The position numbers and the translations under genes were made by a program. From contig NZ_JACYMO010000006.1 of the NCBI RefSeq assembly GCF_014838825.1, positions 62,001-126,000 on the forward strand: DNA of 64,000 nucleotides. The letters run 5' to 3'. The stretch comes from Erwinia persicina (GTDB taxonomy: Bacteria > Pseudomonadota > Gammaproteobacteria > Enterobacterales > Enterobacteriaceae). Positions 1-64,000 of the stretch are shown here, one piece after another (the stretch's first letter is position 1; every line of letters starts with the position of its first letter). The notes under the pieces were generated by a model that was given only the letters and a program-made list of their open reading frames with translations, did no database searches and was not told the DNA's origin.

Positions 1-159
1 CATATTGAATTATCTGTAATGATAACATTCAGTGCTCTAAGTCTAACGTGCCATTTAACGGTTTCCATGATTAAGAAGGGTAAAATGGCATGCGGCAAAG
101 AATAAAATATTCGTATATATTAAATTTATTGTGAATTAAAAATTCTAAAAGGAGAAGTC

Positions 160-1056
160 ATGGATCTTGGCTCACTGGTATCAGAAACGCGTAACCCGGA
201 TACGATCGATCTGGATAATCTGTCGACCTTAGAGATGGTATCCAGATTTAATCAGCAGGATGCCACCGTGGCGGACGCCGTCCGTCTGACGCTGCCGCAG
301 GTGGCGCAGGCCGTTGATGCCGCCGCTGCCGCGCTCTCCGCCGGCGGCCGTCTGATCTATATGGGTGCCGGTACCAGCGGACGGCTGGGCGTGTTGGATG
401 CGTCCGAATGTCCGCCCACCTTTGGCGTACCGCACGGGCTGATTGTCGGGCTGATTGCGGGCGGCCCGGGGGCGTTACTCAAGGCGGTGGAAGGCGCTGA
501 GGATGATGAACAGCTGGGGATCGCTGATTTACAGGCGCTGAACCTGACCGCAAACGATATGGTGGTGGGGATTGCCGCCTCGGGGCGCACGCCTTACGTC
601 ATCGGTGCGCTGCGCTATGCCCGCCAGCAGGGCTGTCGTACGGCAGCGATCTCCTGCAATCCAGACTCCCCCATTGCCCGTGAAGCGCTGATTGCTATCT
701 CACCCGTGGTCGGTCCGGAGGCGCTGACCGGCTCAACGCGGCTGAAGTCGGGAACGGCTCAGAAGCTGGTGCTGAATATGCTCTCTACGGGGGCCATGGT
801 CAAAATCGGTAAGGTCTATCAGAACCTGATGGTGGACATGCAGGCGACTAATATCAAACTGATCGATCGCGCGCGGCGCATGGTGTGTGAGGCCACGGGC
901 TGCGACGCGCAGCAGGCCGGGAACACCTTACAGCAGGCACAGTACGAAGTGAAAACCGCGATTTTAATGATTCTCGCCGATCTTCCGGCCGACCAGGCAA
1001 AACAGCGACTGGTTGCCTGCAACGGCTTTTTGCGCGCGGCACTCGCCAGCAACTAA
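160..1056 (+). CDS. murQ: N-acetylmuramic acid 6-phosphate etherase MurQ
   Basis: This cytoplasmic lyase splits MurNAc-6-phosphate into GlcNAc-6-phosphate and D-lactate in peptidoglycan recycling. The 298-residue product has the family length. It carries the SIS sugar-phosphate-binding fold with the signature [18 protein letters not shown] near residues 69-86, which includes the catalytic acidic residue region. The ATG has a strong ribosome binding site (AAAGGAG, about 6 bases upstream). murP follows after 20 bases, so the two form an operon pairing uptake with cleavage. The AT-rich 159 bases upstream should hold the promoter. A MurR-type repressor gene may lie beyond the window edge, but this cannot be seen. 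Confidence 0.96.
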
Positions 1057-1076
1057 CGGCAGAAAAAGGATCACCC

Positions 1077-2441
1077 ATGGAAAAATCTCTCCAGCTGGCA
1101 CAGGCATTACTGCAGGGCATTGGCGGCCCGGCCAATATTCTGCGACTGGAAAACTGTATGACGCGCGTGCGCGTTGAGGTCCGTGACGAAAGCCTGCTGA
1201 TACCGCAAGAGCTGCGCCGGCTGGAAGGGGTGAAAGGCTACGTTAAGCAGGGCAGTCAACATCAGTTTATTGTGGGGCCAGGAGCAGCGGCCAAAGTGAC
1301 CGATGCGATGCGTACGCTGATTACCGCCCCCGGGGCGGCTGATGCAGCGGCGGTCGTCAGACAGAATAAGGCACAGGCGAAAGCGCAGTATCACGCCCCT
1401 TTCAGTGATGCGCTGCGCCAGCTGGCGAACGTCTTTATCCCGCTGATCCCGGCTTTTATTGCCTCCGGTTTGATCACCGGGCTGATTAATATCGTCAAAC
1501 GTCCTGATATTGTGGGTAACCTTGCCACGCAGTACCCCAATATCATCGGGCTGGCGGCGATTTTCGGCAGTGCGGTATTCGCCATTATGAATATTCTGGT
1601 CGGTGTTAATACGGCCAAAGTTTTTGGCGGCTCTACCGCTCTCGGTGGCGTTATGGCGGGCATCCTTTCCAGTCCGGCGCTGGCGCAGATCACCCTGTTT
1701 GGCGAACCGCTCCAGCCAGGACGCGGCGGGGTGATTGCCGTATTGCTGGTGGTGGTCATGATGTGCTGGATTGAAAAACGTCTGCGTCAGCGGCTGCCAG
1801 AGTCTCTGGAGCTGATCCTTAACCCGCTTCTGACTACACTTATTACAGCATCACTGGCGATTGTGCTGTTACAGCCGCTGGGCGGTATGATTTCAGACGC
1901 CATTGCTCATGGGGCCACGCTGGCCATCGATCGCGGCGGAATGCTGGCAGGAGCAGTACTGGCGGGAACCTTTTTACCGCTGGTTCTCACCGGCCTGCAC
2001 CAGGGCATGGTGCCGATCCACGTCGAGCTGGTGCAGGCGCACGGCTATAACGCGCTGCTGCCCATTCTGGCGATGGCCGGGGTAGGGCAGGTCGGGGCGT
2101 CGCTGGCGGTATTAATGAAAACGCGGAATGCCAGGCTGAAAAAGCTGGTTAAAGGGGCACTGCCGGTGGGGATCCTCGGCGTGGGCGAACCGCTCATCTT
2201 TGGTGTTACGCTTCCGCTCGGACGCCCTTTTATCGCGGCCTGCCTGGGCGGTGCGGTTGGCGGCGCAGTGATCGGTTATGCTAAGGTCGCTACCCTTATT
2301 ACATTTGGGCTTTCCGGCCTGCCGCTGGCGATGACCATCGTGGCCGGTAAAGTGATGATGTATCTGGTGGGGTGGCTGACAGCTGTGATTTGCGGCTTTC
2401 TGTTTGCATGGTTTATGGGGTTCAACGACCCTGAGGAGTGA
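1077..2441 (+). CDS. murP: MurNAc-specific PTS permease EIIBC MurP
   Basis: MurP imports N-acetylmuramic acid and phosphorylates it during transport, giving the MurQ substrate. The first ~90 residues are a glucose-family EIIB domain with the phosphorylated cysteine in NCMTRVR (Cys27). Residues ~105-450 form a multi-spanning EIIC domain with the GVGEPLIFGV substrate-binding signature near residue 365. As in E. coli MurP no EIIA domain is fused, so phosphate probably comes from the EIIA of the glucose system; this is family knowledge. The start ATG lies 20 bases after murQ, and the pgpC start is only 3 bases beyond the stop. Confidence 0.95.
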   Translation: MEKSLQLAQALLQGIGGPANILRLENCMTRVRVEVRDESLLIPQELRRLEGVKGYVKQGSQHQFIVGPGAAAKVTDAMRTLITAPGAADAAAVVRQNKAQAKAQYHAPFSDALRQLANVFIPLIPAFIASGLITGLINIVKRPDIVGNLATQYPNIIGLAAIFGSAVFAIMNILVGVNTAKVFGGSTALGGVMAGILSSPALAQITLFGEPLQPGRGGVIAVLLVVVMMCWIEKRLRQRLPESLELILNPLLTTLITASLAIVLLQPLGGMISDAIAHGATLAIDRGGMLAGAVLAGTFLPLVLTGLHQGMVPIHVELVQAHGYNALLPILAMAGVGQVGASLAVLMKTRNARLKKLVKGALPVGILGVGEPLIFGVTLPLGRPFIAACLGGAVGGAVIGYAKVATLITFGLSGLPLAMTIVAGKVMMYLVGWLTAVICGFLFAWFMGFNDPEE

Positions 2442-2444
2442 GGT

Positions 2445-3083
2445 TTGACAACCAGTCGGGAACGACGTGTGGTATTTTTTGACCTTGATGGCACCCTGCA
2501 TCGGCAGGATATGTTCGGCACCTATATGCGCTGGCTGCTGTGGCGTCAGCCTCTGAACCTGCTGCTGGTTGCGCCTCTGCTACCGGTTATTGGTCTTGGC
2601 CTGCTGTTGAAGGGCCGCGCCGCACGCTGGCCAATGAGCCTGCTGCTGTGGTCAATCACCTTTGGCCACAGTGAGGCGCGTCTGAAGGCGCGTGAGCAGC
2701 AGTTTGCCCTCTGGTTCCGCCAGCGCGTGACGGCCTTCCCCGTGGTGCAGCAGCGGCTGACGGACTATCTCAGCAGTGAGGATGCCGACGTCTGGCTGAT
2801 CACCGGGTCGCCGCAGCCCCTGGTGGAGCAGGTCTACTTCGATTCAGCATTTCTGCCGCAGGTTAAACTGATCGCCAGTCAGATGGGGCGAGCCTGGGGC
2901 GGGCGGGTGCTGGCAATGCGCTGCCTGGGCCATGAGAAGGTGGCGCAGCTGGAAGAGCAGATTGGGACTCCGCTGCAGCTTTACAGCGGTTACAGCGACA
3001 GTAAGCAGGACAACCCGTTACTGTTTTTTTGCCAGCACCGCTTCAGAGTTACCCCGGTGGGGGAGCTACAGCAACTGGAATAA
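2445..3083 (+). CDS. pgpC: Phosphatidylglycerophosphatase C (YfhB)
   Basis: This HAD-superfamily phosphatase of the inner membrane dephosphorylates phosphatidylglycerophosphate to phosphatidylglycerol. The 212-residue product has the nucleophile motif FFDLDGTL near residues 11-18, a hydrophobic segment around residues 35-55, and later HAD motifs (LITGSPQPL, then the GYSDSKQDNPLL acidic loop near the end). The start is a TTG with GGAGTGAGG just upstream, at the end of murP; no ATG gives the full motif. In E. coli pgpC also neighbours tadA, so the local order is conserved while murQP is the variable part. Confidence 0.9.
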   Translation: MTTSRERRVVFFDLDGTLHRQDMFGTYMRWLLWRQPLNLLLVAPLLPVIGLGLLLKGRAARWPMSLLLWSITFGHSEARLKAREQQFALWFRQRVTAFPVVQQRLTDYLSSEDADVWLITGSPQPLVEQVYFDSAFLPQVKLIASQMGRAWGGRVLAMRCLGHEKVAQLEEQIGTPLQLYSGYSDSKQDNPLLFFCQHRFRVTPVGELQQLE

Positions 3084-3611
<528 letters not shown>

Positions 3612-3654
3612 AGGCCGGCCGTCTGTTCCGGTGCCTCCGTCCGACTGAGTCGGT

Positions 3655-5112
3655 TCAGTTTAGCGCGATTTTTGCTGCCACCGCCGGATAACCGCTGCCC
3701 AGTTCGGCCTCCATCGCCGCCTGCTGGGCCAGCTTTCTCTCCTGATCCTGCAGATAGCCAACCAGGCTCAGCTGATATTTGCGAATATTTTCCACGTAGG
3801 CATAAGCTTCATGACCGCGCGCGTAACCGTAGGTGGTCTGGCTGTAGTAACGTTTCTGACTCAGCATGGGCAGGCGGACTTTGACGTCAGCCCAGCTATC
3901 CGGATCCCCTTTCTGCTTTTCCGTCAGCTTGCGTGCATCAAGCATATGGGCGTACCCCATGTTATAGGCCGCCAGCGCAAACCAGATACGTTCATCTTCC
4001 GGCACGGTGGGCGGCACCTTCTCCATCATGCGCACCAGATACTCACTGCCGCCGCGTATACTTTGCTCGGGGTCGGTACGGTCACTGACGTTCAGGCTGT
4101 CAGCGGTGTTACGCGTCAACATCATCAGGCCGCGTACCCCGGTCGGTGAAGTGGCCTGCGGGTTCCAGTGTGATTCCTGGTAGGAAATGGCCGCCAGCAG
4201 ACGCCAGTCGATAATCTGCGCGTACTTCTCGAACAGCGGCTGAATGTCCGGGAGTGTGCCGTCGATGGCGCGCAGGAAGGTGCGCGTGTCGACATAGTCA
4301 AAGGTGCCGACGTGACCCAGATACTTTTCATCCAGTCGGGCCATCGCACCTTCTTCGCTCATCTGGTTAAAGAAGTCGAGCAGGGCCGCATTCATGCTGT
4401 CGTCCTGCTCGTGTTGCACGTACCAGGTGACCGGCTCTTCATCGGTAATGTCAAAGGCCACCGCCAGCTGTGGATGGATCCGCTGCATCAGGGCAATGGT
4501 GACCGAGTCACCCACCGTATAATCGAGTTTGCCGTCTGCCACCGCCTCCAGCAGGCCCTGGGGCGTCTGATCGGTGGAGATCGCCCAGTCGAGGTCAGGA
4601 TACTGATGCGCTTTCACATTGCGCAGCGTCGACAGATAGGCTGAGCCGGATGCCGCCGTCAGGCGACCTTTCAGATCGCCGAGGTTTTTGGGGCGCGGAG
4701 CGCCAATGCGGTACACCAGCTGTTGGGAAACGGAATAATAGGACGGGCCCGCACGAAAACGCGCCAGCCGTTCATTATTATAAATTAAGCCGGCCGCCAG
4801 CAGGTCGGCCTTGTCATCTTCCAGGTCATCAAACAGATCGCCCAGATTAGGACGAACGGTGACTTCAAGCTTCACACCTAAATAACGGGCGAAGCGCTTC
4901 GCCAGCTCGTAGTCCATACCCGCTGGTGATTTATTGACCGTGTAGTAAGTCAGCGGAGAATTAATCGTGCTGACACGAAGTACTCCCCGCGATTTTATCT
5001 GTGCAATCCGGTCGGTGGAGTCCCCGTACCATGGGATAGACGGCCACAGCGCAAGCGCCAGAAGTACCGTGATCAGTCCGACCAGCAGATAATTAAATTT
5101 AAGGCGTTTCAA
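3655..5112 (-). CDS. mltF: Membrane-bound lytic transglycosylase F
   Basis: MltF cleaves peptidoglycan to 1,6-anhydromuramyl products at the outer membrane. An N-terminal hydrophobic export segment (residues ~8-27) is followed by a family-3 solute-binding-like module (~40-265) and a C-terminal SLT lysozyme-like domain. The catalytic glutamate lies in [12 protein letters not shown] near residue 313, and the [13 protein letters not shown] motif is present. At 485 residues it is some 30 shorter than E. coli MltF, the loss being in the variable tail. The start codon is TTG, as in E. coli, preceded by GAGAG. It is divergent from purL. Confidence 0.93.
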
Positions 5113-5277
5113 ATGGTTATCTCTCGATGGTTCTCAGGTATCTGTCTTCTATGGCAGTATTTGTGGTCTATAATTGGCCCTGAGCGTGGGGCATTCTGCG
5201 CAACTCCGCGCGGCTCCGCAACTGAATTCCATCCGATTTGTGTGTTTTTCAGGCAATTCCTTATCGCGATAAATTCT

Positions 5278-5293
5278 GCGCAAACGGTTTCGT
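5278..5293 (+). promoter_or_regulatory. PurR-like operator of purL
   Basis: GCGCAAACGGTTTCGT fits the consensus ANGCAANCGNTTNCNT at all but the first fixed base. It sits about 20 bases upstream of a TATAAT hexamer, overlapping the expected -35 region, as in the E. coli purL promoter. Repression by PurR with hypoxanthine or guanine is inferred. Confidence 0.8.
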
Positions 5294-5310
5294 AACGGGT
5301 GCGGATTCAC

Positions 5311-5316
5311 TATAAT
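5311..5316 (+). promoter_or_regulatory. purL -10 hexamer
   Basis: A perfect TATAAT lies 67 bases upstream of the purL ATG, just after the PurR-like box. No good -35 hexamer is seen at the right distance; the operator occupies that place. Confidence 0.6.
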
Positions 5317-5382
5317 ACCGCCCGTTTTCCCCTGTTGCGCCCAATGAAGCGTCGCCCGGCGCTTCGAGACGAGAGATCTTTA

Positions 5383-8300
5383 ATGATGGAAATTCTGCGT
5401 GGTTCGCCCGCTCTGTCGGCATTTCGTATTAACAAACTGCTGGCCCGCTTTCAGGATGCTCACCTGCCGGTGAGTGACATTTACGCTGAGTACGTCCATT
5501 TCGCTGATGTCAGCGCGCCGCTGAGCACGGATGAAAAATCCCGTTTGCAGCGCCTGCTGAAATACGGCCCCTCTCTCGCTGAACATACCCCGGAAGGTCG
5601 CCTGCTGCTGGTGACGCCTCGTCCCGGTACCATTTCGCCCTGGTCTTCCAAAGCGACGGATATCGCCCATAACTGCGACCTGCCGCAGGTGCTGCGTCTT
5701 GAGCGCGGTCTGGCTTTCTATGTCAAGGCGCCACAGTTAACGGAAGCGCAGTGGGGGGCACTGGCGGCCCTGCTGCACGACCGCATGATGGAAACCGTGT
5801 TTACGGATCTGAAGCAGGCCGACGCGCTGTTCGTTCAGCATCAGCCTGCGCCGGTACAGAGTGTAGACGTGCTGGGTGAAGGGCGTAACGCGCTGGTTCA
5901 GGCCAACATTAAACTGGGGCTGGCGCTGGCTGATGACGAAATCGATTACCTGCAGGCGGCGTTTGAACAACTGGGGCGCAACCCGAACGATATCGAACTG
6001 TACATGTTTGCTCAGGCCAACTCTGAGCACTGCCGCCATAAAATCTTCAACGCCGACTGGGTGATTGACGGGCAGGTTCAGCCGAAGTCGCTGTTCAAAA
6101 TGATTAAAAACACCTTTGAGAAGACCCCCGATCACGTGCTGTCAGCTTACAAAGACAACGCCGCCGTGATGGAAGGTTCTCAGGTCGGGCGCTTCTACGC
6201 GGACGCGCAGGGCCATTACGATTTCCATCAGGAAGAGGCCCATATCCTGATGAAGGTGGAAACCCATAATCACCCGACGGCGATCTCGCCGTGGCCGGGT
6301 GCCGCTACCGGTTCCGGTGGCGAAATCCGCGATGAAGGGGCCACCGGGCGCGGCGCAAAACCCAAAGCCGGACTGGTCGGGTTTTCCGTATCGAACCTGC
6401 GTATCCCCGGCTTTGAACAGCCGTGGGAAGAAGATTTCGGCAAGCCCGATCGCATTGTTACCGCGCTGGATATTATGACCGAAGGCCCTCTGGGGGGCGC
6501 AGCGTTTAACAACGAATTTGGTCGTCCGGCCCTGAACGGCTACTTCCGTACCTACGAGGAGCGCGTCAACAGCCATAATGGCGAAGAACTGCGCGGCTAC
6601 CACAAGCCGATCATGCTGGCGGGTGGTATCGGTAATATCCGTGCCGATCACGTACAGAAAGGTGAAATCACCGTCGGTGCCAAACTGATCGTGCTGGGTG
6701 GCCCGGCGATGAATATTGGCCTGGGCGGCGGGGCCGCATCCTCAATGGCTTCGGGCCAGTCAGATGCAGACCTCGACTTTGCGTCTGTGCAGCGTGATAA
6801 CCCTGAGATGGAACGGCGCTGTCAGGAAGTGATTGATCGCTGCTGGCAGCTGGGTGAAGCGAACCCGATCCTGTTTATCCATGACGTGGGAGCGGGCGGT
6901 CTTTCTAACGCCATGCCGGAGCTGGTGAGCGATGGTGAACGCGGCGGACGTTTCAATCTGCGCGACATTCTGAACGATGAGCCTGGCATGAGTCCGCTGG
7001 AAGTGTGGTGTAACGAATCCCAGGAGCGCTATGTTCTGGCCGTTTCCCCGGACAGCCTGGCGCTGTTTGATGCCCTGTGCCAGCGCGAGCGTGCTCCGTA
7101 CGCGGTGATTGGTGAGGCCACCGAAGAGATGCACCTGTCTCTGTCGGACAGCCATTTCGACAATACCCCCATTGATATGCCGCTGGACGTGCTGCTGGGT
7201 AAGACCCCGAAAATGACCCGCGACGTTGCCTCGCTGCAAGCGAAAGGCGAGCCGCTGGCGCGTGACGGGATCACCGTGGCGGATGCGGTAAACCGCGTCC
7301 TGCATCTGCCGACCGTGGCGGAGAAGACCTTCCTGATCACCATCGGCGACCGTTCGGTCACCGGTATGGTGGCCCGGGACCAGATGGTCGGGCCATGGCA
7401 GATCCCAGTGGCCAACTGTGCGGTGACCACCGCCAGCCTCGACAGTTACTACGGTGAAGCCATGGCGCTGGGCGAACGTGCCCCGGTAGCGCTGCTCGAC
7501 TTTGCCGCCTCCGGTCGCCTGGCCGTAGGGGAAGCGCTCACCAATATCGCGGCGACCGCCATCGGCCCGCTGACGCGTATCAAACTGTCGGCAAACTGGA
7601 TGGCCGCTGCCGGTCACCCGGGCGAAGATGCCGGGCTGTATGAAGCAGTGAAAGCCGTAGGTGAAGAGCTGTGCCCGGCGCTGGGGATCACCATCCCGGT
7701 CGGCAAAGACTCTATGTCGATGAAAACCCGCTGGCAGCAGGGAAGCGAACAGCGTGAGATGACCTCTCCGCTGTCGCTGGTGATCACCGCCTTTGCCCGC
7801 GTGGAAGACGTGCGTAAAACCGTGACCCCACAGCTGCAGACGGGTGACAATGCCCTGATGCTGATTGACCTGGGTAAAGGCGTCAATGCGCTGGGGGCAA
7901 CGGCGCTGTCGCAGGTCTACCGTCAGTTGGGCGACAAGCCTGCCGACGTGCGTGACGTGCAGCAGCTGGCAGGTTTCTATAACGCTATCCAGGCGCTGGT
8001 GGCCGATGGCAGGCTGCTGGCCTACCACGACCGCTCTGACGGCGGCCTGCTGGTGACGCTGGCAGAGATGGCCTTTACCGGCCACTGCGGCGTAGAAGTC
8101 GACATTGCGGCGCTGGGCAGCGACAGCCTGGCAGCCCTGTTTAACGAAGAGCTGGGCGCGGTTATCCAGATCGCGGACGCCGATCGTGAGGCGGTGCAGC
8201 AGGTGTTTGCCGATCATGGTCTGAGCGACTGCATTCATCTGCTGGGCCGGGCCGTGGAAGGCGATCGCTTTGTGATCGCTTCAGGCGATACGCCCGTTTA

Positions 8301-9267
8301 CAGTGAAAGTCGCACCACGCTGCGTACCTGGTGGGCAGAAACCACCTGGCAGATGCAGCGCCTGCGCGATAACCCGACCTGCGCAGACCAGGAACATGAC
8401 GCGAAGAAAGATGACCGCGATCCGGGCCTGAACGTGGCGCTGACCTTTAAGCCACAGGAGGATATCGCAGCGCCGTACATCGCGACCGGCGCACGTCCGA
8501 AAGTGGCGGTGCTGCGTGAACAGGGCGTTAACTCTCACGTTGAGATGGCGGCAGCCTTCCACCGTGCCGGTTTTGACGCCGTTGATGTGCACATGAGCGA
8601 TCTGCTGGCAGGCCGTCGCGGCCTGGCGGACGTCCAGGCGCTGGTGGCATGTGGCGGCTTCTCCTACGGTGATGTTCTCGGGGCAGGCGAAGGCTGGGCC
8701 AAGTCGATTCTGTTTAACACCCGCGTGCGCGACGAATTCGAAACCTTCTTCCACCGTCCGCAGACGCTGGCGCTGGGGGTCTGTAACGGCTGCCAGATGA
8801 TGTCTAACCTGCGCGAGCTGATCCCCGGCAGCGAAGAGTGGCCGCGTTTTGTGCGTAACCAGTCCGAACGTTTTGAAGCCCGCTTCAGCCTGGTGGAAGT
8901 GGCGGCCAGCCCGTCGCTGCTGCTGGACGGCATGGCCGGTTCACGCATGCCGATTGCGGTATCGCACGGTGAAGGCTTCGTGGAGGTGCGCAGCGATGCG
9001 CATCTGGCCCAGCTGGAAAGCAAAGGTCTGGTGGCGCTGCGTTTCGTCGACAACTTCGGCAAGGTGACGCAGCAGTACCCGGCGAACCCGAACGGCTCGC
9101 CGAACGGGATTACTGCCGTGACGAACGAAAGCGGCCGCGTGACCATTATGATGCCGCACCCGGAGCGCGTTTTCCGCACGGTCAGCAACTCCTGGCATCC
9201 GGCAGAGTGGGGCGAGGACAGCCCGTGGATGCGTATTTTCCGTAATGCGCGTAAACAACTGGGCTAA
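5383..9267 (+). CDS. purL: Phosphoribosylformylglycinamidine synthase PurL
   Basis: PurL is the large single-chain FGAM synthase of de novo purine synthesis; it converts FGAR, glutamine and ATP to FGAM. The product has 1294 residues: an N-terminal PurS-like part, two AIR-synthetase-type halves, and a C-terminal class I glutaminase with nucleophile cysteine in GVCNGCQMM and the HPERVFR histidine/glutamate pair. The frame is open from 5299, but the start at 5383 ([16 protein letters not shown]) matches the E. coli N-terminus and length. The 28 extra codons would overlap the -10 element. A strong terminator follows. Confidence 0.96.
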
Positions 9268-9300
9268 ACCCCTGCCTGAGCGAACGACTGTACCTGCTAA

Positions 9301-9327
9301 CCGGCCTCTCAGGAGGCCGGTTTTTTT
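9301..9327 (+). terminator. purL terminator
   Basis: An eight-base GC-rich stem (CCGGCCTC / GAGGCCGG) with a four-base loop is followed by seven T residues, 33 bases after the purL stop. This is a classic intrinsic terminator. Confidence 0.9.
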
Positions 9328-9387
9328 GGGGTTTTACGGCGGTCAGACAGCCAGTGTTGCTATTTCACTACAAAGTCGCCCCCGCCC

Positions 9388-9405
9388 TGTCTCCAAAAGG
9401 AGACA
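9388..9405 (+). promoter_or_regulatory. GlrR-type upstream activator site 1
   Basis: TGTC, ten bases, then GACA exactly matches the GlrR (QseF) recognition pattern TGTC-N10-GACA. It lies about 160 bases upstream of the sigma-54 promoter of glmY, the normal place for an enhancer-binding protein. Confidence 0.7.
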
Positions 9406-9450
9406 TCTAAGCAACTGATTTTTAATGCTTGTTTTTTTTCGTCTGAATGG

Positions 9451-9468
9451 TGTAGCCATTTGGCGACA
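9451..9468 (+). promoter_or_regulatory. GlrR-type upstream activator site 2
   Basis: TGTA, ten bases, then GACA is a one-mismatch copy of TGTC-N10-GACA, 46 bases downstream of site 1. Two or more sites upstream of glmY are expected from E. coli. Confidence 0.5.
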
Positions 9469-9563
9469 GTTTTGCAGACCCGATGGTCAAAAATGGGCTG
9501 TGCTGTAGGTAGAAGAGCATTAAAATCCAAATATTTCAGCGGGTTAAAAATATATTTTCAATA

Positions 9564-9578
9564 TGGCACAGTTATTGC
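9564..9578 (+). promoter_or_regulatory. Sigma-54 promoter of glmY
   Basis: TGGCACAGTTATTGC has the GG and GC dinucleotides with the exact -24/-12 spacing of sigma-54 promoters. The expected transcription start, 12 bases on, falls at 9590-9591, the first base of the conserved GlmY 5' end. Confidence 0.85.
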
Positions 9579-9590
9579 TATATTACCCTC

Positions 9591-9818
9591 AGTGGCTCAT
9601 TCACCTGGTTATGACAGCCCTGCGCAAGCGGTCAAGTGCCCATAACACCCAGAATGACGCACAATACGGTGCCTGTCGTCCACCATACCGATAATCGTTC
9701 ACTCTGTGACGTTATCAAACATCGGACGCAACGTTGAGTTAGGCACCACCTATTCAGTTACGCGGGCTTTCCGGCGTAACACCAGTGGCCGGTTCTTTGA
9801 ACCGGCCATTTTCATTTT
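9591..9818 (+). ncRNA. glmY: GlmY small regulatory RNA
   Basis: GlmY sequesters the adaptor RapZ, so that GlmZ escapes cleavage and glmS (glucosamine-6-phosphate synthase) is made when amino-sugar is scarce. The recognisable parts are the 5' end AGTGGCTCATTCACC, the 3' segment containing AGGCACCA and TATTCAGTTAC, and the position between purL and glrK, all as in E. coli. The RNA would be about 220-228 bases to its terminator, somewhat longer than E. coli GlmY (184), and contains a GTTACGC/GCGTAAC hairpin before the terminator. No protein gene is supported in 9268-9890. Confidence 0.85.
9786..9818 (+). terminator. glmY terminator
   Basis: A ten-base perfect stem (TGGCCGGTTC / GAACCGGCCA) with a TTT loop is followed by a T-rich tract, defining the 3' end of GlmY. 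Confidence 0.85.
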
Positions 9819-9890
9819 CTCCCCGCGCACTTTCTTATCCGCTCACTCTCAGCTAGCATCGCCGTAACTACTGCAAAGAGAACCTGTGTC

Positions 9891-11321
9891 GTGAAGAAAT
9901 GGCGTCTGTTACCGCGATCGTTACGTCAGCTGGTGCTGATGGCCTTTTTACTGGTGTTATTACCGTTACTGGTGCTGGCCTGGCAGGCCTGGGAAAGTCT
10001 GTCGGCGCTGAGTGACCGCGCCGCCGATACCAACCGTACCACGCTGACCGATGTGCGCCGCAGTGAAGCCATGGCGCGTACCGCACTGGAGCTGGAACGC
10101 AGCTACCGTCAGTATTGTGTGCTGGACGACCCGATGCTGGCACGGCTTTATCAGACTCAGCGTAGCCGCTACTCGCAAATGCTGGATGCCCACGCTCCGG
10201 TGCTGCCAGATATGCGCACCGGGCAGATTCTGCGTCAGAACCTGACGCAGCTGAGTCAGATTAAATGCGTCAACAGCAGCCCGGTGCCTGCGGCAGCCGA
10301 CCAGCTTGAAGCGTTCTCTGCCGCTAACAGCCAGCTGGTGCAGGCCACGCGTGAAGTGGTGTTTTCACGCGGTCTGCAGTTGCAGCGTGAGATTGCCGAA
10401 CGGGGTCAGTATTTTGGCTGGCAGGCGCTGATCCTGTTTCTGCTCAGTTTCGGTCTGGTCATGCTCTTCACCCGGATGATTATCGGCCCGGTGAAGGCGG
10501 TTGAACGGATGATTAATCGGCTGGGAGAAGGCCGACCGCTGGGACAAAGCCTCGCCTTTAAAGGGCCGCGTGAGATCCGTTCACTTGGACAACGGATCCT
10601 CTGGCTCAGCGAGCGTCTGGCCTGGCTGGAGTCCCAACGGCATGAGTTTCTGCGCCATATCTCCCACGAGTTAAAAACCCCGCTGGCCAGTATGCGTGAG
10701 GGCACCGAACTGCTTGCCGATCAGGTGGCCGGGCCCCTGACGCCCGATCAGAAAGAGGTCGTCAGCATTCTTAACGACAGCAGCCGCCACCTGCAAACGC
10801 TAATCGAACAGCTGCTGGACTATAACCGCAAGCTGGCCGATGGACCGGTAGCGCTGGAAGATGTCGAACTGCGGCCGTTAATTGATACGCTGGTTTCCTC
10901 CCACAGTCTGACGGCCCGCGCTAAACTGCTTCATATTGATATCGATTTGCAGGCAGACCGCTGCCGTGCTGAACCGACTTTGTTATTGAGGGCCATCGAT
11001 AATCTTTACTCCAATGCGGTACACTACGGTGCAGAATCCGGAAATATCTGGATCCGCAGTCGGCAACAGGGAAACCGCGTCCTCATTGAGGTAGCGAACA
11101 CCGGAACCCCCATTCCTGCGGCGGAACAGGCAATGATCTTTGAACCCTTCTTCCAGGGAAACCTGCAACGTAAAGGGGCGGTCAAAGGCAGCGGACTGGG
11201 GCTGAGTATTGCCAAAGACTGCCTGCGACGGCTGCAGGGGGACTTACAACTGATTGACAGCGTTGATGCTGATGTCTGCTTCCGCATCGAATTAAACACC
11301 ACCGCCGGGACGTTATCATAA
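9891..11321 (+). CDS. glrK: Sensor histidine kinase GlrK (QseE)
   Basis: This inner-membrane kinase phosphorylates GlrR, which drives sigma-54 transcription of glmY. The 476 residues show a first membrane segment (~15-32), a periplasmic part, a second membrane segment (~165-190), a HAMP region, the phosphoacceptor box ISHELKTPL (His near 259), and a HATPase domain ending with GSGLGLSIA. The start is GTG. The gene opens a tight operon: its stop codon shares a base with the ATG of qseG. Confidence 0.93.
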   Translation: MKKWRLLPRSLRQLVLMAFLLVLLPLLVLAWQAWESLSALSDRAADTNRTTLTDVRRSEAMARTALELERSYRQYCVLDDPMLARLYQTQRSRYSQMLDAHAPVLPDMRTGQILRQNLTQLSQIKCVNSSPVPAAADQLEAFSAANSQLVQATREVVFSRGLQLQREIAERGQYFGWQALILFLLSFGLVMLFTRMIIGPVKAVERMINRLGEGRPLGQSLAFKGPREIRSLGQRILWLSERLAWLESQRHEFLRHISHELKTPLASMREGTELLADQVAGPLTPDQKEVVSILNDSSRHLQTLIEQLLDYNRKLADGPVALEDVELRPLIDTLVSSHSLTARAKLLHIDIDLQADRCRAEPTLLLRAIDNLYSNAVHYGAESGNIWIRSRQQGNRVLIEVANTGTPIPAAEQAMIFEPFFQGNLQRKGAVKGSGLGLSIAKDCLRRLQGDLQLIDSVDADVCFRIELNTTAGTLS

Positions 11322-12075
11322 TGGAATCATCACGTTTTTCTGCCGCGCCGCACGACGGACGCCTGGGCAGATTTGCCGTTACTGTCATACTGGCGCTGGG
11401 GCTGCTGGGATGCAGTCAGCCAGCAACTCAGAAGGTTGTCAGCCGTGCGGATATCCCGGTGAGCGAACCTGATGTCAAAATTGTCGATTATCAGAGCGTT
11501 GCCTGCGAGAATATCTGGGCATTTGCGGATGTTGCTGCCACCGGGAACCCTCTCTACTGGCTGCGCACCATCGACTGCGGTATCCGACTGTCGCCCGTGG
11601 ATGCCCGTGCAGAAGCCCGTCGTTGGCCTGGTAATGACTGGCAGAGCGCCTTCAAACAGGCGGTATTACTGAATAATGGCAACGTGACGCCCGTTGAGCG
11701 ACGTGAGTTTCTTAAACGTCTGGACAGTTACAGCTATGACTATCCCGCATCGGTACGCCCGTTACTGATGCTGTGGCGCGAAGGGCAGGGCTCACAGTTA
11801 CAACTTTCTGAAGAGCGGATGCGCTATGCCCACCTGCAGGAGAGCAGCGACGGTCAGCTGGACGCGCTTCGCCAGCAGCAAATCCGCCTGAAGAACGAAC
11901 TTGTGGTGACCCGACGCAAGCTCGATACCCTGACCGATATTGAACGTCGTCTGTCGTCGCGCCGCTCTCCGGATGCTTCCGATAGTACCAGCCACGGCGA
12001 TGATACCACCGCTCCGGATAGCCACAGTTCTGGCGATGCCCCGGCTGATAATCTGCCACAGGATGATGCCAATCC

Positions 12076-12079
<4 letters not shown>
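11321..12079 (+). CDS. qseG: Outer-membrane lipoprotein QseG (YfhG)
   Basis: QseG is a lipoprotein co-encoded with GlrK/GlrR and, in E. coli, needed to activate the kinase. A cytosolic N-terminus of ~20 residues precedes a hydrophobic segment ending in the lipobox LGLLGC (Cys near 37). The middle is helical, with a likely coiled coil at ~170-205. The tail (~210-252) is low-complexity, rich in Ser, Asp and Thr. The start overlaps glrK by one base and the end overlaps glrR by four, so translation is probably coupled. The 252-residue length is close to the E. coli protein. Confidence 0.9.
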
Positions 12080-13410
<1,331 letters not shown>

Positions 13411-13548
13411 TTTTCACTGCGGTTAGCCGGTCCGGTTATGGTAGTTTATCTGCCTGAAAAGAGACGGACATCCGCTATACCCATGGCGATCACCGGTTTG
13501 CCACCCAGGCGCAGGCAGGCTGAGTGTTACGGGTATATAGTTAACTGA

Positions 13549-13926
<378 letters not shown>

Positions 13927-13942
13927 ACCGCCCGTGACTGCT

Positions 13943-13972
13943 CAGGGGCCTGTCGGTTCAGGCCCCTGTTGT
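13943..13972 (+). terminator. glnB terminator
   Basis: A ten-base perfect stem (CAGGGGCCTG / CAGGCCCCTG) with a six-base loop is followed by a short T-rich tract, 17 bases after the glnB stop. Confidence 0.8.
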
Positions 13973-14082
13973 TATTTCTGCCCGTCTTTCTCCCTTCCTT
14001 TGACAATCGCTCTCCTGTCCGGACAATAAGCCCCCCGAAGCCTTCAGGCTGAACTGCCACTTTTCAACAGTTAAGGACGATT

Positions 14083-15981
14083 ATGGCTATCACCCGCCGC
14101 GATTTTCTCAACGGCGTCGCGATCACTGTCGCCGCCGGTATGACCCCCCTGCAGATATTACAGGCCTCGCCGTTACAGGCGCAAAAGACGCTGTACTATC
14201 CTCCTTCGCTTACCGGTCTGCGCGGCAACCATCCGGGATCCTTTGAAAATGCCCACCGCCTGGGCCGCGATAATGTGGCGTTCGATTTCGACTCTCAGCC
14301 GGTAACCGAAGACTACGATCTGGTGGTGGTCGGGGCCGGGATTAGCGGTCTGGCGGCCGCCTGTTTCTGGCAGCAGCTCCATGGGAAACAGCAGCGTATT
14401 CTGTTGATTGATAACCATGATGACTTTGGCGGCCATGCTAAACGTAATGAGCTTAACGGGCTGCTGGGTTACGGCGGCAGTGAATCCTTCCAGTCTCCGC
14501 GTTCCAATTTTAGCCCGGTGGTGATGGATCTGATTAACACTCTCGGCATCAGTCTTGACGGCATGGAGCAGGGCTTTGATAAAACCTTCTACCCGGATCT
14601 GGGCCTCAGTCGTGGAGTTTACTTTGACAGGAAAAATTTCGGCGTGGACAAAGTGGTCAGCGGCGATCCGGGCAGGGTTGTGGCCGACGATATTCCGCGT
14701 GACCGGCTTAACGGACGCTCGTGGCAGGCCTTTATCAATGATTTTCCGCTGCCGGAAAGCGACCGTGAGGCGCTGATTGCTCTGCATACGGTACCGAAGG
14801 ATTATCTGCCAGGACTGAGCCAGCAGGAAAAAGTGGCCTGGCTGGATAAGCACAGTTACAGCACCTTCCTGCGTGAGAAAGTGGGGTTAAGTGAACAGGC
14901 TATCCGCTACTTCCAGCAGTCGACTAACGATTTTCAGGCCGTCGGTATTGATGCCACCGCCTGCAGCGATGCGCGTATCTGCGACCTGCCCGGCCTGGAC
15001 GGTATGGGACTGCCGCCGCTGGATGAGGAATCTCAGGCCGATCTTGACGACCCCTACGTCTTCCACTTCCCGGACGGGAACGCCACGCTGGCCCGCCTGA
15101 TGGTGCGCAAACTTATTCCGTCTGTGACCTCCGCCGGACAGAATATGAATGATATCGTGCAGGCGACATTTGACTACAGCCAGTTAGACCGGCCGGATTC
15201 CCCCGTCAGACTGCGCCTGAACAGCACCGGGATGCAGGTGGTAAATGTGGGTAACCACGCTGAGGTGAGCTATATGACCGGTGATACGCTGACTCGTGTA
15301 CGCGCCGGACGGGTGATAATGGCCGGTTATAACATGATGATCCCCTATCTGGTGCCGCAGATGTCGCCCGCGCAGCAGGAGGCACTGAAGCAAAACGTTA
15401 AGGCACCGCTGGTCTACAGCAAGGTGAAGATTGCCAACTGGCAGCCGTTTATTCAGCTGGGCATCCACGAGTTTTATGCGCCCGGTGCGCCATACTCCCG
15501 CGTTAAGCTCGACTATCCGGTAAGCCTGGGCGGTTATCACCACCCGCACGATCCCCGGCAGCCCATCGGGTTGCACATGGTGTATGTGCCAACGCTGCCG
15601 GGCAGCGGACTCAGCCCGCGTGAGCAGTCACGCAAAGGGCGCGCCATGTTGCTGGGCACGCCGTTTTCGGTACATGAGCAGATGATCCGTGAACAGCTGC
15701 AGGCGATGCTCGGCCCGGCAGGTTTCGACCATCAGCGTGATATCCAGGCGATCACCGTTAACCGCTGGTCACACGGCTACTCTTATGCCCTGAGCGGCAT
15801 GTTTGATGATGAAGAAGAGGCACAACGAACTATCGAACGCGCCCGTGCGCCCGTTGGTAATATTTTCATTGCCAACGCCGACGCCGACTGGAGCCCTTAC
15901 GCACACTCGGCTATCGATCAGGCCTGGCGGGCGGTCAATGAGCCGGCAGGAGGCACGTCAGCCCCGGGGGAAGCGTCATGA
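14083..15981 (+). CDS. Tat-exported FAD-dependent oxidoreductase (spermidine dehydrogenase-like)
   Basis: The N-terminus TRRDFLNGVAITVAAG is a twin-arginine signal, so the folded flavoprotein should be exported to the periplasm. A Rossmann FAD-binding motif follows at ~75-105 (VVVGAGISGLAAA, then LLIDNHDDFGGHA). The 632-residue length and overall pattern resemble Pseudomonas spermidine dehydrogenase (SpdH), but the substrate cannot be read from sequence. It overlaps the next gene, a tri-haem cytochrome c, by four bases, which suggests electrons pass from FAD to the cytochrome and on to the quinone pool. The pair is inserted between glnB and hmp, neighbours in E. coli. Confidence 0.75.
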   Translation: MAITRRDFLNGVAITVAAGMTPLQILQASPLQAQKTLYYPPSLTGLRGNHPGSFENAHRLGRDNVAFDFDSQPVTEDYDLVVVGAGISGLAAACFWQQLHGKQQRILLIDNHDDFGGHAKRNELNGLLGYGGSESFQSPRSNFSPVVMDLINTLGISLDGMEQGFDKTFYPDLGLSRGVYFDRKNFGVDKVVSGDPGRVVADDIPRDRLNGRSWQAFINDFPLPESDREALIALHTVPKDYLPGLSQQEKVAWLDKHSYSTFLREKVGLSEQAIRYFQQSTNDFQAVGIDATACSDARICDLPGLDGMGLPPLDEESQADLDDPYVFHFPDGNATLARLMVRKLIPSVTSAGQNMNDIVQATFDYSQLDRPDSPVRLRLNSTGMQVVNVGNHAEVSYMTGDTLTRVRAGRVIMAGYNMMIPYLVPQMSPAQQEALKQNVKAPLVYSKVKIANWQPFIQLGIHEFYAPGAPYSRVKLDYPVSLGGYHHPHDPRQPIGLHMVYVPTLPGSGLSPREQSRKGRAMLLGTPFSVHEQMIREQLQAMLGPAGFDHQRDIQAITVNRWSHGYSYALSGMFDDEEEAQRTIERARAPVGNIFIANADADWSPYAHSAIDQAWRAVNEPAGGTSAPGEAS

Positions 15982-17147
15982 AGAGGGCCATCTTCAGCCT
16001 TATGCTGCTGGCAGGCGGCCCGACCTGGGCGATGTCGCCGGGGGAATACGTGGCAAAAGCAGCCGACTGTACGGCCTGCCATACCGCGCAGGGGGGCGTA
16101 CCGATGGCGGGCGGGCTGCGCTTTGCCACGCCGGTAGGGGATATTTACAGCACCAATATAACCCCTGATAAACAACACGGCATTGGACGCTACACGTTTG
16201 CAGAGTTTGACCGGGCGATGCGACAGGGTGAAGCTCGTGACGGTCATCGTCTTTATCCGGCCATGCCCTACACCGCTTATGCAAAAATGAGCGAGGCGGA
16301 TATGCACGCGCTGTACGACTTTCTGCTGCGGGAGGTGCCCGCCAGTAGCCAGGCGAACCGCGACAGCGACATTCCCTGGCTGCTATCGGCGCGCTGGCCG
16401 CTGGGCATCTGGAACGTACTGTTTCATGAAGACCGCCGTTATCAGCCTGATACGCAACAGAGTGCGCAATGGAACCGGGGGGCTTATCTTGTGCAGGGGG
16501 CAGGGCACTGCGGGAGCTGCCACACGCCGCGCGGCTGGGGAATGCAGGAGCAGGCGCTGGATCAGCAGAGTGATGTTTATCTCAGCGGCGCAGAGCTGGA
16601 CGGCTGGTATGCTCCCTCGCTGAGAGGATTGCCGGAGGAGGAGCTGGTGGCGCTGTTGAAAACCGGGCGTAGTGCCCGGGGCGCGGTAGCCGGACCGATG
16701 GCGGACGTGGTCACCCACAGTACTCAGTATCTGACGGAGGCCGACCTCACCAGCATGGCCGTCTATCTGCGGAGTCTGCCTGCGGCCCCGGCAGCCCGCA
16801 GTCAGCCCGCCACGCCTTCCGCCGCAGGGGCGAAAACCTATGCCATGTACTGTTCAACCTGCCACGGCAGTGAGGGCGAGGGCAACGCTCACACCATTCC
16901 TGCGCTGGCAGGGAATGCCACGCTTACGGCGGACAATCCGCTGACCGCGCTGCGCGTGGTGCTGGACGGGGCACAGACGCCTGTTACACAGCAGGGGATG
17001 GCGCAGACCATGCCGGGTTACGGCTGGGCGCTGAATGATGTTCAGATGGCCGAACTGATGAACTACGTGCGTCACAGCTGGGGCAATCAGGCCCCGGGGG
17101 TGAAACCTGAGCAGGTGACGGAGGCGCGCCGTCAGGCGGAGAAATAG
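15978..17147 (+). CDS. Tri-haem cytochrome c subunit of a periplasmic dehydrogenase
   Basis: A 19-residue signal peptide (ending TWA) precedes three haem c attachment motifs: CTACH (~residue 32), CGSCH (~177) and CSTCH (~295). Three tandem class I cytochrome domains of this type serve as the membrane-side electron acceptor of flavoprotein or PQQ dehydrogenases such as gluconate 2-dehydrogenase. Methionine ligands are plausible in each module. The ATG overlaps the upstream stop codon (ATGA), so this is the partner of the preceding FAD protein. No third small subunit is seen, unlike three-subunit gluconate dehydrogenase. Confidence 0.85.
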   Translation: MKRAIFSLMLLAGGPTWAMSPGEYVAKAADCTACHTAQGGVPMAGGLRFATPVGDIYSTNITPDKQHGIGRYTFAEFDRAMRQGEARDGHRLYPAMPYTAYAKMSEADMHALYDFLLREVPASSQANRDSDIPWLLSARWPLGIWNVLFHEDRRYQPDTQQSAQWNRGAYLVQGAGHCGSCHTPRGWGMQEQALDQQSDVYLSGAELDGWYAPSLRGLPEEELVALLKTGRSARGAVAGPMADVVTHSTQYLTEADLTSMAVYLRSLPAAPAARSQPATPSAAGAKTYAMYCSTCHGSEGEGNAHTIPALAGNATLTADNPLTALRVVLDGAQTPVTQQGMAQTMPGYGWALNDVQMAELMNYVRHSWGNQAPGVKPEQVTEARRQAEK

Positions 17148-17237
17148 GGCGGAAAGACATCCGGGGTGAAACGGGTGGAACCCTGTCGCCTGCTGCTGAC
17201 ATTCAGCAACAGGCGAAGGTGTCCCCGCAGGGCCGGG

Positions 17238-18422
17238 TTACAGCGCCTTATGCGGACCAAAGACTTCATAATGAATACGGTCTTTCGTCACGCCCAGTTC
17301 GAGCAGGCGTTTCTCTACCAGCGCCATAAAGGCCAGCGGTCCGCACAGATAGTAGTGCATGGCCGGATCGCTCAGACGGGATTCCAGCGGCAGCAGGTTC
17401 ATCAGCCCGCGGCTGTCGTAGCGGCCCTGATCCTGTTCCTGCGGATGGTTATACCAGACATGCTGCCAGAACTGCGGCAGCCGTGCGCCCAGTCTGGTCA
17501 CTTCTTCAGCGAAGGCGTGTGTGGCCCCGTTTTCCGTGGCGTGCAGCCACTGGACACAGGCAGGATGTTTGTCGGCTGCCAGCTGGTTCAGCATGGCCAG
17601 CATGGGCGTCAGGCCCACACCACCCGAAATCAGTGTCACTGGTGTCTCCGGGGTCACATCGAGGAAGAAATCCCCGGCGGGCGGTGCCAGGTGGACCCGC
17701 TGGCCCGGCTGTTGCTGATGCAGCCAGCTGGAAAGAACCCCCCCTTCCTCATGACGAACGGCAATACGGTAGTCGCGACCGTTTGGTGTGCGGGTCAGTG
17801 AGTACTGGCGGATCTCCTGATTGGCAAAAGAGGGATCTTTCACCCACAGGGCGAGATACTGGCCGGGTTTGTAGTCTGCCACTGGCTGACCGTCCGTCGG
17901 GGTCAGGATAAAGCTTTTGATCACCGTGCTTTGTGGCGTGATCTCACTCATGACAAACTCACGCTGCCCCCCCCGCCAGCCCCCGACTTTCTCCTCGGTC
18001 TCTTCATAAATCTGCTCTTCGCGCTGGACAAAAATCCCCGCCAGCACGCCATAGGCTTTACCCCAGGCCTCAAGGACTTCTTCTCCCGGATGCAGCATTT
18101 CATCAATGCTGGCCAACAGGTGCTTACCGACAATGGGATACTGGTCCGGGCGGATCGCAAAACTGGTATGTTTCTGGGCGATTTTTTCCACCGCAGGGCC
18201 CAGGGCCGCAAGGTTATCCAGGTTGCTGGCATAGGCGCAGACGGCATTAAACAGCGCTTCAGGCTGGTTGCCGCTGCTCTGATTGCTCATATTAAAAATG
18301 TCTTTCAGCTCAGGATTGTGGCTGAACATACGCTGATAGAAATGGGCGGCCAGGCGCGGGCCGAGTGCAGCAATGGCGGGAATGGTGGATTTCACAGTAG
18401 CAATGGTTTGGCTGTCCAGCAT
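17238..18422 (-). CDS. hmp: Flavohaemoprotein nitric oxide dioxygenase Hmp
   Basis: Hmp oxidises NO to nitrate with O2 and NADPH. The N-terminal globin (~1-140) keeps the proximal histidine region ([12 protein letters not shown]), followed by an FAD domain ([11 protein letters not shown]) and an NAD domain ([15 protein letters not shown]) ending in the conserved CGPLAFM and [10 protein letters not shown]. The start [11 protein letters not shown] gives 394 residues, matching E. coli (396), with AAGGAG eight bases upstream. The frame is open ten codons further, but those overlap the NsrR-like operator. It is divergent from glyA, as in E. coli. Confidence 0.95.
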
Positions 18423-18447
18423 GGCGTGCTCCTTAGCAGGGATTATA

Positions 18448-18470
18448 AACATGTATTTTAAATGTATCTT
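18448..18470 (-). promoter_or_regulatory. NsrR-like operator of hmp
   Basis: A 23-base imperfect inverted repeat, two 11-base arms (AAGATACATTT and AAATACATGTT on the minus strand) around one base, matches the NsrR pattern of AAGATGYATTT arms. It lies 26-48 bases upstream of the hmp start, where NO-sensing NsrR would block transcription. Confidence 0.75.
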
Positions 18471-18628
18471 ATAACCGCGCAGCTAATTCTGTAAATACAC
18501 CTTATGAGTTAAGGGGTATTTTTTCGCACGTAACATCCGCTTCAGAACAACAGCCTGTCTGCGGCGGGCGAGGATACGCCCCGATCGGGGGCTGGCAGAA
18601 AACTGTAACTAACCCTTGCCAATCCTGA

Positions 18629-18644
18629 AGCCAATCGTTTGCGT
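18629..18644 (+). promoter_or_regulatory. PurR-like operator of glyA
   Basis: AGCCAATCGTTTGCGT fits ANGCAANCGNTTNCNT with one mismatch and corresponds to the PurR site in the E. coli glyA control region. The divergent hmp-glyA interval (18423-18754) otherwise holds the NsrR-like box and a long palindrome at 18677-18700. No gene is seen in it. Confidence 0.7.
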
Positions 18645-18676
18645 AAAAAGGCGGCCGTGATGCTATTCAACGGGTG

Positions 18677-18700
18677 GGTAAACAGTTTAAACTGTTTACC
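18677..18700. repeat. 24-base perfect palindrome in the glyA leader
   Basis: Twelve bases GGTAAACAGTTT are followed directly by their reverse complement. Flanking GGGTG and CACCC can extend the stem past a two-base bulge. It lies 55-78 bases upstream of the glyA ATG, probably inside the transcript. A C5/G5 block follows (18705-18716) before a T-rich run. It could be a protein-binding palindrome or an RNA hairpin. Confidence 0.7.
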
Positions 18701-18754
18701 ATCACCCCCGAGGGGGCATTCATTTTTGAAAGTCAGTTGAGTCAGGAGATGCAG

Positions 18755-20008
18755 ATGTTAAAGCGTGAAATGAACATTGCCGATTACGATGCCGAATTAT
18801 GGCAGGCGATGGAGCAGGAGAAAGTGCGTCAGGAAGAGCACATCGAGCTGATTGCCTCAGAGAACTACACCAGCCCACGCGTGATGCAGGCTCAGGGATC
18901 TCAGTTGACCAACAAGTACGCGGAAGGGTATCCGGGCAAACGCTATTACGGTGGCTGTGAGTATGTGGATATCGTTGAGCAACTGGCGATTGACCGTGCG
19001 AAAGCGCTGTTCGGTGCCGACTACGCTAACGTGCAGCCGCACTCAGGTTCTCAGGCCAACTTCGCCGTTTATACCGCGCTGCTGCAGCCGGGCGATACCA
19101 TTCTGGGGATGAACCTGGCCCACGGTGGCCACCTGACTCACGGTTCCCCGGTTAACCTGTCAGGTAAACTGTACAACGTTATTCCTTACGGCATCGACGA
19201 AAGCGGTAAGATTGATTACAACGAACTGGCCGAACTGGCGAAAAAGCACCAGCCGAAAATGATCGTGGGCGGCTTCTCTGCTTACTCAGGCGTGTGCGAC
19301 TGGGCCAAAATGCGTGAAATCGCCGACACGGTAGGCGCTTACCTGTTCGTCGATATGGCGCACGTTGCGGGTCTGATCGCGGCTGATGTCTACCCTAATC
19401 CCGTTCCTCATGCGCACATCGTGACGTCGACCACCCACAAAACGCTGGCCGGTCCGCGTGGCGGTCTGATCCTGGCGCACGGCGGCGACGAAGATTTTTA
19501 CAAGAAGCTGAACTCTGCCGTCTTCCCAGGTGGCCAGGGTGGCCCGTTGATGCACGTTATCGCGGGGAAAGCGGTCGCCTTCAAAGAAGCGATGGAGCCT
19601 GAGTTCAAAACCTATCAGCAGCAGGTTGCTAAAAACGCCAAAGCGATGGTGGAAGTCTTCCTGGCGCGTGGCTACAACGTTGTCTCCGGCGGTACGCACA
19701 ACCACCTGTTCCTGCTGGACCTGGTGGACAAGAACCTGACCGGTAAAGAAGCGGATGCTGCCCTGGGTCGTGCCAATATTACCGTGAACAAAAACAGCGT
19801 TCCTAACGATCCGAAGAGCCCGTTTGTGACGTCCGGTATCCGTATCGGCTCCCCGGCGGTGACCCGTCGCGGCTTTAAAGAAGCAGAAGTCCGCGAACTG
19901 GCAGGCTGGATCAGCGATATTCTTGACAATATCAATGACGAAGGCGTGAGCGAGCGCGTGAAGAAGCAGGTACTGGATATCTGTGCGCGCTTCCCGGTTT
20001 ACGCATAA
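18755..20008 (+). CDS. glyA: Serine hydroxymethyltransferase GlyA
   Basis: GlyA is the PLP enzyme interconverting serine and tetrahydrofolate with glycine and methylene-THF, the main source of one-carbon units. The 417 residues equal the E. coli length. The PLP lysine lies in [13 protein letters not shown]-type context ([14 protein letters not shown]). The ATG at 18755 ([16 protein letters not shown]) has AGGAG eight bases upstream and is preferred to an upstream in-frame start that would read through the palindromic leader. PurR control is likely from the upstream box. Confidence 0.96.
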
Positions 20009-20051
20009 CCTGAGCGCGTCTCCCCGCAGCCACAGGGGAGCCTGACCACTG

Positions 20052-20086
20052 ATAGCGGGACACCAACGTGTCCCGCTATTTTTTTA
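20052..20086 (+). terminator. glyA terminator
   Basis: An eleven-base perfect stem (ATAGCGGGACA / TGTCCCGCTAT) with a six-base loop runs into seven Ts, 44 bases after the glyA stop. Confidence 0.9.
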
Positions 20087-20131
20087 TCTCCCGCCACGGT
20101 GTACATTAGCCTCCACTTTGTCGGAGGGAAA

Positions 20132-21268
20132 ATGACGATACGTTCCACGTACTGGCTTGGACTGAGCTACTTCACCTACTTTTTCGCCTATGGCGTCTAT
20201 CTGCCTTTCTGGGGCGTCTGGTTAAAAGACAGCGGTCTGCAGCCGGAAAAAATCGGTCTTTTACTGGGGTGTGGCATGATTGCGCGCTTTGCCGGTAGCC
20301 TGATGATTGCTTCCCGCGTTACCAATCCCTCCCGACTGATTACGGTGCTGCGCCTGCTGGCGCTCCTGACCCTGCTGTTTGCGCTCGGCTTTTGGGCGGG
20401 TTCCCAGTGGTTATGGCTGTTGCTGGTGATGGTGGGGTTCAACCTGTTCTTCTCACCGCTGGTTCCCCTGAGCGATGCGCTGGCCGCCACCTGGCAGCGG
20501 CAGATTGCGCTGCCCTACGGCCCGGTGCGGCTCTGGGGATCGCTCGCCTTTGTTATCAGTTCAGCCCTCACCGGCGTGCTGGTGACTCATTTTTCCTACC
20601 ACGCTATTTTAGTGCTGCTGTGTGTGGGCTGCGGGGCGATGATCGGCGGGATGCTGCTGCGGCCTGCGGTGATGCCGCAGGGGGCGGAAAAACAGGCACA
20701 GCATGCCGGATGGGCGCAGTGGAAGCAGATGCTGAGTGAGAACGCCGTCTGGCGTTTCCTGCTGTGCGTGACGCTGATGCAGGGGGCACATGCGGCCTAT
20801 TACGGGTTCAGCGCCATCTACTGGCAGGAGGCGGGCTACTCATCGGGCACGGTGGGCTACCTGTGGTCGCTGGGGGTGGTGGCTGAAATCATCATTTTTG
20901 CCGCCAGCCACCGGCTGTTTCGCCGCTGGAGTGCGAGTGATCTGCTGCTGCTTTCCTGTATTTCGGCGCTGGTACGCTGGAGTATCATGGCTTCATCCAC
21001 CGATCTGGGCTGGCTGATCGCCGCACAAATTCTCCACTGTGGCAGTTTCACCCTCTGCCATCTGGCCGCGATGCGCTTTATCGCCGCCCGTGACGGCGGA
21101 GAAGTTATCCGGCTGCAGTCCGTCTACTCGGCGCTGGCGATGGGCGGCGGGATCGCCCTGATGACCATGGTCTGTGGCGTGCTGTTCCAGCATCTGCAGG
21201 GGGGCGTATTCTGGGTGATGGCGCTACTGGTTGTACCGGTGCTCTTCCTGCGGCCAAAAGTGAGCTGA
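20132..21268 (+). CDS. hcaT: Major facilitator transporter HcaT-like
   Basis: This 378-residue, twelve-helix MFS permease is collinear with E. coli HcaT, the presumed 3-phenylpropionate transporter (shared stretches include GYFTYFF-like LSYFTYFFAYG, NLFFSPLVPL, GAHAAYYGFSAIYWQ and GYLWSLGVVAE). The ATG at 20132 has CGGAGGG eight bases upstream; the frame is open eleven codons earlier, without an ATG supported by a binding site. The catabolic hca genes are not next to it here, so its substrate in this organism is uncertain. It converges on csiE without a gap. Confidence 0.85.
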   Translation: MTIRSTYWLGLSYFTYFFAYGVYLPFWGVWLKDSGLQPEKIGLLLGCGMIARFAGSLMIASRVTNPSRLITVLRLLALLTLLFALGFWAGSQWLWLLLVMVGFNLFFSPLVPLSDALAATWQRQIALPYGPVRLWGSLAFVISSALTGVLVTHFSYHAILVLLCVGCGAMIGGMLLRPAVMPQGAEKQAQHAGWAQWKQMLSENAVWRFLLCVTLMQGAHAAYYGFSAIYWQEAGYSSGTVGYLWSLGVVAEIIIFAASHRLFRRWSASDLLLLSCISALVRWSIMASSTDLGWLIAAQILHCGSFTLCHLAAMRFIAARDGGEVIRLQSVYSALAMGGGIALMTMVCGVLFQHLQGGVFWVMALLVVPVLFLRPKVS

Positions 21269-22537
21269 TTACGACTCCAGCAGCGTACGGATGCTGCGCT
21301 GCTGGTGTTCTCCCAGCGGCAGTTCCGCATGGATCAGCGGGGGAGAATAGAGCGGCAGCGGGGTGGCATAGGGGGTGATCACCAGCGCGATGCCTTTCGG
21401 CGCACTGTGACGCTGGAAATCGGCAACATCCTGATACTTGATATTCAGCGGCAGCAGCGTCAGTTCGCGCAGCTGCTGTTCGACCTGACGTTCCAGCTCC
21501 CGATCGTGACCGATCAACAACAGCACTTGTTTTTCCTGCAGGGCGCTCTCCTGCATCAGCCACGCACCGAAAATAATCGCAATCAGCCCCATCTCTTCAT
21601 CGCTGAACTGGACACCGTACTGCTGTTCAAAAGCGGCCACCGCCTCACGGGTGGTGCGTAACAGCCGGGGATACTGCTGGGCGATATCCTCAACCAGGCT
21701 GTGGTCAATGCCGATAGCGAACAGCGCACGCTCCAGGGCCTGTGCCAGATGCGTATACAGCTGCGCACTGAGCCCGTCATCATTACTGAACACCATGCCC
21801 GACAGCGCCTGAAAGCGTTGAATCAACAGCTGAACAGACTGCAGCAGCTGGCGTTCATGCTCTGCGTGAGGGTGTTGCAGCATCGGGATATGCAGCTGGC
21901 TGAAGAGCAGGGTAAGCAGGTCGCTCTCACTGGCGGTGGCCTGATAGCCACGCTTGCGCCAGCAGCGGACTATCTCCTCCGCCAGCGCCGACTCGCTTTT
22001 TCCTCTCAGCCACCGCTGCTGAACCGGGGTGAAGGTGGGCTGGCAGGGCCAGGCGAGGGAAAAACGCAGCCAGACCTGCAGGAACTGGGCGTCACGGGGG
22101 CTGAACTCCCGCCCCAGATGCAGTGAGCAGTGCTGAATTAGCGCCAGCAGATTGTGTTCATCATACAACGCTTTATCAACGGGTAGCGAATGAAGCCGCT
22201 GTCTGATGGCGCGGGAAAAATCGGTATGAATAAATGATGGCGACAGGCGCAGCGCACGGCGCAGGCCGTGCAGCAGACAGAGGCGGCGATCCAAATCCGT
22301 TCCACAAAGTGACAGCGCGCCCTGACCGTCCTGCTCAATGACAAGACGGTGATAACGCTGGATTTCCTCTGCGACCTTCGCTATATCTTGCCGGGTTACG
22401 GCGTGTTCCACTCCGTTAAGCTGGCAAACCGACTCCTCAGTTACAGGGGACGCAGGCAGGCAGAGCATTAAAAGCAGGTGGCAACGGCGCTGTTGACTGG
22501 ACAGGACAGAAATTTCTGGTGAGTGTGCACTCATCAT
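21269..22537 (-). CDS. csiE: Stationary-phase-inducible protein CsiE (PRD domains)
   Basis: This 422-residue cytoplasmic protein has two PTS-regulation-like (PRD) helical modules, roughly residues 85-190 and 210-310 (for example GIDHSLVEDIAQQYPRLL and FSDEEMGLIAIIFGAWL). It is recognised as CsiE by its order next to hcaT, as in E. coli. CsiE is induced in stationary phase and under RpoS/CRP control in E. coli; its molecular role is not known. The start codon at 22537 is a double ATG (MMSAHSPEISV); either could be used. Confidence 0.85.
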   Translation of the reverse strand: MMSAHSPEISVLSSQQRRCHLLLMLCLPASPVTEESVCQLNGVEHAVTRQDIAKVAEEIQRYHRLVIEQDGQGALSLCGTDLDRRLCLLHGLRRALRLSPSFIHTDFSRAIRQRLHSLPVDKALYDEHNLLALIQHCSLHLGREFSPRDAQFLQVWLRFSLAWPCQPTFTPVQQRWLRGKSESALAEEIVRCWRKRGYQATASESDLLTLLFSQLHIPMLQHPHAEHERQLLQSVQLLIQRFQALSGMVFSNDDGLSAQLYTHLAQALERALFAIGIDHSLVEDIAQQYPRLLRTTREAVAAFEQQYGVQFSDEEMGLIAIIFGAWLMQESALQEKQVLLLIGHDRELERQVEQQLRELTLLPLNIKYQDVADFQRHSAPKGIALVITPYATPLPLYSPPLIHAELPLGEHQQRSIRTLLES

Positions 22538-22674
22538 CTGTGATCCCAGTGACGATTGATTCTGCTAAGAATAGCCTGACCCGCAGACGCTGTGGCCGGT
22601 GGGGGGCGCTTTTATTCAGAGCTTTTAAGACAGGTCACAAAAATAATCGACAAAAACTGAGGTGGGGTTTATTT

Positions 22675-22689
22675 TGTTATATTATAACA
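22675..22689 (+). promoter_or_regulatory. Zur-box-like palindrome
   Basis: TGTTATATTATAACA is a perfect 7+1+7 inverted repeat and matches the core of enterobacterial Zur operators (GTTATANTATAAC). It lies just upstream of the likely start of the DUF1007/ZevA-like gene. Zinc-dependent repression of the two following genes is inferred. Confidence 0.7.
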
Positions 22690-22694
22690 GGTGG

Positions 22695-23318
22695 GTGGCA
22701 GCCACTGTCGTGTTGATGGCGCTTCTGACCCAGCGTGCCGGGGCGCACCCGCACAGTTTTATCGATATGCAGACCACCCTGGTTCACCAGGGAGATCGGC
22801 TCACCGGGCTGAAAATGCGCTGGGTGATGGATGAAATTACCTCTGCTGACCTGTTGTACGATGCCGGAACGGCAAAACCAGACTCGGTGGTGTGGAAAAA
22901 ACTGGCGGCAGAGGTGATGGCAAACGTGCTGGGCCAGCATTATTTTAGCGAGTTCTGGCACCAGAAGCAGCCTGTCAAATTCGACAATCTGCCCCCGGAG
23001 TATCATCTGTCGCGAGAAGGGCACAAGGCGGTGCTGGAGTTTATCCTGCCGCTGGCCCACCCACAGGCGCTGAAAGGCCAGCGTTACCTTTTTTCCACCT
23101 TCGATCCGACGTACTTTGTAGATATGTATTACGACTCTGAAAAATCCCTGACCGTCCCTGCTGAACTGGCATCGCAGTGCCGTTTCGAACTGCACACCCC
23201 AAAACCAGATGCCTCCATGCAGGCCTATGCGCTGTCACTGGATAAAGCCGATGCGCCCGCTGAAGAGATGGATCTGGGGCGGCAGTTTGCCCAGACGGTG
23301 ACCCTGATATGTCAGTAA
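22695..23318 (+). CDS. DUF1007 periplasmic protein, ZevA-like
   Basis: A signal peptide (AATVVLMALLTQRAGA, cleaved before HPHSFIDM) indicates a periplasmic protein. The mature start HPHS and acidic FDPTYFVDMYYD segment are typical of DUF1007. In Haemophilus influenzae the related ZevA works with ZevB in zinc uptake. The reading frame is open from a GTG at 22662, but that start would place the Zur-like box inside the gene. The GTG at 22695 is preferred, although its binding site is poor, so the start is uncertain. It overlaps the transporter gene by ten bases. Confidence 0.75.
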   Translation: MAATVVLMALLTQRAGAHPHSFIDMQTTLVHQGDRLTGLKMRWVMDEITSADLLYDAGTAKPDSVVWKKLAAEVMANVLGQHYFSEFWHQKQPVKFDNLPPEYHLSREGHKAVLEFILPLAHPQALKGQRYLFSTFDPTYFVDMYYDSEKSLTVPAELASQCRFELHTPKPDASMQAYALSLDKADAPAEEMDLGRQFAQTVTLICQ

Positions 23319-24310
23319 ACGACACCGTTCGTCTGCCGCACAGGGCGGCGATCTGGCCTTTTGCACTGCTGATGGTGATGCTGGCGGGGGCAGGCGTGTG
23401 GGGCTGGCAGCACTGGCCGCAAATCCTGCTGCAAAGCATTTTGTGGCAGAAGGAACTGCATCAGCACATGACCGGGTTACTGCAGCAGGTGGCCAGTAAT
23501 CCTCACCAGGCAGGAGTGACGCTGATGGGCTTCAGCCTGCTGTATGGCGTGCTGCATGCGCTCGGGCCCGGGCATGGCAAAGTGGTGATTGCCACCTTCC
23601 TGGCCACCCATCCGACCAAAATGAAAACCAGTCTGCAGCTGACGCTGGCCGCTGCCGTGGTACAGGGGGGCGTGGCCATCGCGCTGGTGACCGTGATGCT
23701 CGGCGTGTTACAGCGGTCGTCCCGTGAGCTTCATCTCAGCAGCTACTGGCTGGAGAAGGGCAGTTATTTACTGGTCTGCGGGCTGGGGCTCTGGCTGTGC
23801 TGGCGCGCGTTGAAAAAACTGCGGCTGGCGCTGCGCCCGCCGGCAGCGCGAATGACCATCACCCGCATCCTGCCTGCCGATCATCAGCACAGCGACCACT
23901 GCGGCTGCGGCCACCAGCACGTGCCGGACAGCGCGATGCTGTCCCAGGTGACTGGCTGGAAAACCCGGGCCGCCGTGGTGCTGTCGATGGGCCTGCGGCC
24001 GTGCTCGGGAGCGATCATGATGTTGCTGTTCTCGAAAGTGATCGGCGTGTACCTCTGGGGCGTCCTGTCGGCGGTGGTGATGGCGCTTGGCACCGCGATG
24101 ACAGTGTCGGCGATGGCCCTGCTGGTGCAGCTCTCCCGTGCGCTGGCCCGGCGGTTAACCCAGAACCGTGGCCAGGCTGGCTGGCACGGCGTGGCGCTGA
24201 ACAGCCTGGCGCTGCTGGGGGGGATCCTGCTGGTCGCCGCCGGCGCGCTTCTGTGGGTCAGCGCTCAGCCAGCGATGTCCGGCGGCATCCGCCCGATGTT
24301 TCTGCCATAA
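23309..24310 (+). CDS. NicO/RcnA-family metal transporter, ZevB-like
   Basis: This is a 333-residue inner-membrane protein with about seven hydrophobic segments and the NicO signature HALGPGHGK (~residue 79). A histidine-rich loop (DHQHSDHCGCGHQH, ~190-204) and the second motif GLRPCSGAIM (~230) complete the family pattern. The substrate could be zinc, nickel or cobalt. The ZevA-like partner and the Zur-like palindrome upstream favour zinc. It starts ten bases inside the preceding gene, so the two are translated together. The pair occupies the place of yfhR between csiE and suhB in E. coli. Confidence 0.8.
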   Translation: MSVNDTVRLPHRAAIWPFALLMVMLAGAGVWGWQHWPQILLQSILWQKELHQHMTGLLQQVASNPHQAGVTLMGFSLLYGVLHALGPGHGKVVIATFLATHPTKMKTSLQLTLAAAVVQGGVAIALVTVMLGVLQRSSRELHLSSYWLEKGSYLLVCGLGLWLCWRALKKLRLALRPPAARMTITRILPADHQHSDHCGCGHQHVPDSAMLSQVTGWKTRAAVVLSMGLRPCSGAIMMLLFSKVIGVYLWGVLSAVVMALGTAMTVSAMALLVQLSRALARRLTQNRGQAGWHGVALNSLALLGGILLVAAGALLWVSAQPAMSGGIRPMFLP

Positions 24311-24340
24311 AAAAGGGCTGACCACTGCGTGGTCAGCCCT
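24307..24340 (-). terminator. suhB terminator between converging genes
   Basis: A twelve-base perfect stem (AGGGCTGACCAC / GTGGTCAGCCCT, TGC loop) is followed by a T run only when read on the minus strand, so it terminates suhB. It may also slow transcription from the ZevB-like gene. Confidence 0.8.
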
Positions 24341-24383
24341 GAATGGAGAGTGTGTGTCTCCGGTGGCCCTTTTACGACAGCGA

Positions 24384-25187
24384 TTAACGCTTCAGGGCTT
24401 CACTCAATTCGTCACGCATATTGGCCAGCATTGCTTTCACGACGCGCGGGTTACCGGCGACGATGTTGCCTGACAGCATATAGCCATGTGCGCCAACAAA
24501 GTCAGTAACCAGACCGCCTGCTTCACGCACCAGCAGTTCACCGGCGGCAAAATCCCACGGTTTCAGGCCGATCTCGAAGTAACCATCAACGCGACCCGCG
24601 GCCACATAGGCCAGATCCAGCGCGGCAGAGCCGGTGCGACGGAAGTCTGCACACTGGGTAAACAGTTTGCCTACGATGTTGATATACGGGGTCGCGTGCT
24701 GTTTTAGTTTGAACGGGAAACCGGTCGCCAGGATGGTGCCATCCAGATCGCGGGCGGTGCCGCCGCGCAGGCGGTAGCCGTTAAGCTGGGTGCCCTGGCC
24801 GCGAACGGCGCTGAACAGTTCATTACGCATCGGATCATACACCACCGCGACTTCGGTACGGCCTTTAATGCGCACGGCGATGGAAACACAGAAATGGGGC
24901 AGGCGTTTGATGTAGTTGGTGGTGCCATCCAGCGGATCGATAACCCATTGTACATCCTGGTCTTCGCCCTGCAGTTCACCGCTCTCTTCAGTAATGATGG
25001 TGTGCTGAGGGTAGGACTTGCGGATCACTTCAATAATCTGGCGTTCCGCTTCACGGTCAACATTGGTGACAAAATCGTTGCTGCCCTTCTGGGTGGCTTC
25101 GACTGAGTCCGGGGTTTCATAGTGCTTAGCAATTACGTTTCCGGCCTTGCGCGCAGCGCGCACGGCAATGTTGAGCATTGGATGCAT
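24384..25187 (-). CDS. suhB: Inositol monophosphatase / Nus factor SuhB
   Basis: SuhB is a Mg-dependent inositol-1-monophosphatase fold protein that also acts in the rRNA antitermination complex with NusA. The 267 residues match E. coli in length. Metal-site motifs are intact: TEESGE (~65-70), VIDPLDGTTN (~82-91) and WDFAAGELLVREAGG (~211-225). The start MHPMLNIAVRAARKAGN is chosen by family agreement over an open frame 14 codons longer. It is divergent from trmJ across 143 bases. Confidence 0.96.
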   Translation of the reverse strand: MHPMLNIAVRAARKAGNVIAKHYETPDSVEATQKGSNDFVTNVDREAERQIIEVIRKSYPQHTIITEESGELQGEDQDVQWVIDPLDGTTNYIKRLPHFCVSIAVRIKGRTEVAVVYDPMRNELFSAVRGQGTQLNGYRLRGGTARDLDGTILATGFPFKLKQHATPYINIVGKLFTQCADFRRTGSAALDLAYVAAGRVDGYFEIGLKPWDFAAGELLVREAGGLVTDFVGAHGYMLSGNIVAGNPRVVKAMLANMRDELSEALKR

Positions 25188-25330
25188 ATTAAGTTTCGTC
25201 TCGCTGGATGTTAAAGAACGGTATATCATTTATCTGATATAAATCGGCGCGTAGTATAGCAGGGCATAACGGTAAATGTCCTTAAAATATGTTAGTATCG
25301 CCAAATTAACTCCCGGACTTCAGAATCCTT

Positions 25331-26056
25331 ATGCTGCAAAATATCCGAATTGTGCTGGTGGAGACCTCTCACACCGGCAACATGGGATCCGTCGCGCGCG
25401 CGATGAAAACCATGGGCTTAACCAACCTTTATCTGGTCAATCCACTGGTCAAACCGGACTCGCAGGCCATTGCCCTGGCGGCCGGGGCCAGCGATGTGAT
25501 TGGTGACGCGAAAATTGTCGACACCTTTGATGAGGCCATTGCCGGCTGTAGCCTGGTTGTGGGCACCAGTGCGCGCTCCCGCTCCCTGCCGTGGCCGATG
25601 CTCGACCCGCGTGAGTGCGGTCTGAAAAGCGTGGAAGAGGGGCAACAGGCACCGGTCGCTCTGGTCTTTGGCCGTGAGCGCGTTGGTCTGACGAACGAAG
25701 AGCTGCAAAAATGCCACTATCACGTCGCCATCGCCGCCAACCCGGACTACAGCTCGCTGAATCTGGCGATGGCCGTCCAGGTGATTACCTATGAAGTGCG
25801 AATGGCCTACCTTCAGTCGCTCGACACCCCACAGGAAGCTGCGGCGGAGTCACCGTACCCGCTGGTTGACGATCTTGAACGCTTCTATCAGCACATGGAA
25901 AAAATGATGATCGGCAGCGGCTTCCTGCGTGAAGCCAGCCCGGGACAGGTGATGAGTAAGATGCGTCGTTTGTTTACCCGTGCGCGTCCGGAGCGGGACG
26001 AGCTGAATATCCTGCGTGGAATGCTGTCATCTTTAGAGAAAAAACAGAGCGAATGA
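25331..26056 (+). CDS. trmJ: tRNA (cytidine/uridine-2'-O-)-methyltransferase TrmJ
   Basis: TrmJ methylates the ribose of nucleotide 32 in the anticodon loop of several tRNAs using S-adenosylmethionine. The SPOUT fold is evident: an N-terminal strand [21 protein letters not shown]-type substrate loop (residues ~4-24) and the knotted SAM site [13 protein letters not shown] followed by [15 protein letters not shown]. The 241-residue length is normal. Just downstream begins the repeat-rich iscR control region. The order suhB-trmJ-iscR is as in E. coli. Confidence 0.95.
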
Positions 26057-26085
26057 GTCCGTACGAGTGGTTAAAATAGCAGCAT

Positions 26086-26160
26086 AATAGTTGAGTGTTT
26101 TACTTGGTTAAATAGTTGAGTGTTTTAGTAGGTTAAATACTTGACCAATTTACTCGGGAA
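26086..26160 (+). promoter_or_regulatory. Three tandem 25-base IscR-type repeats upstream of iscR
   Basis: Three direct repeats with an exact 25-base period start at 26086, 26111 and 26136. Copies one and two share AATAGTTGAGTGTTTTA; copy three has AATACTTGACCAATTTA. The third corresponds to the E. coli iscR promoter segment with TTGACC as a -35-like hexamer. The period equals the length of type 1 IscR sites. Autorepression by [2Fe-2S]-IscR is inferred. Confidence 0.65.
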
Positions 26161-26224
26161 TGTCAGACTTGCGTCCATATTTTGTTAACACCCATCCAGG
26201 GTTATAACCGAGGTTGTAAACGCC

Positions 26225-26722
26225 ATGAGACTGACATCCAAAGGCCGTTATGCTGTTACCGCTATGCTTGATGTTGCGCTGCATTCCCATGAAGGCCCGG
26301 TGCCTTTAGCGGATATTTCAGAGCGTCAGGGCATTTCCCTTTCTTATCTTGAGCAGCTGTTCTCCCGTCTGCGTAAGAATGGTCTGGTGGCCAGCGTACG
26401 TGGTCCGGGTGGTGGTTATCTGCTGGGTAAAGGCGCTGATGCTATCGCGGTGGGTGCGGTGATCACTGCCGTTGATGAGTCCGTGGATGCGACAAAGTGC
26501 CAGGGCAAAGAAGGCTGTCAGGGTGGCGAGCGCTGCCTGACGCATGTGCTGTGGCGTGACCTGAGTGAGCGCATTAGCGACTTCCTCAACAATATTACGC
26601 TGGCTGAACTGGTCAACAATCAGGAGATCCTGGAAGTGGCTGACCGTCAGAACAGCAATGAAATCCGCCGTGCGCCTAATGGGCGTATGCAGGAAACCAT
26701 TAACGTCAATCTGCGCGCCTGA
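26225..26722 (+). CDS. iscR: Iron-sulfur cluster regulator IscR
   Basis: IscR is an Rrf2-family repressor/activator that senses Fe-S status through a [2Fe-2S] cluster. The N-terminal winged helix ([15 protein letters not shown]...) and the three cluster cysteines with the histidine are intact: C-x5-C-x5-C-x2-H in [17 protein letters not shown] (~92-107). The 165-residue length is close to E. coli (162). In E. coli it heads the isc operon; here only iscS follows, after 142 bases with a very strong hairpin. IscR should still control other genes such as suf. Confidence 0.96.
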
Positions 26723-26756
26723 TCGCAGTCCGGGCGGGGCCCGTTCTTCGCCCCCG

Positions 26757-26799
26757 GAAATGAATAAAAGGCCTGCACGGGCCTTTTATTCATTTCTGC
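26757..26799 (+). terminator. Strong hairpin between iscR and iscS
   Basis: A 17-base perfect stem runs from 26757-26773 to 26780-26796 with a six-base loop. Its inner part (AAAAGGCC / GGCCTTTT) followed by an AT-rich arm resembles a bidirectional terminator. It may end the iscR message or protect it from decay, as the structured iscR-iscS spacer does in E. coli under RyhB control. If it terminates well, iscS would need its own promoter within 26797-26864. Confidence 0.6.
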
Positions 26800-26864
26800 T
26801 TCCAGCAAAGATTTCAGGGCGCAGAAGGGCGGCAATCGATAAACCTCCCGGAGCTTAACGAGCA

Positions 26865-28064
26865 ATGAAATTACCGATTTATCTGGATTATTCTGCCACC
26901 ACGCCCGCCGATCCTCGCGTGGCCGCTAAAATGATGCAGTATCTCACCCTGGACGGTACCTTTGGCAACCCGGCTTCCCGTTCTCACCGTTATGGCTGGC
27001 AGTCAGAAGAAGCGGTTGATGTGGCGCGTAACCAGATTGCTGAACTGGTCGGGGCTGACCCGCGCGAAATCGTGTTCACATCCGGTGCAACCGAAGCCAA
27101 TAACCTCGCGATAAAAGGGGCAGCCAGCTTCCATAAGGAAAAGGGCCGTCACATTATTACCTGCACCACAGAACATAAAGCGGTACTGGACACCTGTGCA
27201 CAGCTGGAGCTCGAGGGCTGCAGCGTCACATATCTCAACCCGCGCCATGACGGCACGCTCGACCTGCAACAGCTGACTGACGCCTTTCGCGACGATACGG
27301 TGCTGGTGTCTGTTATGCACGTCAACAATGAGATCGGTGTGGTGCAGGATATCGCCACCATCGGCGATCTGTGCCGTGAACGCGGCATTCTCTTCCACGT
27401 TGACGCCACGCAGAGCGTGGGCAAATTACCCATCGATCTGAGCGTCCTTAACGTCGACCTGATGTCCTTCTCCGCTCATAAGATTTACGGGCCGAAGGGC
27501 ATTGGTGCGCTGTATGTCAGCCGTTCGCCGCGTATCCGCCTGGACGCGCAGATCCACGGCGGTGGGCACGAACGCGGAATGCGCTCAGGGACGCTACCGG
27601 TTCATCAGATTGTCGGAATGGGTGAAGCGTATCGCATTGCAAAAGAAGAGATGACCAGCGAGATGGCGCGGCTTGGCGCACTGCGCAGCCGCCTGTGGGC
27701 GGGGTTGAGCAGTATTGAAGAGGTCTGCCTCAATGGCTCTCTGGCGCAGGGCGCGGCGAATATTCTTAATGTCAGTTTCAACTACGTCGACGGCGAGTCG
27801 CTGATTATGGCGTTGAAGGATCTGGCGGTATCGACCGGATCGGCCTGTACCTCGGCCAGTATGGAACCGTCCTACGTCCTGAGGGCGATCGGACTGAACG
27901 ATGAGCTGGCTCACAGCTCAATTCGCTTCTCTCTCGGCCGGTTTACCACCGAAGAAGAGATCGACTACGCTATTCAACTGGTGCAAAAGTCCGTCAGTCG
28001 CCTGCGCGAGCTTACGCCGCAGTGGAAAGCCTTCAAAGCCAGCGGTGCGAAACAGGCCGGCTGA
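26865..28064 (+). CDS. iscS: Cysteine desulfurase IscS with altered C-terminus
   Basis: IscS is the PLP enzyme that takes sulfur from cysteine and passes it as persulfide to Fe-S scaffolds, ThiI and TusA. The catalytic parts are intact: the PLP lysine ([10 protein letters not shown], near 206) and the persulfide cysteine loop ([14 protein letters not shown], near 328). The 399-residue protein departs from E. coli after [12 protein letters not shown]: the usual tail ending in NSIEWAHH, which docks the scaffold IscU, is replaced by KASGAKQAG. The genes that normally follow (iscU through iscX) are absent, and pepB is next. Confidence 0.95.
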
Positions 28065-28083
28065 TTGACCCGGCATTGAACCC

Positions 28084-28106
28084 ACGGGCCGGATTTTTCG
28101 GCCCGT
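28084..28106 (+). terminator. Hairpin after iscS
   Basis: An eight-base stem (ACGGGCCG / CGGCCCGT) with a seven-base T-rich loop lies 20 bases after the iscS stop. There is no T tract after it, so termination strength is uncertain. The 190-base iscS-pepB spacer holds no remnant of iscU that I can recognise. Confidence 0.45.
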
Positions 28107-28253
28107 CTGACACGCTCTGCATCCGCAGTCGCATCCAGCAAAAACATCCCTGTCACATTTCTGTTAGTCTGGCTGTACAATCGAACTGCGGAAAAATCGC
28201 AGCGATCGGGCAATCCCGGTCTGAAAGATAAAAAAATCAAAAGGAGCCATGCG

Positions 28254-29543
28254 ATGACCACCCCTATGAATATTACCCTGTCAACGGCCGCGGCCGACCT
28301 GCGTTGGGGGGAAAAAGCCACCCTGAGCAGCAATGACAGTGGCATGACGATCCACCTGACCGGCAGCGAACCGCTGGTTACCATTCAGCGCGCGGCGCGA
28401 AAAATTGATAGCCAGGGCATCCGCCACGTCAGCCTGAGCGGCGAGGGTTGGGATCTGGAAAACAGCTGGGCGTTCTGGCAGGGCTATCGTGGTCCAAAAG
28501 GCGAGCGTGAGGTGCAGTGGGCCACGCTGGCAGAGAGCGACCAGCAGGAACTGGTTAATCGCCTGAAAATTATCGACTGGGTGCGTAACACCATCAACCT
28601 GCCGGCGGAAGAACTGAGCCCGGAACAGCTCGCGACGCGTGCCATCGATCTGCTGTGCGACGTTGCCTGCGATGCAGTCAGCTACCGCATTATCAAGGGT
28701 GACGATCTGAAAGCCCAAAACTACATGGGACTGCATACGGTCGGCCGGGGTTCATCACGCAACCCGGTGTTGCTGACACTCGATTATAACCCGGGCGGCA
28801 GCGATGACACGCCGGTTTACGCCTGTCTGGTGGGCAAAGGCATCACCTTTGATACCGGCGGTTACAGCCTGAAGCAGAGTGGCTTTATGGACTCCATGAA
28901 GTCAGATATGGGCGGCGCGGCGACCCTGACCGGCGCACTGGCGCTGGCGGTCAGTCGTGGCCTGAAAAAGCGCGTGAAGCTGATCCTCTGCTGTGCGGAC
29001 AATATGGTCAGCGGCAACGCTTTCAAGCTGGGCGATATTATTCGCTATCGCAATGGTAAATCAGTGGAAGTGATGAACACCGATGCCGAAGGCCGCCTGG
29101 TCCTGGCCGATGGTCTGATCGATGCCAGCGCGCTGAACCCGGAGCTGATTATCGACGCGGCTACGCTGACCGGTGCGGCAAAAACCGCGCTGGGCAATGA
29201 CTATCATGCCCTGTTCAGCTTTGACGACGCACTGGCACAGTCACTGATGCGCAGCGCAGAGGGTGAAAATGAACCCTTCTGGCGTCTGCCGCTGGCCGAG
29301 TTCCACCGCAGCCATCTGCCGTCAAACTTTGCTGACCTGAACAATATTGCCAGCCCGTCGCACTCTGCCGGTGCCAGCACGGCGGCGGCGTTCCTGTCAC
29401 ACTTCGTCAGCGACTACCAGCAGGGCTGGTTGCACATCGACTGCTCTGCGACCTATCGCAAAGGTGCGGTCGATCAGTGGGCTGCCGGCGCAACCGGTCT
29501 GGGCGTTCGTACTGTCGCTAACCTGCTGTTAAACCGGGCGTAA
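28254..29543 (+). CDS. pepB: Peptidase B (leucyl aminopeptidase family)
   Basis: PepB is a cytosolic M17 aminopeptidase with two metal ions, taking dipeptides and Cys-Gly. The 429 residues have the family length. The signature [14 protein letters not shown] (~275-288) holds metal ligands, with the earlier [13 protein letters not shown] lysine/aspartate site. The ATG has an AAGGAG binding site six bases upstream. In E. coli it follows iscX at the end of the isc cluster; here it follows iscS directly, with its own 190-base leader. Confidence 0.95.
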
Positions 29544-29630
29544 TATCTCAGGCCGATCACAAAGCGATCGGCCCTTCGTCGGGGCGGCCCTGTTTTCCGG
29601 TCCGCCCGCTGTACACTCTGGAACCTATTC

Positions 29631-30410
29631 ATGAACGAACTAAACCCGCGGCTGGAAGAAGTACTAAAACTGGCGGCGACGGAGCCGGCACATCGCCCGG
29701 AATTTTTTACGCTGCTGATGGACGCCAGCGTAGTAGTGCCGGGCGAGAGTGCCCACCCTGAACAGGCGGTTGACGCCAGTACGCCGGTGGATTTACAGCA
29801 CTGGGAAAAAGACGACGGCACCAGCATTATTCCATTTTTCACGTCGGCGGCAGCCCTGGAACAGGCGGTCAGCGGTGAGCAGGCCTACCTGGTACTGCCG
29901 GTACGTACGCTGTTTGAAATGACGCTGGGCGAAGCGCTGTTCCTTAACCCTAAATTACCGAATGGCAAAGAGTTTTCCCCGCGTGAAATTGCACATCTGT
30001 TAGGCGAGGGCAGCAGCGCTCTGAGCCAGCAGACGGTGCTGGAGGGCGGAACGTCGCTGTTGTTATCGGAGCTCGCCGAACCGCCTGCGCAGATGATTGA
30101 CTCGCTGACCCAGCTACTGGCGAAATACAAAACCGTTCGCCGTGCCTACGTCGCGCAGATCAAAGAGCATGCAGACCAGCCTGCCAATTTACTGATTGGC
30201 ATCGAAGGTGAGGGCGATCTTGAGGCGATTATCCAGGCCGCAGGCAGCGTGGCGACCGATACGCTGTTAGAGGATGACCCGATTGATATCTGTCAGGTTG
30301 TGGAAGGCGAAAAGGGCATCAGTCACTTCTTTGTTGCCCATATCACGCCCTTCTACGAACGGCGCTGGGGCAGCTTCCTGCGGGACTTTAAAGTGAAAAA
30401 TATCGACTGA
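29631..30410 (+). CDS. sseB: SseB family protein
   Basis: SseB was named for enhanced serine sensitivity in E. coli; its biochemical role is not established. The 259 residues match the family: an N-terminal SseB domain (~5-125, including GTSIIPFFTSAAALEQAV and LVLPVRTLFEMT) and a C-terminal SseB-type domain (~130-258) ending in TPFYERRWGSFLRDFKVKNID. There is no signal peptide. Gene order pepB-sseB-sseA is as in E. coli, with sseA converging from the other strand. Confidence 0.9.
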   Translation: MNELNPRLEEVLKLAATEPAHRPEFFTLLMDASVVVPGESAHPEQAVDASTPVDLQHWEKDDGTSIIPFFTSAAALEQAVSGEQAYLVLPVRTLFEMTLGEALFLNPKLPNGKEFSPREIAHLLGEGSSALSQQTVLEGGTSLLLSELAEPPAQMIDSLTQLLAKYKTVRRAYVAQIKEHADQPANLLIGIEGEGDLEAIIQAAGSVATDTLLEDDPIDICQVVEGEKGISHFFVAHITPFYERRWGSFLRDFKVKNID

Positions 30411-30415
30411 AAGGT

Positions 30416-30441
30416 GGGGGCGGACTGCAATATCCGCCCCC
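30416..30441. terminator. Hairpin between converging sseB and sseA
   Basis: A nine-base perfect stem (GGGGGCGGA / TCCGCCCCC) with an eight-base loop sits in the 42-base gap between the two stop codons. It lacks a proper T tract on either strand, so it may be a weak bidirectional terminator. Confidence 0.5.
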
Positions 30442-30452
30442 TTCAGTCTGCG

Positions 30453-31307
30453 TTATAAGGAATCGTTGACGATCGGCAGATCGTTCCGTGCCCCCCATTC
30501 GCCCCAGGAGCCGTCGTACAGCGCCACGTTTTTTAACCCCAGACTGGTCAGTGCGAGGATAACCACCACGGCGGTGACTCCGGAGCCGCAGCTGGCGATC
30601 ACTGGCTGTGACAGATCCACGCCCTGCTGGCTGAAAATTGCCTGCAGTTCGGCCGCTGGTTTTAAGCGTCCTTCGGTGACCAGGGTATTCCACGGAACGT
30701 TAAGGCTGCCCGGGATACGCCCGCGATGCAGCCCCGGCCGCGGCTCGTCCACCTCACCGTGAAAGCGGTTGGCGGCACGGGCATCAATAATCTGTGCGCC
30801 GCCTTCATGGCTGGCCAGCAGCACGTCCGTTACGCGTTTAACTTCGCCTTCACCGTGATCGGCTTCGAATTCGCTTTCTGCCAGTTTCACCGGGCCACTC
30901 GCCAGCGGCAGCTGCGCCTGCTTCCACCCCGCCAGCCCTCCGGCCAGAATGGAAATCTGCTTCACGCCAAAATGCCGCAGCATCCACCAGGCACGCGGGG
31001 CAGAGAACAGATTACCCTCATCGTAAATCACCAGGTTTTTGTCATTGTGGACGCCCAGCTCACGCATCGCCACGGCGAAGGTCTCCGCCCGGGGCAACAT
31101 ATGTGGATAAGCACTGGTGTGATCAGACAGGGCTTCAATATTAAAAAACGGCGCACCCGGCAGGTGTTCCGCCTGGTACTCTTCCTGCACGTTGCGGGTT
31201 TTCTCCAGGCCTGGCGGCAGCATGCGTGCGTCCAGAACCTGCAGGTTGTCGTCATTCAGATGTTCTGCCAGCCAGTCAGCAGTTACAAAAAGAGAAGGAG
31301 TCGTCAT
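30453..31307 (-). CDS. sseA: 3-mercaptopyruvate sulfurtransferase SseA
   Basis: SseA transfers sulfur from 3-mercaptopyruvate to thiophilic acceptors. It has two rhodanese domains (~5-135 and ~160-280). The active-site loop CGSGVTA (Cys near 241) is the mercaptopyruvate-specific form rather than the CRKGVTA of thiosulfate sulfurtransferases. The start MTTPSLFVTADWL gives 284 residues and has GAGG upstream. The frame is open 19 codons further, but the family N-terminus begins here. The remaining 180 bases to the next gene hold divergent promoters. Confidence 0.92.
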   Translation of the reverse strand: MTTPSLFVTADWLAEHLNDDNLQVLDARMLPPGLEKTRNVQEEYQAEHLPGAPFFNIEALSDHTSAYPHMLPRAETFAVAMRELGVHNDKNLVIYDEGNLFSAPRAWWMLRHFGVKQISILAGGLAGWKQAQLPLASGPVKLAESEFEADHGEGEVKRVTDVLLASHEGGAQIIDARAANRFHGEVDEPRPGLHRGRIPGSLNVPWNTLVTEGRLKPAAELQAIFSQQGVDLSQPVIASCGSGVTAVVVILALTSLGLKNVALYDGSWGEWGARNDLPIVNDSL

Positions 31308-31489
31308 CGCGGCCTCATTGTCAGTAACGTTTAGCTGAGTGTCAGTGATTTTGTCAGCTATCACAAGGCGAAATCACGCTATTCAGAGCTGGCTCTGGAT
31401 TCCTGAAAAATCTTTGCCACCACCGATAGATATTGCCCGGAGAAACTATTACTCTTTGACCAATTTTGTAACATGGAAGGTTCCTTCTG

Positions 31490-34400
31490 ATGGATGTGAT
31501 CACGTTTATCCTGCGCTTGCCTTTTACCCTGCTAAAAGCGCTGTGCTGGCTCCTGTCGCGGTTTTTCCGCATGCTGGGATGGCTGCTGCGCCCGCTGTTG
31601 GGTGAGGTCAACTGGCAGGCTCCCCGCTGGGTAAACCCCCTGAAAGCCCGCTTTACCCGTCTGGAGCAGGGTATTGAGCAACATCCGAAGAAGATTGCCC
31701 TTAGCGTACTGCTGCTGGTCGCAGCGGGCGTGGCTGGCGTCTATGGCTGGCACTGGTGGCAGAACCGCCCGAGGCCGATTGAGGTGGCACCGCTGACCAT
31801 CCAGCACAGCAGCGTGCAGGCAGTAAACCCGCAAGCGGTTGACTACAGCGTGGCTAAACCCGCCGTACAGACGCTGACGCTCCGGTTTAACCAGTCGGTT
31901 GCCCCGGTCACCCTTGTCGGTAAAAAGATCACCGAGGGCATCAGTGTTCAGCCATCACTGGCCGGTGAGTGGCAGTGGCAGAACGCCTGGACGCTGGTAT
32001 TTACCCCGGCGCAGCCGTTGCCAATGGGCGCAGGCTACGAAGTCACGCTGAAGCCTGACACGCTGCTGGCCCCCCAGATCCGTATTGAACAGCCCCGTTA
32101 TACCTTCACGGTTCCCGCTTTTGACTATCAGATCGTCAGCAGTGAGTACTATCAGGATCCGCAGGACAACAGCCATCACAGCGCTATTTTTAACCTCAGG
32201 TTTACAGCCTCTGCCGATGTGCAGAGCGTGGAAAAACAGCTCTCGCTGGGCCTGACGGCAGCCCGGGGGCAGCCTGAGCAGCCGCTGAAGTACAGCGTGA
32301 CCTGGGATGAAAAGAAGCTCAATGCCTGGGTGCGTTCTTCGGCTTTACAGCCGATGGATCACGGCGGTGCGGTGCATCTGCAGGTTAACAGTGGGGTGGC
32401 CTCTTCGCATCCCGGCAGTCCGGTGACGCGTAAGACCAACGGCTGGGTGAACGTACCGAATCTCTACAGCCTGAGCCTGAATGATATCAGCGCTGAAGTC
32501 GTGGATAAGCCAGGCAGCCAGGGCGAACGCGCGCTGATAATCGGCTTCAGCGATGCCGTGCGCGATGCGGACGTGAGAAAAGGGGTCAAAGCCTGGCTGC
32601 TGCCGGAGAAAGATCCGCGCCGTCCCGCCAGCGAACTGTCAGAGGTGGACTATACCGTCTGGGATCAAGACAATGTCGATCAGAGCATCATTGATCGCTC
32701 CCCGGCAGTACCGTTAAGCCTGAATGACGCAGAAGAAACCTGGCAGCCGCAGTTCAGCTTTAAATTTGATGCCCCGGCTAAACGCTACCTGCTGGTGTTG
32801 ACCGATAACGCGATGACCTCCAGCGGTGGCTACAAAATGGCTGAAAAAGTCTGGCGCGTGGTACAGGTGCCGGACTATCCGAAGCTGCTACAGTTTGCTG
32901 CCCAGGGGGCACTGCTGTCGGTCAACGGCGATAAACGTATCAGCGTGGCAGCGCGCAATGTACCGGGACTGCGCGTTGACATTAAGCGGGTTATCCCCAG
33001 CCAGTTACAGCACATCGTTTCGTTTAAAAGCCGCCAGTTTGCATCGGCTGATTTTAACCGCCTGAACGATGAGTACTTTACCGAGCGCTTCCGCTACCAG
33101 ACGACGGTGAATAACGACAAACCGGGCGAGGTCAGCTATCAGGGCGTCGATCTGTCGCGCTATCTCTCTACCCGTCCGGACTCTCATCGCGGCGTGTTCC
33201 TGCTGACCCTGTCTGAATGGTCACCGCAGCAGAAAGAGCCTGAGCCGGGCGAAGAGGAGTATCAGGAAGAGGACGGACAGCAGGAAATCACCGGCGACTC
33301 ACGCTTTGTGGTGGTGACCGATCTGGGCATTATTGCCAAACGTTCGCAGGATAAAACCCGCGATCTGTTTGTGCAGTCGATCAGCAGCGGTCAGCCGGTC
33401 GTCGGGGCGAAGGTCTCGGTAGTGGCAAAAAATGGCGAAAAACTGCTAACCCGCCAGACTGCTGAAGACGGACACGTCAGCTTCCCGTCGCTGGAGGTCT
33501 ATACCAGCGAACGCGAAGCGGTGATGTTCCTTGTGGAAAAAGACGGGGATGTCTCCTTCCTGCCGACCGGACGGGATAATGACCGTGGCCTCGATTTCTC
33601 CCGTTTTGACGTCTATGGCGAAACCACCCCGGATGATACGCGCACCCTCGGAAGCTATCTTTTCTCTGACCGGGGTGTCTATCGTCCCGGCGATACGTTC
33701 CATATTGGTGTGATCACCCGTGCTGCTGACTGGGCGGTGCCGGTGGGCGGCATTCCGGTGCGTGCTGAAATACGTGACCCTCGCGATAAGCTGATGCGTA
33801 CCGTCCCGCTGACCCTCAGTGCCAGCGGCTTTAACGAGCTGAGTTTCACCACTGAAGAGAGCTCGCCGACGGGAGAATGGAATATTTACCTTTACCTGCC
33901 GGGTAAAGACGATGACTCCACGCGTCTGCTCGGCAGTACGGCGGTTAACGTGAAGGAGTTCGAGCCTGACCAGCTGAAGGTCAGACTGACCCTGACCCCG
34001 GACCATCAACAGGGGTGGGTAAAACCGGATGCGCTGAAGGCCAGTATCGACGTACAGAACCTGTTCGGTACCCCGGCGCAGGGGCGACGCGTGGCGTCTA
34101 AAATGACCCTGCGTCCGGTATATCCGGCCTTTGATCGCTATGCAGACTACGCCTTCTATGAAGCGCGTTCGGCCAGCGAGGGTTATGAAACTGAACTGGA
34201 AGACAGCACCACCGACGAGAACGGTGCTGCTGCGATCAAGCTGGATCTGAGCGGTTTTGGCGAGTCGACCTACCAGCTGCAGCTGCTGTCAGACGCCTTT
34301 GTCGCCGGGGGCGGTCGTTCGGTGGCGGCCACGGCCCGTACGCTGGTCTCGCCCTATGATTACCTGATCGGTGTGAAAGCCGACGGCGACCTCGGTTATA

Positions 34401-37400
34401 TCCATCAGAATGCCGTGCGCAACGTCAATCTGATCGCCATCAATCCGTCGCTGGACACTATGGCTATCAACGGCCTGTCACTGCATCTTCTGCAGCAAAA
34501 ATATTTGTCGGTACTCACCCGCCAGGAGTCCGGGGTCTTCAAGTATCAGTCGAAGCTGAAAGAGATCCCGCTGTCGGAAACGCCACTGGATATTCCTGTC
34601 GGCGGTCATACGTTAGCCCTGGCTACCGACAAACCCGGTGATTACGTGCTGGTGGTGGAAAATGCCAAAGGCGAGGTGCTGAACCGTATCGCTTACAGCG
34701 TGGCCGGAAACGCCAACCTGACCCGCTCACTCGACCGCAATGCGGAGTTGAAACTCAAGCTGAACAGCGATAACTATCAGCCGGGCAGTGAGATTGAAGT
34801 GGCGATCAACGCGCCTTATACCGGCAGCGGGCTGATCACCATTGAAAAGGATCGGGTTTACAGCTGGCAGTGGTTCCACACCACCACGACCAACTCCGTG
34901 CAGAAGATCCGCATTCCGGCCGGGCTGGAGGGCAATGCCTATATCAACGTGCAGTTTGTGCGTGATATTAACTCGGACGAGATCTTTATGAGCCCGCTGA
35001 GTTACGGGGTTATGCCGTTTAAAATCAGTAATGATGCGCGTAAGAACAGCCTGCAGCTGGCGGCACCGCAGGTGATCAAGCCGGGCGACGATCTGACGGT
35101 CGACGTCACCACCGACGGGCCGCAGCAGGTGGTGGTATTCGCGGTGGATGAAGGGATCCTGCAGGTTGCACGCTATCGCCTGGCCGATCCACTGGACTAC
35201 TTCTTCCGCAAGCGTGAACTGAATGTGGAAAGCGCGCAGATCCTCGATCTGATCCTGCCGGAGTTCAGCAAGCTGATGTCGCTGACCTCTGCGCCAGGCG
35301 GGGACGGTGGCGAAGGGCTGGATCTGCATCTCAACCCGTTTAAACGCAAGCGCGACAAGCCGGTCGCTTTCTGGTCGGGCATCACTGACGTAAACGGGCA
35401 GGCACGGTTTAGCTGGCCGGTGCCGGACTACTTCAACGGCAGGATCCGCGTGATGGCCATTTCGGTTACGGCGGATAAAATCGGTAAAGCGCAGACTGGC
35501 ACCACCGTACGTGATGACATTATCCTGACGCCAAACGTTCCGGCAATGGTGGCTCCGGGGGATGAATTTGACGTTAGCGTGGGCGTCAGCAATAACCGAG
35601 AAGGGCAGGGCAATGACAAACTGCCCGTGACGATTAATGTGACGCCACCCCCTCAGCTGGAAGTGGTGGGTCAGGCCGCCCAGCCGCTGCAACTGGCGGC
35701 AAAACAGGAGGGCGTGGTCAGCTTCCGTCTGCGTGCCAAAGCCGAGCTGGGCGATGCGCCACTGGTCTTCAGCGCGCAGTATGCGGATAAAACCAGCCAG
35801 CGAACGATCAGTACTTCTGTACGTCCTGCAATGCCGTTCCGCATCCAGACGGTGATGGGACGGATGAACGGCAGTCAGCAGCAGGTGGATAACCTGCGCC
35901 TGATGTTTGATGCTTTTGCGCAGCGCCAGGCGTCGGTATCGAATTCACCGCTGGTGCTGACCAGCGGTCTGGCAACATACCTGGCGAACTACCCCTATTA
36001 CTGTTCTGAACAGATTGTCAGCCAGTCCATCCCGCTGCTGTTGCAAAGCGAACACCCCGAGCTGCGCAACGGGCTGGATGCCGCTAACGTGCGTCAGCAG
36101 CTGAAGGGCATTCTCGACGTGCTGCGCTCCCGACAGAATGGCGAGGGTGCCGTGGGTCTGTGGATGGCGACGCCGCAGGCAGATCCGTTTATTACGCCGT
36201 ATGTGGTGCAGTACCTGCTGGAGGCAAAAGCGGCTGGTTATCCGCTGCCTGCCGGTATGCTGGAGGACGCCAATGTTGCGCTGCGTTCGCTGGCCGCCAG
36301 CGGATATGACGATCTCTACCACCTGCGACTGCGTGCCTGGGCGGTTTATCTGCTGACGCGTCAGGGTGAGATCACCACCAGTGCGCTCGGCTCAGTGCAG
36401 GAGACGCTAAAAAAACGCTATCCTGACAGCTGGCAGACCGATCTCAGTGCGCTCTATCTGGCCTCGTCCTGGCGTTTGCTGAAAGCCGATGATGAAGCGG
36501 AACGGCTGTTTGATCCGGGCTGGCAGGCACTGAATAAGGCGTATGACAAAAGCTGGTGGACACAGAACTACTACGATCCGCTGGTGCAGGACGCCACCCG
36601 GCTGTATCTGATCACCCGCCACTTCCCGGAGAAAGTGGCCGCGATCCCACCGCAGCTGCTGGAAAACATGGTCATGGCCCTGCGTGAAGAGCGTTACACC
36701 ACCTTCTCAGCGGCAATGAGCATTCTGGCGCTGGAGAGCTATTCGGAGCAGGTCGCCAGGCAAAACGATGCGGCAGCGCTGACCATCAACCAGCTGGGGC
36801 GCGACAACCGCACTCCGCAGCTGATCTCGGCACTGCAGGGGCGCTTTGCTCAGGGGAACTTCAGTTCAGCGGCAGCATCCGTTCAGTTCCGAAATGCCGG
36901 AAACGCACCGGCCTGGTATGTGGTCACACAAGCCGGTTACGACAGGGAAGCACCGCAGAAGGCGATCAACCGTGGTCTGGAAATCAGCCGCGACTACACG
37001 GACGCCGCCGGTAAAGTGGTCGACAAGGTCACGCTGGGGCAAACCCTTAACGTCCATCTGAAAATCCGCGCTAACTCGAAAGCGGCACTGAGCAATCTGG
37101 CGATTGTGGATCTCCTGCCGGGCGGTTTTGAAGTGGTTCAGCAGACGCCGCCTCCGCCGGAAGCCGATGAGGATGAAACGGCTGACGCCGCCTCAGCAGG
37201 ATGGCAGTCGCCGCTGGCCGTCAGTGGATCCACCTGGGCGCCGGACTACAGCGACATTCGTGAAGATCGGGTGATTATTTACGGGGGCGCCAGTACGGAA
37301 CTGCAGGAGTTCGTTTACCAGATCAAAGCCACCAATACCGGCAGCTTTGTTATCCCTCCGGCGTACGGAGAGGCGATGTACGATCGTGACATTCAGGCCA

Positions 37401-37444
37401 TGTCAGCCAGTAGCGGAAAAATCACGGTGGTGGCAGCTGAATAG
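31490..37444 (+). CDS. Giant bacterial alpha-2-macroglobulin with thioester motif
   Basis: Bacterial alpha-2-macroglobulins are periplasmic protease traps that protect the cell envelope and are paired with PBP1C. This one has 1984 residues, against ~1650 for E. coli YfhM. The thioester tetrad is CSEQ (YYCSEQIVSQ, near residue 1505), so covalent trapping should be possible. The N-terminus lacks a lipobox. It has hydrophobic stretches at ~1-37 and ~68-85, suggesting membrane anchoring. MG-type beta domains occupy the middle and the helical TED domain surrounds the thioester. pbpC follows after 24 bases, consistent with a shared operon. Confidence 0.88.
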   Translation: MDVITFILRLPFTLLKALCWLLSRFFRMLGWLLRPLLGEVNWQAPRWVNPLKARFTRLEQGIEQHPKKIALSVLLLVAAGVAGVYGWHWWQNRPRPIEVAPLTIQHSSVQAVNPQAVDYSVAKPAVQTLTLRFNQSVAPVTLVGKKITEGISVQPSLAGEWQWQNAWTLVFTPAQPLPMGAGYEVTLKPDTLLAPQIRIEQPRYTFTVPAFDYQIVSSEYYQDPQDNSHHSAIFNLRFTASADVQSVEKQLSLGLTAARGQPEQPLKYSVTWDEKKLNAWVRSSALQPMDHGGAVHLQVNSGVASSHPGSPVTRKTNGWVNVPNLYSLSLNDISAEVVDKPGSQGERALIIGFSDAVRDADVRKGVKAWLLPEKDPRRPASELSEVDYTVWDQDNVDQSIIDRSPAVPLSLNDAEETWQPQFSFKFDAPAKRYLLVLTDNAMTSSGGYKMAEKVWRVVQVPDYPKLLQFAAQGALLSVNGDKRISVAARNVPGLRVDIKRVIPSQLQHIVSFKSRQFASADFNRLNDEYFTERFRYQTTVNNDKPGEVSYQGVDLSRYLSTRPDSHRGVFLLTLSEWSPQQKEPEPGEEEYQEEDGQQEITGDSRFVVVTDLGIIAKRSQDKTRDLFVQSISSGQPVVGAKVSVVAKNGEKLLTRQTAEDGHVSFPSLEVYTSEREAVMFLVEKDGDVSFLPTGRDNDRGLDFSRFDVYGETTPDDTRTLGSYLFSDRGVYRPGDTFHIGVITRAADWAVPVGGIPVRAEIRDPRDKLMRTVPLTLSASGFNELSFTTEESSPTGEWNIYLYLPGKDDDSTRLLGSTAVNVKEFEPDQLKVRLTLTPDHQQGWVKPDALKASIDVQNLFGTPAQGRRVASKMTLRPVYPAFDRYADYAFYEARSASEGYETELEDSTTDENGAAAIKLDLSGFGESTYQLQLLSDAFVAGGGRSVAATARTLVSPYDYLIGVKADGDLGYIHQNAVRNVNLIAINPSLDTMAINGLSLHLLQQKYLSVLTRQESGVFKYQSKLKEIPLSETPLDIPVGGHTLALATDKPGDYVLVVENAKGEVLNRIAYSVAGNANLTRSLDRNAELKLKLNSDNYQPGSEIEVAINAPYTGSGLITIEKDRVYSWQWFHTTTTNSVQKIRIPAGLEGNAYINVQFVRDINSDEIFMSPLSYGVMPFKISNDARKNSLQLAAPQVIKPGDDLTVDVTTDGPQQVVVFAVDEGILQVARYRLADPLDYFFRKRELNVESAQILDLILPEFSKLMSLTSAPGGDGGEGLDLHLNPFKRKRDKPVAFWSGITDVNGQARFSWPVPDYFNGRIRVMAISVTADKIGKAQTGTTVRDDIILTPNVPAMVAPGDEFDVSVGVSNNREGQGNDKLPVTINVTPPPQLEVVGQAAQPLQLAAKQEGVVSFRLRAKAELGDAPLVFSAQYADKTSQRTISTSVRPAMPFRIQTVMGRMNGSQQQVDNLRLMFDAFAQRQASVSNSPLVLTSGLATYLANYPYYCSEQIVSQSIPLLLQSEHPELRNGLDAANVRQQLKGILDVLRSRQNGEGAVGLWMATPQADPFITPYVVQYLLEAKAAGYPLPAGMLEDANVALRSLAASGYDDLYHLRLRAWAVYLLTRQGEITTSALGSVQETLKKRYPDSWQTDLSALYLASSWRLLKADDEAERLFDPGWQALNKAYDKSWWTQNYYDPLVQDATRLYLITRHFPEKVAAIPPQLLENMVMALREERYTTFSAAMSILALESYSEQVARQNDAAALTINQLGRDNRTPQLISALQGRFAQGNFSSAAASVQFRNAGNAPAWYVVTQAGYDREAPQKAINRGLEISRDYTDAAGKVVDKVTLGQTLNVHLKIRANSKAALSNLAIVDLLPGGFEVVQQTPPPPEADEDETADAASAGWQSPLAVSGSTWAPDYSDIREDRVIIYGGASTELQEFVYQIKATNTGSFVIPPAYGEAMYDRDIQAMSASSGKITVVAAE

Positions 37445-37468
37445 TCCTGCCGCGAGGCGTTTGCTGCG

Positions 37469-39784
37469 ATGAAACGGCTGCTGCAAAATCTGGCGGTGGC
37501 GCTGGGATTACTGGCGCTGCTGCTGGCAGGCATCCGGCTGTGGCCGCACCCGCCACTGTCCCACGGGGTGCCGCTGTCAACAGCGTGGTATGACCGGCAC
37601 GGTACGCTGCTGCGTCTGTCGTTGGCCAGCGACGATCGCTATCGTCAGTGGACGCCGCTGGAGGCCATTTCGCCGCTGGCGGTGGACGGGCTGCTGCTGC
37701 ATGAGGACCGCTGGTTTTATTATAATCCCGGCGTCAACCCGCTGAGCCTGGCACGCGGCTTCTGGCGCAGCTATGTGCTGGGAAGCAGCCGGCAGGGAGG
37801 ATCGACTGTCACCATGCAGCTTGCCCGCATGCACTGGAAGCTCAATACGCGCTCACCCGGTGGCAAGATGGTTCAGGTATTACGGGCGATCCAGCTCGAA
37901 CTGAGCTACTCCAAACACGATATTCTGGAGGCCTATCTTAACGCTGCGCCTTACGGGCGAAACATTGAGAGCATCGGCGCGGCCAGCCTGATCTATTTTA
38001 ATAAACCGCCGGCGGAGCTGACACTGGCAGAGGCGCTGACGCTGGCGGTACTGCCTCAGTCACCCAGCCTGCGGATGAATCCCCGCAGCGGTGAGGTCAG
38101 TCCTCCGCTGATGCAGGCGCGTAACCGCCTTTTTCAGCGGTGGCAGCACGCCCATCCCACCGACAGCAGCCAGCAGGCCCTGTTCAGATTGCCGCTGGCC
38201 CTGCGCCAGCCGCAGAATCTGCCTTATATTGCCCCCCATTTTATTGAACAGTTGCAGAACGGGGAGCGGGCGTCACGGGTCGACACCACGCTTGATGCCG
38301 GCCTGCAACAATTGGTGGAAAAACAGGTCAACGCGTTTATCCGCCGTAATCAGAGCCGGGGCATCCACAATACGGCGGTGCTGCTGGTAGACAGCCGCGA
38401 TATGGGCGTACGGGCGCTGGTCGGGTCAGCCGACTATTACAATCGCCAGATACAGGGTCAGGTCAACGGCACGAATGCCAGGCGCTCACCGGGGTCGGCA
38501 CTGAAACCCTTTATTTATGCGCTCGGCATGGAGCAGGGGATCTTACATCCGATGACGGTGCTGAAAGACGTTCCTTACTCTTTTGGCAGCTATGCGCCGG
38601 AAAATTTTGACCGCCGCTTTCTCGGGCCGGTCACCGCCACCGATGCGCTGAATTTCAGCCGTAATATCCCGGCGGTGACCATTGCTTCCCGGCTGCACCA
38701 GCCGGGTTTTTACCAGTTTCTTCAGCTGGCCGGCATCAGCGGGCTGGCCAGTGAGAAACATTACGGACTGTCGCTGGTTCTGGGCGGCGGGGAAGTGACG
38801 GCGCAGGAGTTGGCAAAACTCTATGCGATGCTGGCAAACCGGGGGGCGCTGCGGGCGCTGCGGATGCGGGAACAGACGCCTCAGCCACCGGCATTCCGCC
38901 TGCTGAGTGAAGAGGCCAGCTTTATGACGCTGGATATCCTGCGCCAGCACCGTCGCCCGGGGGATACGCTGGCACAGCGTCCATCATCGCTACCGGTCTA
39001 CTGGAAAACGGGAACGTCCTGGGGCTTTCGTGATGCCTGGAGCGTGGGGATCTTCGGCCCGTATGTGCTGGTGGTGTGGCAGGGGAACTTTAACGGCCAG
39101 GGGAATAACGCCTTTGTGGGCGTAGAAGCCGCCGCGCCGCTGTTCTTCAATATCATTGATAGCGTCATCGCCAGCTATCCCGGGCTGCGTGAACCTGAAC
39201 ACCGCTTTCCGCCGCATCTGAAGCGCGTGGAAATTTGCCTGCCGAGCGGAGATCTGCCGACGCAGTGGTGTCAGCAGCGTGGACGCAGCTGGTTTATCCC
39301 CGGAAAATCACCGATCAACGTGGATACGGTGTACCGGCCACTGCGCATCGACAATCACAGCGGTCAGCCGGTCTGTGCTCCCTGGGATCCGCAAGCCAGT
39401 CACGTTGAAGTGTTTGAGTTCTGGCCCTCAGACCTGGCCCAGGTCTTTATGCAGGCGGGCCTGCCCAAACGTGCTCCGCCTTCGGTAAGTTGCCAGCAGG
39501 GGGCGGTGGAGGGGGATGCGCCACGCATCACATCGCCGCTGAGACATACGACTTACCAGCTACGGCAGTCGCAGAAGGGGCGGGACAATATCAGCTTCAG
39601 TGCGGTGACCGATGCAGACAGCGCCACCGTTTACTGGTTTGTCGACGATGTATATCTTGGCTCAAGCGCCAGTAAGACGCCCCTCGACTGGCGGCCTTCC
39701 CGCCCCGGTAAATACCGTATCCGGGCAGTTGACGATCGCGGCCGGGCAGACAGCCGGGTGATCAATGTGGCCTTAATCCGCTAA
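37469..39784 (+). CDS. pbpC: Penicillin-binding protein 1C
   Basis: PBP1C is a class A bifunctional peptidoglycan synthase. After an N-terminal anchor (~5-25) comes the glycosyltransferase 51 domain with the catalytic glutamate in LLHEDRWFYYNPG and the RQGGSTVTMQLAR motif. A transpeptidase domain follows with the active serine in RRSPGSALKPF (~330) and the KTG triad motif (YWKTGTSWGF). The C-terminal ~90 residues form the BiPBP_C domain typical of PBP1C. The 771-residue length is normal. The pairing with an alpha-2-macroglobulin is conserved and suggests joint repair and protection of the envelope. Confidence 0.94.
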   Translation: MKRLLQNLAVALGLLALLLAGIRLWPHPPLSHGVPLSTAWYDRHGTLLRLSLASDDRYRQWTPLEAISPLAVDGLLLHEDRWFYYNPGVNPLSLARGFWRSYVLGSSRQGGSTVTMQLARMHWKLNTRSPGGKMVQVLRAIQLELSYSKHDILEAYLNAAPYGRNIESIGAASLIYFNKPPAELTLAEALTLAVLPQSPSLRMNPRSGEVSPPLMQARNRLFQRWQHAHPTDSSQQALFRLPLALRQPQNLPYIAPHFIEQLQNGERASRVDTTLDAGLQQLVEKQVNAFIRRNQSRGIHNTAVLLVDSRDMGVRALVGSADYYNRQIQGQVNGTNARRSPGSALKPFIYALGMEQGILHPMTVLKDVPYSFGSYAPENFDRRFLGPVTATDALNFSRNIPAVTIASRLHQPGFYQFLQLAGISGLASEKHYGLSLVLGGGEVTAQELAKLYAMLANRGALRALRMREQTPQPPAFRLLSEEASFMTLDILRQHRRPGDTLAQRPSSLPVYWKTGTSWGFRDAWSVGIFGPYVLVVWQGNFNGQGNNAFVGVEAAAPLFFNIIDSVIASYPGLREPEHRFPPHLKRVEICLPSGDLPTQWCQQRGRSWFIPGKSPINVDTVYRPLRIDNHSGQPVCAPWDPQASHVEVFEFWPSDLAQVFMQAGLPKRAPPSVSCQQGAVEGDAPRITSPLRHTTYQLRQSQKGRDNISFSAVTDADSATVYWFVDDVYLGSSASKTPLDWRPSRPGKYRIRAVDDRGRADSRVINVALIR

Positions 39785-39929
39785 TTTCAGACGGATCCCC
39801 AGGCGCTTTTCTGGTCATCGATTGCCTGCCTGCGTAAAATAGTCGCAGGTGGGGAAAAAATGTCGCGATGAGGATCGGATTTTTCGATAAATTATTGAAT
39901 CTCCGGTAGGCATCTCACGCGATGCCCCC

Positions 39930-39935
39930 TATAAT
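39930..39935 (+). promoter_or_regulatory. ndk -10 hexamer
   Basis: A TATAAT hexamer lies 69 bases upstream of the ndk ATG in the 219-base pbpC-ndk spacer. The -35 region is weak. A 14-base palindrome (TTCCCGGCCGGGAA) follows it, of unknown role. Confidence 0.5.
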
Positions 39936-40003
39936 CTGCGGCCATTTTCCCGGCCGGGAACCGTTTTCGCGGCTAAACTCGAAAGATAAGACAAGGGTCA
40001 ACA

Positions 40004-40435
40004 ATGACTATTGAGCGTACATTTTCCATCGTAAAACCAAACGCTGTGGCAAAGAATGTGATCGGTGCCATCTTCAACCGTTTTGAAAGCGCTGGCTTCA
40101 AAATCGTTGGCAGCAAAATGCTGCACCTGAGCAAAGAGCAGGCAGAGGGTTTTTACGCGGAACACCAGGGCAAACCGTTCTTTGATGGTCTGGTTGAATT
40201 CATGACCTCCGGCCCGGTGGTGGTTTCCGTACTGGAAGGTGAAAATGCCGTGCAGCGTCATCGTGATCTGATGGGCGCAACGAACCCGGCGAACGCGCTG
40301 GCCGGTACCCTGCGTGCTGACTACGCGGACAGCTTTACCGAGAATGCGACTCACGGTTCTGATTCTGCCGAATCTGCTGCCCGTGAAATCGCTTATTTCT
40401 TCGGTGAAGGCGAAATCTGCCCGCGCACCCGTTAA
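40004..40435 (+). CDS. ndk: Nucleoside diphosphate kinase
   Basis: Ndk moves the terminal phosphate from ATP to nucleoside diphosphates through a phosphohistidine. The 143 residues are full length and include the active-site histidine in [12 protein letters not shown] (near 117). The N-terminal [12 protein letters not shown] strand is typical. The gene stands alone with its own promoter and a terminator-like hairpin downstream. Confidence 0.97.
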
Positions 40436-40515
40436 TCCGGCTGCCTGACGGAACGGGGTTTACAAAAAAAGTGAGTTTGCTCCTTTAACCCTTATCACGT
40501 CATGAGTACAATAAT

Positions 40516-40551
40516 GCGCCCCTGAGCTGTGTTCGGGGGCGCTTCTATTTT
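40516..40551 (+). terminator. Terminator between ndk and rlmN
   Basis: A seven-base GC stem (GCGCCCC / GGGGCGC) with a 13-base loop is followed by TTCTATTTTATT, 80 bases after the ndk stop. It is a plausible intrinsic terminator or leader hairpin of rlmN. Confidence 0.6.
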
Positions 40552-40603
40552 ATTCACTCCAAACCCAGTGCCATAACGTGTAACAACGAGGCCAGAGAAA
40601 ATT

Positions 40604-41773
40604 ATGTCAGAACTTATTGTGACGCCGTCGCCTGCATCTCCTGCAATCGCCACCCCTAAAAAAGAAAAAGTGAATCTGCTCGACCTCAACCGTCAGCAGA
40701 TGCGTGAGTTTTTTGCCGGTATGGGAGAAAAGCCGTTCCGTGCCGATCAGGTCATGAAATGGATCTATCACTACTGCTGTGATGACTTCGATGAGATGAC
40801 CGATATCAACAAGGTCTTCCGGAACAAGCTGAAAGAGGTTGCCGAAATCCGTGCGCCGGAAGTGGCTGAAGAGCAGCGCTCGACAGATGGCACCATCAAG
40901 TGGGCTATCCAGGTCGGCGGCCAGCAGGTCGAAACCGTTTATATCCCCGAAAAAGACCGCGCCACGCTGTGTGTTTCTTCCCAGGTGGGCTGTGCGCTGG
41001 AGTGTAAGTTCTGCTCGACAGCGCAGCAGGGCTTTAACCGCAACCTGCGCGTATCCGAAATTATTGGTCAGGTATGGCGTGCGGCGAAAATTATCGGTGC
41101 CACCAAAGTTACCGGCCAGCGTCCCATCACCAACGTGGTGATGATGGGCATGGGGGAGCCGCTGCTCAACCTGACTAATGTGGTGCCGGCGATGGAAATC
41201 ATGCTGGATGACTTTGGTTTCGGCCTGTCAAAACGTCGCGTAACGCTGTCAACATCCGGTGTGGTTCCGGCGCTGGATAAGCTGGGTGATATGATCGATG
41301 TTGCGCTGGCGATCTCGCTTCATGCGCCGAATGACACAATTCGTGACGAAATTGTGCCGGTCAACAAAAAGTACAATATTGAAACGTTCCTGGCCTCGGT
41401 CAGCCGTTATATTGGCAAGTCCAACGCTAATCAGGGGCGTGTCACCATCGAGTACGTGATGCTCGACCACGTCAATGACAGTACCGATAATGCCCATGAG
41501 CTGGCAGCCTTGTTGAAAAACACGCCGTGTAAAATTAATCTGATCCCATGGAACCCCTTCCCGGGCGCACCTTATGGACGCAGTTCGAACAGCCGCATCG
41601 ATCGCTTCTCTAAAGTGTTGATGGATTATGGATTTACTACTATTGTGCGTAAAACCCGTGGTGATGATATCGATGCTGCCTGCGGCCAGTTAGCCGGGGA
41701 CGTGATTGACCGTACCAAGCGCACACTGAAAAAGAAAATGGCCGGTGAAGCGATATCTGTGAAGGCGATCTGA
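40604..41773 (+). CDS. rlmN: Dual 23S rRNA / tRNA m2A methyltransferase RlmN
   Basis: RlmN is a radical-SAM enzyme that methylates C2 of A2503 in 23S rRNA and A37 in some tRNAs. The [4Fe-4S] triad CALECKFC (C-x3-C-x2-C, ~125-132) is present. The methyl-carrying cysteine is expected in [13 protein letters not shown] (near 364). The 389 residues agree with the E. coli length (384). The start has AGAGAAAATT upstream. The next gene, pilW-like, begins 77 bases on. Confidence 0.95.
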
Positions 41774-41850
41774 AACCCAGCCTTATCCGCGGTTGACCCT
41801 GGTGAGATTGGCGTACGATAGTGCGTTAATACTGACAGGGAGTCACAGAG

Positions 41851-42582
41851 ATGCGAACAGGGCGGGCTGCCGTTTTGCTGCTGGTGCTGCTGGCGAGTTG
41901 CCGGACATTACCGCAGCCGGACGGGCTGGTTGAAACACGGATTCAGTTAGGAATGGCGTATCTGGCACGCGGCAACAATGACGCCGCACGCAGGAATTTA
42001 CAGCGTGCGCTCGATCTTGCCCCTGGGGATTACCGCAGCCAGCTGGCGATGGCACGTTACCGACAGCAGACTGGCGATACCCGCAGCGCGCAGTTACATT
42101 ATCGCCGCGCCCTTAAATTAGCAGCGCAAAACAGCTATGTGCTTAATAATTACGGTGCGTTTCTCTGCGGATTAGGGCAGTATGATGCGGCACAACGGCA
42201 GTTCCGCAGGGCCATGGATGATTCAACCAACGGGCTTCGTGCTGACAGTGTTGAAAATTCGGGCTACTGCTTTTTGAATGCCGGGCAGCATGAAAAAGCC
42301 TATCACGCACTGATGGACGCGGTGCGGACCGAACCAGCCAAAGGATTGCCTATGCTGGCAGAAGCCGAAAGGCGATTTGGAAAGGGAAAACGCGCAGAAT
42401 CGCGGGTTCTGTTGGATATTTACCAACAAAACTTTCCGGTTTCGGCAGAAAGCCTGTGGTTAGAGATTCGCTTCGCCGCGCAGGCAAATCAACTCGATGA
42501 CGTTCAACATTATGGGGTACAGCTTGCGCGAATTTTTCCACACTCGATACAGTACCAGCATTTTTTAGCTAATGAATACTGA
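41851..42582 (+). CDS. pilW: PilW/PilF-type TPR lipoprotein
   Basis: An N-terminal lipobox (LLVLLASC, Cys near 17) predicts an outer-membrane lipoprotein. The mature 225 residues are made of tetratricopeptide repeats (such as [23 protein letters not shown] and the [16 protein letters not shown] helix pair; repeats at ~31-64, 65-98 and 99-132, then more divergent). Proteins of this type (PilW/PilF) assemble the type IV pilus secretin. The place between rlmN and rodZ is the usual place in gammaproteobacteria that keep it; E. coli K-12 lacks it. No other pilus genes are in the window. It overlaps rodZ by 11 bases. Confidence 0.8.
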
Positions 42583-43564
42583 AGCCACTCAAGAAAAATC
42601 TAGCGTAAATTCAACAGGCGAGCGCCTGCGTGGTGCCCGTGAGCTTATGGGCCTGACTCAGCAGAATGTTGCTGAACGCCTCTGCCTGAAACTTTCCACC
42701 GTTCGTGATATTGAAGAGGACAAGTCGCCTGCCGATCTGGCGTCGACATTCTTGCGTGGCTATATTCGCTCCTACGCACGCCTGGTGCGTGTGCCGGAAG
42801 AAGAGCTGCTACCGATGATGGCAAAACAAGCCCCGGTCAGAGCCGCAAAAGTTGAACCGATGCAAAGCTACTCCCTCGGAAAACGCCGCAAAAAACGCGA
42901 CGGCTGGTTGATGATCTTCACCTGGCTGGTGCTGTTTGTTGTGGTGGGCCTGACGGGAGCCTGGTGGTGGCAGAATCATAAAGCCGCTCAGGATGATCTG
43001 GTGACGATGGCCGATCAGAATGCTTCACCTGAAGGGGATAACAGCCAGTCCATCCCCTTAACTGACAGTAACGCCAGCAGCGGTGCCGATAACGGCTCGC
43101 AGACGGCGATTCCGTTAGACACTACGCCAGCAGAGTCGGCGAACACCAGCAGTGCACCTGCTGCTGCCACGCCGACGGCGGAAGCGCCCTCTGTGGCGAA
43201 CACGCAGGCTGACAATACTCAGCCTGCCGTGGTTTCACCAAGCCAGGCACCGGTTGATACCGGTGCCAGTGGTCAATTGCCTACCAGCAGCGCAGGCGTC
43301 AGCCAGCCTGCAGTTGACCCGAATGCCGTCATTATGAATTTTTCCGCCGATTGCTGGCTGGAAGTGACCGACGCCGCAGGCAAGAAATTGTTTAGCGGTA
43401 TTCAGCGCAGCGGGGGCAAACTGAGCCTTGCTGGTACAGCACCTTATCGTTTAAAAATTGGTGCGCCAGCCGCAGTACAGATTGAGTATCAGGGCAAACC
43501 TGTCGATCTGAGTCGTTATATCCGTACTAACCAGGTTGCTCGCCTGACTTTAGGTGCGCAATAA
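42572..43564 (+). CDS. rodZ: Cytoskeleton protein RodZ
   Basis: RodZ links MreB filaments to the periplasmic elongasome and maintains rod shape. A cytoplasmic helix-turn-helix domain (~15-80, [22 protein letters not shown]) contacts MreB. A basic juxtamembrane patch (GKRRKKRD, ~105-112) precedes one transmembrane segment (~115-135). A Ser/Thr/Ala/Pro-rich periplasmic linker (~150-250) leads to the beta-rich C-terminal domain. The 330-residue length is normal. Translation begins within the end of the upstream lipoprotein gene. Confidence 0.95.
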
Positions 43565-43603
43565 CGCATCTTCTCTGGTCTCGAGTAATTGTGGAGAAAG
43601 AAT

Positions 43604-44725
43604 ATGCATAACGAAGCACCCATTATCCGTCGCAAATCAAAACGCATTTACGTCGGCAAGGTGCCCGTGGGTGACGGTGCACCTATCGCCGTTCAGTCCA
43701 TGACCAATACCCGTACCACCGACGTTGCCGCGACGGTCGCCCAGATCAAAGCGCTGGAACGTGTCGGTGTCGACATCGTACGTGTCTCCGTGCCGACCAT
43801 GGATGCCGCGGAAGCTTTCCGTCTGATCAAACAGCAGGTTAACGTCCCGCTGGTCGCTGACATCCATTTTGACTACCGTATCGCGCTGAAAGTGGCCGAA
43901 TATGGGGTGGACTGCCTGCGCATTAACCCCGGCAATATCGGCAACGAAGAGCGCATCCGCTCAGTCGTTGACTGTGCACGCCACTACAATATTCCTATCC
44001 GTATTGGTGTGAACGGCGGTTCGCTGGAAAAAGATCTGCAGGAAAAATATGGCGAGCCTAATCCCCAGGCGCTGCTGGAATCCGCCATGCGTCACGTGGA
44101 TATTCTTGACCGTCTGAACTTTGATATGTTCAAAGTCAGCGTCAAGGCCTCCGATGTGTTTCTTGCCGTTGAATCCTATCGGCTGCTGGCTAAGCAGATC
44201 GACCAGCCGCTGCACTTAGGCATCACCGAAGCCGGTGGCGCCCGAGCGGGCGCGGTGAAATCCGCCATTGGTCTTGGCCTGTTACTGTCTGAAGGCATTG
44301 GCGATACCCTGCGTATCTCGCTGGCGGCGGACCCGGTGGAAGAAGTGAAAGTCGGCTTTGATATCCTGAAGTCGCTGCGCATTCGCTCACGCGGGATCAA
44401 TTTTATCGCCTGCCCGACTTGTTCACGTCAGGAATTTGACGTTATCGGTACGGTGAATGCGCTAGAAGAGCGGCTGGAAGATATTATCACCCCGATGGAC
44501 ATCTCTATCATTGGCTGTGTAGTTAACGGCCCCGGTGAAGCGACCGTTTCCACCATGGGTGTGACTGGCGGCAGTAAAAAAAGTGGTTTCTACGAGGACG
44601 GCGTGCGTCTGCGCGAGCGTCTTGATAACGACAATATGATTGACCAGTTGGAAGCGCGCATCCGTGCGAAAGCCACCATCCTGGACGCATCACGCCGGAT
44701 TGATATCCAGCAGGTCGAAAAATAA
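43604..44725 (+). CDS. ispG: 4-hydroxy-3-methylbut-2-enyl diphosphate synthase IspG
   Basis: IspG is the [4Fe-4S] enzyme that makes HMBPP in the MEP isoprenoid pathway, using flavodoxin electrons. Cluster ligands are visible: CPTCSRQ (two cysteines, ~270-273) and [12 protein letters not shown] (third cysteine, ~305, with a following glutamate). The start [18 protein letters not shown] gives 373 residues as in related enterobacteria, with GGAGAAAG upstream; five earlier codons in frame are not family sequence. Its Fe-S cluster must be built without a local isc scaffold operon, see findings. Confidence 0.95.
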
Positions 44726-44804
44726 TTAATCGCGCCCGGTAATGCCCTGGGGACCACAACGGTGGGTTATCCCGGGGCGGGCACTCATTGATGAGAACAT
44801 TGCA

Positions 44805-46082
44805 GTGGCGAAAAATATACAGGCCATCCGTGGCATGAACGACTATTTACCCGCTGACACGGTCGTGTGGCAGCGGATTGAACAGATCCTGAAACAGGTG
44901 TTAGGCAGCTACGGCTTCAGCGAAATTCGCCTGCCGATTGTAGAGCAGACCCCGTTATTCAAACGCGCTATCGGTGAAGTCACCGACGTGGTTGAAAAAG
45001 AGATGTATACCTTCGACGATCGCAATGGTGAAAGCCTGACGCTGCGTCCCGAAGGCACCGCTGGCTGTGTGCGTGCGGGCATTGAACACGGTCTGCTGTA
45101 CAATCAGGAACAACGCCTGTGGTATATCGGCCCCATGTTCCGCTATGAGCGTCCGCAGAAAGGCCGCTACCGTCAGTTCCACCAGATTGGTGCCGAAGTG
45201 TTTGGCCTGCAGGGGCCGGATATCGATGCCGAACTGATCATGATGACGGCCCGCTGGTGGAAAGCGCTGGGTATCGCCGATCACGTGAGTCTGGAGCTGA
45301 ATTCTATCGGTTCCCTGGACGCGCGTGCGAACTACCGCGATGCACTGGTGGCCTTCCTGGAACAGCATATTGACGTGCTGGATGAAGACTGCAAACGCCG
45401 CATGTATACTAACCCGCTGCGCGTGCTGGATAGCAAAAACCCGGACGTTCAGGCGCTGCTTAATGACGCGCCAACGCTGGGTGACTACCTGGATGAAGCA
45501 TCCCGTGAGCATTTCACCGGGCTGTGCAGCCTGCTGGATGATGCCGGCATCGCTTATACCGTCAATCAGCGTCTGGTGCGGGGTCTCGACTACTATAACC
45601 GTACGGTGTTTGAGTGGGTTACCAGCAGCCTGGGTTCCCAGGGCACCGTCTGTGCCGGGGGCCGCTATGATGGTCTGGTCGAACAGCTGGGTGGGCGCGC
45701 AACGCCGGCCGTCGGTTTCGCGATGGGCCTGGAGCGCCTGGTCCTGCTGGTGCAGGCCGTTAATCCGGAGTTTGAACCGACGCGCATTGTTGATGTCTAT
45801 GTTATCGCTTCGGGTGAGGGCGTGCAGAGTGCTGCGATGAAGCTGGCAGAACAGCTGCGCGATGCGCTGCCTGAACTGAAGCTGATGACTAATTTTGGTG
45901 GCGGCAACTTTAAGAAGCAGTTTGCGCGTGCAGACAAGTGGGGCGCCCGCATTGCACTGGTACTTGGCGAAGACGAAGTGGCTAATAGCCAGCTGGTCAT
46001 TAAAGATTTGCGTAATGGTGAGCAGCAAACGCTGGCTCAACGTGATGCGGCAACCGCGCTGGCGTCACTGTTACAGCGTTAA
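44805..46082 (+). CDS. hisS: Histidyl-tRNA synthetase HisS
   Basis: HisS is a class II aminoacyl-tRNA synthetase that charges tRNA-His. Motif 2 ([20 protein letters not shown]), the histidine-specific [13 protein letters not shown] loop and motif 3 ([11 protein letters not shown]) are intact. The start is a GTG at 44805, giving [16 protein letters not shown] as in E. coli, which also uses GTG. The 21 extra in-frame codons back to 44742 are leader. The length is 425 residues. yfgM follows 37 bases downstream. Confidence 0.95.
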
Positions 46083-46119
46083 GCCCCTGCAGCGGCACGA
46101 TTTAAAGGAGTAAGATTGC

Positions 46120-46740
46120 GTGGAAGTATATAGCAACGAAAACGAACAGGTAGATGCGCTGAAGAACTTCTTTGCTCAAAATGGCAAAGCATTAGTGGTC
46201 GGCGTCGTTCTGGGGGTTGGGGCACTGCTTGGCTGGCGTTACTGGAGTCATCACCAGGACAGCGGGTCGCGCGAAGTCTCTGCCTCTTACCAGCAGGTCA
46301 CGTCGGCGCTGGACGCCAGCAAACCTGCCTCGCTTGATGCGGTGGCGAAGTTTGCCAGTGAAAACAGCAATACTTACGGTGCGCTGGCTTCACTGGATCT
46401 GGCAAAACGCTATATTGATAATAATCAGTTGGATAAAGCCGTACAGCAGCTGAAGAGTGGCCTGAAAAGCACCAAAGATGCCAACCTGCAGGCCGTGCTG
46501 AATCTGCGCCTTGCGCGTATCCAGCTTCAGCAGAAACAGCCTGACGCCGTGTTAAAAACCCTGGATAGCGTTAAGGGTGACGGCTGGGCAGCCATCGTGG
46601 CTGACGTGCGCGGCGAAGCGTTACTCAGCAAAGGCGACGCAAAGGGTGCACGCGATGCGTGGACTAAGGGGATCGACTCTGATGCCTCATCGTCGCTGAA
46701 AGAGATGCTGCAAATGAAAGTGAATAATCTGCCGGGTTAA
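46120..46740 (+). CDS. yfgM: SecYEG ancillary subunit YfgM
   Basis: YfgM is a membrane-tethered TPR protein that works with PpiD at the SecYEG translocon and influences the Rcs response. A short cytoplasmic N-terminus, one membrane segment (~24-41, ALVVGVVLGVGALLGWRYW) and about 160 residues of periplasmic TPR-like helices are visible. The start codon is GTG with AAAGGAG upstream. The 206-residue length equals E. coli. A GC-rich hairpin lies at 46755-46785 before bamB. Confidence 0.93.
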   Translation: MEVYSNENEQVDALKNFFAQNGKALVVGVVLGVGALLGWRYWSHHQDSGSREVSASYQQVTSALDASKPASLDAVAKFASENSNTYGALASLDLAKRYIDNNQLDKAVQQLKSGLKSTKDANLQAVLNLRLARIQLQQKQPDAVLKTLDSVKGDGWAAIVADVRGEALLSKGDAKGARDAWTKGIDSDASSSLKEMLQMKVNNLPG

Positions 46741-46836
46741 TTTCCAGCCTGTCACCGCAGCAACGGCGAATGCTGGCTGCTGCGGGATTGGTATAAGGCT
46801 CTAATATTTGGCCTGAACAGGCACAAGAGGGATTTC

Positions 46837-48018
46837 ATGGAATTGCGTAAGTTACTTCTGCCGGGACTGATGTCAGTCACTTTACTCAGCGGATGTTCAT
46901 GGTTCAGCGGTGAAGAGGACGTGGTGAAAATGTCACCACTGCCAACGGTTCAAAACCAGTTCGAACCACAAAAAGTCTGGAGCACTTCGGTTGGCGATGG
47001 CGTAGGTGATTTTTATTCCAACCTGCACCCGGCCTGGGCAGAAAATACCGTCTATGCTGCTGACCGCCACGGCGTGGTGAAAGCCCTGAACTCCGGCGAC
47101 GGCAAAGAACAGTGGAAAGTGGACCTGTCGGAAAAAACCGGTTTCTTCTCCAGCAATATCCCTGCACTGCTTTCCGGTGGTGTGACCGTTGATGCGGGCC
47201 ATGCCTATATCGGCAGCGAGCGCGGTCAGGTATTCGCACTGAACACCAGCGATGGCTCGATCGCCTGGCAGACCACAGCGGCGGGTGAAGTACTGTCCCG
47301 TCCGGTCGTCAGCGATGGTCTGGTACTGGTTCACACCAGTAACGGTATGCTGCAGGGTCTGGATCAGACCAGTGGCAATATCAAATGGACCGTTAACCTC
47401 GATGTTCCGGCGCTGAGCCTGCGCGGCGAGTCTGCACCAGCGACGGCATTTGGCGCGGCCATTGTTGGCGGCGATAACGGTCGTGTCAGCGCCGTGATCA
47501 TGAACCAGGGCCAGATTATCTGGCAGCAGCGCATCTCCCAGCCAAGCGGAGCGACTGAAATCGACCGCCTGGCGGATGTGGATACCACGCCGGTTATTGT
47601 TAACGGTGTGGTTTACGCACTGGCCTACAACGGTAACCTGACGGCGCTGGACCTGCGCTCTGGTCAGATCCTGTGGAAACGCGAAATCGGTTCAGTCCAT
47701 GACATGATTGTTGATGCAGGCCGTATCTACCTGGTGGATCAGGATGACCGCGTGATTGCCCTGAATACTGACGGCGGAGTGACTCTGTGGCGTCAGAGCG
47801 ATCTGCTGCACCGTAACCTGACCTCGCCGGTGCTGTATAACGGCTACCTGGTGGTCGGTGATGCAGAAGGCTACCTGCACTGGATCAATACGGATGACGG
47901 GCGTTTTGTTGCGCAACAGAAACTGGACAGTTCTGGCTTCCAGACTGAACCTGTGGTTGCCAGCGATAAGCTGCTGATCCAGTCCAAAGACGGTGAGGTT
48001 TACGCGATTACGCGTTAA
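46837..48018 (+). CDS. bamB: Outer membrane assembly lipoprotein BamB
   Basis: BamB is the eight-bladed beta-propeller lipoprotein of the BAM complex, binding BamA POTRA domains during outer-membrane protein assembly. The lipobox TLLSGC puts the acylated cysteine near 20. PQQ-like propeller repeats are visible (AADRHGVVKALNSGDGKEQWKVDL, YIGSERGQVFALNTSDG, YLVDQDDRVIALNTDGG, kept here in short pieces). The 393 residues match E. coli (392). A GC hairpin with a T-rich tail follows before der. Confidence 0.94.
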   Translation: MELRKLLLPGLMSVTLLSGCSWFSGEEDVVKMSPLPTVQNQFEPQKVWSTSVGDGVGDFYSNLHPAWAENTVYAADRHGVVKALNSGDGKEQWKVDLSEKTGFFSSNIPALLSGGVTVDAGHAYIGSERGQVFALNTSDGSIAWQTTAAGEVLSRPVVSDGLVLVHTSNGMLQGLDQTSGNIKWTVNLDVPALSLRGESAPATAFGAAIVGGDNGRVSAVIMNQGQIIWQQRISQPSGATEIDRLADVDTTPVIVNGVVYALAYNGNLTALDLRSGQILWKREIGSVHDMIVDAGRIYLVDQDDRVIALNTDGGVTLWRQSDLLHRNLTSPVLYNGYLVVGDAEGYLHWINTDDGRFVAQQKLDSSGFQTEPVVASDKLLIQSKDGEVYAITR

Positions 48019-48090
48019 TTCGCCGGTCAGTTTGAGCCCCAAAAATCACCGTCTGCCACCATCGCGGCAGGCAGTGAGATGAAGGGTAAG

Positions 48091-48122
48091 CGGCTCCTGA
48101 TTGTTCAGGGGCCGTTTTGTTT
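48091..48122 (+). terminator. bamB terminator
   Basis: A ten-base stem (CGGCTCCTGA / TCAGGGGCCG, one G-U pair in RNA) with a four-base loop precedes TTTTGTTTTA, 72 bases after the bamB stop. Confidence 0.8.
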
Positions 48123-48237
48123 TATCCAAGGCGTGTTATTCTAGGCGCCATCGGCCTGAGTAGAGCGGCAGTTAATCTGCCTGCACAGCGAATAATATCG
48201 CAGCCAGGCGCTTATTTTTTAGTTATGAGGCTTCACT

Positions 48238-49737
48238 ATGGTACCTGTGGTCGCGCTGGTCGGGCGTCCCAATGTGGGAAAATCCACCCTGTTTAACCGT
48301 TTGACGCGCACACGAGATGCGCTGGTGGCAGATTTTCCCGGGCTTACCCGAGATCGCAAATATGGCCGCGCCGAAATAGAAGGGCGTGAGTTTATTTGTA
48401 TCGATACCGGTGGTATCGACGGTAATGAAGAGGGCGTGGAAACGCGCATGGCGGAACAGTCGCTGCTGGCGATTGAAGAGGCCGATGTCGTGCTGTTTAT
48501 GGTTGATGCGCGTGCCGGGCTGATGCCTGCAGATACGGCTATTGCCAAACATCTGCGCTCGCGCGACAAACCAACGTTTATCGTGGCGAACAAAACCGAC
48601 GGTCTGGATGCGGATTCTGCCGTCACTGACTTCTGGTCGCTGGGGCTGGGTGAAATCCATGCGATTGCCGCCTCTCACGGGCGCGGTGTGACCAGCCTGC
48701 TTGAGCTGGTGCTGCTGCCGTGGATGGACGTGGTCGCGCCTGAGCGTGAGCTGACAGAAGAAGAAGAGAACGAAGCCTACTGGGCGGAGTTCGCGGCGAA
48801 AGAAGCCAAAGCCAGCGGTGAAATGCCGGAAGATGAAGAAGATGACTTTAACCCGCTGGATCTGCCGATCAAGCTGGCCATTGTCGGTCGTCCGAACGTC
48901 GGTAAGTCAACACTCACTAACCGCATTCTTGGTGAAGAGCGCGTGGTGGTCTATGACATGCCGGGTACCACGCGCGACAGTATTTATATTCCGATGGAGC
49001 GCGACGGGCGTGAATATGTTCTGATCGACACCGCCGGGGTGCGTAAGCGCGGGAAAATTACTGAAACCGTCGAAAAGTTCTCGGTGATCAAAACCCTGAA
49101 AGCAATTGAAGATGCCAACGTTGTGCTGCTGGTGATTGATGCGCACGAAGGCATTTCCGATCAGGATCTCTCGCTGTTGGGCTTTATCCTCAATAGTGGG
49201 CGCTCACTGGTGATCGTGGTCAACAAGTGGGATGGCCTGTCACAGGAAATCCGTGATGAGGTGAAAGAGCAGCTGGACTACCGTCTGGGCTTTATCGATT
49301 TCGCCCGCATTCACTTTATTTCCGCCCTGCACGGCAGCGGCGTGGGTAACCTGTTTGAATCCGTGACCGAAGCCTACGACTGTTCTACCCGCCGTGTTAA
49401 CACCTCCATGCTGACGCGCATTATGAACATGGCGGCCGACGATCATCAGCCGCCACTGGTGCGTAGCCGCCGCGTGAAGCTGAAATATGCGCACGCCGGC
49501 GGGTATAACCCGCCGATTGTTGTGATCCACGGTAATCAGGTTAAAGACCTGCCGGATTCCTACAAACGTTATCTGATGAACTATTTCCGCCGTTCACTGG
49601 AAATTATGGGTACGCCAATCCGTATTCAGTTCAAAGAGGGTGATAACCCGTACGAAGGTAAGCGTAACCTGCTGACGCCAAATCAGCAGCGTAAGCGCCA
49701 GCGCCTGATGAGTCATCTCAAAAAGAACAAACGTTGA
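48238..49737 (+). CDS. der: Ribosome assembly GTPase Der (EngA)
   Basis: Der is the double-GTPase factor for 50S subunit maturation. Two complete G domains are present, each with the P-loop GRPNVGKST (near residues 8 and 218) and NKxD motifs (NKTDG, NKWDG). The C-terminal KH-like domain follows ([23 protein letters not shown]). An acidic linker ([14 protein letters not shown]) separates the domains. The 499 residues are about ten longer than in E. coli because of the linker. TGAGG lies upstream of the ATG. Confidence 0.95.
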
Positions 49738-49743
49738 TCCGTA

Positions 49744-49770
49744 AGGGGGCCTGATGGCCCCCTTTGTTTT
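49744..49770 (+). terminator. der terminator
   Basis: An eight-base perfect stem (AGGGGGCC / GGCCCCCT) with a TGAT loop and a TTTGTTTT tail lies seven bases after the der stop, within the 65-base spacer to yfgJ. Confidence 0.85.
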
Positions 49771-49802
49771 ATGCTTAACCGCAAAGACAAAGGAGAGACT
49801 GA

Positions 49803-50024
49803 ATGAACAGACCTTGCCCGCGCTGCCAGCGCCAGAACGCCACCGACGGTGGCAGCGTCTGCCCCGAATGCCAGCACCCTTTCACCGCCTGCTGCCCCGA
49901 CTGCCAGCACCCACTGCACGTGCTCAAAGCCTGTGGCGCGATCGACTACTTTTGTCAGCAGGGTCATGGGTTAATTTCTAAAAAGCGCCTGCTGTGGCTG
50001 CCTGTAGCACCCGAACAGGGCTAA
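49803..50024 (+). CDS. yfgJ: Zinc-ribbon protein YfgJ
   Basis: This 73-residue protein has paired CxxC zinc knuckles: CPRC, CPEC and CPDC, plus a later cysteine/histidine pair (DYFCQQGHGLISKKR). The C-terminal half VLKACGAIDYFC is nearly the same as E. coli YfgJ, which also sits beside der. The function is unknown; a zinc-ribbon of this size may bind nucleic acid or protein. It has an AAGGAGAG binding site and lies behind the der terminator. Confidence 0.85.
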   Translation: MNRPCPRCQRQNATDGGSVCPECQHPFTACCPDCQHPLHVLKACGAIDYFCQQGHGLISKKRLLWLPVAPEQG

Positions 50025-50286
50025 TCCTTTCTTTTTATCACGTTAATCTTTTTGTGCGGACTCCCGACCTGATAAAGCTGGCAGTCAGCCGCTTGTTAAT
50101 TTTGTGTTTAGCAAATTACGAACCTGATGGTACAATCCTGCCGCTTGCTCCCGGTGCTCTGCCACGCCAGCCGTGACTTCAGAGCCTCCGCAGTCAATGC
50201 AGGACCGGATGCTATCCGTGTAACATGTTAATAAAGATAAGGTATTCATCCAAAAAAGCCTTGTCTTCTCCAGGAGTATTTCTGCT

Positions 50287-52713
50287 ATGCCTCAAATCAA
50301 TGCCGGGTCATCAAAATGGCTGGGCCTGTGGTGTTTCCTGCTGGGTTTAATTTTACTGGCAACGGGCCTTTACTTTGTCATCGGGGGGGGAAAGTTAGTT
50401 TCCCTGGGCGGCAGCTGGTATTTCGCGATCGCCGGTATCGTCACCGTGCTCTCTGCTATCCAGTTCTTCCGCCGCCGGGCTTCCGCCGTGGTGATATATG
50501 GTCTGGTGTTTGTGGGATCGGCAATCTGGGCCGTGCTGGATGCCGGGATCGACTTCTGGCCGCTGGTGTCGCGCCTGATGTTCCTGGCAGGAATACTGCT
50601 GCTGACGCTAGTCACCTGGCCATCCCTGCGTAAGCATGAAGGCAAACCTGCGGGGGCGAAAGGCGCTTACGCGTTGAGCGCCGTGACCGTCGTCGGCCTG
50701 CTGGCCACGCTGTACGGCATGTTCCAGCCGCACCCGACCGTCGCCAACGGCCATGAACTGCCGCTGGTACCGGTGGATAAGTCCACTGAACAGAAAAACT
50801 GGGATAACTACGGCAATACCGCAGGCGGCAGCCGCTTTGTGGCGCTGGATCAGATCACCCGTGATAACGTAAAAGACCTGAAACCAGTCTGGACTTATCG
50901 CACCGGTGATATTCCTGAAAGCCCGACTGGCAGCGGCGCGGAAGATCAGCAAACTCCGCTGCAGGTCGGTGACCGCGTATTCCTCTGCACCCCCCACAAC
51001 AACGTGATTGCGCTGGATGCCGATACCGGCAAGCAGATCTGGAAAACCGAGATCAACGCGCAGTCTCAGGTATGGAATCGCTGCCGTGGCCTGGCCTACT
51101 TTGACGCCAGTAAACCGCTTGAACAGCCGACGGTACCGGGCTCAACGCCGGTTAAGCCGGTAACGCTGGCCGCAGGTGATACCTGTCAGCGCCGTATTCT
51201 CATGAATACCATTGACGCACGTCTGGTGGCGATCAACGCCGAAAACGGTGAAATGTGTCAGAACTTCGGTGACAAAGGGGTAGTTGACCTGAAAGCCGGT
51301 CTGGGCGACGCCAGCGATCCGAAATACCAGTTAACCTCAGCCCCGACGCTGGCCGGTACCACCGTGGTCGTGGGTGGCCGTGTGGCCGACAACGTGCAGA
51401 CTGATATGCCGGGCGGCGTACTGCGCGGCTTTGACGTTATCACCGGTGAAATGCGCTGGGCGTTTGACCCGGGCAATGAAGATCCGAATGCGCCACTGGA
51501 AGCGGGTAAAACCTACGCTCGCAGTACGCCAAACTCCTGGGCCCCCATGTCTTACGACGCCGGCATGAACACCGTGTTCCTGCCCATGGGCAGCTCGTCT
51601 GTCGACCTGTGGGGCGCCAACCGTAACGCGCTGGATCACAAATACGGGGCCTCCATCCTGGCGCTGGACGCGACCACCGGTAAAGAGAAGTGGGTTTATC
51701 AGACCGTGCATAACGATCTGTGGGACTTCGACATTCCGATGCAGCCTAGCCTGATCGACTTCCCGCAGAAAGACGGTAGCACCAGGCCCGCTATCGTATT
51801 CGGTACGAAAGCAGGGCAGATTTTTGTGCTGGATCGTTTGACCGGCAAGCCGCTGACTGAAGTGAAAGAAGTCCCGGTAAAAGCCGGCAACATTCCCAAC
51901 GAGCAGTACACGCCGACCCAGCCAAAATCAGTGGGCATGCCGCAAATTGGTGCGGAAACGCTGAAAGAATCTGATATGTGGGGGGCGACGCCGTTCGATC
52001 AGCTGGCCTGCCGTATTGGTTTTAAATCCATGCGTTACGATGGCCTGTACACCGTACCCGGTACTGACCTGTCTCTGAGCTTCCCGGGATCGCTGGGTGG
52101 CATGAACTGGGGCAGCCTGTCGACCGATCCGAACAACCACTATATTTTCGCCAACGATATGCGCCTGGGCCTGTGGGTACAGATGGTACCGGTGCAGGCT
52201 GATGCGAAAGCCAGCGATGGTGGGGAAGCGGTCAACGCCGGTATGGGTGCGGTCCCACTGAAAGGTACGCCGTATGCGGTGAATAAAAACCGCTTTATGT
52301 CGCCAATGGGCATTCCCTGCCAGAAACCACCGTTTGGTACGCTGTCGGCTATCGATCTGAAAACGCAGAAGGTCGTGTGGCAGGTTCCGGTGGGTACCGT
52401 GCAGGATACCGGTCCATTAGGGATCAAAATGCATGCGCCAATGCCGGTCGGTATGCCGACGCTGGGCGGGACACTGGCCACACAGGGCGGTCTGGTGTTT
52501 ATCGCCGGGACTCAGGACTACTACCTGCGCGCTTTCGATACCTCAACCGGTAAAGAAGTGTGGAAAGCCCGACTGCCGGTCGGCAGCCAGGGCGGTCCGA
52601 TGAGCTATAAATCACCGAAAACCGGTAAGCAGTACATCATCATTTCTGCCGGTGGCGCACGCCAGTCGCCGGATCGCGGTGACTATGTGATCGCTTACGC
52701 CCTGGACAAATAA
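50287..52713 (+). CDS. gcd: Membrane-bound PQQ-dependent glucose dehydrogenase
   Basis: Gcd oxidises D-glucose to gluconolactone at the periplasmic face and reduces ubiquinone; in plant-associated bacteria it drives phosphate solubilisation. Residues ~10-140 contain five transmembrane helices. The rest is a PQQ eight-bladed propeller with signature tryptophan-docking motifs (NNVIALDADTGKQIWKTEI, GKEKWVYQTVHNDLWDFD as short segments). The 808-residue length is slightly above E. coli Gcd (796). AGGAG precedes the ATG. PQQ synthesis genes are not in the window. In E. coli gcd lies elsewhere, so its place here is a lineage difference. Confidence 0.94.
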   Translation: MPQINAGSSKWLGLWCFLLGLILLATGLYFVIGGGKLVSLGGSWYFAIAGIVTVLSAIQFFRRRASAVVIYGLVFVGSAIWAVLDAGIDFWPLVSRLMFLAGILLLTLVTWPSLRKHEGKPAGAKGAYALSAVTVVGLLATLYGMFQPHPTVANGHELPLVPVDKSTEQKNWDNYGNTAGGSRFVALDQITRDNVKDLKPVWTYRTGDIPESPTGSGAEDQQTPLQVGDRVFLCTPHNNVIALDADTGKQIWKTEINAQSQVWNRCRGLAYFDASKPLEQPTVPGSTPVKPVTLAAGDTCQRRILMNTIDARLVAINAENGEMCQNFGDKGVVDLKAGLGDASDPKYQLTSAPTLAGTTVVVGGRVADNVQTDMPGGVLRGFDVITGEMRWAFDPGNEDPNAPLEAGKTYARSTPNSWAPMSYDAGMNTVFLPMGSSSVDLWGANRNALDHKYGASILALDATTGKEKWVYQTVHNDLWDFDIPMQPSLIDFPQKDGSTRPAIVFGTKAGQIFVLDRLTGKPLTEVKEVPVKAGNIPNEQYTPTQPKSVGMPQIGAETLKESDMWGATPFDQLACRIGFKSMRYDGLYTVPGTDLSLSFPGSLGGMNWGSLSTDPNNHYIFANDMRLGLWVQMVPVQADAKASDGGEAVNAGMGAVPLKGTPYAVNKNRFMSPMGIPCQKPPFGTLSAIDLKTQKVVWQVPVGTVQDTGPLGIKMHAPMPVGMPTLGGTLATQGGLVFIAGTQDYYLRAFDTSTGKEVWKARLPVGSQGGPMSYKSPKTGKQYIIISAGGARQSPDRGDYVIAYALDK

Positions 52714-52746
52714 AGCCTGGCGATCCCTCGCTGGCCTGACAGTCAA

Positions 52747-52777
52747 AGCCCCTTCAGTAATGAAGGGGCTTTTTTTA
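52747..52777 (+). terminator. gcd terminator
   Basis: A ten-base perfect stem (AGCCCCTTCA / TGAAGGGGCT) with a four-base loop is followed by a run of Ts, 33 bases after the gcd stop. Confidence 0.9.
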
Positions 52778-52885
52778 TTTGTTAATATCCTTTCAGCCCG
52801 TTCGCTGGCGAAAGAACGTAAGTGCGGGTGGCGTTATCGTGGCGGCGCGTTCAACGTAACGCATAATAAATAACAGGAAACGTTA

Positions 52886-53419
52886 ATGGAAAAGATACAG
52901 AATCTGATCGCTGTTCTGAAGCAGTGTATTCCGCAACTGGATATCGCGCCCTTACAGAGTCAGACCCCGGAAAACAGTGAGCTGTTAACGGTTTTAGACT
53001 GGCTTTATCAACAGCTTAGCGCACAGAACCTGATGGTTTATGAGGAGTGGAGTGAATATAACGGCTATATTCCGGAGCTGAAAACGTTGTCTGATTTGTC
53101 AATATCCGAAGATCCGGCGAATTTTATTTTCTCCGCGATTGAAGAGATCGACTGGTCAACCGCCAGCATGGATCCCGCTGAAATCGTCTATTCACTGCCC
53201 TGGCTTGAACATATTAATTTTTATCTCAAGCCACACGCGGTCAGACTGGTCGATCTTCTGCCGTTAGAAAATGCCTATATTATCGCTGTGCGGGATGATG
53301 AAACCTTACTGCAGAAACTTCATGCCAGCCTGGAAGCTTTTGATATGGGCATCAACGAGCGGCAGCCAATGGATCAACAGCAGGTGTTAGCCGATATCAG
53401 ACAGATGATTGCCGGGTAA
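52886..53419 (+). CDS. Unrecognised acidic protein of 177 residues
   Basis: I do not recognise this gene. The product is acidic, rich in Leu, Glu and Asp, with no signal peptide or membrane segment, so it is probably cytosolic. The N-terminal half looks helical (LLTVLDWLYQQLSAQNLMVYEEW), and a hydrophobic strand-like stretch occurs near 125-135 (NAYIIAVRDDETLL). The ATG has AGGAAA upstream. Codon use is less GC-rich than in its neighbours gcd and xseA. It lies alone between the gcd terminator and converging xseA, a typical place for a lineage-specific gene. Coding is likely from its length and binding site. Confidence 0.7.
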   Translation: MEKIQNLIAVLKQCIPQLDIAPLQSQTPENSELLTVLDWLYQQLSAQNLMVYEEWSEYNGYIPELKTLSDLSISEDPANFIFSAIEEIDWSTASMDPAEIVYSLPWLEHINFYLKPHAVRLVDLLPLENAYIIAVRDDETLLQKLHASLEAFDMGINERQPMDQQQVLADIRQMIAG

Positions 53420-53449
53420 CGACCCGGACTTATCAGGCAGTCTCAACCG

Positions 53450-54826
53450 TCATTCAGGGGAGCGGCGTTTGCGCGGTTTTTTCACCGGGGTGATGGCAGT
53501 GACTTCGCTTTCCACCCAGCCGTCATCCAGGCGGGTTTTCAGCGTATCGCCGGGGTGCAGCTGTTGGGTCTTTTTCACCACCTGACCGTCGGCGGCCGTC
53601 GTCACGCTGAAACCGCGTGCCAGCGTTGCCAGCGGGCTGACGCCCTCAAGCTGCGCGGCAAGATTGCCAAAGCGCTGTTTATTGCCGTTGAGCTGCTGCT
53701 GCATGGCTTGCTGCAGGCGATACTGCCACTGCTGTAGCTGCTGCCCGGCGCGCTGAATGCGCATTTCCGGGCGAATGGCGCGAAGGCGCAGGTCCACGAG
53801 CTCCTGCTGGCGCGTCGCCTGGCGCAGTTTCAGCTGCATGGCATCATCCAGCCGGCGCTGTAGCGTCAGCAGCGCGGTCTGCTGCCGTGCCAGACGCAGC
53901 TGCGGGTGCTGCTGCTGCAGACGATGCTGGAGGCGGGAAAAGGTGCGCTGCTTCTGCGCAAGATAGTAGTCCATCGCCATTTCCAGCCGCTGCTGCTGGG
54001 ACAGAAGCTGACGCAGCAGCTCTGTCTGGTTACGGCTGACCAGCTCTGCCGCCGCAGAAGGGGTCGGGGCGCGCAGGTCAGCGACGAAATCTGCGATAGT
54101 CACATCGGTTTCATGGCCGACGGCGCTGACGATGGGGATGCGGCTGGCATAAATTGCCCGCGCCACGCGCTCATCGTTAAAGCTCCACAGATCTTCCAGC
54201 GATCCGCCGCCGCGTCCGACAATCAGCACGTCGCATTCATTGCGCGCATTCGCCAGCTCAATGGCCCGTACGATGCCTGAGGGCGCGTCTGCGCCCTGTA
54301 CGGAGGTCGGGTAGATGACCACCGGCAGGGACGGGTCGCGTCGCTGCAGGACGCGTAGCACGTCGTGTAGCGCGGCACCGCTGGCAGAGGTGATAACGCC
54401 AACCTGATGTGCCGGGTCCGGCAGCGGTTGTTTATGGCCCTGCTCAAACAGACCTTCTGACATCAGCCGCTGCTTCAGCTGTTCGAACTGCTGTTGTAGC
54501 AGCCCCTCTCCAGCGGGCTGCATACTTTCGGCAATCAGCTGATAGTCGCCGCGCGGCTCATACAGGGTGATGGTGGCACGCACCAGAACCTGCTGGCCAT
54601 TCTGCGGGCGGAAGGTCACCCGGCGGTTGCTGTTGCGAAACATCGCGCAGCGTACCTGGGCACCATCATCCTTCAGGGTGAAGTACCAGTGGCCGGAAGA
54701 AGGCTGGGAGAAATTCGAGATCTCCGCGCTCAGCCAGACCTGGCCCATTTCCATCTCCAGCAGCTTGCGCACTGTTGTATTGAGACGGGTGACGGTAAAA
54801 ATATTGGCGGTTGGCGGTAGCGACAT
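53450..54826 (-). CDS. xseA: Exodeoxyribonuclease VII large subunit
   Basis: XseA with the small subunit XseB forms a bidirectional single-strand exonuclease. The N-terminal OB fold (~1-105, with [20 protein letters not shown]) is followed by the catalytic domain with [29 protein letters not shown] and a long arginine/glutamine-rich coiled coil (~265-390). The 458-residue length matches E. coli (456). The small subunit is not nearby, as usual. It is divergent from guaB over 171 bases. Confidence 0.95.
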
Positions 54827-54919
54827 GTGATGAAGATCAAACTTTAAATCAGAGGGTTAATTAACCGATACTACATGGCCCACGCAGGGGATCAAGCATT
54901 TTTCTTAAAATAATGCTGG

Positions 54920-54935
54920 AGGCAATCGATTACGC
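54920..54935 (+). promoter_or_regulatory. PurR-like operator of guaBA
   Basis: AGGCAATCGATTACGC fits ANGCAANCGNTTNCNT except for the last base. It ends five bases before a perfect TATAAT hexamer at 54940-54945, so it would cover the promoter spacer. Purine repression of guaBA is inferred. Confidence 0.7.
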
Positions 54936-54939
54936 CCTG

Positions 54940-54945
54940 TATAAT
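54940..54945 (+). promoter_or_regulatory. guaB -10 hexamer
   Basis: A perfect TATAAT lies 53 bases upstream of the guaB ATG. A GC-rich stretch (GCCGCGG) follows it directly, as expected of a stringently controlled promoter. The -35 region is weak. Confidence 0.6.
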
Positions 54946-54997
54946 GCCGCGGCAATATTTTACAAGTTCTCATTCACCCTGAGGTTGAGATATTGCC

Positions 54998-56464
54998 ATG
55001 CTAAGAATCACTAAAGAAGCCCTGACATTTGACGACGTTCTGCTCGTTCCTGCCCACTCGACTGTCCTGCCAAATACGGCCGACCTCAGTACCCAGCTTA
55101 CCAAAACCATCCGTTTAAACATTCCTATGTTGTCCGCTGCTATGGATACCGTGACCGAAGCGGGTCTGGCCATTGCACTGGCACAGGAAGGTGGCCTGGG
55201 CTTTATTCACAAAAATATGTCCATTGAGCGCCAGGCGGAAGAAGTTCGCAAGGTGAAGAAACACGAAAGCGGCGTGGTGACCGATCCGCAGACGGTGTTA
55301 CCGACCACGGCCCTGAGCGAAGTTAAAGCGCTCACCGAACGCAATGGCTTTGCCGGTTACCCGGTGGTGAACGGCGAAAACGAGCTGGTGGGTATCATCA
55401 CCGGCCGTGACGTGCGCTTCGTGACCGACCTGAGCCTGCCGGTTTCAGCCGTGATGACGCCAAAAGAGCGTCTGGTGACGGTGAAAGAGGGTGAAGCGCG
55501 CGAAGTGGTGCTGCACCGCATGCACGAAAAGCGCGTGGAGAAAGCGCTGGTGGTGGACGACAGCTTCCACCTGCTGGGCATGATCACTGTAAAAGACTTC
55601 CAGAAAGCCGAACGTAAACCTAACGCCTGTAAAGATGAGCACGGACGCCTGCGCGTCGGTGCTGCCGTGGGTGCGGGTGCCGGTAACGAAGAGCGCGTGG
55701 ATGCGCTGGTCGCCGCCGGTGTTGACGTGCTGCTGATCGACTCCTCTCACGGCCATTCCGAAGGCGTGCTGCAGCGCATCCGTGAAACCCGTGCGAAATA
55801 TCCTGATCTGCAAATCCTTGGCGGTAACGTGGCAACCGGCGCGGGCGCACTGGCGCTGGTGGAAGCGGGTGTGAGTGCGGTGAAAGTCGGTATCGGCCCG
55901 GGCTCCATCTGTACGACCCGCATCGTGACCGGCGTGGGCGTACCGCAGATCACCGCTGTTTCTGATGCGGTCGAAGCGCTGGAAGGCACCGGTATTCCGG
56001 TTATCGCTGACGGCGGTATCCGTTTCTCCGGTGACATCGCCAAAGCGATCGCCGCCGGTGCGGCCGCCGTGATGGTCGGTTCAATGCTGGCGGGAACCGA
56101 TGAGTCTCCGGGTGAGATCGAACTCTACCAGGGCCGTTCGTTCAAGTCCTATCGCGGGATGGGCTCGCTGGGCGCCATGTCCAAAGGTTCTTCAGACCGT
56201 TACTTCCAGACCGATAATGCCGCGGACAAACTGGTGCCGGAAGGTATCGAAGGCCGCGTGGCGTACAAAGGCTACCTGAAAGCGATCGTTCACCAGCAGA
56301 TGGGCGGCCTGCGTTCCTGTATGGGACTGACCGGCTGTGCTACCATCGACGAGCTGCGCACCAAAGCGGAATTTGTGCGCATCAGCGGTGCCGGGATCCA
56401 GGAAAGCCACGTTCACGACGTGACCATTACCAAAGAGTCTCCGAACTACCGTATGGGTTCCTGA
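54998..56464 (+). CDS. guaB: IMP dehydrogenase GuaB
   Basis: GuaB oxidises IMP to XMP, the committed step to GMP. The TIM barrel is interrupted by two CBS domains (~95-200). The catalytic cysteine is in GPGSICTTR (near 306), followed by the mobile flap and the [13 protein letters not shown] and MGSLGAM phosphate-site motifs. The 488 residues match E. coli. It heads the guaBA operon; a hairpin lies in the 93-base spacer before guaA. Confidence 0.96.
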
Positions 56465-56472
56465 TAACCCCA

Positions 56473-56498
56473 CGCCCGGCTAAACAGCCGGGCGTTTT
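56473..56498 (+). terminator. Hairpin between guaB and guaA
   Basis: A nine-base perfect stem (CGCCCGGCT / AGCCGGGCG) with an AAAC loop is followed by four Ts, nine bases after the guaB stop. It may partly terminate and so set the guaA level. Confidence 0.7.
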
Positions 56499-56557
56499 AA
56501 TATGCCCTTAGGGTATAATCCCCGAAATTTTTGTACTACATCGCCTGGAATAGCCCA

Positions 56558-58138
56558 ATGACGACGGAAAATATTCATAAACATCGCATCCTGATCCTCG
56601 ATTTCGGTTCGCAGTATACGCAGCTGGTTGCCCGCCGTGTGCGTGAGCTGGGTGTCTACTGTGAACTGTGGGCGTGGGACGTCACCGAAGAGCAGATTCG
56701 TGGTTTTAACCCGAACGGCATTATCCTTTCCGGTGGCCCGGAAAGCACCACCGAGCACGACAGCCCGCGTGCGCCGGACTACGTGTTTAACGCAGGCGTC
56801 CCGGTACTGGGCGTGTGCTATGGCATGCAGACCATGGCAATGCAGCTGGGTGGCAAGGTGGAAGGCTCCAGCGAACGTGAATTTGGTTATGCCCAGGTTG
56901 AAGTACAGACCAACAGCGCGCTGATCCGGGACATCGAAGATGCGATCAGCCCGGCCGGTAAGCCGCTGCTGGACGTGTGGATGAGCCACGGCGACAAAGT
57001 CACGGCGATCCCGTCTGACTTCGTGACCGTTGCCAGCACCGACTCCTGCCCGTTTGCCATTATGGCCAACGAAGAGAAGCGCTTCTACGGCGTACAGTTC
57101 CACCCGGAAGTGACACACACCCGTCAGGGTCTGCGTCTGCTGGAGCGTTTCGTGCTGGATATCTGCCAGTGTGAAGCCCTGTGGACTCCGGCTAAAATCA
57201 TTGAAGATGCCGTTGAACGTCTGCGTGTGCAGGTCGGCAACGATAAAGTGATTCTCGGCCTGTCCGGCGGCGTTGACTCCTCTGTGACCGCAATGCTGCT
57301 GCACCGTGCGATTGGCGACCGTCTGACCTGCGTCTTTGTCGACAACGGCCTGCTGCGCCTGAACGAAGCCGAGCAGGTGATGGAGATGTTTGGTGACCAT
57401 TTCGGTCTGAATATCATCCATGTGGAAGGCGAAAAACGCTTCCTCGACGCACTGGCAGGCACAGATGAGCCGGAAGCCAAGCGTAAAATCATCGGCCGCG
57501 TCTTCGTTGAAGTCTTCGATGAACAAGCTCTGAAGCTGGAAGACGTGAAGTGGCTGGCCCAGGGAACCATCTACCCTGATGTGATTGAATCAGCCGCTTC
57601 TGCTACTGGCAAAGCGCACGTGATCAAATCGCACCACAACGTGGGCGGCCTGCCGAAAGAAATGAAGATGGGCCTGGTTGAACCACTGCGTGAGCTGTTT
57701 AAAGACGAAGTGCGTAAAATCGGTCTGGAGCTGGGCCTGCCACACGCCATGCTGTTCCGTCACCCGTTCCCGGGCCCGGGCCTGGGTGTGCGCGTACTGG
57801 GTGAAGTAAAGAAAGAGTACTGTGACCTGCTGCGTCGTGCCGATGCGATCTTCATTGAAGAGCTGCATAAAGCCGACCTGTACAACAAAGTCAGCCAGGC
57901 CTTTACCGTCTTCCTGCCAGTTCGTTCTGTCGGCGTGATGGGTGATGGCCGTAAGTACGACTGGGTAGTTTCCCTGCGTGCCGTCGAGACCATCGACTTT
58001 ATGACCGCACACTGGGCGCATCTGCCGTATGATTTCCTCGGCCGCGTATCCAACCGCATCATCAACGAAGTCGACGGGATTTCCCGTGTGGTTTACGATA
58101 TTTCAGGTAAACCACCGGCGACGATTGAGTGGGAATGA
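56558..58138 (+). CDS. guaA: GMP synthase (glutamine-hydrolysing) GuaA
   Basis: GuaA aminates XMP to GMP. The class I glutaminase domain (~8-205) has the nucleophile in GVCYGMQTM and the histidine/glutamate pair in QFHPEVTHT. The ATP pyrophosphatase domain has the P-loop [11 protein letters not shown], and the C-terminal dimerisation domain ends with PPATIEWE. The start [13 protein letters not shown] gives 526 residues as in E. coli (525); nine upstream codons are not family sequence. The 3' end is intact, though it is the known attachment target of P4-type islands and an integrase gene follows. Confidence 0.96.
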
Positions 58139-58446
58139 TTTCGCGTCTGGCAACAGCCTGCACGTAAAAGCAGTAAAGTACCTCTAAGCCCGCGTAACTG
58201 CGGGCTTTTTTGTTTTTGTGTCTGGCACTTTCTGGCAGCTGTTAGCAACGGGAAGCAGGGTTTTTTCAATGGAATTTTTGATGGTACTCTCTGGTTTTGA
58301 ATTCAGGTTTGAAAAAGTACCATGTGATAAATTCTGGTTGAGTTATGGTATTTGTTTTTTATAACTCAATTAAAAACAGATAGTTAAATAATTTTTCTGA
58401 ATTTTTTACAACATGGTATTTTTTGATAAAAGGAAAACAATAAACC
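58139..58446. other. guaA-integrase spacer with island boundary
   Basis: These 308 bases contain the guaA terminator (58186-58212) and then turn strongly AT-rich, giving the presumed promoter of the integrase. No gene is seen. By family knowledge of guaA-targeting integrases, the left attachment site should lie at the last bases of guaA (about 58115-58138). The matching right copy is not in the window, so its exact core cannot be fixed. Confidence 0.55.
58186..58212 (+). terminator. guaA terminator
   Basis: An eight-base perfect stem (AAGCCCGC / GCGGGCTT) with a six-base loop is followed by a T run, 47 bases after the guaA stop. Confidence 0.9.
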
Positions 58447-59093
58447 ATGTTGACTGACACCAGGCTGCGTCACCTTAAGCCGAAGGAGAAACTCTATAAA
58501 GTTAATGACCGTGATGGTCTGTATGTTGCGGTCACTCCGGCTGGAACTATTTCATTTCGTTATAACTATTCAATAAACGGAAGACAGGAGACTGTTACTT
58601 TTGGCCGCTATGGTGTTGGAGGGATCACGCTTGCAGAAGCGCGTGAACGGCTCAATGAAGCCAAAAAAATGGTTGCCAGTGGAATATCGCCTGCGAGGGA
58701 AAAAGCCAGAGATAAAGCGCGTATTAAAGATGCGGAGACTTTTGGTGCGTGGACTGAAAAATGGTTACGCGGTTATCAAATGGCTGAATCGACGCGTGAT
58801 ATGCGGCGTTCGGTATATCAAAGGGAGTTGAAGTCAAAATTTGCCCAGCAGAAACTTAGTGAGATTACACATGAAGACTTACGCGCATTAACCGATAACA
58901 TTGTCGAGAGAGGGGCACCAGCGACAGCTGTACACGCCAGAGAGATTGTATTGCAAGTCTATCGCTGGGCTATTGAGCGCGGTCAGAAGGTGGAGAATCC
59001 TGCTGATCTGGTACGGCCTGCAAGCATAGCGAAATTTGAGCCTCGAGACAGGGCATTGACGCCAATTGAAATTGGTCTGATGTATCGGTACAT
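58447..59093 (+). pseudogene. P4-type tyrosine integrase, truncated by IS insertion
   Basis: The N-terminal arm-binding domain (DUF4102, ~1-85, with DRDGLYVAVTPAGTISFRYNY) and the SAM-like core-binding domain (~100-195) are present. The protein is cut after ALTPIEIGLMYRYM, at the start of the catalytic domain. None of the R-H-R-Y catalytic residues remain; the full protein would be about 400 residues. The frame runs 23 codons into the insertion sequence and stops at 59163. The rest of the integrase is not found beyond the element, so insertion was accompanied or followed by deletion. The island can no longer excise with this enzyme. Confidence 0.9.
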
Positions 59094-59173
59094 GTGTAAG
59101 TATCTCTGCAAAACGAACCATTCACTTTTAGAGATCTTCCGACATACTGACTATATCCCCTGAGGAGATCGCT

Positions 59174-59440
59174 ATGCGCAAGATCCGATTCACCGAGCAC
59201 CAGATCATCGCCGTTCTGAAGTCCGTCGAAGCCGGACGGACCGTCAAAGATGTCTGCCGCGAGGCCGCTATATCCGAAGCCAGCTACTACAACTGGAAGG
59301 CGAAATATGGCGGGATGGAAGCCGCTGATATCAAAAAGATAAAAGATCTTGAAGACGAAAATCGTCGCCTGAAGCAGATGTTTGCCGACCTGAGCCTGGA
59401 ATGCCGGGCGCTGAAAGACGTTATCGAAAAAAAGCTTTAA
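59174..59440 (+). CDS. IS3-family OrfA (helix-turn-helix, leucine zipper)
   Basis: The 88-residue DNA-binding subunit of the transposase has a helix-turn-helix (FTEHQIIAVLKSVEAG, VCREAAISEASYYNWK) and a C-terminal leucine-zipper-like helix (KIKDLEDENRRLKQMF). GAGGAG precedes the ATG. Near its end the heptamer A AAA AAG (59428-59434) lies in the correct phase for -1 frameshifting into orfB, producing the OrfAB transposase. Confidence 0.9.
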   Translation: MRKIRFTEHQIIAVLKSVEAGRTVKDVCREAAISEASYYNWKAKYGGMEAADIKKIKDLEDENRRLKQMFADLSLECRALKDVIEKKL

Positions 59441-60285
59441 AACCAGCGATAAAGCGTGAGCTCGTCAGCTATCTGACCGCGCAGTTTACGATGAGCATAC
59501 GCCAGGCATGCAGGACGTTATCGCTGAGCAGGACGGTGTTTCGCTATCAACCGGACACGCGACGTGATGAACCGGTGATCCAGAGGCTGACTGAGGCGGC
59601 TGAACGCTATCCCCGCTACGGCTTTAAGAAGCTGTTCCAGGTGCTTCGCAGGCAGGGCCACGTCTGGAACCACAAGCGTGTACACCGGATTTACTGCCTG
59701 CTGAAACTGAATTTCCGGCGTAAGGGTAAACAACGTCTGCCGGTGCGTAATCCGGCTCCGCTGGCCACGCCGGAAGCACTTAACCAGAGCTGGTCGATTG
59801 ATTTTATGCACGACGCCCTGACATGTGGCAGACGCTTTCGGACCTTCAACGTCGTGGATGATTTTAACCGCGAGGCTCTGGCGATAGAAATTGACCTGAA
59901 TATTCCGGCGCAACGGGTTGTGCGGGTGCTGGACAGGATTGTGGCAAACCGTGGCTATCCGCTGAAGATGCGGATGGACAACGGGCCAGAGCTGGTCTCA
60001 CTGGCTCTGGCGCAATGGGCTGAGGAGCACGGTGTGTTGCTGGACTTTATTAAGCCGGGTAAGCCGACGCAGAACGCGTTTATCGAACGCTTTAACCGGA
60101 CGTACCGGACAGAAATCCTGGATTTTTATCTGTTCAGAACTCTGAACGAAGCACGGGAAATCACGGAGCGCTGGCTGACGGAATACAACAGTGAGCGGCC
60201 CCATGAATCCCTGAATAACCTGACGCCGGAAGAATATCGGATGATGGCTGAGAAACCGGAAATCTCAAAAAGTGTTTGGAACTAA
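59401..60285 (+). CDS. IS3-family OrfB transposase (DDE)
   Basis: The catalytic frame is -1 relative to orfA and is expressed mainly as an OrfAB fusion through the slippery heptamer at 59428-59434. The DDE triad is complete: D in WSIDFMHD, D in RMDNGPE, and E in AFIERFNRTYR, with exactly 35 residues between the second D and the E. The HTH_21 region (RYPRYGFKKLFQVLRRQG) is present. The frame is unbroken to NNLTPEEYRMMAEKPE, so the element may be active. The first in-frame ATG at 59401 is not necessarily a real start. Confidence 0.9.
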   Translation: MPGAERRYRKKALKPAIKRELVSYLTAQFTMSIRQACRTLSLSRTVFRYQPDTRRDEPVIQRLTEAAERYPRYGFKKLFQVLRRQGHVWNHKRVHRIYCLLKLNFRRKGKQRLPVRNPAPLATPEALNQSWSIDFMHDALTCGRRFRTFNVVDDFNREALAIEIDLNIPAQRVVRVLDRIVANRGYPLKMRMDNGPELVSLALAQWAEEHGVLLDFIKPGKPTQNAFIERFNRTYRTEILDFYLFRTLNEAREITERWLTEYNSERPHESLNNLTPEEYRMMAEKPEISKSVWN

Positions 60286-60410
60286 AACGGGTGTACTTAC
60301 ACTTATGGCCACCTCTCTTTAAAGCATTTAAAATGATCCTGAGGTGTTTAAAGCGTGGCAATTCAGTTAGGGATAATAGAACGAATGCGTTTTTGATTGA
60401 AATGTAGTTG

Positions 60411-60438
60411 CCAGATATTGGTCTAAACCAATATCTGG
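60411..60438. repeat. 12-base perfect inverted repeat beside the reverse transcriptase gene
   Basis: CCAGATATTGGT and its reverse complement are separated by four bases (CTAA). It lies 30 bases beyond the stop of the minus-strand reverse transcriptase gene. There is no T tract on either strand, so it is not a standard terminator. The 166 bases between IS and that stop contain no gene. Confidence 0.75.
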
Positions 60439-60468
60439 AACGTTTATAGCTTAACTATTCTTGAATCG

Positions 60469-63400
60469 TTACTCATTCAGTTCAAGCACTCGAATAAGAG
60501 GGTGACAGGTGGCCTCATGTCTTAGGCCTGCTCTAAGAAAGTTGAAACATTTTTTTGGAAGAGATTGATGCCTAGCCACTAAGTTGGTTTTATTTATCTC
60601 GTCATCTATAGAGGCTATTGCTTGTTTAAAAACCCGTATGGTATCAAGATGATTATACAGCTCCTGCATCGCCTCCAAGTCCCTTAGTGTACTTCGAATA
60701 GAGTCCTTTTCTTTTTCACCTATTTTGCTTGTTGATCCAAATAGTGCATCATCACCAATATCTTTTCCGCATATTATATTTACAGTTATATTTTTGTCGA
60801 TAAGTTCTTTTAATTCATTTTCAATGTTCTGTAGCGCTGTGGGCGTATATAAAATAGTGCATATATTTATTGATTTAAGTCCTTGTAGTGTGTTTTTTAA
60901 AGATTCTTGGCTCTCCTTTGGTATGTCAAAGTTATTCGCGTTTGGTCTAGGTTCGTTGACGGATAAGTAAAATTTGAGGGACGAAATTATCTGTGATCCT
61001 GTGATAATGTTGTCGGTGATTATCGTTGCATTATCTGCATTTTCTGAAATTCTCAATGGAGATAGGTTTTCGATATTTCGACCAATAGTTGTATATTTAA
61101 ATAAAATCCTGTGGGTTCCATTATAATCACCAACACGTTTTATTAAAAAAGGATTGGCATTTTTGTCATTCAATAGCTCTTCTACCTTTTTCGCGAAATT
61201 ATTTATGTCTTCCTCGCGCATAACTACATGAGCAGATATTAGTGTTACTAACATCTGGTGGAATTTCTTTGGAATCGCACTGAGCCATTTTACTAGGTTT
61301 TTTTGTGCGTCTGTTTTCGGAATGTCGCGATGCTGTGAGATAACATCAATGGCAGAATCGAAATTGTTTAAACAGACTATACTTTTTTCGTCGAAAATTG
61401 ATGCTGGGTAGCTTTTAGCTGGTACACCAGTGTTAGTTGTTTTTTCTGCTCTTTTTACTATGGAGTCGTATATTTTACTAATTGCACTGTTTATTGAGGC
61501 TATATATGTATCGGTTGCGTTTTCAAAAAAATAAATATGTTCTGATGAGCTTATGGCTACAGAGTGGCGAGCCTCAAATGGATGAATTTCATTAGTTGTC
61601 AAATTTATAAGCTTGATGTTTTTGAATTTGTAGTCTTTGTTATTAATGTTTAACGATTCGCTGAGAGGGGAAATTCTCGGATAAACACGTATGAATTTAT
61701 TTATATCTAATGCTGGAGCTTCTGAGTTGTGCAACTCAACTAAGCTGATAAGTCGCTGTTTGTACTGCTGAATATCTTTGTGGATATATAGAGCCAAAGA
61801 TGGGGTTACTTCTAAAGGTATTAATTTGAGTGAGACTTCTACAGTGTGTAGTAACTGTATAGGAGTGCCATCAAGCGGATTTGTTTTTTGGTCTATAGCA
61901 TATATATGGCGATCATTATTGGATTGATTAAATCGGTGGTATTGATTAACAAATTTATCAATTCTTCTTACTGTGTCTGTTTCTTTCAAGCATAGATACA
62001 GCGCAGCTGCTGCCGCAATGTCAAAATGAAAATTGTCTTCTACTATATTTGTTTCTTCGAGTTGAAGAGATAGGTGTTTTATAAATTCTACTATATTAAA
62101 ATCATCTTCTAGGTTGTCGATGTATTTTTCTTTAATCGGAAGTAGCCCGGTTTCATCAGGTTCTGAGCGGAAAAAACTTCTGATAAAGTTTTTCTGATTG
62201 TTTGCGAGTGTTTCAATGTTTTCATTTTTGTCTTCAAATAGAATTGTTCTCGAATTCATAAGTTCGTTGCTAAATGGAAGTGAAGTGCTGTAATTTAGAA
62301 TGCGATCGCGACAAAAAATATTTGGGTATGTATCTGAATTTTTACAGTAATCTATTATTTCGAGAAGTTTTTTTAGTTTTTGGGCGGTAGTTTTACCTGA
62401 AAGAGTGTCTGAAAGAGTGTTTAGATCTGCTGGGTTATATTCAACAATTACTTCGCTATAGCCATTATGCTCGCTTTCTGGGAGGCTAGATGGGTGAAAG
62501 TTGGTGGTGGGCTTCCTGAAAAGTATAGAGTTACCTTTTTTCAATATAATCGAACTGTTTTCAATTATGTTTTTCTCAAACCATGATTTATTGGTCGTTG
62601 GAAATAAAAGTGTTCCGTCTTTTTCGATAAGCCAGTTGTAAAAATTTGCCTTGTATTTAAGCTCTTCGAGAGCTTTTTTAATATCGGTGCTTTTTAAGTT
62701 GTTATCTTGGAATGTTATGTATATTAATAGTAGGTTGTGAAATTTTTCGAAAACTTTGCTTCTGTCATAAAGTCCTCTGAATATATTTCCGTCGACTATA
62801 GATGATATTATAAATAATGCTTTCTCTTCGCTGTAATCAATGCTATTGATTTTTTTGAACCAGTCTTGGGACTTGTGTGTGGTTTCCGTGTCGCATGTAT
62901 TGAATATATGTGCACAGTATTTCCATGCATTTATTAAAAGATCGATTGATTTATTTTTGTCGGAAATTGAGAAAAGGCAAAGCAAGTAATAGTATTTAGA
63001 TGTAGTTGATGGGGATTTTATTTCAGGTTGTGTGGATGTGGCCAGTTTACCATTAGCTTGGTCTGTCGAAAGTTTTGCGTAAAATGTAATTGCTAAGTTA
63101 TTTAATTCTTTATTTTTTATTTTCGGACTGGCGCAGAGAGGGTAAATAGCCTCAATAAAGTCTGGCAGCAATTTAATGTCATTTAGAGATGTGTTTAGCT
63201 GTTCAATTAGCTCTGTTGTTACGTTTATAGTGTCTACATCTGGTATGGATTTTAGACAGTTAATGATGGTGGTTGAAGAAATTTTTTTTAGATTGATTTT
63301 GGCATCGAACACCAATGCGAGATGTGCAAGATTCTCATGGGTTAATTCAGAGTCAGATAGCTTTTCTTCTATCTGAGTGACTAAATGTTTAAGCGCTTCA

Positions 63401-64000
63401 GTAGCCGACTTGCTTGACTCTAGCATAGTGATAAAGCAAGCGGTCAATACCTCTGATTGAAGATCATCGAATCGCTCTATCTTTTCTAATTCACTCCAGT
63501 TTTCTGGTGAGTCTAGAACAAAGTTGAACAAATGTTTGTAAAGGCTTCCTCTGCCAGCTCTGCCATTTAAGGTAGGCTCTACTTTTTCTCTTTTCAACGT
63601 GTCTAGTTGGGGCACGCCCGCTAAATGTGAGAAAATGAAGGCAAGGTCATTATCGCAGCTATCTGATTGAACAAGACTCATAAACTCAGTAATAGCCAGG
63701 TTTTTTTGTGTGTCGGTTGAGTCAGCAAAGTTTTTTGAGACTTTGTCTACAGCGTATTTGGATTGTGAACGATAACTGTTAAAATCTTCAGAGAAATTAC
63801 TTATTTTTGTTATTACTGTTTTATCATAGTTTATCTCTAGTCCGAGGAGTTCAAGTTCTGTATGTAATGTTTTAAGCGCAACATTTGCAGATTCTTCAGT
63901 AGGTGCTACGAAGAAAATATCATCTACGTACCGTTGGTATAGTTGTAATTCTTCCTTTTGAATTTTTGCGTCGAATTGTTGGTCAAGATTGTCAAGATAC
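60469..64000 (-). CDS. Giant defence-type reverse transcriptase with C-terminal PRTase-like domain (5' end outside window)
   Basis: The frame is open to the window edge; 1176 residues are visible and the N-terminus is missing. Numbered from the edge, residues ~20-65 are the end of a reverse transcriptase palm: YVDD at 24-27 (63919-63930) in RYVDDIFF, then LLGLEINYDKT at 51-61, the usual next motif. Residues ~65-890 look mainly helical, without a domain I can name. Residues ~895-1090 resemble a phosphoribosyltransferase fold: KWLSAIPKK helix region, then IITDNIITGSQI (~993-1004) like the PRPP loop. The gene is strongly AT-rich, unlike the chromosome before 58139. The length and accessory domains suit a defence-associated (UG/Abi-like) enzyme rather than a group II intron or retron. 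An ATG at 63681 is internal, not the start. Confidence 0.8.
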   Translation of the reverse strand, partial: YLDNLDQQFDAKIQKEELQLYQRYVDDIFFVAPTEESANVALKTLHTELELLGLEINYDKTVITKISNFSEDFNSYRSQSKYAVDKVSKNFADSTDTQKNLAITEFMSLVQSDSCDNDLAFIFSHLAGVPQLDTLKREKVEPTLNGRAGRGSLYKHLFNFVLDSPENWSELEKIERFDDLQSEVLTACFITMLESSKSATEALKHLVTQIEEKLSDSELTHENLAHLALVFDAKINLKKISSTTIINCLKSIPDVDTINVTTELIEQLNTSLNDIKLLPDFIEAIYPLCASPKIKNKELNNLAITFYAKLSTDQANGKLATSTQPEIKSPSTTSKYYYLLCLFSISDKNKSIDLLINAWKYCAHIFNTCDTETTHKSQDWFKKINSIDYSEEKALFIISSIVDGNIFRGLYDRSKVFEKFHNLLLIYITFQDNNLKSTDIKKALEELKYKANFYNWLIEKDGTLLFPTTNKSWFEKNIIENSSIILKKGNSILFRKPTTNFHPSSLPESEHNGYSEVIVEYNPADLNTLSDTLSGKTTAQKLKKLLEIIDYCKNSDTYPNIFCRDRILNYSTSLPFSNELMNSRTILFEDKNENIETLANNQKNFIRSFFRSEPDETGLLPIKEKYIDNLEDDFNIVEFIKHLSLQLEETNIVEDNFHFDIAAAAALYLCLKETDTVRRIDKFVNQYHRFNQSNNDRHIYAIDQKTNPLDGTPIQLLHTVEVSLKLIPLEVTPSLALYIHKDIQQYKQRLISLVELHNSEAPALDINKFIRVYPRISPLSESLNINNKDYKFKNIKLINLTTNEIHPFEARHSVAISSSEHIYFFENATDTYIASINSAISKIYDSIVKRAEKTTNTGVPAKSYPASIFDEKSIVCLNNFDSAIDVISQHRDIPKTDAQKNLVKWLSAIPKKFHQMLVTLISAHVVMREEDINNFAKKVEELLNDKNANPFLIKRVGDYNGTHRILFKYTTIGRNIENLSPLRISENADNATIITDNIITGSQIISSLKFYLSVNEPRPNANNFDIPKESQESLKNTLQGLKSINICTILYTPTALQNIENELKELIDKNITVNIICGKDIGDDALFGSTSKIGEKEKDSIRSTLRDLEAMQELYNHLDTIRVFKQAIASIDDEINKTNLVARHQSLPKKCFNFLRAGLRHEATCHPLIRVLELNE

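Follow-up and report, generated by a model that had tools for sequence, protein, structure and literature searches.

The window, a 64,000-nucleotide stretch of Erwinia persicina DNA (positions 62001-126000 of contig C6 in its own genome, G000), closes inside a large minus-strand gene. ORF inspection showed that the frame at 60469-63999 has no stop up to the window edge and spans 1,176 codons, in agreement with the first-pass annotation. With the sequence past position 64000 in hand (stretch L002, which runs past the window edge and whose positions 3439-3581 are window 59439-59581), the gene is completed: its ATG stands at C6:127799, outside the window by 1,799 bases, and its stop at C6:122469. 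It encodes a protein of 1,776 amino acids (P0001) with 0 internal stops, of which the window holds the 3' two thirds (residues 601-1776, 60469..64000, minus strand). The YVDD and LGLEINYDKT motifs noticed earlier are both present, YVDD at residues 624-627 (63919-63930, minus strand), and roughly 1,100 further residues follow them. The frame represents more than a chance opening because a family profile matches it from end to end and two homologues align along its whole length. We show below that this is a complete and well-preserved copy of a UG10_large gene.

Against the PADLOC reverse transcriptase (RT) profiles, residues 1-1775 matched positions 1-1687 of the 1,688 in RT_UG10_large (PDLC03746; E = 0, 1,920 bits), and RT_UG10_small (PDLC03747) matched residues 1-813 (361 bits). 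Among the 25 of 45 families listed, the best class other than UG10 was UG36 (E = 6.6e-26, 89 bits). For P0001, none of the seven NCBIfam models listed attained its cut-off. Judged by this profile ranking, the window-edge protein is a large-form member of UG10/DRT7, a class that already has a name. The earlier suggestion of a UG/DRT-type RT bearing a long C-terminal extension was right, and the extension is part of the known large form because the profile itself spans 1,688 positions. UG10 has been described before: PMC8934634 (2021) states that RTs of unknown class 10 carry a fused primase domain and gives AE_Prim_S_like/COG4951 for UG10 at 61%. PMC13314766 (2026) uses the double name DRT7/UG10 and refers to a preprint that reports cryo-EM structures together with polymerase activity. 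In PMC13213688 (2026), DRT7 is a fusion of an RT with a primase-polymerase, for which preprints offer evidence that it makes DNA rich in poly(A)/poly(T) with protein as both primer and template, and PMC13174585 (2026) cites three DRT7 preprints, one titled as a PrimPol-RT hybrid with a proofreading exonuclease.

The domain order fits this placement. Pfam detected an archaeo-eukaryotic primase (AEP-TOTE) at residues 31-187 (54.6 bits, cut-off 27) and RVT_1 at residues 509-664 (59.2 bits, cut-off 29.6), the C-terminal part of which lies inside the window (63808..63999, minus strand). A PDB profile search returned, for the N-terminus, a primase-polymerase-like chain of 7nqd (4e-25; entry title "TPR_REGION domain-containing protein"), an entry that we take to be the CRISPR-associated PrimPol; for the centre, it returned DRT, group II intron, retron and telomerase RTs. 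Residues D68, D70, H117, D154 and D526 and the YVDD motif, which have catalytic roles in the primase and RT families, are invariant in all three sequences compared (P0001, P0002 and P0003), so both polymerase sites look intact. Pfam reported nothing for the 700-residue middle piece of the extension. Residues about 749-968 (62896..63555, minus strand) are predicted to form an alpha-solenoid (model pLDDT 70-92 per ten residues), and residues about 994-1334 have a pLDDT under 50 in the predicted structure, where they have no assignable fold.

At the C-terminal end, residues about 1487-1692 (60724..61341, minus strand) may be phosphoribosyltransferase (PRTase)-like, a reading suggested by sub-threshold Pfam and structural matches. 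With the tails searched alone, PRTase-CE (PF24390) reached 26.9 bits in P0002 (E = 5.4e-6), just under its cut-off of 27 bits, and 16.4 bits in P0001; it did not match the P0003 tail, nor was it found by Pfam in any of the three full-length proteins. PRTases led the structural matches, at low Z, and Foldseek gave no match at E <= 0.001 for either model. An hhalign test of the tail as a PRTase gave a probability of 11.9% (E = 0.0025), and searching PDB sequences with the tail profile yielded nothing below E = 0.11. No PADLOC PRTase_III-A model matched any of the three tails at E <= 1; in that run five such models did match the PRTase-CE protein encoded at L009. Our own PRTase-CE HMM, built from seven of 11 PRTase-CE loci (L011, L017, L018 and L019 being left out, L011 with its first ATG inside the domain), found no domain in the three proteins, and shuffled sequences ranked among its ten best rows (3,000 shuffles). 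Alignment points to a candidate PRPP-loop-like segment, TDNIITGSQ (residues 1595-1603, 60991..61017, minus strand), whose first acidic residue is lost in all three sequences (T in P0001, T and S in the two homologues). A literature search under the name PRTase-CE found nothing, and one joining defense-associated reverse transcriptase with phosphoribosyltransferase found one paper, in which the PRTase mention is confined to a figure legend. Two other PRTase-CE loci extend beyond the domain: in L010:1492-3471 it is fused in a frame that starts, by eye, with an ATPase-like stretch, and the frame at L016:1408-2877 runs about 240 residues past it.

The gene lies downstream of the host gene guaA (56531..58138, plus strand), apparently a known island site. 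An 86-base repeat at the guaA 3' end (58124..58209, plus strand) has a second copy, 98.8% identical, at L002:10770-10855 beyond the window, where it closes the island, and the two are likely the attachment sites. Next to guaA are a truncated tyrosine integrase with arm-binding and central domains (58447..59163, plus strand), in which Pfam did not find the catalytic Phage_integrase domain (E <= 0.001), and an IS3-type transposase (59174..60285, plus strand) in two frames (59174-59440 and 59401-60285). In 1-kb windows, G+C is 33-39% inside the gene versus 57-58% towards guaA and 49-60% on the opposite side, and the earlier placement on an island stands. From 60302..64000 on to L002:10603 (i.e., L002:4302-10603, minus strand), the DNA is 99.7% identical to an element of E. 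coli MY203L1. Between the integrase and the downstream flank of the gene there is no match to that element, and the island here is therefore a remnant: a mobile element eroded by insertion sequences. Scans of the window and L002 for tRNAs found none. Upstream of the gene, an orphan IS3-type first transposase frame (L002:10266-10535) also occurs in the E. coli element, whose annotation calls it a frameshifted transposase. Rfam, run over L002:2000-11500, returned a single family, isrN (143.9 bits, minus strand, window 59439-59581, L002:3439-3581). This sole match is contained in the IS3-type transposase frame and gives no sign of a described RNA encoded alongside the gene; the isrN model itself probably describes IS sequence.

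The gene is rare. Among 5,426 complete genomes it was present in two, E. coli MY203L1 (duck) and NY1601 (chicken faeces), both matching its first 3,900 bases at 99.7%. The protein differs from the MY203L1 copy at 3 of 1,776 residues, and the MY203L1 and NY1601 records have one protein accession in common. The E. coli element, also at guaA, is longer and encodes a tyrosine recombinase, a RepA-family helicase, TraJ, TrbJ, TrbL and a HigA-type antitoxin; the Erwinia island lacks neighbours found in this version. A further gene of the E. coli element (L006:12549-14099), mostly absent from the window island, is called ComEC/Rec2-like in the annotation of one strain and hypothetical in that of the other; neither PADLOC (E <= 0.01) nor Pfam (E <= 0.001) matched it.

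Two more distant homologues align over the whole length: P0002 from genome G146 (1,777 aa, 45% identity), whose gene is flanked by a phage GPA-type replication protein and an integrase, and P0003 from Pseudoduganella aquatica (1,800 aa, 31% identity), whose gene adjoins a UG17 RT and a SLATT_5 protein. The latter pair (L005:13400-15393; UG17 at 7.3e-151, partner by PADLOC RTasSLATT and Pfam SLATT_5) places two DRT systems side by side. Matches to UG10_large at E <= 1e-50 occurred in 2 of 394 (own and G146), 1 of 369 (own), 1 of 398 (own), 1 of 152 (G146) and 1 of 384 (own) genomes; because these five unmerged sets overlap, they amount to two genomes in all. A pattern search of genome contigs matched 20 stretches, one of which encodes a relative. 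No relative was found in viral contigs in three scans, and phage records gave no match at E <= 1e-5. When the G146 gene was the query, only E. coli MY203L1 and NY1601 were found, at 64.7%. Five plasmid records matched, of which Peribacillus pG25-68 alone was scanned against PADLOC; the protein encoded there could be followed for its first 906 residues, as far as the record edge, and these align with positions 1-845 of RT_UG10_large. This gene of a Bacillota plasmid crosses the record start (L008:5953-8670 and L021) and is missing from the plasmid's gene table, and some 0.5 kb past the record edge the annotation has an IS3-family transposase.

The Erwinia gene belongs to the family, keeps the polymerase motifs, is open over its full length and sits on a mobile island. 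On this basis, with function carried over by family, we consider it probable that the product is an intact UG10_large (DRT7) anti-phage protein uniting in one chain a primase-polymerase, an RT, an alpha-solenoid and an extension perhaps ending in a PRTase-like domain. Going by review accounts of the DRT7 preprints, the two polymerase sites would, upon phage infection, jointly make A/T-rich duplex-like DNA, with protein serving as primer and template, and either the product or the act of making it would halt phage growth. With less support, the solenoid might organise the complex, and the C-terminal domain might bind a nucleotide or PRPP-like ligand and regulate the enzyme; a regulatory rather than catalytic role is suggested because the first acidic residue of the candidate loop is lost. 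The mechanism is transferred from DRT7 by family, and the proteins of the DRT7 preprints may be of the large or the small form.

How firmly this reading holds depends on what else could account for the locus. The first-pass annotation could not place the protein in a described class, and the visible part, the end of an RT domain followed by an extension whose 700-residue middle has no Pfam match, did invite that view. The RT_UG10_large profile matches the whole length with the same architecture (E = 0, against 6.6e-26 for the best non-UG10 class), which rules out an undescribed RT class, a reading that we now regard as scarcely conceivable; of the earlier expectation, membership of the UG/DRT group survived the PADLOC check and novelty did not. 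It is also very improbable that the gene is dead, a leftover on an island in decay. The truncated integrase and the missing neighbours of the E. coli version would suit such decay, but the frame is intact over 1,776 codons, its polymerase motifs are kept and it is nearly identical to the E. coli copy. Nor is it a degenerate gene lacking the upstream RT motifs, as had been entertained, given that the upstream part is intact, with the motif A aspartate D526 and the primase domain.

Other alternatives concern how an intact UG10_large protein would act. Several other DRT classes require an ncRNA, according to PMC12596737, and the polymerase pair could copy a co-encoded ncRNA, as in DRT2 or DRT9, rather than work without a nucleic-acid template. 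We find this very unlikely: Rfam, which covers described RNAs only, placed no family beside the gene, and reviews list DRT7 without an ncRNA. Unlikely, too, is that the C-terminal PRTase-like domain is a toxic effector, like the separate PRTase thought to be the effector of type III retrons, with the DNA product serving as a trigger only. PRTase is the effector type of type III-A retrons according to PMC12548924, the Pfam PRTase-CE member of L009 matches PADLOC PRTase_III-A and the P0002 tail comes close to PRTase-CE; against this, the acidic residue of the loop is lost in 3/3 sequences, none of the three tails matches PRTase_III-A, and the PRTase assignment is itself uncertain. We thus retain the protein-templated anti-phage polymerase as the preferred reading. 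A tentative extension of it, which we hold to be doubtful, is that large UG10/DRT7 proteins end in a degenerate PRTase-like domain through which a nucleotide or PRPP-like signal is sensed and the primase-RT pair gated. One chain would then hold the kind of domain that in type III retrons is a separate effector, an arrangement that would be unreported. If real, such a tail would hint at what triggers or restrains the large form, and mutating one loop would test it.

Taken against known systems, a named class now takes in what was a conspicuous unknown; the unusual DNA synthesis of this class is actively studied, and the placement brings near-identical E. coli copies and the homologues at 45% and 31% identity for comparison. 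The protein shares with RT_UG10_large its whole length and the order primase, RT, long extension, and no feature distinguishing it from that class was found; the possible PRTase-like tail is the sole less familiar point in a protein otherwise already known. Compared with RT_UG10_small, the primase and RT part is common to both, whereas that profile has 824 positions and does not include the roughly 960-residue extension. The primase-polymerase domain is likewise shared with CRISPR-associated PrimPol (PADLOC PrimPol, NCBIfam PrimPol_Msp and PDB 7nqd), although those models have no RT fusion and the window protein scores under the NCBIfam cut-off (84 versus 200 bits). With PRTase-CE (PF24390) and the retron type III-A PRTase, it may have in common a PRPP-loop-like segment and a predicted PRTase-like core. 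Unlike theirs, the window tail falls below the Pfam cut-off, has no PADLOC PRTase_III-A match and has lost the loop's first acidic residue; it is also fused to an RT, whereas the retron type III-A PRTase is a separate protein.
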